Shown here: positions 1 through 49,028 of the stretch, one piece after another | Position numbering within the stretch: the stretch's first letter is position 1 | How the letters are laid out: each line of letters opens with the position of its first letter | From: Acidobacteriota bacterium | Lineage (GTDB): Bacteria > Acidobacteriota > Terriglobia > UBA7540 | Direction of reading: 5' to 3' | Assembly: GCA_902812365.1 (NCBI GenBank) | Contig: CADDZC010000023.1 | Span: forward strand, 1-49,028 | Length of the DNA: 49,028 nt | Translations under genes and position numbers: made by a program | Notes under the pieces: generated by a model | Database searches by the model: none | Seen by the model: the letters and a program-made list of their open reading frames with translations, nothing else | Told to the model about the DNA's origin: nothing

Positions 1-141
1 TCCCCGGCAAGGCCGTCCAGGACCGGGAAAGCAGAGTAGAGCGGAGCGACCTCGCCCCAGCTGCTCGGCTCGTCCGCCCGTCCGACTCGCGCGCCAGTCG
101 TTTTGCCGCGTTATCGACGGATCGGGGAATAGCCGAGCTTC

Positions 142-170
142 TTGAAGAAAAGGTTTTTCGCGTGCACAAT
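142..170 (+). promoter_or_regulatory. possible sigma70-type promoter upstream of tRNA-Arg
   Basis: A -35-like TTGAAG (142-147) and a -10-like CACAAT (165-170) are separated by exactly 17 bases. Transcription would begin near 177, about 70 bases before the tRNA. The -10 matches the consensus at only four of six positions, so this is a weak call. The first 245 bases hold no coding region I recognise on either strand. Confidence 0.3.
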
Positions 171-245
171 GTACCATCGACGGGACGGAAGCGAGGCAGA
201 GGATCGGCACGCTTCCACTCTGTGGATCTCATGGATTTTAAGCGG

Positions 246-322
246 GCGCCTGTAGCTCAGTTGGATAGAGCGGCAGACTTCGAATCTGTAGGTCGGGGGT
301 TCGAATCCCTCCAGGCGCGCCA
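246..322 (+). tRNA. tRNA-Arg (anticodon TCG)
   Basis: A full cloverleaf can be folded by eye. The acceptor stem GCGCCTG (246-252) pairs with CAGGCGC (312-318). The D arm is GCTC/GAGC, the anticodon stem GCAGA/TCTGT, and the seven-base loop CTTCGAA places TCG at positions 34-36. The T arm carries the standard TTCGAAT loop. G319 is the discriminator and CCA (320-322) is encoded. It reads arginine CGA codons. I found no repeat of its 3' end elsewhere in the window that would mark it as an integration site. Confidence 0.97.
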
Positions 323-852
323 TTCGTTTCGATGGTTTGCAGAACATGGTCACCCAGCGCATTCGGTGTTTTGTGAGGAGTTTGCGAGGGTCTGGACGGC
401 TTACCTCTCGAGAGGCAAACCAGAGCATCGATGGCCCTCGGGTTAATTCCGGGAAGCAGGTCACTGCAGGTGTCTGCCGCGACTATAATGGCCAAGGGCC
501 ATTCCACCGTGACGTCCACAGCGCCGGGCCTCCGTGGCATTGTTGCCACCACGATCACCTTCGGGGCGTCCGTTGTCGCGGGAACGCGAGACCAGCGATA
601 CCAAAGCCAAGCCACCGACGCCGGAACTCTAACGTGCTTGGATCCAGCTTCATCTTCTCGTGGCTGTTTCTTGATGCGCGGCGCAGGGATTGGCATATCC
701 CATCCCGGCTGCATCTAACCCAAATCGCTGTTTTCTGGCATCGTGGCCTCTTCGGCCGGTCGACCGTGCCGGTCGGCTCTCAGCGAAACCGGTTGCGAGA
801 GTTTTTCAGCAACCACCACGATTAAGGTTAAAGCCACGCCGCACTGTTGGCG
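323..852. other. intergenic stretch, no gene recognised
   Basis: About 530 bases between the tRNA and the 3' end of the reverse-strand gene at 853. Open frames exist on both strands, but none has a recognisable domain, signal peptide or ribosome binding site. A short hairpin (ACGCC/GGCGT) lies next to the stop codon at 853-855, without a T-run, and is not a convincing terminator. Confidence 0.5.
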
Positions 853-3093
853 TCACTGCGCGTCTCTCACGCAGCGAAAGCCCAGCGTACCGGCACGATC
901 CAGGCTGGGTGCCATCAGCAGATATTTTCCATGCTCATCCAGGCGGTAAGCGTTCGGGAAGTACCAGCGGCTCCCTTGCGGCTGGTAGTAGCTTCCTCCG
1001 CGCAGAATGGCCGCCCGAGTATGAGGATCGACAAACTCGTCGGTCCATTGCCAGACATTGCCCACCAAATCCATTACGCCAAATGGGCTGGCTCCCTTGG
1101 GGTGAGCGTCAACATCCGCCGGGCCCGTCAGCAAGCGGCCTTTATCCGGCTCCGGCACGGCGGCCGAATCCCATTCATTTCCCCAGGGATAAAGTCGCCC
1201 GTCGGCGCCTTGCGCGGCGTATTGCCATTCCCACTCGTGTGGCAGCCGTTTGCCTGCCCATGTTGCGTAAGCGCGGGCATCTTCGAGCGAAACCCAGGTC
1301 ACCGGTTTATTGCCCCATCCTTCCGGGTAAATACCACTTTTCCAGTCACGGAGGAAATTGTGGTCATCCCTGGGGCGATAGTGCGTGGTATCCAGGAACT
1401 TCTTGAATTCAGCATTCGTCACCGGATACCTATCGATATAGAACGGTCTCACCACCATGCAATGTGCATGGTGCCTGCGCGGTGCACTCTCCCATGGATA
1501 CTGTACGTCCAGTCCCACCATGTTGCCGCCCTCAATTTCGACACCTGAGACTCGGAAGAAGAAGTTGCCGCCCGGGACACGAACCATCCCGGGCGGAGCG
1601 CTCGCCGCCGGCTGCGTGGAATTCGAATTCGCCATTTGCTGGGGTAGAAAGTGCCACGTGTGCGAGTAGCTGGCCAGGGGATGCTCGGCCAGTTTATGCA
1701 TCTTCTTGAGAAGACTTGCTCCTTCCGGCCTCAATTGGCGCGTGGCCAGGATGGCGCCGTAACCGTGGGCCTCCATGCTGAAGCTTAATTCCGCCGTCGT
1801 TCCGCGAATTTCAGGTTCTAGCTCCACGCCATGCCATAGGTCGTAGTAGCGCATCCCCGGCTCGTCGGCGACATCGATTTCTGGTCCCGATAAATCAAAC
1901 TCGTTGCGATTGACGATCGTCCACAGCGTCTGGTTTTCACCCGGCCATTGACTCGCAAACGCCCCGTAACGCAAGACCGGGACAAACGGTTCCCAGCCCG
2001 AACTCTCGAGCAACTGCCAGAAGGTACGCTCGATCAGGGCGATCCGCCGCAGCGCTTGGGCGTCGCGGGCGTCAATCTGGTTCCATACTCCCCAGATATT
2101 TTCCCAGCTTTCGTACCCAACACCATTGAAGAAGGCGAATTGTAGATCATCCACCTTGTCGCGCGCCCAGCGGTCGCAAACGTTCACCATATACCGGGTC
2201 TCAAGCCACTTGTTTTTGCTAACGGTCGGCTCAAAGGTATATTTCCAATAGCCCCAGCCGAGCTGGTTCCAGGCAATCGCCAAGTCATTGTCGCCGCCGT
2301 CGCCGCCCTCGGGTTGAAAGACGATGGGATGACCCGTGTGGTCTGAAGCCGTGCGGAAGACAAAGGGGACGGCACCCATCGTATCGCCATTGATCCCGTC
2401 GGCGCCGATCGCGGCCATCAGCCGCCCGATGGTCTCCCAGTCCGGGCGGCCTTCCGCCCGCGTTCCCTGATCCCAGGGGTTGTAGGGAAACAGCACGCGG
2501 ACGCCACGACGGTGAAAGTCGTCAATCATGGCTTGCGGACCTGCGATTCCGCCCGGCATGTCTCGGATCAGGTCAAATTGATTGCGATTGTCGATTCCGA
2601 TGTTGGGGTAGGTCGGCCAGATCAGCACGGCGTCGATTCCACCGTAACGCGTCCTGAGATCGCTGAGGTAGCGCTCGATCGTGTACCGCCCCACCTCCGG
2701 GTCAAAGAAATAACGGTCGTGCGCCATCATCTGCGGCTGGATGAAGGCCTTTTGAGTCCACTGGAGTTCCGGACGCTCATACTCGTCCCCTTGATACCCG
2801 ATGCGAATCCGATGTTCCGTCCGCCAGTGACGAACATCCTGTAACCACTCCTTCCAAGCCTCCAGAGAAACCGGCCGCTCGCCGCCCACCGCGCAGCATT
2901 CGCCCTTTGCCGCGGTCGGGTTGGAAGGTCCCGGCATCTGCTGCTCGCTAGGCGCAAATTTTGTATCCTGGGCACAAACCGGCATCGCGAACAAAACCAC
3001 CAGGATCGTCAGGCATCTCTTTTGCCCGGTTGCCTGCCTGTCAATCGTTTTGGCGATGCCGGCGTCCCTTGCCCGTCTGATGTCGGTCAACAT
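853..3093 (-). CDS. secreted TIM-barrel glycoside-hydrolase-like protein with C-terminal SUMF1/FGE-like domain
   Basis: 746 residues. An N-terminal hydrophobic stretch ending ...FAMPVCA around residues 27-41 looks like a Sec signal peptide. Residues about 80-480 resemble a (beta/alpha)8 glycosidase-like fold: strand-like segments such as DAVLIWPTYPN and GVRVLFPYNPW are followed by a beta-rich segment typical of glycosidase C-termini. No catalytic acid pair can be assigned with certainty. Residues about 515-746 are a formylglycine-generating-enzyme/SUMF1-like domain, seen as YPVTNAEFKKFL, WAGKRLPHEWEWQYA, LYPWGNEW, GNVWQWTDEF and the terminal LGFRCVRD. The paired copper-binding cysteines of true FGE are not visible after GGSYY, so sulfatase activation is unlikely; a substrate-binding or other oxidative role is more plausible. 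The start is supported by GGAG ahead of the ATG and by a promoter-like sequence upstream. The domain assignment is firm for the C-terminus and tentative for the N-terminus. Confidence 0.8.
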   Translation of the reverse strand: MLTDIRRARDAGIAKTIDRQATGQKRCLTILVVLFAMPVCAQDTKFAPSEQQMPGPSNPTAAKGECCAVGGERPVSLEAWKEWLQDVRHWRTEHRIRIGYQGDEYERPELQWTQKAFIQPQMMAHDRYFFDPEVGRYTIERYLSDLRTRYGGIDAVLIWPTYPNIGIDNRNQFDLIRDMPGGIAGPQAMIDDFHRRGVRVLFPYNPWDQGTRAEGRPDWETIGRLMAAIGADGINGDTMGAVPFVFRTASDHTGHPIVFQPEGGDGGDNDLAIAWNQLGWGYWKYTFEPTVSKNKWLETRYMVNVCDRWARDKVDDLQFAFFNGVGYESWENIWGVWNQIDARDAQALRRIALIERTFWQLLESSGWEPFVPVLRYGAFASQWPGENQTLWTIVNRNEFDLSGPEIDVADEPGMRYYDLWHGVELEPEIRGTTAELSFSMEAHGYGAILATRQLRPEGASLLKKMHKLAEHPLASYSHTWHFLPQQMANSNSTQPAASAPPGMVRVPGGNFFFRVSGVEIEGGNMVGLDVQYPWESAPRRHHAHCMVVRPFYIDRYPVTNAEFKKFLDTTHYRPRDDHNFLRDWKSGIYPEGWGNKPVTWVSLEDARAYATWAGKRLPHEWEWQYAAQGADGRLYPWGNEWDSAAVPEPDKGRLLTGPADVDAHPKGASPFGVMDLVGNVWQWTDEFVDPHTRAAILRGGSYYQPQGSRWYFPNAYRLDEHGKYLLMAPSLDRAGTLGFRCVRDAQ

Positions 3094-3115
3094 CGGGGTT
3101 CTCCAGAGCTGTAAG

Positions 3116-3144
3116 AAGATACTACGTTACGTCCCGCGTGAAAA
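3116..3144 (-). promoter_or_regulatory. possible sigma70-type promoter of the TIM-barrel/SUMF1 gene
   Basis: On the reverse strand TTTTCA (3139-3144) and TATCTT (3116-3121) are separated by 17 bases. Each matches the consensus hexamer at four of six positions. Transcription would start about 15 bases before the ATG at 3093, and GGAG lies within that short leader. Confidence 0.35.
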
Positions 3145-4034
3145 CTTTTACTTGATCGCGTAATCGGGACGAACTGATTCCGATTTAAACCCTTTTAGCC
3201 GGGCGTCGCAAGTAGAAGCTGGACGAACCCGATCTCAGGGGCCGGCCCCGTCGGAATCTGACCGCAGAGATTTCCCGATGAAGTCCTTGCCACGGCGCGG
3301 CTGTACGGGATTGGAGGGCAATCCCAAACAGGCATCTAGGGAAATCGCGTGAGCCCCACCCGTTGTCTCAGACCACGACAAGGCTGTCGCCTGAATCAAC
3401 GCCCGACAGAGGAATGGGCTCGGGTACGGTGGCCAAGTTCTGCGCCGGATTGCCAGAATTGTAAGATTGGCTTGCCAAGTGCGGACGCGTCGGTGTTCCC
3501 TCAATATCTGCCCAATCAGTGTCGCCATCAGCGCGGCAGGCACTACCACGCGCATGACTTTTGAGGGGCTCCGAGTCTCCGCCGACTCGCTCACGAAAAC
3601 CGCCGTGCAAGTTCTTCGCCAACTCAAGCGCGGCCGCGGAGAGTGTTTTCGCCGGGTTCGACTCGGACTGTTCGACGCTGTCGGACGGCTCCGGAATGAA
3701 TCTGCATCTGTTCCCGGGAGCCCGTGAGCCTTATGTGTTCAACTGGCTGAACAAAAAGGGTTTCTAGAGTGGAAACGGCTATTGACCGCTTCGCAGCTAG
3801 GCTAACATGGTGCCTTGGCCGATCAATCGTCAGGTCGTCTGCGCCTGCCACGGGGTCGCAAATGAAACGGGCGCTGCGTGGCGCCGGTTGCCCGAGCGGT
3901 CCAACTTCACTGTGGCGGCTCAACCCGGCAGAGCGGGTTGAAGCGATGGCGTTCATCCAGCGCTTCTCGACGGGTCCGCAGTGGCTGCCGATTCAGAGTC
4001 TTGCCATCGAATGACTCACAGCTTGGGGGCATGC
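3145..4034. other. intergenic stretch with one hairpin
   Basis: About 890 bases between divergently transcribed genes. No open frame here has a recognisable product. A perfect 8-bp hairpin, TCAACCCG (3920-3927) and CGGGTTGA (3934-3941) with loop GCAGAG, lies about 95 bases upstream of the acylase gene. It has no T-run and could be a leader structure or an operator. Confidence 0.45.
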
Positions 4035-6251
4035 ATGCGAAGAGCTCTGGTCACGGTCCTCGTTCTGGGCGCCGCCGTCCGAGTGCTGGCGGCCCACGAC
4101 CCCTTAGCTGACCAAGTCACGATCTATCGCGACGAGTACGGAGTGCCCCACATTGTGGGTGAAACCGAGGAAGCCACATTCTTCGGTTACGGCTACGCAC
4201 AGGCCCAGGACCACCTCGAGAAGATGTTCCTTGAATACCGCGATGCACAGGGAAGAAGATCGGAAATACTGGGCTTGGGAGCGTTGGGCGATGGCTACCT
4301 TCGGTTCATCCCTTACGAATACCGCTGGGACGGGGACTATTTGCAGCGCCTGCTGCGGACCAAGCAGGCGGTCGTCGAGAATCGTGACAAGATCGGCCCG
4401 CAGGTGTACCGAATATTGTCGAGCTTCGCCCGCGGCGTCAACGCTTACATCGCCGACCATCGGTCGCAGATCCCCTCTTGGATTGACGGAATTGAGGCCG
4501 AAGACGTCGAGGCCTTGGAACGCAGCCACTACTTCCGTTTTTACAGCGTTCACGAAGCTTTGAGCAAACTCACGAACCTGCCAACTTCCTTTCCCAACCT
4601 TGGATCCAACCAGTTTGCGATTGCACCGGGAAAGTCGGCTGACGGCCATGTTATCCATGTGGAGGAGACGCACATGCCCTGGGCTAATCGCTTCCAGAAC
4701 TACGAGGCCCATCTCCTCACCCCCGGCAAGCTGGATGCAGCCGGCATCAGTTGGTTCGGCAGCCCTTTCTTTCTGGACGGCCTCAATGAGCACATAACCT
4801 GGTCCGCAACTTGGAACATGCCAAACATCTCAGACGTTTATGAGGAAAAACTGAATCCCGCCCATCCGCTCCAATATCTGTACGCCGGCACGTGGCGCAC
4901 CATCAGAGTACGGTTTGAGACGTTTCGGATAAAAAATGGGAACGGCTTCCGGGTGATGACATTGCCCTGCTACTACACCCACCACGGCCCTATTGTGAAG
5001 TTTGACAAAGAACGGCATCGAGCTTACGCCGTGAAGTTGCCGAATTTTGATGGTGTCAATTATTCCACGCCACTGTACCGGCTTATGAAAGCGCGGGATC
5101 TAACCGAGTTCAAAGCGGTCTTAGCCTTGCACCTCATACCGCGCTGGAACCTCCTTTATACAGATACAAGAAACCTTTACTGGGTTCACAACGCCACAGT
5201 GGCCGAACGCACACCCGGGTACGACTGGCGCAAACCGGTGCCCGGCTGGTTGAGGGATACGGAGTGGGGACCTTACCTCCCGTTGAGCAAAATGCCGCAA
5301 TTGCTCAATCCTGCCTCCGGCTTCATCCAGAACTGCAACAACCCTCCATGGTTGTCGACCTCCAACTCCGGCCTCCGGCCTCTTGATCCGGCGCCTTATT
5401 ACCTTTTGCCGGTGCCAAAACCGGAAATCAGCCAGGAGGACCTGAATGCGCGCGGCGAACGTCTTCTCAAGATTCTTGGCCAGGACAAGAAGTTTACGTT
5501 GGACGAAATGAAGGCTCTCGCCTACGATACTTACGTCGTTCCGGCCGACGTCATTATCCCCTTACTGGAGAAGAGTGAACAGGGGAGTCCCGAGGGAGCT
5601 GATCCGGCCGTTCGGCGCGCGATACGGACTCTCAACACTTGGAACCGCCGGTCGGCCGCCGATTCTATAGCTCAGACCTATCTCTATTTTTGGGCCCAAG
5701 CGTACCGCGCCATGTTCTCTGATGCCCAACTCGAACGCTTTCTGGCTATTTCTCGCTATCGGGTTGACCTCAATTCGACCCAGGAGCAGAGAATGGCGAT
5801 CGCCGCTCTGAAAGAGGCGCTGGGCAGAATTCAACAGCTGTTCGGCAAGACCGAGGTTACGTGGGGCGAAGTCAATGTGGTCGAGCGCGGTGGAACCTGG
5901 CCAATGGACGGCACGGGCGTGTTCGACGTGCTGCACCCGGATGACGGTGTCCAAGGCAAAGACGGCCGAATCCGCTGCAATGACGGATGGGGGCATATGC
6001 TGGTGGTTGATGAGGGACCACCCAAAAGAGAGTGGAGCCTTCTGCCTTACGGCGAGTCGGAAGACCCGGCCTCGCCGCACTTCAACGACATGGCAAAGTT
6101 ACACAGCCAGAGAAAAATGAAACGGTTGTGGCTCACGCCGGAGGAGATCCTTGCCCATACAGAATCAGTTTGGGGTATTAAGGATCGCCTGAAGAGACTA
6201 TATCCCTCGCTCGGCGCAGCCCCTCCGCGGCCAGGTAACCGTCTCAACTAG
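4035..6251 (+). CDS. penicillin acylase family (S45, Ntn-hydrolase) periplasmic amidase
   Basis: 738 residues from the ATG at 4035. I chose this start because it directly opens a signal peptide (MRRALVTVLVLG...) and has GGGGG just upstream; two earlier in-frame ATGs (3981, 4011) would bury the signal. Family members are exported as one chain that cuts itself into alpha and beta subunits; the new N-terminal Ser of the beta subunit is the nucleophile attacking amide bonds of penicillins, N-acyl homoserine lactones or acyl-amino acids. Here the cleavage motif is G190-S191-N192, a usual alpha length. The early motif DEYGVPHI and the AQAQD stretch are also family-typical. The customary NDPHL after the nucleophile reads VEETHMPW, so the substrate is probably non-standard. 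It stands alone, converging on the protoglobin gene. Confidence 0.88.
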   Translation: MRRALVTVLVLGAAVRVLAAHDPLADQVTIYRDEYGVPHIVGETEEATFFGYGYAQAQDHLEKMFLEYRDAQGRRSEILGLGALGDGYLRFIPYEYRWDGDYLQRLLRTKQAVVENRDKIGPQVYRILSSFARGVNAYIADHRSQIPSWIDGIEAEDVEALERSHYFRFYSVHEALSKLTNLPTSFPNLGSNQFAIAPGKSADGHVIHVEETHMPWANRFQNYEAHLLTPGKLDAAGISWFGSPFFLDGLNEHITWSATWNMPNISDVYEEKLNPAHPLQYLYAGTWRTIRVRFETFRIKNGNGFRVMTLPCYYTHHGPIVKFDKERHRAYAVKLPNFDGVNYSTPLYRLMKARDLTEFKAVLALHLIPRWNLLYTDTRNLYWVHNATVAERTPGYDWRKPVPGWLRDTEWGPYLPLSKMPQLLNPASGFIQNCNNPPWLSTSNSGLRPLDPAPYYLLPVPKPEISQEDLNARGERLLKILGQDKKFTLDEMKALAYDTYVVPADVIIPLLEKSEQGSPEGADPAVRRAIRTLNTWNRRSAADSIAQTYLYFWAQAYRAMFSDAQLERFLAISRYRVDLNSTQEQRMAIAALKEALGRIQQLFGKTEVTWGEVNVVERGGTWPMDGTGVFDVLHPDDGVQGKDGRIRCNDGWGHMLVVDEGPPKREWSLLPYGESEDPASPHFNDMAKLHSQRKMKRLWLTPEEILAHTESVWGIKDRLKRLYPSLGAAPPRPGNRLN

Positions 6252-6375
6252 CTCCGCGGGGAAAGGCCTAATCCTGTTCAACGCAGCGCACCAGCGTTCA
6301 CACGGCCATCCATCGCCGCAGATCGTGAAGGCGAGGGGCGCGGCGCCCGAAAGCGCACCTGAACCCTTCCCACCC

Positions 6376-6981
6376 CTAAAAGTCTCCTTCCTTCACGTAG
6401 GGTTGACTCCACAGCGCTACTTGAAGGATGACCGATTTGATCCATGCCTGATGCATCTTTTCAACCTCTTCCGGCTTGTGCCCCTTCTTGGCGAGAAAAG
6501 GTTTCAGGGTCGCCGTGATCGGGTAGATGAGGGCGATGAGGTAGCGGTAGTCAATATTCGGAACCGAGTCGACGTCGTCGGTCCGGTTCTTGGCGGTGCG
6601 GTGATGCCGTCGGCCGATCTCATGCTGGTAGTCGAGCCACTTCTGATCATACTCGGCGCGGGCTGTATCGCGCACCCATTGTCCAAACCGCTTCCGCACT
6701 CGCTCCAGATACTCGGGAATGGGTTTGCCGTCTTGGCGGCTGCTGAAGTACCGAAGCAAATGGCGATGAGACGCGACAAAGCCGTACCAGACGTCGAGCA
6801 CCTGCTCGATCTGGTCCTCAAGCACTGCTGCCGACATGCGCAGATAGCGCGCGTCCTCCTCGGTGAAGAGTATGGTCTGCTTCAGCCGGTCAAGCTCTTC
6901 GAGACTGATGGGCGAACGCGGTAGATCCGGGGCGCCGAAAGTGTACCCCGGAATCGGTGAGAGTGCTGACGATGAGCTCAT
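6376..6981 (-). CDS. protoglobin-domain heme protein
   Basis: 201 residues. The start at 6981 is set by AAGGAGG upstream and by a 4-base ATGA overlap with the MarR gene stop; an upstream in-frame ATG (7239) lies inside the MarR gene and is not credible. Residues about 25-190 match the protoglobin fold. The segment WLDYQHEIGRRHHR puts a likely proximal heme ligand at His120, and VWYGF (about 64-68) fits the distal Trp-Tyr of archaeal protoglobin. Protoglobins bind O2, CO and NO. No output domain is attached, so this is a single-domain globin. Coupling to a cysteine-bearing MarR regulator suggests that its expression answers a gas or redox signal, or that it modifies the signal seen by the regulator; that part is inference. 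Confidence 0.9.
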   Translation of the reverse strand: MSSSSALSPIPGYTFGAPDLPRSPISLEELDRLKQTILFTEEDARYLRMSAAVLEDQIEQVLDVWYGFVASHRHLLRYFSSRQDGKPIPEYLERVRKRFGQWVRDTARAEYDQKWLDYQHEIGRRHHRTAKNRTDDVDSVPNIDYRYLIALIYPITATLKPFLAKKGHKPEEVEKMHQAWIKSVILQVALWSQPYVKEGDF

Positions 6982-7733
6982 ATGGTTTCTTCTCCTTCCT
7001 TGGAAATAGCCGGCCCGAAGGGCCGGGATTCCTCTGCTTCCGGGGGCGTTCCCGTCTGCGAACACCCCCGCGCGAAGCGCTCCCAGGCGAGCGCTGCTTC
7101 TGTGGCTGGGGCAGGCTCCTGATCCTGGCAGTCGAGCCGCAACTCGGGGTCTCCAAACGGGGCGTCCACAAATGCGCAGTGATGGGGGCGCTGAGGGTCG
7201 GCATGTGCATAGGGCTTGAAAAAGCGACAGGTTACGCACATCCGCGAGACGGAAATCTCACCGCGCTCCTGGAGGACGCGAATCATCTTTATAATGGCCC
7301 GCAGGAGGACGGCTTGCTCGCCGGGCTCGAGCGCCCCCACCGCCCGCAGCAGAAAGTCCGGCCACAGGGCCGCCCTCTCGGCCATCCGCCAACCCTCTCG
7401 AGTAAGCTCCAGCCGGATTCGCCGGGAGTCCGATCCGTCGCGAATCTTGCGAATCAGCCCCTTCGTCTCCAGGGCAGCCACCGCATCGCTTGCGGTGGCT
7501 GGCGTGACCGCCAGTTGCTCGGCAATGCCCGAGAGGGTTGCACCGCGTACATCGCTTGCGGGCATGCTCTGAAGCAGCGCAAGGATCTGGCCTTGAGTGG
7601 GGGTCAGACACTCCGCGGCAGCTCCGCGCCAGGCATGGCTCCGAAGCGCCAGGCCTAACTTGTTTAATCCCGCCACGATGCGTCGGGCGAGCGAGAGGGT
7701 AGCGGATGGAGCCGAGCTGTCAGAGACCATCAT
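6978..7733 (-). CDS. MarR-family regulator with C-terminal cysteine cluster
   Basis: 251 residues. A winged helix occupies about residues 42-125 (TPTQGQILALL, then recognition helix TPATASDAVAALETKGLI and wing DGSDSRRIRL). After the dimerisation helices comes C166-x2-C169-x16-C186-x15-C202, with His184/His185 beside the third cysteine. This resembles an Fe-S or zinc site and is absent from ordinary MarR proteins. The remaining 45 residues are Pro/Glu-rich and probably disordered. ATG codons at 7733 and 7730 are both possible starts. The gene is first in a two-gene operon with protoglobin. A 13-bp palindrome at the start codon, with a second copy upstream of the -35, suggests autoregulation. 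Confidence 0.88.
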   Translation of the reverse strand: MMVSDSSAPSATLSLARRIVAGLNKLGLALRSHAWRGAAAECLTPTQGQILALLQSMPASDVRGATLSGIAEQLAVTPATASDAVAALETKGLIRKIRDGSDSRRIRLELTREGWRMAERAALWPDFLLRAVGALEPGEQAVLLRAIIKMIRVLQERGEISVSRMCVTCRFFKPYAHADPQRPHHCAFVDAPFGDPELRLDCQDQEPAPATEAALAWERFARGCSQTGTPPEAEESRPFGPAISKEGEETI

Positions 7734-7745
7734 TAGGACTCCTAA
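7733..7745. promoter_or_regulatory. palindromic operator at the MarR start codon
   Basis: TTAGGACTCCTAA is a perfect 13-bp inverted repeat (6-bp arms, one central base). It touches the last base of the -10 hexamer on one side and the first base of the ATG on the other. A repressor bound here would block initiation. On the reverse strand its AGGAG also looks like a ribosome binding site, but the predicted transcription start lies downstream of it. Confidence 0.65.
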
Positions 7746-7773
7746 CGATATCTCCAGGACCGCTTCTTGTCAA
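7745..7773 (-). promoter_or_regulatory. sigma70-type promoter of the MarR-protoglobin operon
   Basis: A perfect -35 TTGACA (7768-7773) and a -10 TATCGT (7745-7750) are spaced 17 bases apart on the reverse strand. The predicted start point, about 7738, leaves a leader of only about five bases, so the mRNA may be effectively leaderless. Confidence 0.7.
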
Positions 7774-7780
7774 CACCCTT

Positions 7781-7793
7781 TTAGGACCCCTGC
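7781..7793. promoter_or_regulatory. second, imperfect copy of the MarR operator
   Basis: TTAGGACCCCTGC matches the 13-bp palindrome at 10 of 13 positions and keeps one half site (TTAGGA) intact. Its centre is 48 bp from the first copy. It lies just upstream of the -35 hexamer, so the two sites flank the promoter. The rest of 7794-8016 shows nothing further. Confidence 0.5.
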
Positions 7794-8016
7794 CCCAGCT
7801 TCAGGGCGGGAAGGCGGCTAGGGAGGCAGCATCGCTACCCCGTGGGCAGAGGCGGTCGAGGGTCAGAATCAAAAAGAGGTGTACAGCCGCGCCTTGCCTC
7901 CTTGCCAATGGGCGACCTGGTTTGGGACACTTCAGACTGGTCGAAAGCAGGAGAACTCCATGCAAGTCTCATATGGGCTCGGTGCGTCCGTAAAGGCACG
8001 GGTGGGAGAAAGGCGG

Positions 8017-9966
8017 TCAAACGGCTGGCGGGTTTTTTGACGCGGAGTTCACCTTCCAGTAGACCACGTAACGCTCGCCCTGCAATTTGTAAAGTGGAAT
8101 CAACGAGGTCGCCCGGGGTTGCCCTACAGTGCGGAAAGTCAGCGTTTTGCCCGCCACCGGCTCGACCCAGCTGGCAAGCCCGTCACGGTTTGCCTGGATC
8201 ACGGGCACGTCCGCCGGCTTGCCGCCCGGCGAGGTGTTGTAGCCGAGGTAGGTATTCGAGTCGTTTAGCCCCTCACTGCCCAGGCGGCCGGCGAGCACCA
8301 GGGGCCCGTACATCGCCGCCTGCTGCGTCTCATCGCCCGGCAACGACTCAACCCGCAGGCTCATCGGCAGTCGCACCTCAACGCGGTCCCCCGTCTTCCA
8401 CGTCCGCTCGAGCACCAGGAAGCTGCTTGGGCCCGAGAACACGGGCAGCAGCTCGCCGTTCAGCTTCACCGTTCCTCCCCGCACCGCCCAGTAAGGAACG
8501 CGGATATGAAAGCTCAGCGTCACCGGCCGCTCCGCATGCACCGTCAGCGCCGCGCCTTCTTCTTCCGGGAAATGTGTCTCCTGGCGAAGCCGGAGGCCCT
8601 TTTCCGGCCATTCGAGCTCCGAGGCGATGAACAGGTTGACGTAGACTCCGCGGTCGTCGTGGAAATAGATCGTATCGTTAAACTTAGCGAACTCCTCCGC
8701 GCCTGTCCCTGTGCAGCACCAGAAAGAATCGTAGGCAGAGTTGTAATATTTCCACCACCCGCGACCGACGGGCAAAAAGTAGCATTTCATCCCCCGCGCA
8801 TCTTGCGTGCCGAGCCGGCTGTTGAAGAGCGTCCGCTCGTAATAATCCATCGCCGCCGGATCGGCCGTCCAGCCAAAGAGGTGCCGCGTCAGCTTCAGCA
8901 TGTTGTAGCCGCAGCAGCATTCTTCGTCGTCCTGGCCGGTTTCCTGGCTCAGGTTGCCGGGGTCTCCCCGCCAGTGCTCCCGGTAACTCGTGCCGCCGGT
9001 CGCGAACACCCGCCGCGTCGTCACCTCGTGCCAGAAATAGCCGGCGATGTGGCGGTAGCGCTCGTCGCCGGTCACTTCATACTGGCGCGCCGCGCCGATG
9101 ATCTTGGGGATGTTTGTGTTCGCGTGCAGCCCTTTCAATTCGTCGCGAAACGCGGCCAGGGGATCGAAAACCGCCCGGTGGTCAAAGCGCTGCGCCGTGA
9201 GAAGGTATTGCCGCCGGCCGGTCAACGCATAAAGGTTGCACAACACCTCGAGCATTCCGCCCTGCTCGACTTCGAGCACCCGCTGCATGTGCTCGTCGCT
9301 CAGCGGATCGGTCCAGCGGGCCACCCAGCTTGCCATCTTTTCCGCTGTCTCGAGCGCCTGCTCATTGCCGCAATAGGTGTACATGTCCAGGTGCCCGGCC
9401 ATGATCTTGTGGAGGGTGTAAAACGGGGCCCAGACGGGCCGACCCTCCCGCAGCCGGTCGAAAAACTCTTCCGGAAAGGCGCTGAGATATCCGTTGCCGT
9501 GCGCCTGCTGGCACTGGGCCAGCCTGCTGACCAGGTCGCCGGCTTTTTTCCTGAGCTCCTCGTCTCCGGTGCTGGCATACATCAGCGCCGCGGCCGAGAG
9601 GTAGTGGCCGCCGCTGAAGTGACCCCGCACCTCACAGTCCGGCTTTTCCCAGCCTCCGAGCGGCTCGGCGGAGGAGGGCAGGCCGGCCGTAACGCGAAAC
9701 ATGTGAGCCAGGCGGTCATTCGGCAACTGCCGCAGGTAACCAAGGTTGGCCTCCTGCTGGTCTTTAAAAATACCGTCGATAAGCTTCACCTGCTGGTTGG
9801 GAAAGGGAAGCACCCGCCAGGAAATCACTTCCCGAGGCGCCACCGAGCCGCCCGGCTCCGCATTCGCCCTTGAATTCTCCGGCGAGCCCGCACTCCATCG
9901 CCCGGGCAAGATCGCGGCCCCCGCGGCCACTGCTGCAAGCTCTATGAACTGCCTTCGGCTGTGCAT
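8017..9966 (-). CDS. GH127-family (DUF1680) beta-L-arabinofuranosidase-like enzyme, Tat-exported
   Basis: 649 residues from the ATG at 9966, which opens a Tat signal (MHSRRQFIELAAVAAGAA). The earlier ATG at 10074 would add 36 basic, unstructured residues before it. The body is an (alpha/alpha)6 barrel followed by beta-sandwiches. In the founding enzyme of GH127 a Glu and three Cys hold zinc and one Cys is the nucleophile; here they can be placed at E348/E349, C350-C352 (EECCCGYN) and C417-C418 (FWCCTGTG). The family removes beta-L-arabinofuranose from plant glycans and glycoproteins; GH146 is a close alternative. The substrate is inferred. No strong ribosome binding site is visible at this start. 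No polysaccharide-utilisation genes are adjacent. Confidence 0.9.
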   Translation of the reverse strand: MHSRRQFIELAAVAAGAAILPGRWSAGSPENSRANAEPGGSVAPREVISWRVLPFPNQQVKLIDGIFKDQQEANLGYLRQLPNDRLAHMFRVTAGLPSSAEPLGGWEKPDCEVRGHFSGGHYLSAAALMYASTGDEELRKKAGDLVSRLAQCQQAHGNGYLSAFPEEFFDRLREGRPVWAPFYTLHKIMAGHLDMYTYCGNEQALETAEKMASWVARWTDPLSDEHMQRVLEVEQGGMLEVLCNLYALTGRRQYLLTAQRFDHRAVFDPLAAFRDELKGLHANTNIPKIIGAARQYEVTGDERYRHIAGYFWHEVTTRRVFATGGTSYREHWRGDPGNLSQETGQDDEECCCGYNMLKLTRHLFGWTADPAAMDYYERTLFNSRLGTQDARGMKCYFLPVGRGWWKYYNSAYDSFWCCTGTGAEEFAKFNDTIYFHDDRGVYVNLFIASELEWPEKGLRLRQETHFPEEEGAALTVHAERPVTLSFHIRVPYWAVRGGTVKLNGELLPVFSGPSSFLVLERTWKTGDRVEVRLPMSLRVESLPGDETQQAAMYGPLVLAGRLGSEGLNDSNTYLGYNTSPGGKPADVPVIQANRDGLASWVEPVAGKTLTFRTVGQPRATSLIPLYKLQGERYVVYWKVNSASKNPPAV

Positions 9967-10226
9967 CCGGGTATGCCGCTTGCGTTGCGCTCGGTGCCAG
10001 ATTCCGCCCGCGCTCGCAGCCTCTCCGCTTCGCCGCGGTTCGTGCTTCCGTTCCTGTCCACCTGAACTCCGCATACCGTTGACACGGAAATATAACCTAT
10101 ATCACCTCTGTGGATGGCGAGTGAGGTCGAGCTGCTGGCCTCGTTCACCACGGGCGATGATACATCCCGCCCGGCGTCAAGGCCAGCAGTATGTGGGCCA
10201 GCCTTTCCCTGACGCAGGAGTGCGGC

Positions 10227-10853
10227 TTAGGTCCGGAGCTCTGGTCGGCGGCTGAGCAGGGGCAAAAGCCCGACTCCGGTTGCGAGCAGCAGCCAGCATG
10301 CGGGTTCGGGAACGGCTGACGGCGCCAGGGTTGCGCTGACGGCCGTCAGATTGCCACCCTGCAGGCTGAAATAAGCGCTCTCGCCCGCAGCGAGCCCCGC
10401 TCCGCCATTAAAGAGCACTGTCCCGCTGGCCAAGTCGGAGCTCATATTCCCGAAACTGACCCCGGGGCCTTCGTATCCGGTCGGTCCGAAGGTGGCAACC
10501 GGGCACCCTGCCGGCTGAGGGGTGGTGCCAATGCCGCAGAGCCCGTCACCGTCAAAGAAGAAGGCGCCTTGCCCCTGCGAGTCGGAGCCCGTGATGGCCA
10601 GCGATTCCAAAGTGCTTTGACTCTGATTGAGCACTCCGATCAGCGCGTCGTCGCCGTCAAGATTAAAGGGTTGCTGCGATGGATCGGAGAGAACCGTGAT
10701 GCTTCCTCCGGCCTTGACCACAATCAGGAACTGGCAGCTCGTATCGCCGCCGATCGCCGGGCACTCGGTGAATGGAGCCGATGGCGTGGCGAGCGCCGGA
10801 CCGGCCCCCAACAGCAACCACGCGACTCCGAGCAGCGTAGAATAATATTTCAT
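10227..10853 (-). CDS. PEP-CTERM sorting-domain protein
   Basis: 208 residues, starting at the ATG (10853) preceded by AGGAGG. A Sec signal peptide (LLGVAWLLLGAGPALA) leads into a low-complexity, Gly/Asp/Ser-rich beta-type extracellular region. The C-terminus is the classic PEP-CTERM tripartite signal: VPEP, a hydrophobic helix, then the basic end SRRPELR. Exosortase normally removes this tail while anchoring the protein at the envelope. No exosortase gene lies in the window. It follows the ferritin-like gene by 109 bases on the same strand and may be co-transcribed with it. The biochemical role of the mature domain is unknown. Confidence 0.85.
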   Translation of the reverse strand: MKYYSTLLGVAWLLLGAGPALATPSAPFTECPAIGGDTSCQFLIVVKAGGSITVLSDPSQQPFNLDGDDALIGVLNQSQSTLESLAITGSDSQGQGAFFFDGDGLCGIGTTPQPAGCPVATFGPTGYEGPGVSFGNMSSDLASGTVLFNGGAGLAAGESAYFSLQGGNLTAVSATLAPSAVPEPACWLLLATGVGLLPLLSRRPELRT

Positions 10854-10962
10854 CGTTGTCCTCCTATTCGAGATCAAAGTGACTTGGTTGCGATTTTCGC
10901 CGCATTCAGGCGGCGTGCCCGCCGCCCGCCGATTCTGTGGCCTCGACAAAGCCCCTTTCCCC

Positions 10963-11814
10963 TCAGGCGGGGTTCGAGGACTCATGGATCGCCCCGTTCA
11001 CCCCGTTCGGGAAAAAGCCGCCACTCATCACGTTGGCCTGAAACCCGTAGACGATGAACAGCACCTGGCCTGGGGTGCGAATGGCGGTTTGGGCATCCTG
11101 AAGGTCCATGGAGAAGAATTGGGATCCTGAGGGTGGCGGCAGGATATCCACGCCGTCAAGCTGGGTCGTGGCCACCCCGTTCAGGGCAACTTGCAGTCGA
11201 ATATTGCTCGAGTGTTCAGCTTCTGCGGCCAGAATCCGCGCCGCCGCTCCGAGCACGGCGGTGTTTTGAATCAGCGGCGCCGCGCCGCCATAGGCCGTGA
11301 CGCCGACGTCCTCGAAGGCGCGGGCCAGCGCCAGAAACTGCTTGAGGTTGCCAAAGCCGAAGCCGAGAGCGTTGAGGTTAATCGCGGGTTTGGCGACGGG
11401 TTGTACGCCCAGGGAACTCAACGCGTTCCGGATATACAAAACATGCCGCTGCTCATCATAGGCGATCTGCTCGGCGATGGTTTTCGTGCGGTCACCGCCC
11501 ACGGCGATATGAAGATTGACTCGGCTGCCACCGGTGGTTGGTCCTGCGTTGCCGCTCCCATTAGTGGGAATTCCAATCTCCGACAGCGTTTTTCCGGTGG
11601 TTGCCACCGTGTAAAACTCAGCCTCGAGGTATTCCAGGTTTAGGGCGAAATTCAGAATATCGGTGTCTGTAATGGATTGCGCCATGGCGATGTTGGTGTT
11701 TGCCAGCCAGCCAGCGCCGGCGAGGCCGAGCCCGGCGGCACCGGCGAGTTGCATGAAGTGGCGGCGCGTTGGCGAATGATCCAAAAGGTTTCCAGGTTTC
11801 CCGTTCTTTGCCAT
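10963..11814 (-). CDS. Tat-exported ferritin-like domain protein
   Basis: 283 residues, starting at the ATG (11814) with AAGGAGG upstream. A Tat motif (TRRHFMQLAGAAGLGLAG) precedes a long four-helix bundle. Helix motifs LEYLEAEFY, AYDEQRHVLYIR and AAEAEHSSNIR supply the Glu and ExxH residues expected of a ferritin-like di-iron site. The family includes bacterial and plant desiccation-related proteins. It may handle iron or oxidative stress in the periplasm, but no activity has been shown for this subgroup that I can name. It lies head-to-head with an ECF sigma/anti-sigma pair, a reasonable candidate for its regulator. Confidence 0.87.
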   Translation of the reverse strand: MAKNGKPGNLLDHSPTRRHFMQLAGAAGLGLAGAGWLANTNIAMAQSITDTDILNFALNLEYLEAEFYTVATTGKTLSEIGIPTNGSGNAGPTTGGSRVNLHIAVGGDRTKTIAEQIAYDEQRHVLYIRNALSSLGVQPVAKPAINLNALGFGFGNLKQFLALARAFEDVGVTAYGGAAPLIQNTAVLGAAARILAAEAEHSSNIRLQVALNGVATTQLDGVDILPPPSGSQFFSMDLQDAQTAIRTPGQVLFIVYGFQANVMSGGFFPNGVNGAIHESSNPA

Positions 11815-12255
11815 CTTGATCCTCCTTAAAGTCAAAGTGCGAGCGCTAATCTGAATGGCGGCGGCCGAAGCGCAGGCGGCTATTTCCTGCGCCTGGAAGC
11901 CGACCGTTTCGTTTCATGGCCAGCGCCGTGGCCGGCTCGGGCTTGAACAGATCAGATCCGAGCCTTCCGCTCCGCCAGCCGATTGATTGCCACCCTGAGT
12001 ACGTAAAGCGAAGGGCAAGTGGATTGAGGTACTTTAAGGAGGTTTTTCCGAGCGTACTCAACTGTCTTGCCAGTACAGGAAACCTTTGCCATAGGCTCTT
12101 CAGGGGTAAAGGCGGGATTGGCTTGAACGGCCTGGCCACGTCTCGACTCCTCGTGAGGAATCGAGCCGGCCAACGGCATGCGCACACTGGCAGCACAATG
12201 ACGGTGACAAATTCTGTAAAACCTGTCAAAATCCAATCAGCCTTCGGAAACGTAC
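11815..12255. other. divergent intergenic region between ferritin-like and ECF sigma genes
   Basis: About 440 bases that must hold promoters for both directions. I could not settle on a sigma70 promoter. A 7-bp inverted repeat GAGTACG (11997-12003) / CGTACTC (12053-12059) encloses AAGGAGG with no convincing frame behind it. Nothing else stands out. Confidence 0.4.
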
Positions 12256-12831
12256 TTGTTGAAGAGAGCTGAATTGCCCAATGCTCCCCATCACACTGAC
12301 CGTCACCCGGCGGATTTCGAATTGATTCGCCGTGTTGCCAACGGTGACGAAGCGGCCTTGACGGCGCTCTACGACCGTTATGCGGGTGTGGTCTATTCTG
12401 TGGCGCATCGCGTCCTGAAGGATGAGGGGGCGGCCGAAGAGGTGCTGCAGGATGTCTTTTATCAGTTGTGGTGCAACGCTTCGCGCTACGATGCGGCCCG
12501 GGGCACCATGGCGGGCTGGCTCTTGGTCAGCGCGCGCAACCGTGCGATTGACTTGCTGCGCCGACGGAAGCCAGCGGATACCAACAGCATGGAAGAACCG
12601 GTTCCGCTGGCTTTTAACCTGGAATCCAGTGTGGCCAGGACGCAATTGATCTCCAGGGTGAAATCCGCGCTCGGGATTTTGACCCCCGCCCAGCGCCAGG
12701 TGCTGGAGCTGACATACTTTGCAGGAATGACGCACGGCGAGATTGCTGAAAAAACCGGAGAGCCCTTGGGTACGGTAAAGACGCGACTGCGCGCCGCACT
12801 CCACACGCTCCGGCAGGTACTGGCCCCGTGA
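12256..12831 (+). CDS. ECF sigma factor (SigK-like)
   Basis: 191 residues from the TTG at 12256; TTG codons at 12259 and 12274 are equally possible and no upstream site decides between them. Region 2 is clear: LIRRVANGDEAALTALYDRY, YSVAHRVL, EEVLQDVFYQLW. The 2.4-like segment is GWLLVSARNRAIDLLRRR. Region 4 has LTPAQRQVLELTYFAG followed by the helix-turn-helix THGEIAEKTGEPLGTVKTRLR. The next gene overlaps by four bases (GTGA) and encodes its likely anti-sigma factor. Its targets probably include its own promoter and perhaps the divergent ferritin-like and PEP-CTERM genes, which is inference from position. Confidence 0.93.
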   Translation: MLKRAELPNAPHHTDRHPADFELIRRVANGDEAALTALYDRYAGVVYSVAHRVLKDEGAAEEVLQDVFYQLWCNASRYDAARGTMAGWLLVSARNRAIDLLRRRKPADTNSMEEPVPLAFNLESSVARTQLISRVKSALGILTPAQRQVLELTYFAGMTHGEIAEKTGEPLGTVKTRLRAALHTLRQVLAP

Positions 12832-13631
12832 ACGAGCATCCACAACCTGAAGAAGTCTTTGACGAGTACGCGCTCGGCAGCCTGGAGGGCGAAGACAAGC
12901 AAGCCTTTGAATCTCACCTCCGCGACTGCAAGACCTGCGCGCGGAGACTCGAGGAGGCGCGCGCCCGTCTGGCGCTGCTTTCATTGGCTGCCCCGCCGAT
13001 CACACCGCCGTTGCGGGTTCGGGAAGGGCTGCTGGCCCAAGTGCGCGCGCAGTCGTCGGGAAAAGTTCCGAAGCCGGCAATAAGCCGCCAGCCCCGGCGC
13101 ACACTTTGGCTGGTTCCGCTGCTGGCGGCCGCAGCAGGCGCCCTGGCCATCACCGCCGTCGTTCTCATTCGCTTGAACCATCGGTTGAGCCGGCAGCTTG
13201 CGGCTCTCGAGCAGAAGCAGGCGGCCATGCTGGCCGCCCAGCAGGAGCAACAGTTGCAGGCGGACAAGGCCCGCCGCGTGCTGAACGTTCTCACCTCGCC
13301 AGAGACCGTGAAGGTGTCTTTGCTGCCCGCCGACGCCCACCCGGCGCCCCAGGGGAAGGCATTCTACAACTCCGACAAAGGTCTGGTGTTTTATGCCGCC
13401 AACCTTCCCCCGCCTCCGTCCGGTTATACTTATCAACTTTGGCTTGTCCCGCTGCGCGGCGTACCCATCAGTGCCGGCGTCTTTCGCACCGATCGTGAAG
13501 GCGACGGCAAAGTCGTGCTTCCCCCTCTGCCGCGCGGAGTGCCGGCCAAGGCGTTTGCCGTCACCATCGAGCCTGCTGGCGGAAGACCGCAACCGACCGG
13601 AAAAAAAGTCTTGATTGGGGCTGTGTCGTAA
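12828..13631 (+). CDS. anti-sigma factor: zinc-finger ZAS domain, one membrane helix, RskA-type C-terminal domain
   Basis: 267 residues starting at GTG, which overlaps the sigma gene stop and implies translational coupling. Residues 1-60 form an anti-sigma domain with the H-x3-C-x2-C zinc motif (HLRDCKTC). A single membrane helix (LWLVPLLAAAAGALAITAVVLI) lies near residues 94-115. It is followed by a Gln/Ala-rich coiled coil (AALEQKQAAMLAAQQEQQ). The rest (about 150-267) is a beta-rich RskA/anti-sigma-K domain that would sit in the periplasm. The layout fits a membrane anti-sigma that releases its partner on envelope or redox stress. Confidence 0.9.
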   Translation: MNEHPQPEEVFDEYALGSLEGEDKQAFESHLRDCKTCARRLEEARARLALLSLAAPPITPPLRVREGLLAQVRAQSSGKVPKPAISRQPRRTLWLVPLLAAAAGALAITAVVLIRLNHRLSRQLAALEQKQAAMLAAQQEQQLQADKARRVLNVLTSPETVKVSLLPADAHPAPQGKAFYNSDKGLVFYAANLPPPPSGYTYQLWLVPLRGVPISAGVFRTDREGDGKVVLPPLPRGVPAKAFAVTIEPAGGRPQPTGKKVLIGAVS

Positions 13632-14388
13632 GAGGTTTGCCGGGAACTCTTCACTCTCCCGCGCTGCCACCGCTGACTGGCGGGCACACCGCCGCGCCCC
13701 CGTGCACCATCAGGTTGCGAGTCGATCCGCGAGCGCGGTCAGGTCCCCGGGGAGACCGGCGGCGCCAATTGCTTCTGGGCGTTTTTCCGTGCGCGGCCTG
13801 ATGGGCGGACACTTCAGTTGCCAATTGAATCGAACCTCTCAGGGCCCGACAACACCTGGCAGACCGCGCCGACCTCGGCAGGCTGCCGCGTTGATTTCCC
13901 AACAAAGGGAAGAGTGTTGACCCCTGTTGAAGGCATCGATATTTGTCCGTGCCGGAAATTCTTACGCCCTCAGATGCCCGGCCACCAAAATCGGCTGCTT
14001 TCGACACCCACAGTCTCGTTGCGGAGGGCTAGCCGGTGCCCTCCACACAACGGCACCTTATCGGCGCCGGGCGCGGTGAATCATCGAACACTGGGTGCCG
14101 AAGAGTCCGCGATCACAGCTCACAGGCGTGCCTTGTGAAGGGTCACTGCGCCGCCGGCAGAGTTCCGATGGTGGCATTGGCCTTCAAGTAGCGGAGCGAA
14201 GTCAGAAACACATCAAGATCACCCTGTGGCAACGGCATGTATGTGCTCTCAAGGTTGCAGGGTCCCGGTGTTTTTGCGCCTCACGCGGTTCGTACAGCTC
14301 GTCCGACGCAGGCGGCCATCCGCTTCCACGAATTCAGGGTGGCTTCCGAGCGCAAGAACTGCCTTCTGTGCGCCGGCCCTCAGGGCAT
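13632..14388. other. intergenic stretch, no gene recognised
   Basis: About 757 bases between convergent genes. Several open frames cross it, but none has a domain, a signal sequence or a ribosome binding site I can support. A short hairpin (AGGGC/GCCCT) spans the stop codon of the aminotransferase gene at 14389. Decayed coding sequence cannot be excluded. Confidence 0.45.
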
Positions 14389-15504
14389 TCATCGCCCTTG
14401 CACGAGCTCGGCGACCTCCACCAAGGCTTCGGCCGCGTACTCGACCTGCTCGGCGGTCATCTCCGGGAACAGCGGCAGGCTCACAACCCGCTCGCACGCC
14501 GCCTCCGTGCAGGGCAGGGAACCGGGTGGGTAGCCTCGGCTGGCATAGGCCGGTTGCAGGTGAACCGGGCGCGGATAGTGGATGGCTGTTTGAACGCCGC
14601 GTGCTTCCAGCTTCTTCCTCACCTTATCCCTATTCTCCACATAGGCCACAAAGAGGTGGTAGACACATTCCGATTGCGGGTCGTCCTCCGGAAGACCGAC
14701 CGGCGCGCCCGTGAGAAGCTGCCGATACCGGTTCGCCCATTCCTGGCGCTTCGCCGTCCATTCGCCCAGGTGCTTCAACTTGACCCGCAGTACTGCCCCT
14801 TGGAATCCGTCCATTCGATAGTTGAAACCGATGACATCGTGGCGATAGCGCGTCGTTTGACCGTGATCGCGCAAAGCCCGAGCCAATTGCGCCATCTGCT
14901 CGTCGTTGGTTGTTAGAGCTCCGCCTTCGCCGTACGCGCCCAGGTTCTTCCCCGGATAGAAACTGAAGGCGGCGGCTCGCCCTAACCCTCCTATCCGCCG
15001 GCCGCGGTATCGCGCCCCGTGCGCCTGGCAAGCATCTTCGATCATCATTACGCGGTGGCGCTCGGCGATAGCGGCCAGAGGCTCCCAATCGACGGGCCGG
15101 CCGTATAAATGCACCGGCAAAATCACCTTCGTTCGGCTCGTGATGGCAGCTTCGACACGGCTGGGATCGAGGTTGGCGGTGCGGGGATCGATGTCTACGA
15201 ACACCGGCACGGCCCCGGTGTACGAGATGGCTTCCGCGGTGGCGATGAAGGTGTTGGCGGTGGTTATCACCTCGTCTCCGGGCTGGACGCCGGCGGCCAA
15301 CAGGGCCACATGGAGGGCGCTGGTGCCCGAATTCAGTGCCACGCAATACTTGGTTTCGCAGTACGCGGCAAACTCCTCCTCGAATCGGGCGACCTCTTCC
15401 CCCAGAACAAAAGCCGCGTGACTACAAACCCGATCGAGCGCACCCAGGATTTCCTGGCGCAGGCTCCTATACTGAGCCGTGAGGTCGAAGTACGGCACGT
15501 TCAT
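14389..15504 (-). CDS. DegT/DnrJ/EryC1/StrS-family PLP aminotransferase
   Basis: 371 residues, starting at the ATG (15504) with GGAGGAG upstream. The fold is fold-type I PLP. ALNSGTSALHVALLAAG binds the cofactor phosphate, ANTFIATAEAI and IEDACQAHGA are family blocks, and FSFYPGKNLGAYGEGG holds the Schiff-base lysine. Members aminate keto-sugars on nucleotide carriers for lipopolysaccharide, glycan or antibiotic biosynthesis. No nucleotide-sugar genes are adjacent, so the precise sugar is unknown. It is divergent from the Gfo/Idh operon with 272 bases between. Confidence 0.92.
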   Translation of the reverse strand: MNVPYFDLTAQYRSLRQEILGALDRVCSHAAFVLGEEVARFEEEFAAYCETKYCVALNSGTSALHVALLAAGVQPGDEVITTANTFIATAEAISYTGAVPVFVDIDPRTANLDPSRVEAAITSRTKVILPVHLYGRPVDWEPLAAIAERHRVMMIEDACQAHGARYRGRRIGGLGRAAAFSFYPGKNLGAYGEGGALTTNDEQMAQLARALRDHGQTTRYRHDVIGFNYRMDGFQGAVLRVKLKHLGEWTAKRQEWANRYRQLLTGAPVGLPEDDPQSECVYHLFVAYVENRDKVRKKLEARGVQTAIHYPRPVHLQPAYASRGYPPGSLPCTEAACERVVSLPLFPEMTAEQVEYAAEALVEVAELVQGR

Positions 15505-15776
15505 GGATGGTTCTCCTCCGCTCGCCACGCCGAGCCCCGGGCTGGAAGCTACCCTAGTCGCCGCTAGCGGGCGTGTCCAAGCGTACACCATCGTGGGCGG
15601 CGGCGTCCTCAGCCCGTCATTTCCACAGCGCTTCGGCTTTTGCCTTGGCGCGAACTCGATCTCGATGGGGCTGGAAGCGAGCTTTCCTCGGCGGCCGAGG
15701 CGGGCGCCCCGCTGTTCCGACGCTTACAGTACACTGACTGGAGCAATCTCGGGAGGCGTGATAGACTTCGCCCACT

Positions 15777-17135
15777 ATGGCGACGACTAGGCGCGCTTTT
15801 CTGAATACGGTTACGGCGGCGACGGTAGCCACGGCGTCGCGGAGAGTGTTAGGCGCAAATGACCGCGTCGAAATCGGTTTCATCGGCTATGGCCTGATTG
15901 GCAAGCAGCACGTTTACGACTGCAGGAAGTTCACGGACGTAGAGTTGGTGGCCGTGTCGGACGCATACCGGCCGCGCATGGAGGAGGGTGTAGCCGCTTG
16001 CGGGGGGCGGGCGCGGGCGTACAGCGACTTTCGTCAGATGCTCGACGATAAGGACATTCAGGCGGTCATCATTTCGACGCCCGACCACTGGCACGCGCCG
16101 ATGACCATCTTAGCGTGTGCCGCCGGCAAAGACGTGTACGTCGAAAAGCCGCAGACGCTTTTTGTGGAAGAGGGTCGGTGGATGGTGAAGGCGGCGCGCC
16201 GCTACCGACGGGTTGTGCAGTGCGGCTCGCAGCAGCGGAGCGGCATCCATTACAGGAACGCCATCCGACGCATGCGGGCGGGAGAGATCGGCAAGATTCA
16301 TACGGTGCGCATCGGCGTTTTTCGCAACATCATGCCCGGCTTCGGCAATCCCCCCGACACCGATCCACCCCCCGGGCTCGATTACGACATGTGGCTGGGT
16401 CCGGCCCCGCTCCGTGCTTATAACCCCGGCCGGTGTATCTATCACTTTCGCTGGTTTTGGGATTATTCGGGTGGCCAGATGACGAACTATGGAGCTCATG
16501 ACGTGGATGTTGTCCACTGGGCGCTCGAGGTGCACGGGCCGACCGCGGTGGCCTCGTCGGGTGGGAGACTGGCGCTCGAAGATAGCGGCGAGACACCGGA
16601 CACCCAAGACGTTCTTTTTGAGTATCCGGGCCACTTCACCTTGGAATGGACGTGTCGCGAAGCCAGTGTGGGTCGTGCGCAAGGCGAGGGGACGGAATTC
16701 TTCGGAACCAAGGGAAGCCTTTTTATCACCCGGGCGGGCTACCAAATTTACGCCGACTTGAAAGGCGACCCCGCCAACCAGATCCCTCGTATTGTGGGAC
16801 ATCCGGCGGGCGGACCCGTTTACCATCCAGAGGTGAAAGCCGTACCCTGGACGCAGGCGGTTAGCGAGAGAGCTTCCAACGAGCTGTGGTCGTCGCACAT
16901 GCGCAACTTTATCGATTGCGTGAAATCTCGACACAAACCAAACGCGGACGTGGAAGACGGCCACCGCACGGCGACGGCTTGCCACCTGGCCAACCTATCT
17001 CTGCGGTTGGGCCGTAAGATTCGCTGGGATGCGGAGCATGAGCGCGTTGTGGATGATCCCGAGGCTCAGGCAATGCTTTGGCGCCCGTACCGTCCCCCAT
17101 GGGATCGCGTATTGGAGTCGCTTGACTTGGATTAG
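15777..17135 (+). CDS. Tat-exported Gfo/Idh/MocA-family oxidoreductase
   Basis: 452 residues. The N-terminus is a Tat signal (MATTRRAFLNTVTAATVATA). The Rossmann domain follows at once with VEIGFIGYGLIGKQH. The block DVYVEKPQTL contains the conserved EKP. The C-terminal half is the usual open-sheet substrate domain. Export through Tat implies a folded protein with tightly held NAD(P), as in glucose-fructose oxidoreductase. The reaction is oxidation or reduction of a sugar, cyclitol or related compound. It is first in a three-gene operon with a TIM-barrel isomerase-like protein and a FAD oxidoreductase, suggesting a short carbohydrate or amino-sugar conversion route. No Shine-Dalgarno sequence is close; GGGAGG lies about 20 bases upstream. 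Confidence 0.92.
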   Translation: MATTRRAFLNTVTAATVATASRRVLGANDRVEIGFIGYGLIGKQHVYDCRKFTDVELVAVSDAYRPRMEEGVAACGGRARAYSDFRQMLDDKDIQAVIISTPDHWHAPMTILACAAGKDVYVEKPQTLFVEEGRWMVKAARRYRRVVQCGSQQRSGIHYRNAIRRMRAGEIGKIHTVRIGVFRNIMPGFGNPPDTDPPPGLDYDMWLGPAPLRAYNPGRCIYHFRWFWDYSGGQMTNYGAHDVDVVHWALEVHGPTAVASSGGRLALEDSGETPDTQDVLFEYPGHFTLEWTCREASVGRAQGEGTEFFGTKGSLFITRAGYQIYADLKGDPANQIPRIVGHPAGGPVYHPEVKAVPWTQAVSERASNELWSSHMRNFIDCVKSRHKPNADVEDGHRTATACHLANLSLRLGRKIRWDAEHERVVDDPEAQAMLWRPYRPPWDRVLESLDLD

Positions 17136-17153
17136 GGCAGCAGGGATGGAGCA

Positions 17154-18224
17154 GTGGCGGTGCGTCGTCTGGGATCTTCACCTATAAATCGTCGAGCTTT
17201 TCTCGCTTCCGTTGGCCTAGCCGGGGCGACGGCATCGTTTGGCCAGACACCCCCGGCCGGGGGTCAGCCCGTCATTCGCACGTCGATGGGCATCACGACC
17301 GCCTCGCTGTGGCAGAACCGGCGCGACAAGACGATTTACGAGTTTCTCGAATTTTGTCACTCGCGAGGAGCTGGCGGCGCCCAAGCTCCCTTTGCTTCGC
17401 TCGATCCGGATTACATTCTCCGGGTGCGCCGCCGGGCTGAGCGCTGGGAAATGTACGTGGAGATCGAGGTCGAGTTACCCAGGGGAGAGAACACCGAGGA
17501 ATTTGAGAGGACGGTGAAAGCAGCCAAGGATGTGGGCGCAGTAGCCATGCGGGCCGCATGTTTGGGCGGACGGCGTTACGAAGAGTTTGCGAGCCTCGCC
17601 GCGTGGAAGGAATTTGAGGCGCGCTCAAAACAGCGGATCGAGAAGGCGGTGCCCATTCTGGACCGTTATCGCGTGCCGCTGGGGCTGGAAAATCACAAAG
17701 ACTGGACCGCTGACGAGCTGGTGGCACTCCTCCAAACATATTCCAGCGAATATCTGGGTACCTGCCTGGATACCGGCAACAACTTGTCGCTGCTCGATGA
17801 TCCGATGTACGCCGTCGAGAAGCTGGCCCCTTACGCGGTCAGCACCCACTTTAAGGATATGGCAGTTGCTCCGTATCCTGACGGCTTTTTGCTGTCAGAG
17901 GTGGTATTGGGAAAGGGACTACTGAATCTTCGGCGCATGGTCGAGGTGATTCACCAGGCCAGACCTCAGACCCGGTTCAATCTGGAAATGATTACGCGCG
18001 ATCCACTTCGGATTCCTTGTCTGACCGATCAGTACTGGACAACGTTTCCCGACCGCAGCGGCTTGTACTTAGCGCGTGCCCTGCGTCGAGTGCGAGATTG
18101 CCAATCCGAACGGCCCCTCCCACGTCCGGGATTGTTGGCTGTTGATCAACGACTCCAACTCGAGGACGAGAACATCCGGCGCTGCCTCGCTTATGCCGCT
18201 CAGCAACTGGGGCTGGCCGCATGA
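17154..18224 (+). CDS. xylose-isomerase-like TIM barrel (sugar phosphate isomerase/epimerase family), Tat-exported
   Basis: 356 residues from a GTG 18 bases after the Gfo/Idh stop. A Tat signal (NRRAFLASVGLAGATAS) lies at residues 12-28. The body is an AP-endonuclease-2/xylose isomerase TIM barrel: VEIEVELPRG, LGLENHKDW, LGTCLDTGNNL, STHFKDMAV and FNLEMITRD place the Glu, Asp and His that usually bind a divalent metal. It is predicted to epimerise, isomerise or dehydrate a sugar-like substrate together with the preceding oxidoreductase. The last four bases overlap the start of the FAD oxidoreductase gene if that gene begins at 18221. Confidence 0.87.
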   Translation: MAVRRLGSSPINRRAFLASVGLAGATASFGQTPPAGGQPVIRTSMGITTASLWQNRRDKTIYEFLEFCHSRGAGGAQAPFASLDPDYILRVRRRAERWEMYVEIEVELPRGENTEEFERTVKAAKDVGAVAMRAACLGGRRYEEFASLAAWKEFEARSKQRIEKAVPILDRYRVPLGLENHKDWTADELVALLQTYSSEYLGTCLDTGNNLSLLDDPMYAVEKLAPYAVSTHFKDMAVAPYPDGFLLSEVVLGKGLLNLRRMVEVIHQARPQTRFNLEMITRDPLRIPCLTDQYWTTFPDRSGLYLARALRRVRDCQSERPLPRPGLLAVDQRLQLEDENIRRCLAYAAQQLGLAA

Positions 18225-19505
18225 AGTTCGGCCGCCGCAAATGTGCCGAGACCGCGGCGGGCCGCGTGCCATCCGAGTCGCCATCTGGAAGAGGGAGGAC
18301 GAGGCCGGGAATGCCACCGATGCCCGTTGGCCAGAGCTTTGACGTCGCTGTAATCGGCGCCGGCGTTTTCGGAGCCTGGATCGCTCACGCGCTCAATGCC
18401 CGGCGACAGAAGGTCATGCTGCTGGACGCGTATGGCGTATCCAACGCCCGCTCCAGCTCTGGGGACGAGTCGCGAGTCATTCGAATGGGTTATGGACCTG
18501 ACGAAATCTATACGCGTTCAGCGATGGGGGCGCTGCCCTTATGGCTGGATTTTTTCGCGCGAACGGACAAACCGAGCCTCTTTCAGCCCACCGGCGTGTT
18601 ATGGCTGGCGCACCAGGGTGCCGAGTACGAACAGAAGTGCCTCAACACGTTTGTCAAGTGGGGCATCCGCCACGAACGGTTGTCGGCAGCGGACCTTCGG
18701 AGGCGCTATCCGCCATTCAACCTTACTCCGAATCCGCTAGCGCGACCAGCGGTGCCGATCGCCTGGGGCCTTTATGAGCCTGATAGCGGTGTGCTGATCG
18801 CGCGGCGCGCGGTTCAGGCCGTGGTCGAAGACGCTTGCTGCCGCGGCGTGAAAATATGAGATGTCCAAGGTCCTGATCCCTGAGGGCAAAGGGCGGCTGG
18901 CATTTGTGACGACCGGGACCGGAAGGCGAATCAGAGCCAACCTTTTTGTCTTTGCCTGTGGCGCGTGGCTGCTTAAAATATTTCCCCATCTGCTGGGCGA
19001 TCGCATTTTTCCAACCCGTCAAGAGGTCTTTTTCTTTGGATCGCCGGCTGGCGAATCACGCTTCCGAACGCCGCAGATGCCTACCTGGATCAGTCTCGGA
19101 GACGAAGTCTATGGCTTGCCCGACATCGAGAATCGCGGCTTTAAAGTGGCGATTGACCGCCACGGCCCAATTTTTGATCCAGACTCGGGCAACCGGATCG
19201 TGACGGCTAATGGACTGAGAGCCGTTCAACAATACGTGACGGCGCGCTTGAAGGGCGCTGGGGACGCGCCCGTTATCGAAACGCGTGTCTGCCAGTATGA
19301 AAATACCTCGAACGGCGATTTTCTGATTGATCGGCACCCTGACTTCGCGAACCTGTGGCTGGTCGGAGGCGGATCGGGGCACGGCTTCAAACACGGGCCA
19401 GCCCTCGGCGAGTACGTCCCCGGCTGCATGCTGGAGGGCAAGCCCATTGAACGCCGCTTCACACTGGCGACAAAAGCTGTGGTGCAGCACCGGACGATCT
19501 TTTAA
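18221..19505 (+). pseudogene. FAD-dependent oxidoreductase (sarcosine/N-methyl amino acid oxidase-like), frameshifted
   Basis: The gene is split into two frames. The first (18221-18859) holds the FAD-binding GxGxxG (FDVAVIGAGVFGAWIA), the SSGDESRVIR block and the start of the substrate domain. The second (18861-19505) carries FVFACGAW and the C-terminal FAD motif LWLVGGGSGHGFKHGP. Reading GTG AAA, skipping one A and continuing TAT GAG ATG joins the halves without loss, so one extra A in the run AAAA (18851-18854) explains the break. It may be a real lesion, a sequencing indel or, less likely, a programmed shift. The natural start could be 18221 (ATGA overlap) or 18311 (GAGG upstream, beginning MPPMPVGQ). 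If intact, the product would be about 395-425 residues and oxidise an amine or amino acid. Confidence 0.82.
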
Positions 19506-19533
19506 AAGGTACGACGATTCTCCAACCCGTTTT

Positions 19534-21222
19534 TCAGGGCAGGGACGTGGCGTAATGGCTAGCACGGCCCGAACGAAGGTCTCTGCCGTACCAGACCACC
19601 ACCGTCGGACCACCCAGAATATGAAGTTTGAGTTGCGCACCCGTATCCCACAGCCATGGCCGGGCGCCGAAGACACCGGACGGATCCGAGATCTCCCCGG
19701 AATCAAGGAAAGGGCCGAATGACAATTCGGCGAAGCTGCTATGGTAAACCGCCCGGCTGCCGTCCCAACTGAGCAACACATAATTACGACCAAGCGGCGC
19801 AGTGCCTTTGCGGCCGCGTCGGGTGCCGTTATGGGCGCGCAACCACAGATCATTGTCACGTTCGAGTCCCAGCATGAAAAGCTCGTCAAAGGGGGGTGTG
19901 CCGAACGTCTTGCCGGCCCGCATGCGAGTACTCGTCTGGTATTTGTGCCCACCAACCTGGGGATTCCACTGCGCGAGGAGCGATCCCTGTAACTTGTCGA
20001 AAGAGCTTCCCGACGAGGCGAACAAACGGCCTAACTGCATAGTTCCCGCTGCGGTCAAGGTGAAGTGTCGTTCCGCCAGACTCAGGAGCTTATAATCCGC
20101 GGCGGACACATCTTTCAGAACGAGTCCGCTCGTAAAAAATGGAATGGCCACCGAACCTGGCGGAAGAGTCAGATTGGGAAAGCGTCGGATGGAGATTTCA
20201 GCTCCAGTCTGCCAGCTCCAGCTGCCGCTGACCACGGATTTTATGCCGCCGCCGGCCGCGAGCTTTTCCAGACCAAGATCAGAGGCAGGCGAAAGGCTGC
20301 CGTGAAAGGTGCTCGTTACGTCCCACTTCTCCTCTCGCCCGTCAGCGTAAAGACTCCATCTCCACCGGGGATTTTGGTGCAACGGCCCGGACAGCACCGC
20401 ATCCAGCCGCCTTTTTTGCGAGTCCCAGCGGGCCAAGGAGGTGAAGTTAAGAGCTGACCTGCGGATGTTAAACCACTGCGGATACACGGTTTGATAAGGT
20501 GCGCCGCGCAGCAACGAGAGCAAGCCATCCAGCCTTCCGTCACCCCAACCGTTGCGCTCCAGGGGATGAAAGAGCACGTCGAACGCTCTGCCGTCGCGGG
20601 GCGCGAGCTCGAAGCGATAGTGCGGAAAGACGCCGAGAGCGTCGAGACGGGCCTCCGTGGTCCAAAATTCGCTCAGACGGAGAACATTGGCAGGCGAAAA
20701 GACGAAGGCGCGATCCAACAGAGCCGGATCCGTATGAGGTTTCGGATCCACCTCAAGATTGGCGATCTTGGGTTGATCGAGCCGATTCCAATACTTGAGC
20801 GCTGCCGGCAGGTTGTCGTCGAGGAAGTAGATCGTGGCTAGGAAATTAGTCGCGTAGGAATCTCGAGGATCAAGTCGCACCGCGCGACTCAACTCTTTCT
20901 CTGCCAGACGCAGGTTGTGCCGTCTGAACCCTATTCCGGCCAACTCGATGGGAAATCTCTTATCGCGCCGATACATTTTGGCGCCGGACTGGAATACCTT
21001 CTGAGCGTCGCTCCACCGCCCAAGTTTGGCAAGTGCCATGCCCTCGTAATAATCAGTCTCGGCCGAATGTGCGGAACAACTCCGTGCGAGGCGAACAATT
21101 TCACTCCATCGGCTCGCCGCGTAAAGCTTCCGGATAGCGGCCAGTTGATCGCAATCAACCGGAACGGGGGCTGAAAGAGCCATCGCGGGCACGAAAAGCA
21201 GCAGGACTGCAAACCCTCTCAC
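19534..21222 (-). CDS. TPR protein with C-terminal putative outer-membrane beta-barrel
   Basis: 562 residues from a GTG at 21222, chosen because it opens a good signal peptide (RGFAVLLLFVPAMALSA) ten bases after the preceding gene; the earlier ATG lies inside that gene. Residues about 30-160 are TPR-like helical repeats (YYEGMALAKLGRWSDAQKVF, AEKELSRAVRLDPRDSYA). The segment after about 200 alternates polar and aromatic residues, with repeated strands such as RWRWSLYADGR and SGSWSWQTGAEISI, in the style of a beta-barrel. No specific barrel family can be named. It is third in an operon after a PA2779-like protein and a C39-like peptidase, so a role with that peptidase is likely. Confidence 0.7.
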   Translation of the reverse strand: MRGFAVLLLFVPAMALSAPVPVDCDQLAAIRKLYAASRWSEIVRLARSCSAHSAETDYYEGMALAKLGRWSDAQKVFQSGAKMYRRDKRFPIELAGIGFRRHNLRLAEKELSRAVRLDPRDSYATNFLATIYFLDDNLPAALKYWNRLDQPKIANLEVDPKPHTDPALLDRAFVFSPANVLRLSEFWTTEARLDALGVFPHYRFELAPRDGRAFDVLFHPLERNGWGDGRLDGLLSLLRGAPYQTVYPQWFNIRRSALNFTSLARWDSQKRRLDAVLSGPLHQNPRWRWSLYADGREEKWDVTSTFHGSLSPASDLGLEKLAAGGGIKSVVSGSWSWQTGAEISIRRFPNLTLPPGSVAIPFFTSGLVLKDVSAADYKLLSLAERHFTLTAAGTMQLGRLFASSGSSFDKLQGSLLAQWNPQVGGHKYQTSTRMRAGKTFGTPPFDELFMLGLERDNDLWLRAHNGTRRGRKGTAPLGRNYVLLSWDGSRAVYHSSFAELSFGPFLDSGEISDPSGVFGARPWLWDTGAQLKLHILGGPTVVVWYGRDLRSGRASHYATSLP

Positions 21223-21232
21223 GGAACAGACT

Positions 21233-21784
21233 CTACTGTGAGCGCGACTCTGAAGAGGCGGGGACGGCGAGCAGCGTCCAGTTCCTGGTCGCATCCCAGC
21301 GCTTTTGAAAATCAGGCTGGTCCATCTTCAGAAGTTTCCGTTGGGCCGGGTCGTTGACCAGCAGTGTGCCGTCCGCCTCATCCAGCCCCACCACCACCAC
21401 GTAATGAATCTTGCGGTGACTCTCTCCCAGCGCCACAATCAAGGGGCGCCCGCGTCCCAAGTGATCCCGCAAGTCGCCGGTGGTTCCGCGAAAGGCGAAG
21501 GCACGAAAACCCGCCGCCTCCAGGTAGCGCTGGAGGTCAGCTGCGAACGTGCCCCTCGCATCTCGAGAGTAAAGGGCTTCCTGAATGTCATTGACGGTTC
21601 TGGCGAGACACGGGAAACCCTGCTCCCGCCAATATGTGATCACCATGGCCAGGCATGCTGCTCCGCAGCCGTTATGGGGCTGCCTGATGAAAGGAACGTC
21701 CAGCCACACGCCGGAACCAGCCGCCGCGGCCCGCGCCAGAGCCACGGTGATCACCACCACTCGAATCCACCCGAGAGAGCACAT
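21233..21784 (-). CDS. C39-like/PA2778-type cysteine peptidase
   Basis: 183 residues. A short signal peptide (about residues 1-22) precedes a papain-like domain. The catalytic triad is visible: Cys40 in PHNGCGAACLAMV, His127 in KIHYVVVVGLD and Asp145 in VNDPAQ. This matches the C39/PA2778-type peptidases, which cut at double-glycine-like sites or process envelope proteins. PA2778 itself is followed by TPRs in one chain; here the TPRs are on the next gene. It starts nine bases after the PA2779-like gene and stops ten bases before the TPR/barrel gene, a tight operon. The substrate is unknown. Confidence 0.88.
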   Translation of the reverse strand: MCSLGWIRVVVITVALARAAAAGSGVWLDVPFIRQPHNGCGAACLAMVITYWREQGFPCLARTVNDIQEALYSRDARGTFAADLQRYLEAAGFRAFAFRGTTGDLRDHLGRGRPLIVALGESHRKIHYVVVVGLDEADGTLLVNDPAQRKLLKMDQPDFQKRWDATRNWTLLAVPASSESRSQ

Positions 21785-21793
21785 CGAGACGGT

Positions 21794-22201
21794 TCATCGC
21801 TCGACAATCAGGATCACAACGACAGCTGTCGCCAGTGCGATTACGATATAAGTCAGTTGCTCGTTGGTGAGCGCTCCGCCGGCCATGTCCGTCTCAACCT
21901 TGTTGGCTCTCGCGGCCAGCCTTGCCAACTCTTCGTCGCTGAGGGCAGGAATCGCTCTTTCGATCTTGGTAGGGTCAAGCCGTGCAGATTTCAGAACTCT
22001 CCGAACCGGTTCGCGTAAAAAAAAACGTTGGACCTGGGCACAATTCCGCTGCCGCGCTTCGCCGGCTTGAGCTACGGCGCGCCGAAGATCAGCATCGCTC
22101 ACCACATGATCCTGGGCTCGCAGCGGGGCAGAAACCAATGACAGCGCGAAAACAGCGAGGACGCCGCACAATTTAATGGCTCGGCGAAAAATACGATTCA
22201 T
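21794..22201 (-). CDS. PA2779-like small membrane protein
   Basis: 135 residues, starting at the ATG (22201) with GGAGG upstream. A signal peptide or first membrane helix (KLCGVLAVFALSLVSA) is followed by an amphipathic region (PVRRVLKSARLDPTKIERAI, then LSDEELARLAARANKVE) and a C-terminal membrane helix (YIVIALATAVVVILIVE). This layout matches the PA2779 family, which sits beside PA2778-type cysteine peptidases; the function is unproven. A run of nine identical bases (22017-22025; T9 on the coding strand) encodes RFFLRE, so this gene is prone to slippage during replication or transcription. Confidence 0.82.
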   Translation of the reverse strand: MNRIFRRAIKLCGVLAVFALSLVSAPLRAQDHVVSDADLRRAVAQAGEARQRNCAQVQRFFLREPVRRVLKSARLDPTKIERAIPALSDEELARLAARANKVETDMAGGALTNEQLTYIVIALATAVVVILIVER

Positions 22202-22350
22202 GAAGTTTCCTCCAGTCGTCAACCCCCGGAATTCGAAGCCTCGTCCAGACGGCCGGCCAACGCCGAGTCGACGTCCTTCAAAGGCATGGCGGGACCGCCG
22301 ACCGGTTGGGAGAACCACGGCCGCAGGAATCCTCGGCCGACGCCCACCCC

Positions 22351-23928
22351 TCACGGCATTCGGTCGGCGAGAAACAACGTGGAATACGTGCCCTGGTTGC
22401 GGCGGGCGATGAGTATCACGACGTCGTCGCCGGATTTCAGCCGCGACTGCAGCCGGTTGTAGTCGTCAACCGATTTCACGACCTGGTGGTTGATACTGAG
22501 AACAATGTCGCTGCGCACCAAGCCCAAATCGTCGGCAAAGCTTCCCGGTCGCACCTCCGTAATCAGAACTCCCTGGGGTGTCGCCAGGTGCAATTGCTGG
22601 TACACATCCTGTGCCTGTTCCGGCGCCAGGGGTTTGACCGAGATACCCAACGCTCCGGTCGCCGGTTGCACTTGGGGCTCGTGCCCGGCGTTAGCGGAGC
22701 CACTGGCGCCTTGGCCCACGATCTTGTTCCAGTCGCCGACCACTACCTCGGTGGACCGGAGTTTCCCGTCCCGCAGAAATTCAATTCGAAGCCGGGTTCC
22801 CGGGTCCGATTCCGACACCATGGCCAGCAGGGCCTCTCCGTTCTTCACTGGTTTCGAGTCGATCGTGGTGATCACGTCGCCACGCTGTAACCCGGCCCGT
22901 TCCGCGGGGCTTCCGGTTTCGACCTGGTCCACGACGACGCCGTGGTCGGCGCCAAAACTCTTCAGTAGCACCGAATTGTTTCCCGGCGTGAAACTGACGC
23001 CGATGGCTCCCCGCCGCACCTGGCCGGTAGAGATGATCGCATTGTACACCCGGCGAGCCGTATTGGAAGGAATGGCGAGGCCGACGCCCTCGTACGCGCC
23101 CCGATCCGTGGCGATGGCAGTGTTGATACCGATCACCTGGGAGGCCAAGTTGACCAGGGGTCCGCCGCTGTTCCCCGGGTTAATGGCGGCGTCAGTCTGA
23201 AGAAAACGCTTGAACTCCTCCTCACGAGTCCCTTGCAAAACGCGGCCCTTGGCGCTGATAATGCCCGCCGTCACGGTCGAATTCAGCCCGAAAGGGCTGC
23301 CGATCGCCAGCACCCAGTCGCCGACCCGCGCTGCATCCGAGTCTCCTAGCGCGGCCGTGGGCAAGGGTCTGCCCGCATCAACCTTGATCACGGCTAAATC
23401 GGTCAGCTTATCGGTTCCGATGATGCGGGCTGGATAACCATTGCCCGGCTCGTCATCGCCGTCTCCACTAAAATAAACATTCATATGGTCGACAGGACGG
23501 TCATCGTCCTCGCGCATCACGACGTGATAGTTGGTCAGGATGTAGCCGGCCTTGTCAAGGATGACGCCGGAGCCGAGGCTGGACTCGGGAAGATCGCCCG
23601 GGGGATGTTCGCCCGGCGCACCGTGGAAGAAACGGTCGAAAAAATCGTCGAACGGGGTGCCCTGCGGAAACTGTCGGCGGGTGATGCGAATCGTGCTCTT
23701 GGTCTTAATGTTAACGACCGCTGGCCCGACGTTGGCGGCGATCTTCGCAAAAGAATTGGAAAGGTCAACTGGCGAAGGAGCCGGCAAGGGCCGCGCGTCG
23801 GGGGCCACGGTCGAAGATGCCCGGGCGTCTCCCGCGTGGTGAGCTATCAGGGTCCCAATGAGGATTCCGACGCCAAGCGTCCCCGCCACCGCCAGTGCCG
23901 CCAGGTAACGGCCAACCCGGACCTGCAT
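22351..23928 (-). CDS. HtrA/DegP-type periplasmic serine endoprotease
   Basis: 525 residues from the ATG at 23928 (MQVRVGRYLAALAVAG), chosen over 24036 because it opens the membrane signal anchor. The trypsin-like domain carries His135 (NYHVV), Asp177 (LTDLAVIKVD) and Ser254 (GNSGGPL). Two PDZ domains follow, one near residues 335-410 (AGLQRGDVITTID) and one at the C-terminus (LGLVRSDIVLSIN). The protein refolds or degrades damaged envelope proteins, including outer-membrane barrels. It precedes the PA2779-like gene by 149 bases on the same strand, so it may support that locus. GAGG sits about ten bases before the start. Confidence 0.95.
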   Translation of the reverse strand: MQVRVGRYLAALAVAGTLGVGILIGTLIAHHAGDARASSTVAPDARPLPAPSPVDLSNSFAKIAANVGPAVVNIKTKSTIRITRRQFPQGTPFDDFFDRFFHGAPGEHPPGDLPESSLGSGVILDKAGYILTNYHVVMREDDDRPVDHMNVYFSGDGDDEPGNGYPARIIGTDKLTDLAVIKVDAGRPLPTAALGDSDAARVGDWVLAIGSPFGLNSTVTAGIISAKGRVLQGTREEEFKRFLQTDAAINPGNSGGPLVNLASQVIGINTAIATDRGAYEGVGLAIPSNTARRVYNAIISTGQVRRGAIGVSFTPGNNSVLLKSFGADHGVVVDQVETGSPAERAGLQRGDVITTIDSKPVKNGEALLAMVSESDPGTRLRIEFLRDGKLRSTEVVVGDWNKIVGQGASGSANAGHEPQVQPATGALGISVKPLAPEQAQDVYQQLHLATPQGVLITEVRPGSFADDLGLVRSDIVLSINHQVVKSVDDYNRLQSRLKSGDDVVILIARRNQGTYSTLFLADRMP

Positions 23929-23952
23929 GTGCGCCTCGCCTCGCTCTCCAGA

Positions 23953-23972
23953 AGTATACTGGCTGAGTATAC
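23953..23972. repeat. two AGTATAC elements 13 bp apart upstream of htrA
   Basis: AGTATAC occurs at 23953-23959 and 23966-23972. Each contains the palindrome GTATAC, and on the reverse strand each contains TATACT, a good -10 hexamer. No convincing -35 lies 17 bases upstream of either. This could be a tandem -10 region or a repeated operator for the htrA gene. Confidence 0.45.
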
Positions 23973-24095
23973 ACCCAAGGGTATCGCGCTCGGAAGTCAT
24001 TGGAGATGCCCACCCGGCCGCACGCCCGAGCGCCACCCCGATCCTGTCGCTCCTGGGCGGTTACGGCGCCGCCCGTGACGCCGCCAGCCACCCGA

Positions 24096-25580
24096 TTAAC
24101 GGGCCCACCGCCGGGCGCACTCGACAGCGCGCTTCCACCCAGCGTAAAGCTCTTCCCGCCGCGAAGGCGACAGCGCCGGTTCAAACCTCCGCTTGACTCT
24201 CATCTGGGCCGCCAGCTCGGCTTCGTCCTTCCAAAATCCGGTGGCGAGGCCAGCCAAATATGCGACGCCTAAGGCAGTGGATTCTGTTGTGGCGGGGCGT
24301 TCGACCGGAATGCCGAGGATATCTGCCTGGAACTGGCAAAGAAAATTGTTGCGCGCGGCACCGCCGTCCACCCTCAGCACGGCCGGTCGGATGCCCGACT
24401 CATGCGCCATCGAGTCGATGATCTCCCGCGTCTGGTACGCCATGGATTCCAGCGCCGCGCGCGCCAGGTGACGGCGATTTGAGCCGCGCGTCAGACCCAC
24501 GATGGTTCCTCGAGCGTAAGCGTCCCAGTGCGGTGCGCCGAGTCCCACAAAGGCCGGAACAAAATAGACTCCGCCGGTGTCCGGCACACTGAGCGCCAAC
24601 GCTTCCGTCTCGGCGGCGGTCTTGATGATCCCGAGCTCGTCGCGCAGCCACTGAATGGCCGCCCCAGCGATAAAGACACTTCCCTCCAAAGCGTACGTCG
24701 TCGCTCCGTCGCGCTGCCACCCGACGGTCGCCACCAAGCCGGAGTGTGAGCGTGGCACTTCCGAGCCCGTATTCATCAGCAGAAAGCAACCCGTGCCGTA
24801 AGTATTCTTGATGCTGCCGGGCCTCCAGCATTGATGGCCGAAGAGCGAGGCTTGCTGATCACCGGCGACGCCGGCAATGGGCATCCAGCTCCCCAATAGG
24901 CGGGTTTCGGCGAGAAGGTGGCTCGACGGCCGCACCGCCGGCAGCAGGCAGTAAGGTATCTTGAAATAGTCAAGAATTTCCCGATCCCACTCGAGTGAGT
25001 GGATGTTGAACAACAGCGTGCGTGACGCGTTGGAAACATCGGTCGCGTGGGTCCAGCCACCCGTCAGCTTCCAGATGAGCCAGGCGTCGATCGTGCCGCA
25101 GGCGAGTTCGCCACGTTCGGCACGCTCGCGGGCGCCGGGGAGGTTTTCCAGCAGCCAAGCGATCTTAGTTCCCGAAAAGTACGCATCGGTCACCAGACCA
25201 GTTTTTTCCGCCAGAGTTGCATCGAACCCCTCCTGACGGATTCGATCGCACATCGTTGCCGTACGCCGGCATTGCCAAACGATGGCGTGAGCGACGGGTT
25301 TTCCTGTTGCCCGGTCCCACAAAACGACCGTCTCGCGTTGGTTGGTGATGCCGACGGCGGCGATATCGCCATCTCGGACTGCCGCCTCGGTGCATACTCG
25401 TTGGGCGACGGCGAGTTGCGACTCCCAAATCTCCTCGGCATCGTGTTCGACCCAGCCCGGTTGCGGATAGTACTGCCGGAATTCCTGGCTGGCTGAAGCC
25501 CGGGCCGTGCCTTCGCGATCAAATAAAATCGCTCGCGAGCTGGTCGTACCCTGATCAAGGGCCAAGATGTACCTTGTCAC
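24096..25580 (-). CDS. glpK: glycerol kinase
   Basis: 494 residues from a GTG with GGGAG eight bases upstream. The N-terminal ATP/phosphate loop is [39 protein letters not shown], the AIVWQCRRT block and the C-terminal [20 protein letters not shown] are diagnostic of FGGY kinases of the glycerol type. Length is normal. The enzyme makes sn-glycerol 3-phosphate from glycerol and ATP in the cytoplasm, feeding lipid synthesis or glycolysis. No glpF or glpD lies nearby, so it stands alone, divergent from the FG-GAP/ASPIC gene. Confidence 0.96.
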
Positions 25581-25735
25581 GTGTGCGCTCCCTGTTCACT
25601 CAAAGGTTCGTAAGGAGCGGCAGAATAGCACCAACGAAGGAATTGGGGAAACGGCCGCCGCAGCGTCATGAAAGGGCAAGCCGAGCGATTCGCGCCCTCG
25701 CCATGCTCGCCGGCCGAATCGGGTAGAATAGAAAA

Positions 25736-25751
25736 TCGGCTGGATAGCCGA
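25736..25751. promoter_or_regulatory. perfect 16-bp inverted repeat between glpK and the FG-GAP gene
   Basis: TCGGCT-GGAT-AGCCGA has 6-bp arms and a 4-base centre. It lies just after a TAGAAT hexamer (25724-25729), but no -35 is evident. It may be an operator for either divergent gene or a leader hairpin. Confidence 0.3.
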
Positions 25752-25848
25752 CGGCGGCTTTGACATTCGGGTCAGAACTCAGAAGTGGGGCCCACCTTGC
25801 GCGTTGGCAAACAATGGTTCCCTGATCCCGGGTTGACGAGGTTGATGG

Positions 25849-27609
25849 ATGTCTCGACAACACGCTGACCGCTCGCGGATTTGCTCGCGGCGGAAGTTCT
25901 TGAAGCTACTGGGCGTTACCGGCCTGGGAGGAACCGACTGGCTGGGGAGGCAGACGGCGGTGCGGGGGATAACGGCGGGTGCGGCGAGCCCCGCTCAGGG
26001 GCCGAGCAGCTTGCTCTTTGAGCTGGTGCCGCCGGCGGAAAGCCACATTACTTGGAAGCACGTTAACGGCCGCTCGCCGGAGATGTACCTGCCGGAGACC
26101 ACCGGAGCCGGGTGTGCGTTCCTTGATTACGATAACGACGGCTGGATGGATATCTACCTGGTGAATAGCGGACGCTGCGACTTTTTCAACCCCGATCCTC
26201 CGCTCCGCAACGCGCTGTATCGCAACAATCGCGACGGCACATTTACGGACGTTACCGAGCAAGCTGGAGTCGGCTCGGGAGGCTACGGGCAGGGAGCCGC
26301 CGTCGGCGACTATGACGGCGACGGTTGGCCGGACCTGTACTTGACCCAATACGGCCGCAGCATCCTCTATCACAACAACGGCGACGGTACTTTTACGGAC
26401 GTGACGGAAAAGGCGGGTGTCGGCGCGCCCGGATGGGCCTCGAGCGCCGTCTGGTTTGACTATAACAATGACGGCCGGCTCGATCTTTTCGTTTGCCGCT
26501 TTGTCGATTTTGACAAATCCAAAAACAAGTTCTGTGGCAACAAAGAGACTGGCGACCGCTATTATTGCATCCCGCGAGTGTACGACCCGATGCCGAGCTG
26601 GCTCTTTCACAACAACGGCGACGGGACGTTCACGGAAGTCAGCGATCAATCCGACATTGGCAAATCGCTCGGCAAAGCCTGGGGCGTGGTCGCCGCTGAC
26701 ATCAACAATGACGGCTGGATGGATCTGTTCGTGGGCAACGACACGGTAGCCAATTTCCTGTTTGCCAATCGCGGCCACGGCAAGTTTGAAGAGATCGGCC
26801 TACAGGCCGGCGTCGCCTACAGCGCCGACGGCCGGCCACGTTCGGGCATGGGTGTGGATGCCGCCGACTACGATCAGGACGGGTGGGTCGACCTGTGGGT
26901 GTCCAACGTCGATCAGGAAATGTATTCCCTTTACCATAATAACCATGACGAGACTTTTGATGATGTGGCGCTCCAAACCGGCATTGGGATGACGACTCGC
27001 CTGATGAGCGGCTGGGGCGTTAAATTTTTCGACTATGACAACGACGGGAACCTGGACCTGTTTCTGGCCAACGGCCACCCGGACGACAAGATCGAAGAAC
27101 GTTTCAGCGAAGTGAAATATAAGGAGCCCTTACTGCTGTTTCGAGGCACCGGGAAAGGGTTCGAAAACGTCAGCGCGGTGGCCGGTCCGGTGTTTGATGC
27201 GCGCTTTGCAGCCCGGGGGATGGCCATCGGAGATTTTAACAATGACGGGGCCGTCGATGTGCTGGTGGCCGTCAATAACGCCGGGCCGCTGCTGCTGAAG
27301 AATGTGGCCGCCAAGGGCAACCACTGGCTGGGCCTGCGGCTGGTCGGTAAGAAGTCAAATCCCGACGCCATTGGGGCTTGCATCTCGTGGCAGGCTGGGG
27401 ACTTAAAGCGCAGCGTCATGAAGGTGGGTGGTGGCAGTTACCTCTCGTCGCACGATCCGCGCGTGGTCCTGGGCCTCGGACATCGCGCCAAGTTTGATTG
27501 GGTGGAGATCAAGTGGCCGCCGCCGAGCGGTTTGGTCCAGAGGTTGACCGACCTTCCGGTGGATCATTACGTCACAATCGTCGAGGGCGAGGGTATCCGG
27601 AAAGAGTAG
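25849..27609 (+). CDS. Tat-exported CRTAC1-type FG-GAP/VCBS repeat protein with ASPIC/UnbV domain
   Basis: 586 residues. A Tat signal ([16 protein letters not shown]) begins near residue 13. Seven calcium-loop repeats follow, each of the type [13 protein letters not shown], consistent with a seven-bladed beta-propeller like integrin alpha. The C-terminal ASPIC/UnbV domain runs from about residue 495 ([20 protein letters not shown] ... [11 protein letters not shown]). Such proteins are common surface or periplasmic proteins of Acidobacteriota and Planctomycetota and are thought to bind glycans or proteins; no enzyme activity is assigned. GAGG precedes the start. The gene stands alone. Confidence 0.92.
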
Positions 27610-28003
27610 CCAGCAGGAACCTGGCGGCTAGCAAGCGGGCACGCCCCCGCGGACCGGGGCTCGGCGGGAGCGCCGGCGGGATTCTGTAAGAAACTGGATT
27701 TTCAGGCGGTTACCAATCAATGCCCTGACCCTCCGTTTAGACCTGCAAACTCGCCGTTCACTGCAAATTTTTTTGCTCAAAGGCCTTGCTTGGAGATGAT
27801 GGACTTCTTATTGAGGGGGTCTTCTGGCGGTGGAGAATGACCTTTTCTTGACTGCTTCAGGGAGGGTGAAGGCGACCTTTGAGGCAGCGCGGAGATAAAA
27901 AAGAGGCTTCGCAGGGAGCAGCTGTGCTAGCATAGGCGCCTGCGTCTGGTTTAATACCCTGCACGACTAACGACGGCCAGCCATTGCTAACGTGAGGTGG
28001 ACA
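27610..28003. other. intergenic stretch upstream of the dehydratase-like operon
   Basis: 394 bases with no gene recognised. It contains the self-complementary run GCAAATTTTTTTGC and several poorer AT-rich patches, but I could not fix a promoter or terminator. The start codon at 28004 has AGGTGG upstream. Confidence 0.4.
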
Positions 28004-29782
28004 ATGAGCACAACTCTATTTAATTCCGTGCCCGACGCGCACGGATTGGTTCAGATTGGCTCGAGGGAAGAGTGGTTACGTCAGCGGCTGGAAGAAGAAC
28101 GCCGCCGACTGGAGTTGGAGGCGGGACTCGAGCGGAAGCCGGTGCAGCACTTTCACCGGCCCGTCGAGCGTGCCTTTACAAGGTCGCAGCGCGATAAGAC
28201 TACCTTGCTGTTCGGTGGTCTCACGTGGAAGCACGAGAAACTCGTCCATGGGGCCTTCGAGAGCCTGGGATACAAGTGCGAGGTGGTGCCGGTTCCCAAC
28301 AAACGCGCGTTCCAGCTCGGGAAAGAGTACGGTAATAACGGTCAGTGTAACCCGACGTATTTTACAGTCGGAAATCTGGTGCAGTACCTCCAAAACCTTG
28401 AAGAGAAGGGTTTGACCAAGCAGGAGATCATTGATCGTTACGTATTTCTGACGGCGGGCGCCTGCGGGCCGTGTCGCTTCGGCATGTATGAAGCCGAGTA
28501 TCGCCTGGCCTTGCGCAACTCGGGGTTCGATGGCTTCCGCGTGATGCTGTTCCAACAATCCGGAGGTCTTGACCAGGCGGAAGCGGAAGCCGGGCTCGAA
28601 ATGAATCTTGACTTCTTTTTGGGCCTGCTCAACGCCCTCAACATCGGCGACGTCGTCAACGATGTTGCCTACCAGATTCGGCCCTTTGAGGTGAATCCGG
28701 GCGAGACCGACCGGGTGCTCGACGAGTGTATGGACCTGTTGCACGAGGTGATGAAGGCCAAGCGTCCGTACACGCTGGAAGGCAGGTTTGGCGACTTCCT
28801 GAAAAAGACGGCGCTCGGCGGTACGGCCGCCTTCCTGGGCAAATTCCTCGACCAGCTGTACGGAGAGGACTACACCGCGGCACTGCGCGAAGTGCGGGAC
28901 CGTTTTAACGCCATCCCGGTGGACCGGACGCGTGTTAAGCCGATCGTGAAGATCACGGGGGAGTTTTGGGCGCAAACCACCGAAGGCGACGGTAACTTCA
29001 ACATGTTCAAGTTCTTGGAGAAGGAAGGCGCTCAGGTTCTCGTCGAGCCTATCGGCACTTGGATTATGTACATGATCCATCAGGCCAAGCAGAAGGTCAA
29101 AGATGAAAGTGGACTCGACCTGATTGCCGAGAACGTCCCGAAGTGGAACCTGAAAAGACGTGTCGCCAGTCGCTTGAATACCCAACAGAAGATCGCCAAA
29201 TTGAGCTTTGCCGAAGCCGTTTTCAAGCGTGAGTATCACAAACTGGTGGAAGCGCTGGGTGGGATTGCCCATCATCTGACCGACCAGTACGAACTGCAGC
29301 GGCTCGGCCATCCGTTTTACAACTCGCGGGCGGGCGGAGGTGAGGGACACCTGGAAGTGGCTAAGAACATTTATTACTCAAATAAAGACTTATGCCACAT
29401 GGTGCTGAGCTTGAAGCCTTTCGGCTGCATGCCCTCGACGCAGTCGGACGGCGCCCAATCAGCCGTGGTCTCCCAGTACAAAGATATGATTTTTTTGCCG
29501 GTCGAAACCTCAGGCGAAGGCGACGTCAACGCCCACAGCCGCGTCCAGATGGCGCTGGGCGAGGCCAAGGTCCGAGCCAAGAACGAGATGAAGGCCGTAC
29601 TGGAGCAAACTGGAGTCACTTTGGAGGAGGTGCAAGAATTCGTAGCTGATCATCCCGAAATGCAGCGACCCATGTACAGATACGGACATCACAAGGGCAT
29701 AGTCGGAACCGCCGCGAGTTTCGTGCTCCACGCCGCTGAGCGAATGAAGGTGGAGCGGCGAGAGACGGTGTGCGTCAACTAG
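28004..29782 (+). CDS. 2-hydroxyacyl-CoA dehydratase-like Fe-S protein (COG3581/HgdB-related)
   Basis: 592 residues from the ATG at 28004 (AGGTGG upstream). The blocks GGLTWKHEKL, GNNGQCNPTYFTVGNLVQYL, TAGACGPCRFGMYEAEYR and KPFGCMPSTQSDGA are typical of COG3581-type proteins related to 2-hydroxyglutaryl-CoA dehydratase subunits and double-cubane-cluster proteins. Cys115, Cys154, Cys157 and the Cys of FGCMPS are the likely cluster ligands. These enzymes remove water or reduce difficult substrates after receiving one electron from an ATP-driven activase, which is encoded two genes downstream. The substrate of this subgroup is unknown. Such systems are oxygen-sensitive, so the host probably meets anoxia. 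Confidence 0.85.
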   Translation: MSTTLFNSVPDAHGLVQIGSREEWLRQRLEEERRRLELEAGLERKPVQHFHRPVERAFTRSQRDKTTLLFGGLTWKHEKLVHGAFESLGYKCEVVPVPNKRAFQLGKEYGNNGQCNPTYFTVGNLVQYLQNLEEKGLTKQEIIDRYVFLTAGACGPCRFGMYEAEYRLALRNSGFDGFRVMLFQQSGGLDQAEAEAGLEMNLDFFLGLLNALNIGDVVNDVAYQIRPFEVNPGETDRVLDECMDLLHEVMKAKRPYTLEGRFGDFLKKTALGGTAAFLGKFLDQLYGEDYTAALREVRDRFNAIPVDRTRVKPIVKITGEFWAQTTEGDGNFNMFKFLEKEGAQVLVEPIGTWIMYMIHQAKQKVKDESGLDLIAENVPKWNLKRRVASRLNTQQKIAKLSFAEAVFKREYHKLVEALGGIAHHLTDQYELQRLGHPFYNSRAGGGEGHLEVAKNIYYSNKDLCHMVLSLKPFGCMPSTQSDGAQSAVVSQYKDMIFLPVETSGEGDVNAHSRVQMALGEAKVRAKNEMKAVLEQTGVTLEEVQEFVADHPEMQRPMYRYGHHKGIVGTAASFVLHAAERMKVERRETVCVN

Positions 29783-29857
29783 CGCTCGTGTCCGGTTGCC
29801 CGGCGGGCCGGGTCCGGATGCCGCTTCAGCCAGGCGGGAGAGAAAGAGAGATTAGAC

Positions 29858-30348
29858 ATGGCCGGGAAAGTGAAAGCGGTTCCAGAAGGTTTGCGCACGG
29901 TTACGCCGAGCCTTTCGGTGCGGGACGGCAATAAGGCGCTTGAGTCTTACAAGAAAGCCTTCGGCGCCGAAGTGAAGGGTGTTTTTAGCACTCCAGACGG
30001 CAAGGTGGCGCACGCCGAATTTAAGATCGGCGGCTTGGTCCTCATGTTGGCGGATGAATTTCCTGACATGGGATTTGCCGGACCGGAGACGATTGGGGAA
30101 TTCCTGTCGTTCTCAACGTTTACGTGGAGAATGTCGACGCGCTGTTCAATCAGGCTATCGCCGCCGGTGCCAAGGCTGCCCGGCCCCTGGCGAATCAATT
30201 CTGGGGCGATCGCTATGGCCAGCTTACCGATCCGTTTGGCCACAAATGGGCTTTGGCGCAACACATCGAAGACGTGTCACCCGAAGAGATGGAAGGGCGC
30301 GGAAAAGAATTTTTCGCCCAGATGGCGAAATCGACGGGGCAGGGGTAA
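29858..30348 (+). pseudogene. PhnB/glyoxalase-like (VOC superfamily) protein, frameshifted
   Basis: The first part (29858 to about 30095) reads VTPSLSVRDGNKALESYKKA and continues to PETIG in one frame. The second part reads YVENVDALFNQAIAAGAKA, then FWGDRYGQLTDPFGHKWALA, in another frame up to 30348. Adding one G to the run GGGG (30095-30098) gives ETIGGIPVVLNVYVENVD and restores a complete PhnB-like protein of about 163 residues. The break may be a sequencing indel or a true mutation. VOC proteins of this type bind a metal and small ligands; function here is unknown. It lies between two functionally linked genes, which suggests that the intact form once belonged to the operon. Confidence 0.82.
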
Positions 30349-30504
30349 CGGGCATCGGCGAGCACATTGGATTGAAAAAGATAGTTTCGCGCAAAGCGTC
30401 GATGGCGTTGGGTATCAACCAACGCGAGGTTGAGTCACGTCACTAGCGAATGCTCGGCCGAGGGGCGAGCGGATAACCCTGCCCCTCAAAGCGAGGGAAA
30501 CCCC

Positions 30505-34035
<3,531 letters not shown>

Positions 34036-34362
34036 AGAGCCGCGCTCGGCGGGCGGGGATCGACCAGCGCGCTTTCCGGGCGCCGGCTCCGGTCGACCGT
34101 TACGGCGGCGAGCCTCTCGTTGGTTCGGGCGGCCCGGGGGGCTCCCTCGACTTCCCGAATCTTCGCGGCCGGGCTTTCGGTCCGATTTCGGATCAGCCGC
34201 CTCGGTGGCTTGCCTTCCCGCCGCGCTTCAGGTTATAAACACCCTTCCTCCGAAAGCAGGCCTCGGACTGTCTGCGCGTGAAGGAAGCGCTCCCAGAAGA
34301 ACCCGATGGCGGAACCGTTTCGCGGCTTGGCGGGGCGCCCTGCGGATGAAGGCAACGTGAGC
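34036..34362. other. intergenic stretch carrying the candidate sqdB promoter
   Basis: 327 bases. GC-rich with no gene recognised. The only signal is the promoter-like pair at 34210-34239. Confidence 0.4.
34210..34239 (+). promoter_or_regulatory. candidate sigma70-type promoter upstream of sqdB-like gene
   Basis: TTGCCT (34210-34215) and TATAAA (34234-34239) are spaced 18 bases apart. The -10 matches five of six consensus positions and the -35 four of six. The leader to the ATG at 34363 would be about 115 bases. Confidence 0.4.
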
Positions 34363-35562
34363 ATGAGGATTCTGGTCTTAGGCGGCGACGGTTATCTCGG
34401 CTGGCCCACCGCCTTGTATCTTTCCGCGCGCGGCCACGCCGTGGGCGTGGTGGATAACTTCGCCAAGCGGCGCTGGGAGATGGAATTAAACGTCGAGCCC
34501 CTCATCCCCATTGCCACGTTGCACGATCGGGTGAAGGCGTGGCGGGAGGTGACCGGCAGAGACATTGAACTGTTTGTGGGCGATCTGCGCAATTACGGGG
34601 TGGTGGCGGAGATCCTCAGAGGATTTCGGCCCGAAGCGGTGATTCACTACGGCGAGCAGCCCTCCGCGCCTTATTCCATGATGGACCATAACCGAGCGGT
34701 CTTTACCCAGACGAACAACATCGTCGGCACGCTCAATCTGCTCTGGGCGCTGCGCGAGTGCGCGCCGGACTGCCATCTGGTCAAGCTCGGCACGATGGGC
34801 GAGTACGGGACGCCGAACATCGATATCGAGGAAGGCTTTCTTGAAATCGAGCACAAGGGGCGCCGGGACGTGCTCCCCTACCCGAAGCAGCCCGGATCGT
34901 TTTATCACCTCTCCAAGGTTCACGACAGTCACAACATTCTGTTCGCCTGCCGGGTCTGGAAGCTGCGCTCGACGGATTTGAATCAGGGCGTGGTCTACGG
35001 AATGGAAACGGACGAGACGGCGCTCGATCCGCGGCTGGCCACCAGCTTTCACTATGATGAAGTCTTTGGCACGGCCCTCAATCGGTTTTGCGTGCAGGCC
35101 GTAGCCGGCGTGCCGCTGACGGTGTACGGCCGCGGCGGGCAAACGCGCGGATTCCTCAACATTCGCGATACGTTGCGCTGCGTCGAGCTGGCCTTGCTCC
35201 ACCCTCCGGCGGCGGGTGAGTACCGCGTCTTCAACCAGTTTACGGAACTGTTCACCGTGCGGGAACTCGCCGAACTCGTCCAGCGGCAAGCCGCGCAACT
35301 CGGCCTGCGGGTTGACATCAACCACCTCGAGAATCCGCGCGTCGAGTCCGAGCAACATTACTATCAGGCGATGCACAAGAAGCTGCTCGACCTCGGCCTG
35401 GAGCCGCACCTGCTTTCTGACGTGCTGCTGGCCAGCCTGCTGCGGCGCGTCCAGGAACATGCCGCGCGGATTAAGCGGGATATCATACTGCCGCATGTCC
35501 GGTGGGCAGGCGGCCCGCGGGCGGCGGCCGGCCGGAGCCGATCCGGGGCGGCGAGTGAATGA
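34363..35562 (+). CDS. sqdB: UDP-sulfoquinovose synthase-like NAD-dependent epimerase (SQD1/SqdB type)
   Basis: 399 residues from the ATG at 34363; a GTG two codons earlier is possible. The Rossmann motif is GGDGYLGWPTA. Catalytic residues of SQD1 align at Thr144 (GTMGEYGTPN), Tyr181 and Lys185 (FYHLSKVHDS). The stretch STDLNQGVVYGM is also characteristic. SQD1/SqdB converts UDP-glucose and sulfite to UDP-sulfoquinovose for sulfolipid headgroups. The usual partner glycosyltransferase (SqdX/SQD2) is not in the window, so the product could instead enter a surface glycan. The last 20 residues (RAAAGRSRSGAASE) are disordered. Assignment to the SQD1 clade is strong; in vivo sulfolipid synthesis is inference. 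Confidence 0.88.
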   Translation: MRILVLGGDGYLGWPTALYLSARGHAVGVVDNFAKRRWEMELNVEPLIPIATLHDRVKAWREVTGRDIELFVGDLRNYGVVAEILRGFRPEAVIHYGEQPSAPYSMMDHNRAVFTQTNNIVGTLNLLWALRECAPDCHLVKLGTMGEYGTPNIDIEEGFLEIEHKGRRDVLPYPKQPGSFYHLSKVHDSHNILFACRVWKLRSTDLNQGVVYGMETDETALDPRLATSFHYDEVFGTALNRFCVQAVAGVPLTVYGRGGQTRGFLNIRDTLRCVELALLHPPAAGEYRVFNQFTELFTVRELAELVQRQAAQLGLRVDINHLENPRVESEQHYYQAMHKKLLDLGLEPHLLSDVLLASLLRRVQEHAARIKRDIILPHVRWAGGPRAAAGRSRSGAASE

Positions 35563-35667
35563 GTCCGGCCGCGAGGTCGCGCCCGACTCAGCCCCGCCCA
35601 TGCCGGACGGAGCGATAGGCCCCGGGGCGGTCATCGAGTCTCATTCGCTTCCGGGGCGGGACCGCCT

Positions 35668-36282
35668 ATGGAATTGTTTTTGCTCGGAGCCGGCATGGGC
35701 GTCGTGGGGGGCTTGCTGCCGAGCCCGCTCCATCTCATCGCGCTGGCTCAGATTGCCCTCGGCCGCTGGGGGCGGGCGATCGCGATTCTGTGCGGCCCTC
35801 CCATGGTGGTTGACGGAGCGCTCCTGATCCTGACTTTTTTCTTCTACCGGCATTTGCCCAAGTCGGTAGCCCACGGGGTAGCCTATCTGGGAGGCGTGAC
35901 ACTGCTGGTGCTGGCCACCCAGGCGCTGCTCGCAGCCCGCCGGAAGAGTCCGGAGGAGCTGGCGGAATCGACCCGCCTCACCTACGCCAGCGTTTCGGCG
36001 GCCACCCTGGCGGAGGCGACGGCCCCGGGAACTTGGATCTATTGGTTGACCATCGCCGGCCCCATTCTGGCCGAGGGGCGCTCGAAGGGATACGGGCACG
36101 TGGTGCCTTTTTTCGCCGGCAGTCTGGTGGGATACTACGGATCGGCCGTGCTGAGCCTGTCGCTGCTCGCCTGGGGCGCCAGCCTGCACCGGCGGCTGAA
36201 ACGGTCTCTGTTCCTGATCGCCAATATACTCCTGCTCGTTCTCGGCATCTCGTATCTGATCCGCGCCCGATTCGGATACTAG
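35668..36282 (+). CDS. LysE/RhtB-like membrane exporter
   Basis: 204 residues with about six hydrophobic helices, beginning MELFLLGAGMGVVGGLLPSP and including AILCGPPMVVDGALLILTFF and VAYLGGVTLLVLATQALLAA. The block TAPGTWIYWLTIAGP sits where LysE-family proteins have their conserved NPKA-type segment. LysE transporters export amino acids or small metabolites across the inner membrane. The match is by topology and length, so another small exporter family remains possible. It lies 105 bases after sqdB on the same strand. Confidence 0.62.
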   Translation: MELFLLGAGMGVVGGLLPSPLHLIALAQIALGRWGRAIAILCGPPMVVDGALLILTFFFYRHLPKSVAHGVAYLGGVTLLVLATQALLAARRKSPEELAESTRLTYASVSAATLAEATAPGTWIYWLTIAGPILAEGRSKGYGHVVPFFAGSLVGYYGSAVLSLSLLAWGASLHRRLKRSLFLIANILLLVLGISYLIRARFGY

Positions 36283-36285
36283 CGG

Positions 36286-36309
36286 CGCGCCGGCCCACGG
36301 TCCGGCGCG
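36286..36309 (+). terminator. GC-rich hairpin after the LysE-like gene
   Basis: CGCGCCGG (36286-36293) and CCGGCGCG (36302-36309) pair perfectly across an 8-base loop, four bases after the stop codon. There is no T-run, so termination is uncertain. Confidence 0.3.
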
Positions 36310-36467
36310 GCCGGGCCCCATTTCTGCGGGAAATATCCGATCTCCAAACTATGCTATCTTGAGTAGTTCCAAGACTCATAATGTCCACTTATCAGGCAAC
36401 TCCGAATTTCGGGGACGGCTTCTAAGAGTTTGACGGTTGGCCTCAGAACGTGGCAAGCTGGGGCCGA

Positions 36468-36482
36468 CGCACAACCTGTGCG
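36468..36482. promoter_or_regulatory. short hairpin in the leader of the BON gene
   Basis: CGCACA-ACC-TGTGCG is a perfect inverted repeat 55 bases before the ATG at 36538. A second possible stem (GGGG/CCCC around 36490-36511) lies between it and the start. They could form a structured leader or an operator. Confidence 0.3.
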
Positions 36483-36537
36483 AGAGAATGGGGGAAAAAG
36501 GAGCGATCCCCGAAAGCCAGATTGCCGGAGGTGAACG

Positions 36538-37287
36538 ATGCGCAAGACAGGAACGCTGCTGTGGATGTTGCTGCCGATTCTCGCGGTGGTCAGTGTGGGG
36601 ACGGGTGCGGGCAAGGAGCACATGTCCAATGCCGCAATTGTGGCGGACATTGAGGACTTGCTGTACCACGCTCACGTCTATGACCACGGCCAGGTGCACG
36701 TGGCGTTTGCCGACGGGGTGGCGACGCTGACCGGCACCGTGGACAGTTACGGGGCGAAGCTCGACGCGGAACGCGCCGCCAGCAAGCAACAGGATGTGGT
36801 GCAGGTGGTCGATCAGATCACGGTGGACACCGACGACATCTCGCCCGAGCAGATTCTGCAGAAGGCCCGCCACGATATTCTCACCTATTACGCTTACACC
36901 ATCTTCGACTACATCACCCTGCAGACCGAGGGCAACAAGCTGATCGTGGGAGGCGCCGTGGACCAGCCCTTCAAGAAGGCTGACATCGGCAACTTCCTGG
37001 CGCGGATCAAGGGAGTGTCGGAGCTCGTCAACAACATCGAGGTGCTGCCGACGTCGAACTACGATGATGAACTGCGGATCCAGATTGCGCGGGCGATTTA
37101 CGATGACCCGTACTTCGTGCAGTACGCCGATCAGGCGAATCCGCCCATCCACATCATCGTCAAGAACGGCAACGTGACGCTCTACGGCGTGGTGAACTCG
37201 GAGGTCGACAAGGAGAAAGCGGCCACCGACGCGCGTTTTGCCGGCACCTTCTTCTCCCTCACCAACAACCTGCAGGTGGAACACTGA
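36538..37287 (+). CDS. periplasmic triple-BON-domain protein
   Basis: 249 residues. The start is fixed by GGAGGTGAAC seven bases upstream. A signal peptide (LLWMLLPILAVVSVGTGAG) is followed by three BON repeats: residues about 28-105 (VHVAFADGVATLTGTVDSY), 110-185 (LIVGGAVDQPFKKADI) and 190-249 (IIVKNGNVTLYGVVNSEVDK). BON domains bind phospholipid surfaces and protect the envelope in osmotic stress, as in OsmY. No catalytic residues are expected. The gene ends just before a strong hairpin and converges on the hybrid kinase. Confidence 0.9.
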   Translation: MRKTGTLLWMLLPILAVVSVGTGAGKEHMSNAAIVADIEDLLYHAHVYDHGQVHVAFADGVATLTGTVDSYGAKLDAERAASKQQDVVQVVDQITVDTDDISPEQILQKARHDILTYYAYTIFDYITLQTEGNKLIVGGAVDQPFKKADIGNFLARIKGVSELVNNIEVLPTSNYDDELRIQIARAIYDDPYFVQYADQANPPIHIIVKNGNVTLYGVVNSEVDKEKAATDARFAGTFFSLTNNLQVEH

Positions 37288-37296
37288 TTCCGGCCT

Positions 37297-37340
37297 CGGC
37301 GGCGCTCTGGCGCTAGGGAAGGGCGCCGCCGATCGCCCCT
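37297..37340 (+). terminator. hairpin terminator in the convergent gap (BON gene / hybrid kinase)
   Basis: A perfect 9-bp stem, CGGCGGCGC (37297-37305) and GCGCCGCCG (37323-37331), spans a 17-base loop ten bases after the BON stop. It is followed by ATCGCCCCTTTT. The T-run is short, so efficiency is uncertain. The stem could also work on the opposite strand. Confidence 0.5.
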
Positions 37341-37347
37341 TTTCCGA

Positions 37348-40300
37348 TCATGGCGGTGCCTTCGCGGGCGTCGGATGGGCCGCGAGGCTCTCGATGGCGG
37401 CGAATAACTCCTGGGGGCGCAGAGGTTTGGAGACGTAACCGTCCATCCCCGCGGCTAGGCACTTTTCCCGGTCGCCCACCATGGCGTGCGCCGTCATGGC
37501 GATGATTGGCACGTGGGCACCCGTGGCCTCCTCCCGGCGCCGAATGGCGGCCGTAGCCTCCAGACCGTTCATCTCGGGCATCTGAACGTCCATCAGCACG
37601 ATATCGAACGAATGGGCTTCGAGAGCGGCGAGCGCTTCGCGGCCGTTCGCGACGACCACTAAGGAATGCCCCCGCTTTTCCAAAAGCCTTTGGGCCAGGT
37701 GCTGGTTCACGGGGTTGTCTTCCGCGAGCAGGATGCACAGGCCCCGGCTCTCGCTTCCCGCCTCGCGGAGAGAATGGCGGGTGACAAGGCTGGATGCGGC
37801 TGCGGCAGCGCCGAAGCCCAGGACGGTGCGGATCGCCGCCTGGAGTTCGGATTGCCCGACCGGCTTGGTCAGGTAGGCGGCCACCCCCAACTCCCGGCAG
37901 CGGGCCGCGTCCCCTCGCTGGCCGCCGGAGGTCAGCAACATGATGGTGGCGCCGGCGAGGTCGGGGTCCCGCTGAATGGCTTCGGCCAGCCCGAAGCCGT
38001 CCATCTCCGGCATATGAGCGTCGGTCAGCACCAGCCGAAACGGCTGCGTGGCCCGACGCGCCTGCCGCAAGGCGTCGAGCGCCTCGGTCGCGCTTTCCAC
38101 CGCGGTCGGGAGCATGCCCCAGCGCGCCAGCATCCCAGACAGAGCGCGGCGGTTCGTGGTGTTATCGTCCACCACCAAGGCCGTGACCCCGGCCAGTTCG
38201 CGCGGTTCGACAAGGCGGCGGGGCGCCGGCTGGTGGGCCCAGCCCAGGCGGGCGGTGAAGTGGAACACGCTGCCTCGGCCGGGTTCGCTTTCCACCCAGA
38301 TGCGTCCCTGCATCATCTCCACCAGCCGGGTGGAGATGGTCAAGCCGAGTCCGGTACCGCCGTATGGGCGGGTGGTCGAGCTATCGGCCTGTGAAAAGGC
38401 TTCAAAGATCTGCCTCTGCTTCTCCGGCGGGATGCCGATGCCGGTGTCGCGCACGGCAAAATGAATCCAGTCGGCGCCTTCCTCGCGGCGCTCGAGGCTG
38501 GCGCTCAGCACCACTTCTCCCCGGGCGGTGAATTTCACGGCGTTGCCGGCCAAGTTGGCGATGACCTGGCGGAGGCGGGCGGGATCACCGTGGTACATGT
38601 CGGCAAGTTCCGCGACCGGTTCGCAGACCAGCTCCAGGCCCTTGCGATGGGCCTGGAGCGCGAGCGTCTTGACGGCCTGTTCCATCATGTCGCGCAGGTT
38701 AAAGTCGACTTCGTCCAGCGCCAGCTTTCCCGCCTCGATTTTCGAGAAATCCAGAATGTCGTTGATAATCGTCAGCAGCGCCTCGGCGGAGGCCTTGGCG
38801 GTGTTCAGGTAATCCCGCTGCTCGGAACTGAGCTCGGTTTCGAGCGCCAGCTCCGTCATACCCAGGACGCCGTTCATGGGCGTCCGAATCTCGTGACTCA
38901 TGTTGGCCAGAAATTCGCTCTTGGCGCGGTTCGCCGCCTCGGCGGCGTCTCGGGCGCGCAACAGCTCCTCTTCGATCTGCTGGCGCTGCTGAATATCCTG
39001 CCGGAGCTCCTTCGTCCGCTCCTCCACGAGCGCCAGTAACTGCCGCTCGCGGGCCCGCAAACGGCTGACGCGGAGCCGGACGCCGCCGACGACCAGGGCG
39101 ATGAGGGCGAATCCGCAGGCTGCGTAGAACAGCCGCCTCTGGTAGAAGTGAGGCTCGAGGACCAGCGGGAACAGAGCGCCCTCGCGGTTCCACACCCCGT
39201 CGTTATTGCAAGCGATCACGTGAAAGCGGTACGAGCCCGGCGGGACGTTTGTGTAATACGCCACGCGCCGGGTACCGGCATCGATCCAGTCGCGGTCGAA
39301 GCCTTCCAGCTTGTAGCGGAAGCCATTCTTGGCGGGAGCCTGGAAGCTCAAGGCCGCGTAGTGAAACTCCAGATTGCCGCCTCCCACCGGAACCCGCGCG
39401 TTGCGGGGCGCATTGACGGCCCGGCCGTTGGCGACCACCTGTTCAATCACCACCGGCGGAGTGAGGCGATTCCTCGGGTAGCGGTCCGGGTCGATGGCGA
39501 CGACGCCGTGAATGGTGGCGAAACAGAACTTGCCGTCGCGCCTCGCCCAGGCTGGCGGCTGCGGGCCGCCGTTGCACTCGGTGTTCTTCAGGCCGTCGGC
39601 CGCCCCGTAGACCACCGCGGAAACCGAAGGCAGGGCTCCGGCCGCGAAGCCGTTCAATTGCTGTTCGCGGACGGTGAAGATGCCTTTAATGGAGCTCATC
39701 CAGAAGTTGCCGTGGCGGTCTTCGAGGATGCTCCACACGGTGTCGTCCAGCAGCCCGTCGCGGGCGGTCACGGCGGTGAACTGGCCGTCCTCGAACCGCT
39801 GGAGCCCGCCGCCGTAAGTGCCCAGCCACAGGACGCCCTGAGCGTCCTCGTGGATGTAGGTCACCGGGTCGCTGCCCTCCTTGCGGATGGAAGTTAGTTG
39901 GCCGTCCCGGAAGCGCGCCAAGCCATCGTTGGTGCCGATCCACAGGTTCCGCTGCCGGTCTTCGTGGAAGCACCAGACGGTGTTGCTGGGCAGCCCGTTC
40001 TGGGTTGTGTAGACGGTGAAGCGGCCGTTTTGGAGGCGGTCGGCTCCGCCCGCTTCGGTGCCCAGCCACAGAGCGCCTTGGCCGTCCTCATAGATGGCGT
40101 TGATGGTGTTGCTGGAAAGGCCGTTCTCCGCCGTATAGGCGGTGAACCTGCCGTCTCGAAACCGGTCGAGACCCCCGCCGCTGGTTCCCACCCACAGATT
40201 CCCGTGACGGTCTTCGGCGAGCGAAAGCACCACGTTGCTCGAGAGGCCCTGCTTCAGGGTGTAGACGGTGAAGCGGCCGTCTCGAAAACGATTGAGGCCG

Positions 40301-41391
40301 TGATTCGTGCCGATCCACAGACTCCCGTCCCTCGACTCGCAGACCGACCGCACCTGGTTATTGGACAGTCCCAGCGCCTCGTCGTAAGTCTCGAACTTGG
40401 CGGCTTCCAGCCGATCCAACCCGCCGCCCTCGGTTCCGATCCAGAGGCTTCCTTCGCGGTCTTCGTAAAGGGAGGCGATGTAATCGCTGCCCAGGTACTG
40501 GTGGTCGGTGTAGGCGAAAAGCTCCCCTTGAGCCAGCCGGAAAATGCCGTGGCCCGCCGTGCCGATCCACAGGCTGCCCTGGCGATCCTCGCGCAGGGCC
40601 ACCACCGCGCCCACCGGCAGTCCCTCGCCCGCGCCGTAAGTTTGCACCCGGCCCTGTTGCCAACAAAGCAACTCCCGATGGGTGCCCACCCACAGGCGGC
40701 CCTCCCGATCCACCAGCAGCGACCGGACGGCCCGGATCGGGGCCCTGCCCAGCCGGCGATGGGTGGTCACCTGGCCGTTCTTCAAAAAGCTCAGGCCGCC
40801 GCTCGTTCCCACCCACAGACCACCGTCCGTGTCCTCGGCCAGCGAGGAAACGGCGTTATCCGCCAGACCGTCGCGGGTGGTGTAGGCGGTGAAGCGGCCG
40901 TGCTCGAACTCCTCCAGCCCGCGCGGCGTCCCCACCCAGATTCGGCCCTGGCGGTCCTCAAGAAGGGCGCTAATCCGGTTGCTCAAGAGCCCTTCCCGCC
41001 AGCCATAGTTCGTGAACCGGCCATCCTGGAAGCGGCACAGGCCTCCGCCATAAGTGCCAATCCACAGCGCGCCGTCGGAATCTTCGAGCAGGGCCCGCGA
41101 ATCGTTGTGGGCCTTCCCTTCGGCGTCCCTCCAGTTGAAGACCTTGAACTGGTAACCGTCAAACCGCGCCAGACCTTCTTCAGTGCCCAGCCAAAGGTAG
41201 CCGTCGCGGGTCTGGATGATGGCCGAAATGGTATTGGCCGGCAGACCCTCCTGGCTGCGCCACCGATCCTGAATGTAGCCGGTGAGCGGTTTGGGGGCGC
41301 GGGAAGCGGCGGGCTGGGCCGCAAGCGGCAAACCGGCGCACCCGAGCGCGAGCAGCGCCCGCGCATAACGCTGAATTCTGCCTGTTTTCAT
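37348..41391 (-). CDS. hybrid sensor histidine kinase with 14-blade regulatory propellers and two receiver domains
   Basis: 1347 residues from the ATG at 41391 (opens signal peptide [15 protein letters not shown]); a start at 41505 is less likely. Residues about 35-700 hold 14 Reg_prop blades of the type [15 protein letters not shown], enough for two seven-bladed sensor propellers. A Y_Y_Y domain follows, then one membrane helix ([18 protein letters not shown]), a coiled coil, HisKA with phospho-accepting His833 ([10 protein letters not shown]), and HATPase ([30 protein letters not shown]). Two receiver domains have Asp1124 ([11 protein letters not shown]) and Asp1268 ([11 protein letters not shown]). 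No HPt domain is present, so an external one is expected. It is third after HD-GYP and PleD-like genes. The ligand is unknown; related propeller kinases often sense glycans. Confidence 0.95.
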
Positions 41392-41428
41392 ATCCCCGAT
41401 TCGCCTGCCGCGCTCCTCGCCGCCACCC

Positions 41429-42412
41429 TCAGCGGGCGGGGCGAAGCGGCCAGCTTGACGGCAATTCCGGCTGCGCCCCTCTAGCCCGAGGCGCGGCCGC
41501 CTCAACCGGGCCCACGCGCACGCAATCCCGTCCGTCGGCCTTGGCGCGATACAGAGCCCGGTCCGCCGCGCTGAGCAGCTCCATCGCGCTCGAGCCGTGC
41601 TCGGGGAACGTGGCGACTCCGGCTGAAAGCGTCACGGCCACGCCGGAACGGGAATGGCGCTGGAGTTCGGCCTCCTTGACCGCGCTTCGAATCAGTTCGG
41701 CGCGCCGCTCGGTCACCCCCGGGGGCGCCCCGGGAAGGATGACGACGAATTCCTCGCCGCCGTACCGGCAGACGACGTCCTCGCGGCGGGTGTGCGCCTG
41801 CAGGAAGCTGCCCAGATCCTTCAGCAGAATGTCTCCGGCCAAGTGGCCGGCCGTATCGTTAAACACCTTAAAATGATCGAGATCCACCATGATGATGCCG
41901 AGGGGGAGTTGCGCCCGCGCCGCCCGATGAAGTTCCTGCTCGAGCGACTCGTGCATGTAGCGGCGGTTGAACAGCCCAGTGAGCGGGTCGCGGACGGCCT
42001 GAATGCGCAGCGCTTCCTGGGCCGCTAGCAACTCGCGCTGCACGGCCAGAATCCGCTTGCCGGTGTAAAGCCTTGCCCGTAATTCATTGGCCCGCAAGGG
42101 CTTGGTAAGATAATCGTCGGCCCCAGCCTCAAGCCCGGCAATGACGTCGCTGTCCTGCCCCTTGGCGGTCAGCAGCAGAATGTAGCAGTACGGGTGGTTC
42201 GCCCGCCCCCGCACCTCGCGGCAGACCTGTAAACCGTCCATGCCCGGCATCATCCAGTCAAGAATCGCCAACTGCGGAGGGTCTTGCCCTTGCAACACCT
42301 TCCAGGCTTCCAAGCCGTCCGTAGTCGTCTCGACGTCATAGCCCCACTTCTTGAGCATCGACTCGAGAACCCGCCTGGAAACCGGATCGTCCTCGGCGAT
42401 CAGAATTCTCAC
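41429..42412 (-). CDS. PleD-like response regulator: REC + GGDEF diguanylate cyclase
   Basis: 327 residues from a GTG at 42412, with GAGG about eight bases upstream. The receiver domain has phospho-Asp52 ([10 protein letters not shown]) and the switch Lys in YLTKPL. The GGDEF domain spans about residues 135-305, with GGEEF at 218-222 and an RxxD I-site at 209-212, so the enzyme should make c-di-GMP and be product-inhibited. The C-terminal 20 residues are Pro/Arg-rich. It is 37 bases upstream of the hybrid kinase gene, a probable phosphate donor system. Confidence 0.94.
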
Positions 42413-42524
42413 CCCAACCCCTCATCGTCCAGGTTAGCTATCATGATGATTACAAATGATCTATCGGCATATCTGGTCCGGAGCTTTGTGCTTTTCGAAT
42501 GGGTTGCTCCTGAGGTATCCTGGG

Positions 42525-43673
42525 CTACGGCCGTGCCTCCACCCGCGCCGGCCGCGAGGCGCCGCCCCCGAACGCCGGCAGCCGCCCCGCCGCCGGCTCA
42601 CACCGGATCGCTTGCCACCGCTCTTCCGAAATCGACAAAAAGACTTGGACCACTTGAGGGTCAAACTGCCGCCCGGCTTGCCGTGCGATCTCCTCCCGAG
42701 CGACGGAAAACGGCAGCGCCCGCCGGTAGGGACGGTCCGAGGTCATGGCGTCTAACGTGTCGGCCACGGCGAAGATCCGCGCCCCGACCGGGATGCTTTC
42801 GCCTTTCAAACCCCGCGGATAGCCCGTGCCGTCCCAGCGTTCCTGGTGCGCCAGCACCATCTCGGCGGCCGGAGCCAGAAAGGCGATGCGGCACACCAGC
42901 TCATAGCCGATCTGGGGATGAGTCTGCATGACCTCCAGCTCCTCATCAGTTAGGCGTCCTGGTTTCAGTAGGATAGCGTCAGGAATGCCGATTTTGCCGA
43001 TGTCGTGCAAAAGCGATCCTCGGACGATGTTTTTGACCTCACCCTCCGGCAAACCTAAGCCCCGCGCCAGCTCGAGACAGTAGCGCGTGACGCGCCGCGA
43101 GTGTCCTTCCGTCTCGAGGTCGCGCAGCTCCAGCGCTCCCCCCAACGCGCTCAGCGTCTCGTCATAGGTTCGCTCGATGCGCTCCATGGCGGCGTGGAGC
43201 TCCGACGTCCGCTGCGCCACCATCTCCTCCAGGTGCAGCCGGTAATTTTCCAGCTCGATCTGCAGCCGGCGCTTCTCGAGCGCCCGCTGCACGCTGGCCA
43301 GCGCTACCTCGGTATGAAACGGCTTGATGATGTAGTCCGACGCCCCCTCTTTCATCGCCTGCACGGCCACCCGCACGTCGTTTTCGCCCGTGGCCATGAC
43401 AAACGCCACCTGGGGATAGCGGCTCCGCACCGCCTGCAGCAGCTCGAGGCCGTTCATGACCGGCATTCGCAGATCGGAAACCACCAGGTCAAAAGGCCGG
43501 GCGGCGAGCAGCTCCAAGGCTTGCCGGCCGTTCGAGGCCTCTGAACAACGAAAGCCTTGCGTGGCCAGGAGCTCCTTGAGCAGAATACAGACCATCGGCT
43601 CGTCGTCTACCACGAGAACCTCGGGTGGCTTTGGATTCGTCTTCCGGTCCGGGCGCGGCGGCTCTTTGGGCAT
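42525..43673 (-). CDS. response regulator with HD-GYP c-di-GMP phosphodiesterase domain
   Basis: 382 residues from the ATG at 43673; an in-frame ATG five codons earlier (43688) overlaps the -10 region and is less likely. The receiver has Asp67 (VVSDLRMPVMNG). A coiled linker (YRLHLEEMVAQRTSELHAAM) joins an HD-GYP domain with His223-Asp224 (LLHDIGKIGIPD) and H276QERWDGTGYP. Such enzymes hydrolyse c-di-GMP, the opposite of the next gene. The C-terminus beyond about residue 350 is an unrelated tail (FGGGASRPARVEARP). No ribosome binding site is seen; the promoter spacing implies a leaderless mRNA. Confidence 0.94.
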   Translation of the reverse strand: MPKEPPRPDRKTNPKPPEVLVVDDEPMVCILLKELLATQGFRCSEASNGRQALELLAARPFDLVVSDLRMPVMNGLELLQAVRSRYPQVAFVMATGENDVRVAVQAMKEGASDYIIKPFHTEVALASVQRALEKRRLQIELENYRLHLEEMVAQRTSELHAAMERIERTYDETLSALGGALELRDLETEGHSRRVTRYCLELARGLGLPEGEVKNIVRGSLLHDIGKIGIPDAILLKPGRLTDEELEVMQTHPQIGYELVCRIAFLAPAAEMVLAHQERWDGTGYPRGLKGESIPVGARIFAVADTLDAMTSDRPYRRALPFSVAREEIARQAGRQFDPQVVQVFLSISEERWQAIRCEPAAGRLPAFGGGASRPARVEARP

Positions 43674-43679
43674 GAATAA

Positions 43680-43708
43680 AGCATACATAACTGATTAGTA
43701 GTTGTAAA
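43680..43708 (-). promoter_or_regulatory. sigma70-type promoter giving a leaderless HD-GYP transcript
   Basis: TTTACA (43703-43708) and TATGCT (43680-43685) are spaced exactly 17 bases apart. The ATG at 43673 begins seven bases after the -10, where transcription should start. The lack of any Shine-Dalgarno sequence agrees. Confidence 0.6.
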
Positions 43709-43814
43709 GTTATGGATGTGCGCGGCCCCCCACTTACCCGCCAGCCCCCAGTTGTGTTAGGCTGGGCATGGCGCGATCGCGGGCTTCGAGCCGCACGGTC
43801 ACCTTCCGATTCCT

Positions 43815-44492
43815 ATGGCGGTCATCGCTCCGGCACTCCTGGCGGCCAACTTCGCGCGACTCCTGGACGCGCTCGATGTGGCCAAAACGGCGGGCGCCAC
43901 GATGATCCATGTGGACGTATGCGACGGCCACTTCGCGCCCGGGATCACGGTGGGCCAGCCGGTGATCGAGCGGCTGCGCCGGGCCACGGACCTGGCTCTG
44001 GACGTCCACCTGCTCGTCGAGCGCCCCGAGCGCTACGTGGCCGAGTTTGCGGCGGCGGGAGCGGATCGGATCGCCATCCACGCCGAGGCCACGCCCCAGC
44101 TCCACCGCGCGCTCGATCTGGTGCGGGCGGCCGGGGCCAAGGCGGGCATCGCTCTGAATCCCGCGACGCCGGTGGGATGGGTGGCGGACGTTTTGGAGAG
44201 CGTGGATTTTCTGACGATCCTTTCGGCCGATCCCGGAGCGGGGCGAAACCCCTTCCTGCCGCAATCGGTCGGCAAGCTCCAAGCGGTGGCTCAGTTTCGT
44301 TCGGAACGGCGGTGGCCGCTGGCCCTTCAGGTGGAAGGAGACGTGGGCTTTGATAATCTGGCGGAGTTCATCCGCGCCGGCGCGGACATCCTCGTAGTCG
44401 GTTCCGCCATCTTTGATAATCAAGATCCGGTGGGCCGTCTGACGGATTTGATGAACCTGGCGTCCGCTGTCAGTGAGACATCCAGGGTGTGA
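43815..44492 (+). CDS. rpe: ribulose-phosphate 3-epimerase homologue with altered active site
   Basis: 225 residues, a normal length for the family. The TIM barrel has the first metal His32 and Asp34 (HVDVCDGHF), His65 (DVHLL) and the terminal GSAIF phosphate loop. The canonical second catalytic Asp (VDGG) is Glu174 here (QVEGD). The phosphate-binding GFGGQ loop reads PGAGRN, and the N-terminal PSILSADF reads PALLAANF. In Rpe the three His/Asp ligands plus the second Asp hold the metal that epimerises ribulose 5-phosphate to xylulose 5-phosphate. These changes may weaken or redirect activity, so the symbol marks homology rather than proven function. It overlaps or abuts the BamD-like gene. 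Confidence 0.85.
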   Translation: MAVIAPALLAANFARLLDALDVAKTAGATMIHVDVCDGHFAPGITVGQPVIERLRRATDLALDVHLLVERPERYVAEFAAAGADRIAIHAEATPQLHRALDLVRAAGAKAGIALNPATPVGWVADVLESVDFLTILSADPGAGRNPFLPQSVGKLQAVAQFRSERRWPLALQVEGDVGFDNLAEFIRAGADILVVGSAIFDNQDPVGRLTDLMNLASAVSETSRV

Positions 44493-44503
44493 GGAAACGA
44501 TTG

Positions 44504-45781
44504 ATGCAGGGATTCGGGAGCGCGCGGCGGAAGAGCCGAGCCTTCGCGGCGGCCCGGCTCGGCCGGCTGATTGCGAGCGGGCTGGCCGTGGTTCTGCTGC
44601 CCGGCTGCATCCTGCTGCATCGCCGCCAATCCCGTGATTTCGCCATCCCGCCCGGCTCGCAGCCGGATAAGATTCTTTACGAGAGAGCCACGGCGGAGAT
44701 TAACAAGGGCCGCTACGACGTCGGCCGCCTCACGCTCCAAACCCTCATCAACACCTATCCGGACAGCGAGTTTTTGGCCAAAGCCAAGCTGGCCATCGCC
44801 GATTCCTATTACCGCGAAGGCGGGGTTTCGGGCCTGACGCAGGCCGAGCTGGAATACAAGGACTTCATCACCTTCTTTCCCACCGCTCCGGAAGCGCCGG
44901 AAGCGCAGTTTCGGGTGGGGATGGCGCACTTTCGGCTGATGGGAAAACCGGACCGCGACGAGACCGAGGCGCGGGAGGCGGAAGCCGAATTCAAGCAGTT
45001 CTTGCTGAAGTATCCTGACAGCCCCCTAATGCCCCGCGTCAAGGCCCGCCTGCGCGAGGTGCAGGAGGTGCTGGCTCAGGGCGATTACGAAATTGCCAAA
45101 TTTTATTACCTGAAGGGCGATATGCCGGCGGCGCGCGGGCGCTTCCAGGAGATCGCCGACCAGTATCCGAACTTCAGCCAGGCGGATCGCGCCCTGTGGT
45201 ATCTGGGGCAGACTCTCGAGCGCTTGCGGAAGCCTGGCGATGCCGCCACGTACTACGCTCGGCTGGTGAGCGATTATCCGCTGAGCCCGATGGTCTCCGG
45301 GGCGCGCGAGCGGCTGGCGGCCCTCCACCGGCCGATTCCGCGCCCCACCAAGGCGGTGCTGGCGCGAGCCGAAGCGGACGCGATCGTGGCCAAGCACCAT
45401 CATCGGGATCTGCTGGCCAAGCTGGGCGGAATGATCTCGAGCTCGCCGGACTTTTCCGCCACGCGGCACGGACCCGTCGAGCTGGGTCATGAGAGCGGCG
45501 CGGAGGAGGCTCGGAAGGCTTCGCCGCCAGCCAACGTTGGAACCATCGTCGCCGAGCCGATCAACGACCCCTCCCCGTCTCCCAGCTCGAATGACCCGGC
45601 GAAATCGCCCTCCCGGCCGTCGAGCTCGAAACCCCCGGGCGCCTCGCCGTCCGCGCCAGCCAGAACCTCGGCGGCATCCTCCCCCGGCGCTCCGCAACCG
45701 GACGCATCACCGGGCGACTCGACCGCTCCGCCCAAGAAAAAACCGAAGGTGCATCTGCTGAAAATTCTCGTGCCGTTCTAG
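44504..45781 (+). CDS. BamD-like outer-membrane lipoprotein with TPR repeats
   Basis: 425 residues from the ATG at 44504, which has GAGGA at a good distance. A GTG at 44489 overlaps the rpe stop (GTGA) and is an alternative. The lipobox LLPGC puts the lipidated residue at Cys35. Residues about 50-285 are TPR/YfiO-like helices (AKLAIADSYYREG, EAQFRVGMAHFRL, AEFKQFLLKYPDSPL, ARGRFQEIADQYPNFSQA) matching BamD, which helps insert beta-barrels. The tail from about residue 320 is Pro/Ser/Ala-rich and probably disordered, ending in a basic segment (PPKKKPKVHLL). BamD proteins are usually about 250 residues, so the tail is extra. No bamA is in the window. Confidence 0.85.
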   Translation: MQGFGSARRKSRAFAAARLGRLIASGLAVVLLPGCILLHRRQSRDFAIPPGSQPDKILYERATAEINKGRYDVGRLTLQTLINTYPDSEFLAKAKLAIADSYYREGGVSGLTQAELEYKDFITFFPTAPEAPEAQFRVGMAHFRLMGKPDRDETEAREAEAEFKQFLLKYPDSPLMPRVKARLREVQEVLAQGDYEIAKFYYLKGDMPAARGRFQEIADQYPNFSQADRALWYLGQTLERLRKPGDAATYYARLVSDYPLSPMVSGARERLAALHRPIPRPTKAVLARAEADAIVAKHHHRDLLAKLGGMISSSPDFSATRHGPVELGHESGAEEARKASPPANVGTIVAEPINDPSPSPSSNDPAKSPSRPSSSKPPGASPSAPARTSAASSPGAPQPDASPGDSTAPPKKKPKVHLLKILVPF

Positions 45782-45867
45782 GTGGCGGCCGCAGCCGGGC
45801 GTCTGTGATTTATGGAGCTCGGGGGTGCCAGGAGCCGGGGGTGCCGGCGCGGGGGGCTCCATGGTGC

Positions 45868-45896
45868 TTGACAAAGCCAGAGAAATGGTGTACTAT
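45868..45896 (+). promoter_or_regulatory. strong sigma70-type promoter driving the repeat region
   Basis: A perfect TTGACA (45868-45873) and TACTAT (45891-45896) are spaced 17 bases apart, in a locally AT-rich patch. Transcription would start near 45903 and read through the hairpins and repeats toward the FecR/DUF6600-type gene. Confidence 0.65.
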
Positions 45897-46021
45897 TTAA
45901 TTACTTTGAGAGTCACCGATGCCCTCGATCCTGTTCACCTCGCCGCCATCCTCGCCGGCCCGAACCCCGAGCAGTCAATCAATGGGGCGGGGAAGCGCTC
46001 CACGTAGAGCGCCAGCTAGGT

Positions 46022-46041
46022 ACCCCCCATTCCCAGGGGGT
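46022..46041 (+). other. hairpin at the head of the repeat region
   Basis: ACCCCC (46022-46027) and GGGGGT (46036-46041) form a perfect 6-bp stem around CATTCCCA. No T-run follows. It lies eight bases upstream of the first repeat. Confidence 0.45.
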
Positions 46042-46048
46042 GAAGCCA

Positions 46049-46265
46049 CTATCTTATTGAAAATAAGTTACCTAGCGGCTTCGCTTCAAAAACGAAGCCG
46101 CTAAGTTATTGAAAATACGTAGCGGGTGTTCTCGAAAGCCGCTAGGTTTTTTAAAATGAATGAGTTAGCCGAAAAAACGGGTTTGAGAAGAACCGTAAGT
46201 GATTGAAAATACGTACTGGCTGCCGATAGGCGCGCGGAGAAATCCACTAGGTTGTTGATAATAAG
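46049..46265. repeat. five diverged 19-bp repeats at 41-53-bp spacing
   Basis: Copies start at 46049, 46101, 46142, 46195 and 46247. The shared core is CTAGGTTATTGAAAATAAG with several substitutions per copy; conservation extends leftward into AAGCC(G/A). Start-to-start distances are 52, 41, 53 and 52 bp, close to 5, 4, 5 and 5 turns of B-DNA. Intervening segments are 33, 22, 34 and 33 bp. The first copy is self-complementary (CTTATT-GAA-AATAAG). No cas gene is nearby and the repeats are too diverged for a working CRISPR. Confidence 0.7.
46074..46102 (+). other. 10-bp perfect hairpin between repeats 1 and 2
   Basis: AGCGGCTTCG (46074-46083) and CGAAGCCGCT (46093-46102) pair fully across CTTCAAAAA. 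Its right arm is the conserved left flank of repeat 2. The AAGCC motif recurs before repeats 1 and 3, but a partner arm is present only here. Confidence 0.6.
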
Positions 46266-46599
46266 GCAGATATTCGATATTTGAGGAATCCGCCGGCGTC
46301 CCGGCCGCGAAGCAAGCGTTCGACCAGAATTGGCTCTGGCGCCGCGAGACCGGGTTCTATGGAGGCGCTGGCCCGGAGCCGCGCGGCGTTCAGAGGCTGG
46401 CTGGGCGCGAGTGGTGGAAATCGAGCGCAGGTGGTGGATTTCCACCAGGGGCAGTGAGCAGCTTGCTGATCGCCTTCGATACACTAATGCATAACTCGTG
46501 TGGCGACAATAGCGTAGAAGCCTCGCGCGGAGGCCAGGTTTGGCCGCTCGCGTGCTTTCCGTGGACGCGGGACTGAAGGGGTTCGGTCCGAGGTGGACC

Positions 46600-48924
46600 A
46601 TGAAACTCGCTGCTCGAACCATATCGATGATCGCAACTGTGGCGCTCCTCGCGGCCGGCTCGCGCCGCGCGAACGCCGAAGAGCCCGAGCCGGGCGTCGG
46701 GCGCGTCAGCGTCATCAACGGCGACGTCTCGACGATGCGCGGCGATTCGGGTGATTGGGTGGCGACGACGATCAACGCGCCCGTCGTCGCCGGCGATCAG
46801 GTGCTGACCGGCAGCCGCTCGCGCACCGAGGTGCAGCTTGACTATGCCGACGTCCTGCGCCTGGCGCAGCGGACGCAGGCCAAGATTGCGGACCTGTCGC
46901 GCAGCCATATCCAAATCCAGGTCGTGCAAGGGCTGGTGGATTTCGACGTGCTTCGCGGCTCCCAAGCCCAAGTGGAGATTGACACACCGAATATGGCCGT
47001 GCATCCGCTCGGCGAGGGTGAATATCGCATCCAGGTGGACTCGCCTTCGGAAACCCAGGTGATCGTGCGCAAGGGAGAGGCCGAAATCTCAACACCCCAG
47101 GGCAGCACGACGGTCAAGAAGGGCCAGCAGATTACCGTGCAGGGCCGCGATAATCCCGAGTACCAGGTCGTCGAGGCTCCCGCGCGGGATGAATGGGACG
47201 ATTGGAATCGCCGGCGCGACCATGCCATCCTCGAGGCGCGAAGCTGGCAATACACCAATCCGTACTACACGGGAGCCGAAGACTTGGATTCCCACGGGCA
47301 CTGGGTCTACGTGCCCGGCTACGACTGGTGCTGGACGCCTTACGTCGACGCCGGCTGGGTTCCCTACCGCTATGGCCGCTGGGTTTGGGAGCCTTACTAT
47401 GGCTGGACCTGGGTTTCGTACGAGCCGTGGGGGTGGGCGCCGTATCACTATGGGCGCTGGTTCTTCTGGGGCGATGAATGGTGCTGGTGGCCGGGTCCCG
47501 TTTATGCCGCATATTATCCGGTCTGGTCGCCGGCTTACGTCAGCTTTATCGGCTTCGGATTTGGCGGAGGCTTTCACTTGGGGTTCGGATTCGGGTTTGG
47601 GTTTGGCAACATTGGATGGGTGCCGGTCGGCCCGTGCGACCCTTTCTTTCCGTGGTGGGGCGGCGGCGGATATCACGTGGTGAACGTGACCAACATCACC
47701 AACGTGACCAACATTACCAACATCAACAGTTTCGGCAACTTCCATGATCGTGTGATCCCCGCGCTGGCGGGAGCGGGCCGGCCGCCCATCTCGAACCTCA
47801 AGTTCCTGACCGAGAACGGACGGCTGCGGCAGGCCATCACGGTGGTTCCCGGCCGGGAGTTTGGAACCGGGCCCGTCGCTCCGCACCGGATCAGCGTGTC
47901 GCCGGGGATGATTAAGCAGGCGCAGTTGGTGGCCGGGCAGTTGCCCGTGGAACCGACGCGCGCCAGCCTGGCACCGGTGAACCGGCCGGTTCCGGCCTCG
48001 CTCACCCGTTTGGCCCGCAACCCGAGTTCGGAGCACTTCTTCGCGCGGCAGCAACCGCCGGCGGGTCCGAAACCCTTCACGGAACAGCAGGCCGAACTGC
48101 GCACTATGATCCAGCATTACCAGCCTTCCACCCTTGCGCCGAGGCCATTCGCGGCCCCACAGCACTCCCCGGCCACGGCAACTTCAGCCAGCGGCTCGCT
48201 CGAGGGACGTGCGTTCACTCGCGCGACCGGCAGCCAGCCGGCGGCGGCCGCCACGGCGGCGGAGACATCCGGCCGAGCCGGTTGGCGGACTTTTGGAGGC
48301 CGCGGCGATTCCGGCAGGACGTATGTGGCCGACGGAGCCCAGATTCGAACGAGCGCGCCGCCGCGGACGCCGGCGAGCGCAGAGTCCTCGAACGGCTGGC
48401 GGCGTTTTGGAGCGGGCGGAGCGGCTTCCGTAGGGCCCGCCTCGCGCTGGCATCAGGACGGCGCGGTGAACGGACCCGTCCGAACATCGCGCGGCCCATG
48501 GCAGCCCAGCGCGCCGAGCGCCGCTCCGGCCGTTCGCGCCCACCCGGGCGGAGGTTGGCACAGCTTCAGCGAAGCGGGACCGGCGCGCGGCGCGGAAACC
48601 CGGATTCCGGCCGGCGGCGGAATGGAGCGGCCGGCGTCAAATTGGCGATCACCGGCCCCCGCCTCCGAACCGGCCCCGAACTGGCGGCGGTTTACGCCGG
48701 AAGCGGTTCCGAACGGCGGAGGGGGGTTCTCATGGCCGCGCCCGGGCGAGGGTAGTACGGGCTGGAAGCGCTCGATGCCGGAGCCGCCCCGGGCTTATAG
48801 CGAGCCTTCGCGCAATGTTTACGAGCGCCCGCCGCTTGAGTTCAACCGGCCGATCGTCCGCGAGCGCGGGCCGAGTTACGAAGCCGCTCCGCGGGGCGGC
48901 TACGGCGGCGGTCATCATCGCTAA
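46600..48924 (+). CDS. FecR-domain, DUF6600-type secreted protein with aromatic repeats and low-complexity tail
   Basis: 774 residues from the ATG at 46600 (AGGTGG upstream), opening a signal peptide (ISMIATVALLAAGSRRANA); the earlier ATG at 46540 lacks support. Residues about 30-190 are a FecR-like beta domain (GRVSVINGDVSTMRGDSGDW, VIVRKGEAEISTPQGSTTVK). Next come tandem Trp/Tyr/Pro repeats of the type GWVPYRYGRWVWEP and GWAPYHYGRWFFWG. A glycine-phenylalanine patch and an Asn-rich repeat (NVTNITNVTNITNINS, DNA period 9/18 at 47680-47727) follow. The C-terminal 250 residues are Pro/Ala/Gly/Arg-rich with five recurring GW-R/K or NW-R-F motifs. The protein is probably periplasmic or surface-located; function unknown. 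Confidence 0.85.
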   Translation: MKLAARTISMIATVALLAAGSRRANAEEPEPGVGRVSVINGDVSTMRGDSGDWVATTINAPVVAGDQVLTGSRSRTEVQLDYADVLRLAQRTQAKIADLSRSHIQIQVVQGLVDFDVLRGSQAQVEIDTPNMAVHPLGEGEYRIQVDSPSETQVIVRKGEAEISTPQGSTTVKKGQQITVQGRDNPEYQVVEAPARDEWDDWNRRRDHAILEARSWQYTNPYYTGAEDLDSHGHWVYVPGYDWCWTPYVDAGWVPYRYGRWVWEPYYGWTWVSYEPWGWAPYHYGRWFFWGDEWCWWPGPVYAAYYPVWSPAYVSFIGFGFGGGFHLGFGFGFGFGNIGWVPVGPCDPFFPWWGGGGYHVVNVTNITNVTNITNINSFGNFHDRVIPALAGAGRPPISNLKFLTENGRLRQAITVVPGREFGTGPVAPHRISVSPGMIKQAQLVAGQLPVEPTRASLAPVNRPVPASLTRLARNPSSEHFFARQQPPAGPKPFTEQQAELRTMIQHYQPSTLAPRPFAAPQHSPATATSASGSLEGRAFTRATGSQPAAAATAAETSGRAGWRTFGGRGDSGRTYVADGAQIRTSAPPRTPASAESSNGWRRFGAGGAASVGPASRWHQDGAVNGPVRTSRGPWQPSAPSAAPAVRAHPGGGWHSFSEAGPARGAETRIPAGGGMERPASNWRSPAPASEPAPNWRRFTPEAVPNGGGGFSWPRPGEGSTGWKRSMPEPPRAYSEPSRNVYERPPLEFNRPIVRERGPSYEAAPRGGYGGGHHR

Positions 48925-48939
48925 GGGCTCGCGGATACG

Positions 48940-48977
48940 CGAGGCACGACCGACAGGGTTGCGCCTCGATTTTTTTT
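48940..48977 (+). terminator. intrinsic terminator of the FecR/DUF6600-type gene
   Basis: CGAGGC (48940-48945) pairs with GCCTCG (48963-48968); an inner CGACC/GGTTG stem follows after one mismatch, around loop GACAG. Eight T residues (48970-48977) come directly after the stem. It lies 15 bases past the stop codon. The remaining 51 bases show nothing. Confidence 0.85.
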
Positions 48978-49028
48978 GATCGGCGGCTGGCCGCCGGCCC
49001 GGCGAGACGATACCGGGCGGGCGAAAAC

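Follow-up and report, generated by a model that had tools for sequence, protein, structure and literature searches.

A widespread MarR-type regulator with a C-terminal four-cysteine domain, paired with protoglobin and a predicted autoregulatory operator in an Acidobacteriota bacterium

Repressors of the MarR family, and cysteine-bearing repressors that sense nitric oxide (NO), are both already known. In Corynebacterium, ArnR is a dimeric winged helix-turn-helix protein with C-terminal cysteines and a [4Fe-4S] cluster, which represses hmp until it is released by NO (PMC12343034). NsrR is an NO-responsive repressor of hmp, ygbA, ytfE and hcp, and the ygbA gene of E. coli is an NO-induced member of its regulon (PMC5320621). 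CioR, of the GbsR type, is a MarR-type protein that represses its own haem-protein operon, a source of NO resistance, with cyanide the sole inducer among the agents tested (PMC11837568). Within the same family, MepR, OhrR, AdcR/ZitR and SlyA combine the MarR fold with a short palindromic operator over the promoter, and with autoregulation. The physiological role of single-domain protoglobins is still debated.

The locus described here lies in the window, by which we mean the whole 49,028-nucleotide stretch of DNA that was analysed, from an Acidobacteriota bacterium. It comprises two overlapping genes and their upstream region:

6978-7733, minus strand: MarR-type regulator with a C-terminal four-cysteine domain (MarR-C4), 251 residues.
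7419-7607, minus strand: winged-helix DNA-binding domain of the regulator, residues 43-105 (Pfam PF01047).
7119-7244, minus strand: C4 domain of the regulator, residues 164-205, with C166, C169, C186 and C202, and the near-invariant H184-H185.
6376-6981, minus strand: single-domain protoglobin, 201 residues, with His126 as the proximal haem ligand.
6978-6981, minus strand: ATGA stop/start overlap of marR and the protoglobin gene, read from the sequence.
7745-7773, minus strand: sigma-70 promoter, with the -35 element TTGACA at 7768-7773, a 17-bp spacer, and the -10 element TATCGT at 7745-7750.
7733-7745, minus strand: predicted operator TTAGGAGTCCTAA, a perfect 13-bp palindrome, assigned from its sequence and family-wide conservation.
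7781-7793, minus strand: weak second copy GCAGGGGTCCTAA, with 3 mismatches, probably not functional.

The ATGA overlap is as an earlier note on this DNA, made from the sequence alone, had described it. The pair is flanked by a penicillin amidase (3981-6251, plus strand) and a GH127 glycosidase (8017-10074, minus strand), both unrelated to it on the evidence of their Pfam matches. Elsewhere in the window, an ECF sigma factor and an RskA-type anti-sigma factor that opens with a zf-HC2-like segment (12256-13631) share a four-base overlap, with a gene for a ferritin-like protein (10963-11835) divergent from them.

The Pfam matches of the regulator are MarR-type (PF01047, 36.5 bits against a cut-off of 24.6; PF12802, 34.6 bits against 27), and the protein has no match to the Rrf2 domain PF02082. 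Its AlphaFold model, based on 67 sequences, has a mean pLDDT of 87, reaching 94-97 in the C4 domain, and residues 1-155 adopt the standard MarR fold, of the dimer type, in which N- and C-terminal helices surround the wHTH. A structure search with the whole model, the result of which is dominated by residues 9-159, aligned it with MepR (4l9j) at a Z score of 15.3 and 2.2 Å over 136 residues (VIA), and no sequence match in the PDB reaches beyond residue 156, leaving the C4 tail uncovered; the tail itself may have a fold that is already known. This tail carries the cysteine motif that the earlier note had placed after the winged helix, with the spacing C166-x2-C169-x16-C186-x15-C202.

By analogy of architecture, ArnR appears to be the nearest characterised design, as it too follows a MarR/ArsR-like winged helix with a C-terminal cysteine domain, and represses a globin gene. 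However, the conserved cysteines of ArnR are three (179, 193 and 223 in C. glutamicum), with no fourth, whereas MarR-C4 has four at other spacings; furthermore, ArnR is nearly confined to Actinobacteria, where it controls narKGHJI and the flavohaemoglobin, whereas MarR-C4 is found in many phyla and is here joined to protoglobin. The targets of NsrR overlap with the neighbourhood of MarR-C4 (YgbA and a globin), but NsrR is a member of the Rrf2 family, with three clustered cysteines and an 11-1-11 palindrome. Similarly, OhrR employs single-cysteine chemistry rather than a four-cysteine tail, while AdcR/ZitR bind zinc inside the MarR dimer rather than through a C-terminal C4 domain. Proteins of the GbsR/CioR type are associated with cytochrome bd, in the case of CioR, or with osmoprotectant transport, whereas the window regulator has both a protoglobin partner and the C4 tail. 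For CioR, one cysteine is discussed (C52) and no C4 domain is reported (PMC11837568), and the tail appears in neither the CioR nor the SlyA papers. A Thermus "NO regulator" was considered as a possible MarR-C4 protein and rejected, the regulator described there being of the NsrR type.

Homologues of the regulator were detected in 17 of the 297 genomes searched from the window's phylum, including the window's own, and a plasmid search returned 53 records, ranging from Nostoc to Thermus. A scan of the genomes of 84,980 species with a 12-sequence alignment identified 488 stretches encoding a relative, the best 80 of which were fetched; automatic gene calls being unreliable in high-GC loci, homology clusters were used instead. 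The earlier note had made its reading of the tail depend on the conservation of the cysteines, and all four are invariant across the 104 aligned homologues, with H184 present in 101 and H185 in 93. The two patterns used in the genome scan covered Cys 1-2 and Cys 3, and its loci are therefore partly selected for these cysteines; the bias does not extend to Cys 4, nor to the loci of the phylum and plasmid searches. The plasmid-borne units include examples from Nostoc, Sinorhizobium, Deinococcus and Shinella (L020, L022, L023 and L025), with Rrf2-type regulators close by in L023 and L025. Judged by these sequence comparisons, the window locus is one case of a widespread regulatory family, the partner gene of which varies.

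The promoter of the window locus, TTGACA-17-TATCGT (10/12), is the only sigma-70-like match in 1.8 kb, where 0.2 would be expected, and it reads into marR; its -35 element is the TTGACA recognised in the earlier note. The same note had drawn attention to a perfect palindrome over the start codon, and this was confirmed: TTAGGAGTCCTAA runs from the final base of the -10 element to the A of the first marR ATG. The GGAG within it resembles a Shine-Dalgarno sequence, and lies at the Shine-Dalgarno distance from the marR start. The perfect palindrome occurs once in the 3.5 Mb genome to which the window belongs, and hence control would be local and autogenous. A wider regulon in this genome was considered and rejected, as there is no further perfect site, and the next best match (C6:34942) falls inside a phosphoglycerate mutase gene. 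That a palindrome single in its genome should recur at homologous positions across phyla is far beyond chance.

Two operator copies had been proposed to flank the promoter, of which one is supported. The string reported as a 10/13 upstream copy does exist at 7781-7793, but as an operator it is near chance, with 12 three-mismatch matches to the palindrome in the window against 7.1 expected, and it is not conserved: of the 21 loci that combine protoglobin with a primary site, the window alone shows, within 75 bp, a further site with no more than two core mismatches. It is not treated here as an operator, although it may have a local role.

The perfect palindrome of the window fits an operator, TTAGGAnTCCTAA, that is a trait of the whole family and recurs over operon starts in about a dozen bacterial phyla. 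Its core, TAGGAnTCCTA, lies with at most one mismatch upstream of 61 of the 104 MarR-C4 genes, compared with approximately 0.2 in dinucleotide shuffles, and near the operon start in 78 of the 104 loci when units led by a partner gene are included. No operator was found near the start in the other 26, some of which probably reflect misplaced starts or contig truncation. When loci are aligned on the operator, TTGACA-like -35 elements commonly lie at -27 to -31 from it, with their peak at -28 to -30, and TATAAT-like -10 elements peak at -5 to -8, with the -10 box commonly ending at or beside the operator; hence the operator covers about +1. This layout relative to the promoter is the one predicted for a repressor site, and the fact that these operons keep the palindrome around +1 gives strong, if indirect, support for binding by MarR-C4. 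A short palindromic operator at the protein's own promoter, a trait of the MarR family, is thus also found here, as a predicted site.

The operator goes with whichever gene leads the unit, and in most protoglobin loci this is marR itself. Elsewhere it stands at a leading protoglobin (Calidithermus L035 and cyanobacterium L046), globin (L028, L088 and L090), cytochrome P460 (L006-L008 and Thermus thermophilus L019), HPP gene (L047 and L073) or thioredoxin-like gene (L013-L015). In G204, regulator and protoglobin are divergent and approximately 1.4 kb apart, with a one-mismatch site near the protoglobin start and none at marR. Several cyanobacterial units (L028, L047, L055, L083, L086-L088 and L090) have tandem full operators 15-17 bp apart, which suggests two dimers side by side. 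Two individual loci also deserve record: on pTT27 of T. thermophilus HB27 (L019:7518-8534), MarR-C4 (TT_RS10585) lies directly 3' of a P460-family gene with a one-mismatch operator at its start, and G154 has a second perfect site, upstream of a short helix-hairpin-helix protein.

We propose the following sequence of events. Firstly, a MarR-C4 dimer would bind TTAGGAGTCCTAA, where transcription from its own sigma-70 promoter begins. Secondly, the bound dimer would block RNA polymerase, preventing transcription of marR and the protoglobin gene. Thirdly, the four C-terminal cysteines would hold a metal centre, for which an Fe-S cluster sensitive to NO or redox is likelier than structural zinc. 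Fourthly, an attack by NO, or by reactive nitrogen or oxygen species related to it, would destroy or modify this centre, and the repressor would leave the DNA. Finally, derepression would allow production of protoglobin, to bind, oxidise or detoxify NO. We regard this full chain, from autorepression to protoglobin derepressed against NO, with slightly more confidence than doubt, while considering its autorepressor part very probable. Comparative evidence supports the gene pair, the invariant cysteines, the conserved +1 operator and, as a prediction, local autoregulation; we infer repression over activation, occupancy by Fe-S, NO as the signal and the globin as a remover of NO.

The nature of the signal is indicated by the genes that accompany the regulator. 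Counting protoglobin and HPP, an NO-linked partner is present in 46 of the 104 loci. Besides protoglobin, these partners are single-domain globins (seven), the cytochrome P460 family (six), YgbA_NO (L011 and L017), an HAO-like multihaem cytochrome (L011), DUF438-hemerythrin-PAS proteins (L010 and L012), and HPP membrane proteins (five), which we take to be a nitrite-transport family. The P460-family neighbour in T. thermophilus is presumably the cytochrome c'-beta already described. Because of this set of partners, NO or nitrosative stress fits best, and the family probably senses NO or a related stress. The signal that the earlier note suggested regulator and globin might share (O2, NO or redox) is plausible, with the neighbours favouring NO or nitrosative/redox stress over O2. 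Further partners are AhpC/TSA redoxins (26), thioredoxin_3 proteins (16), GATase (12), AhpD-like CMD proteins (6), cupredoxin (5) and an unnamed secreted family, c2 (27). Members of c2 are about 250 residues long, are found beside MarR-C4 in 27 of the 104 loci, often under the same operator, and carry the motifs HPDFDD and WHxHWVVL (for example L087:3513-4253, L059:5675-6403 and L025:4675-5391, with about 24 other loci); the family has no Pfam match and no fold match in the PDB.

In 45 of the 104 loci the partners are exclusively redox-type (AhpC/TSA, thioredoxin_3 or AhpD-like) or uncharacterised, and in 13 none was recognised. The signal could therefore be general thiol or peroxide stress, which is the main alternative to NO. 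These 45 loci also suit a different account of the C4 domain, in which the autorepressor and operator are the same, but structural zinc occupies the cysteines, and induction comes about at the MarR ligand pocket or by direct oxidation of the cysteine thiols. The oxidant might then be peroxide, hypochlorite, quinone or reactive sulfur, and protoglobin a general redox or haem sink. Four cysteines with a CxxC spacing also suit structural zinc, and the tail is predicted to be an ordered small fold, as zinc-ribbon-like domains often are. Moreover, there are zinc-binding MarR proteins, AdcR/ZitR (PDB titles), and OhrR senses oxidants through cysteine oxidation (reviewed in PMC12506092). Against this account stand the 46 loci with NO-linked partners; moreover, four cysteines and an HHC motif that stay invariant in so many phyla are more than one or two reactive thiols would call for. 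We judge it unlikely, although a serious competitor.

Returning to the NO-responsive autorepressor, the proposed effector at the window locus is a protoglobin by both its Pfam match (136.9 bits, above the cut-off) and its full-length match to Methanosarcina acetivorans protoglobin (2veb, E 2.7e-84). It resembles MaPgb of M. acetivorans and ApPgb in its haem-pocket Trp, Tyr and proximal His, and differs from them in being bacterial and beside a MarR-C4 gene; these residues (W65, Y66 and H126) are invariant in 26 of 26 MarR-C4-linked protoglobins. The earlier note was right that the partner is a haem globin, but the proximal His120 that it named follows M. acetivorans numbering. The ligand here is His126, and at the protein's own position 120, where the window protoglobin also has a histidine, only 11 of the 26 relatives have one.

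The co-occurrence with protoglobin on which the earlier note had also staked its reading does recur: among the best 80 of the 488 genome loci, protoglobin adjoins the regulator, or is one gene away, in 25, from nine phyla (Acidobacteriota, Actinomycetota, Bacillota, Binatota, Chloroflexota, Cyanobacteriota, Deinococcota, Planctomycetota and Pseudomonadota). The regulators linked to protoglobin do not form one clade, being scattered over a tree of low support with 17 changes, and therefore either partners have been gained and lost, or the tree is poorly resolved. Distances between regulators correlate with those between protoglobins (Mantel r 0.52, p 0.0002), mostly through close relatives; with near-identical pairs removed the correlation is weak (r 0.24, p 0.07), hence partners may be swapped. 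In one locus (L042:5010-6320), MarR-C4 and protoglobin form a single open frame of 436 residues, whereas a close relative (L076) has two genes; this may be a natural fusion, a lost stop or a sequence error.

Such a frame, together with the translational coupling through ATGA and the recurrent adjacency, is what might be expected if protoglobin were itself the sensor, passing its gas-bound state (O2, CO or NO) to MarR, with the C4 tail as the docking site. However, L042 retains a ribosome-binding site before the protoglobin ATG and may have a frame error or lost stop, and the C4 domain and operator are also kept at loci without protoglobin, which makes this partner an unlikely reason for the tail's evolution; we find the explanation improbable. 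That an ordinary MarR gene merely stands beside an unrelated globin has next to no probability, as although protoglobin often occurs without MarR-C4, including most of the protoglobin genes sampled in the window's phylum, the recurrence of the pair across nine phyla refutes it, and protoglobin-like genes at the window's similarity are present in only 8 of 297 genomes of that phylum, making chance adjacency vanishingly rare.

The open-access papers that were searched contained neither the operator sequence nor anything relevant on a MarR protein tied to protoglobin, and one comparative paper on NO regulons leaves MarR unmentioned. On this literature, the MarR-C4 subfamily, with its operator and targets, is apparently undescribed, and it is this combination that appears to be new. 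A larger claim can be entertained, although we lean somewhat against it: that MarR-C4 is a new pan-bacterial family of Fe-S NO sensors with the operator TTAGGAnTCCTAA, a multi-phylum counterpart of NsrR and the dedicated regulator of protoglobin, whose role in bacteria would thereby be defined as NO defence.

A conserved repressor whose operator is defined by sequence offers a direct handle on the role of protoglobin, as finding the signal that releases the repressor would reveal what the globin answers to. The rule of TTAGGAnTCCTAA at +1 allows targets to be predicted across about a dozen phyla, and the locus of T. thermophilus HB27 provides a culturable and genetically tractable system for the family. 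The family also ties uncharacterised genes, including the secreted c2 family, the DUF438-hemerythrin proteins and HPP, to the same signal.
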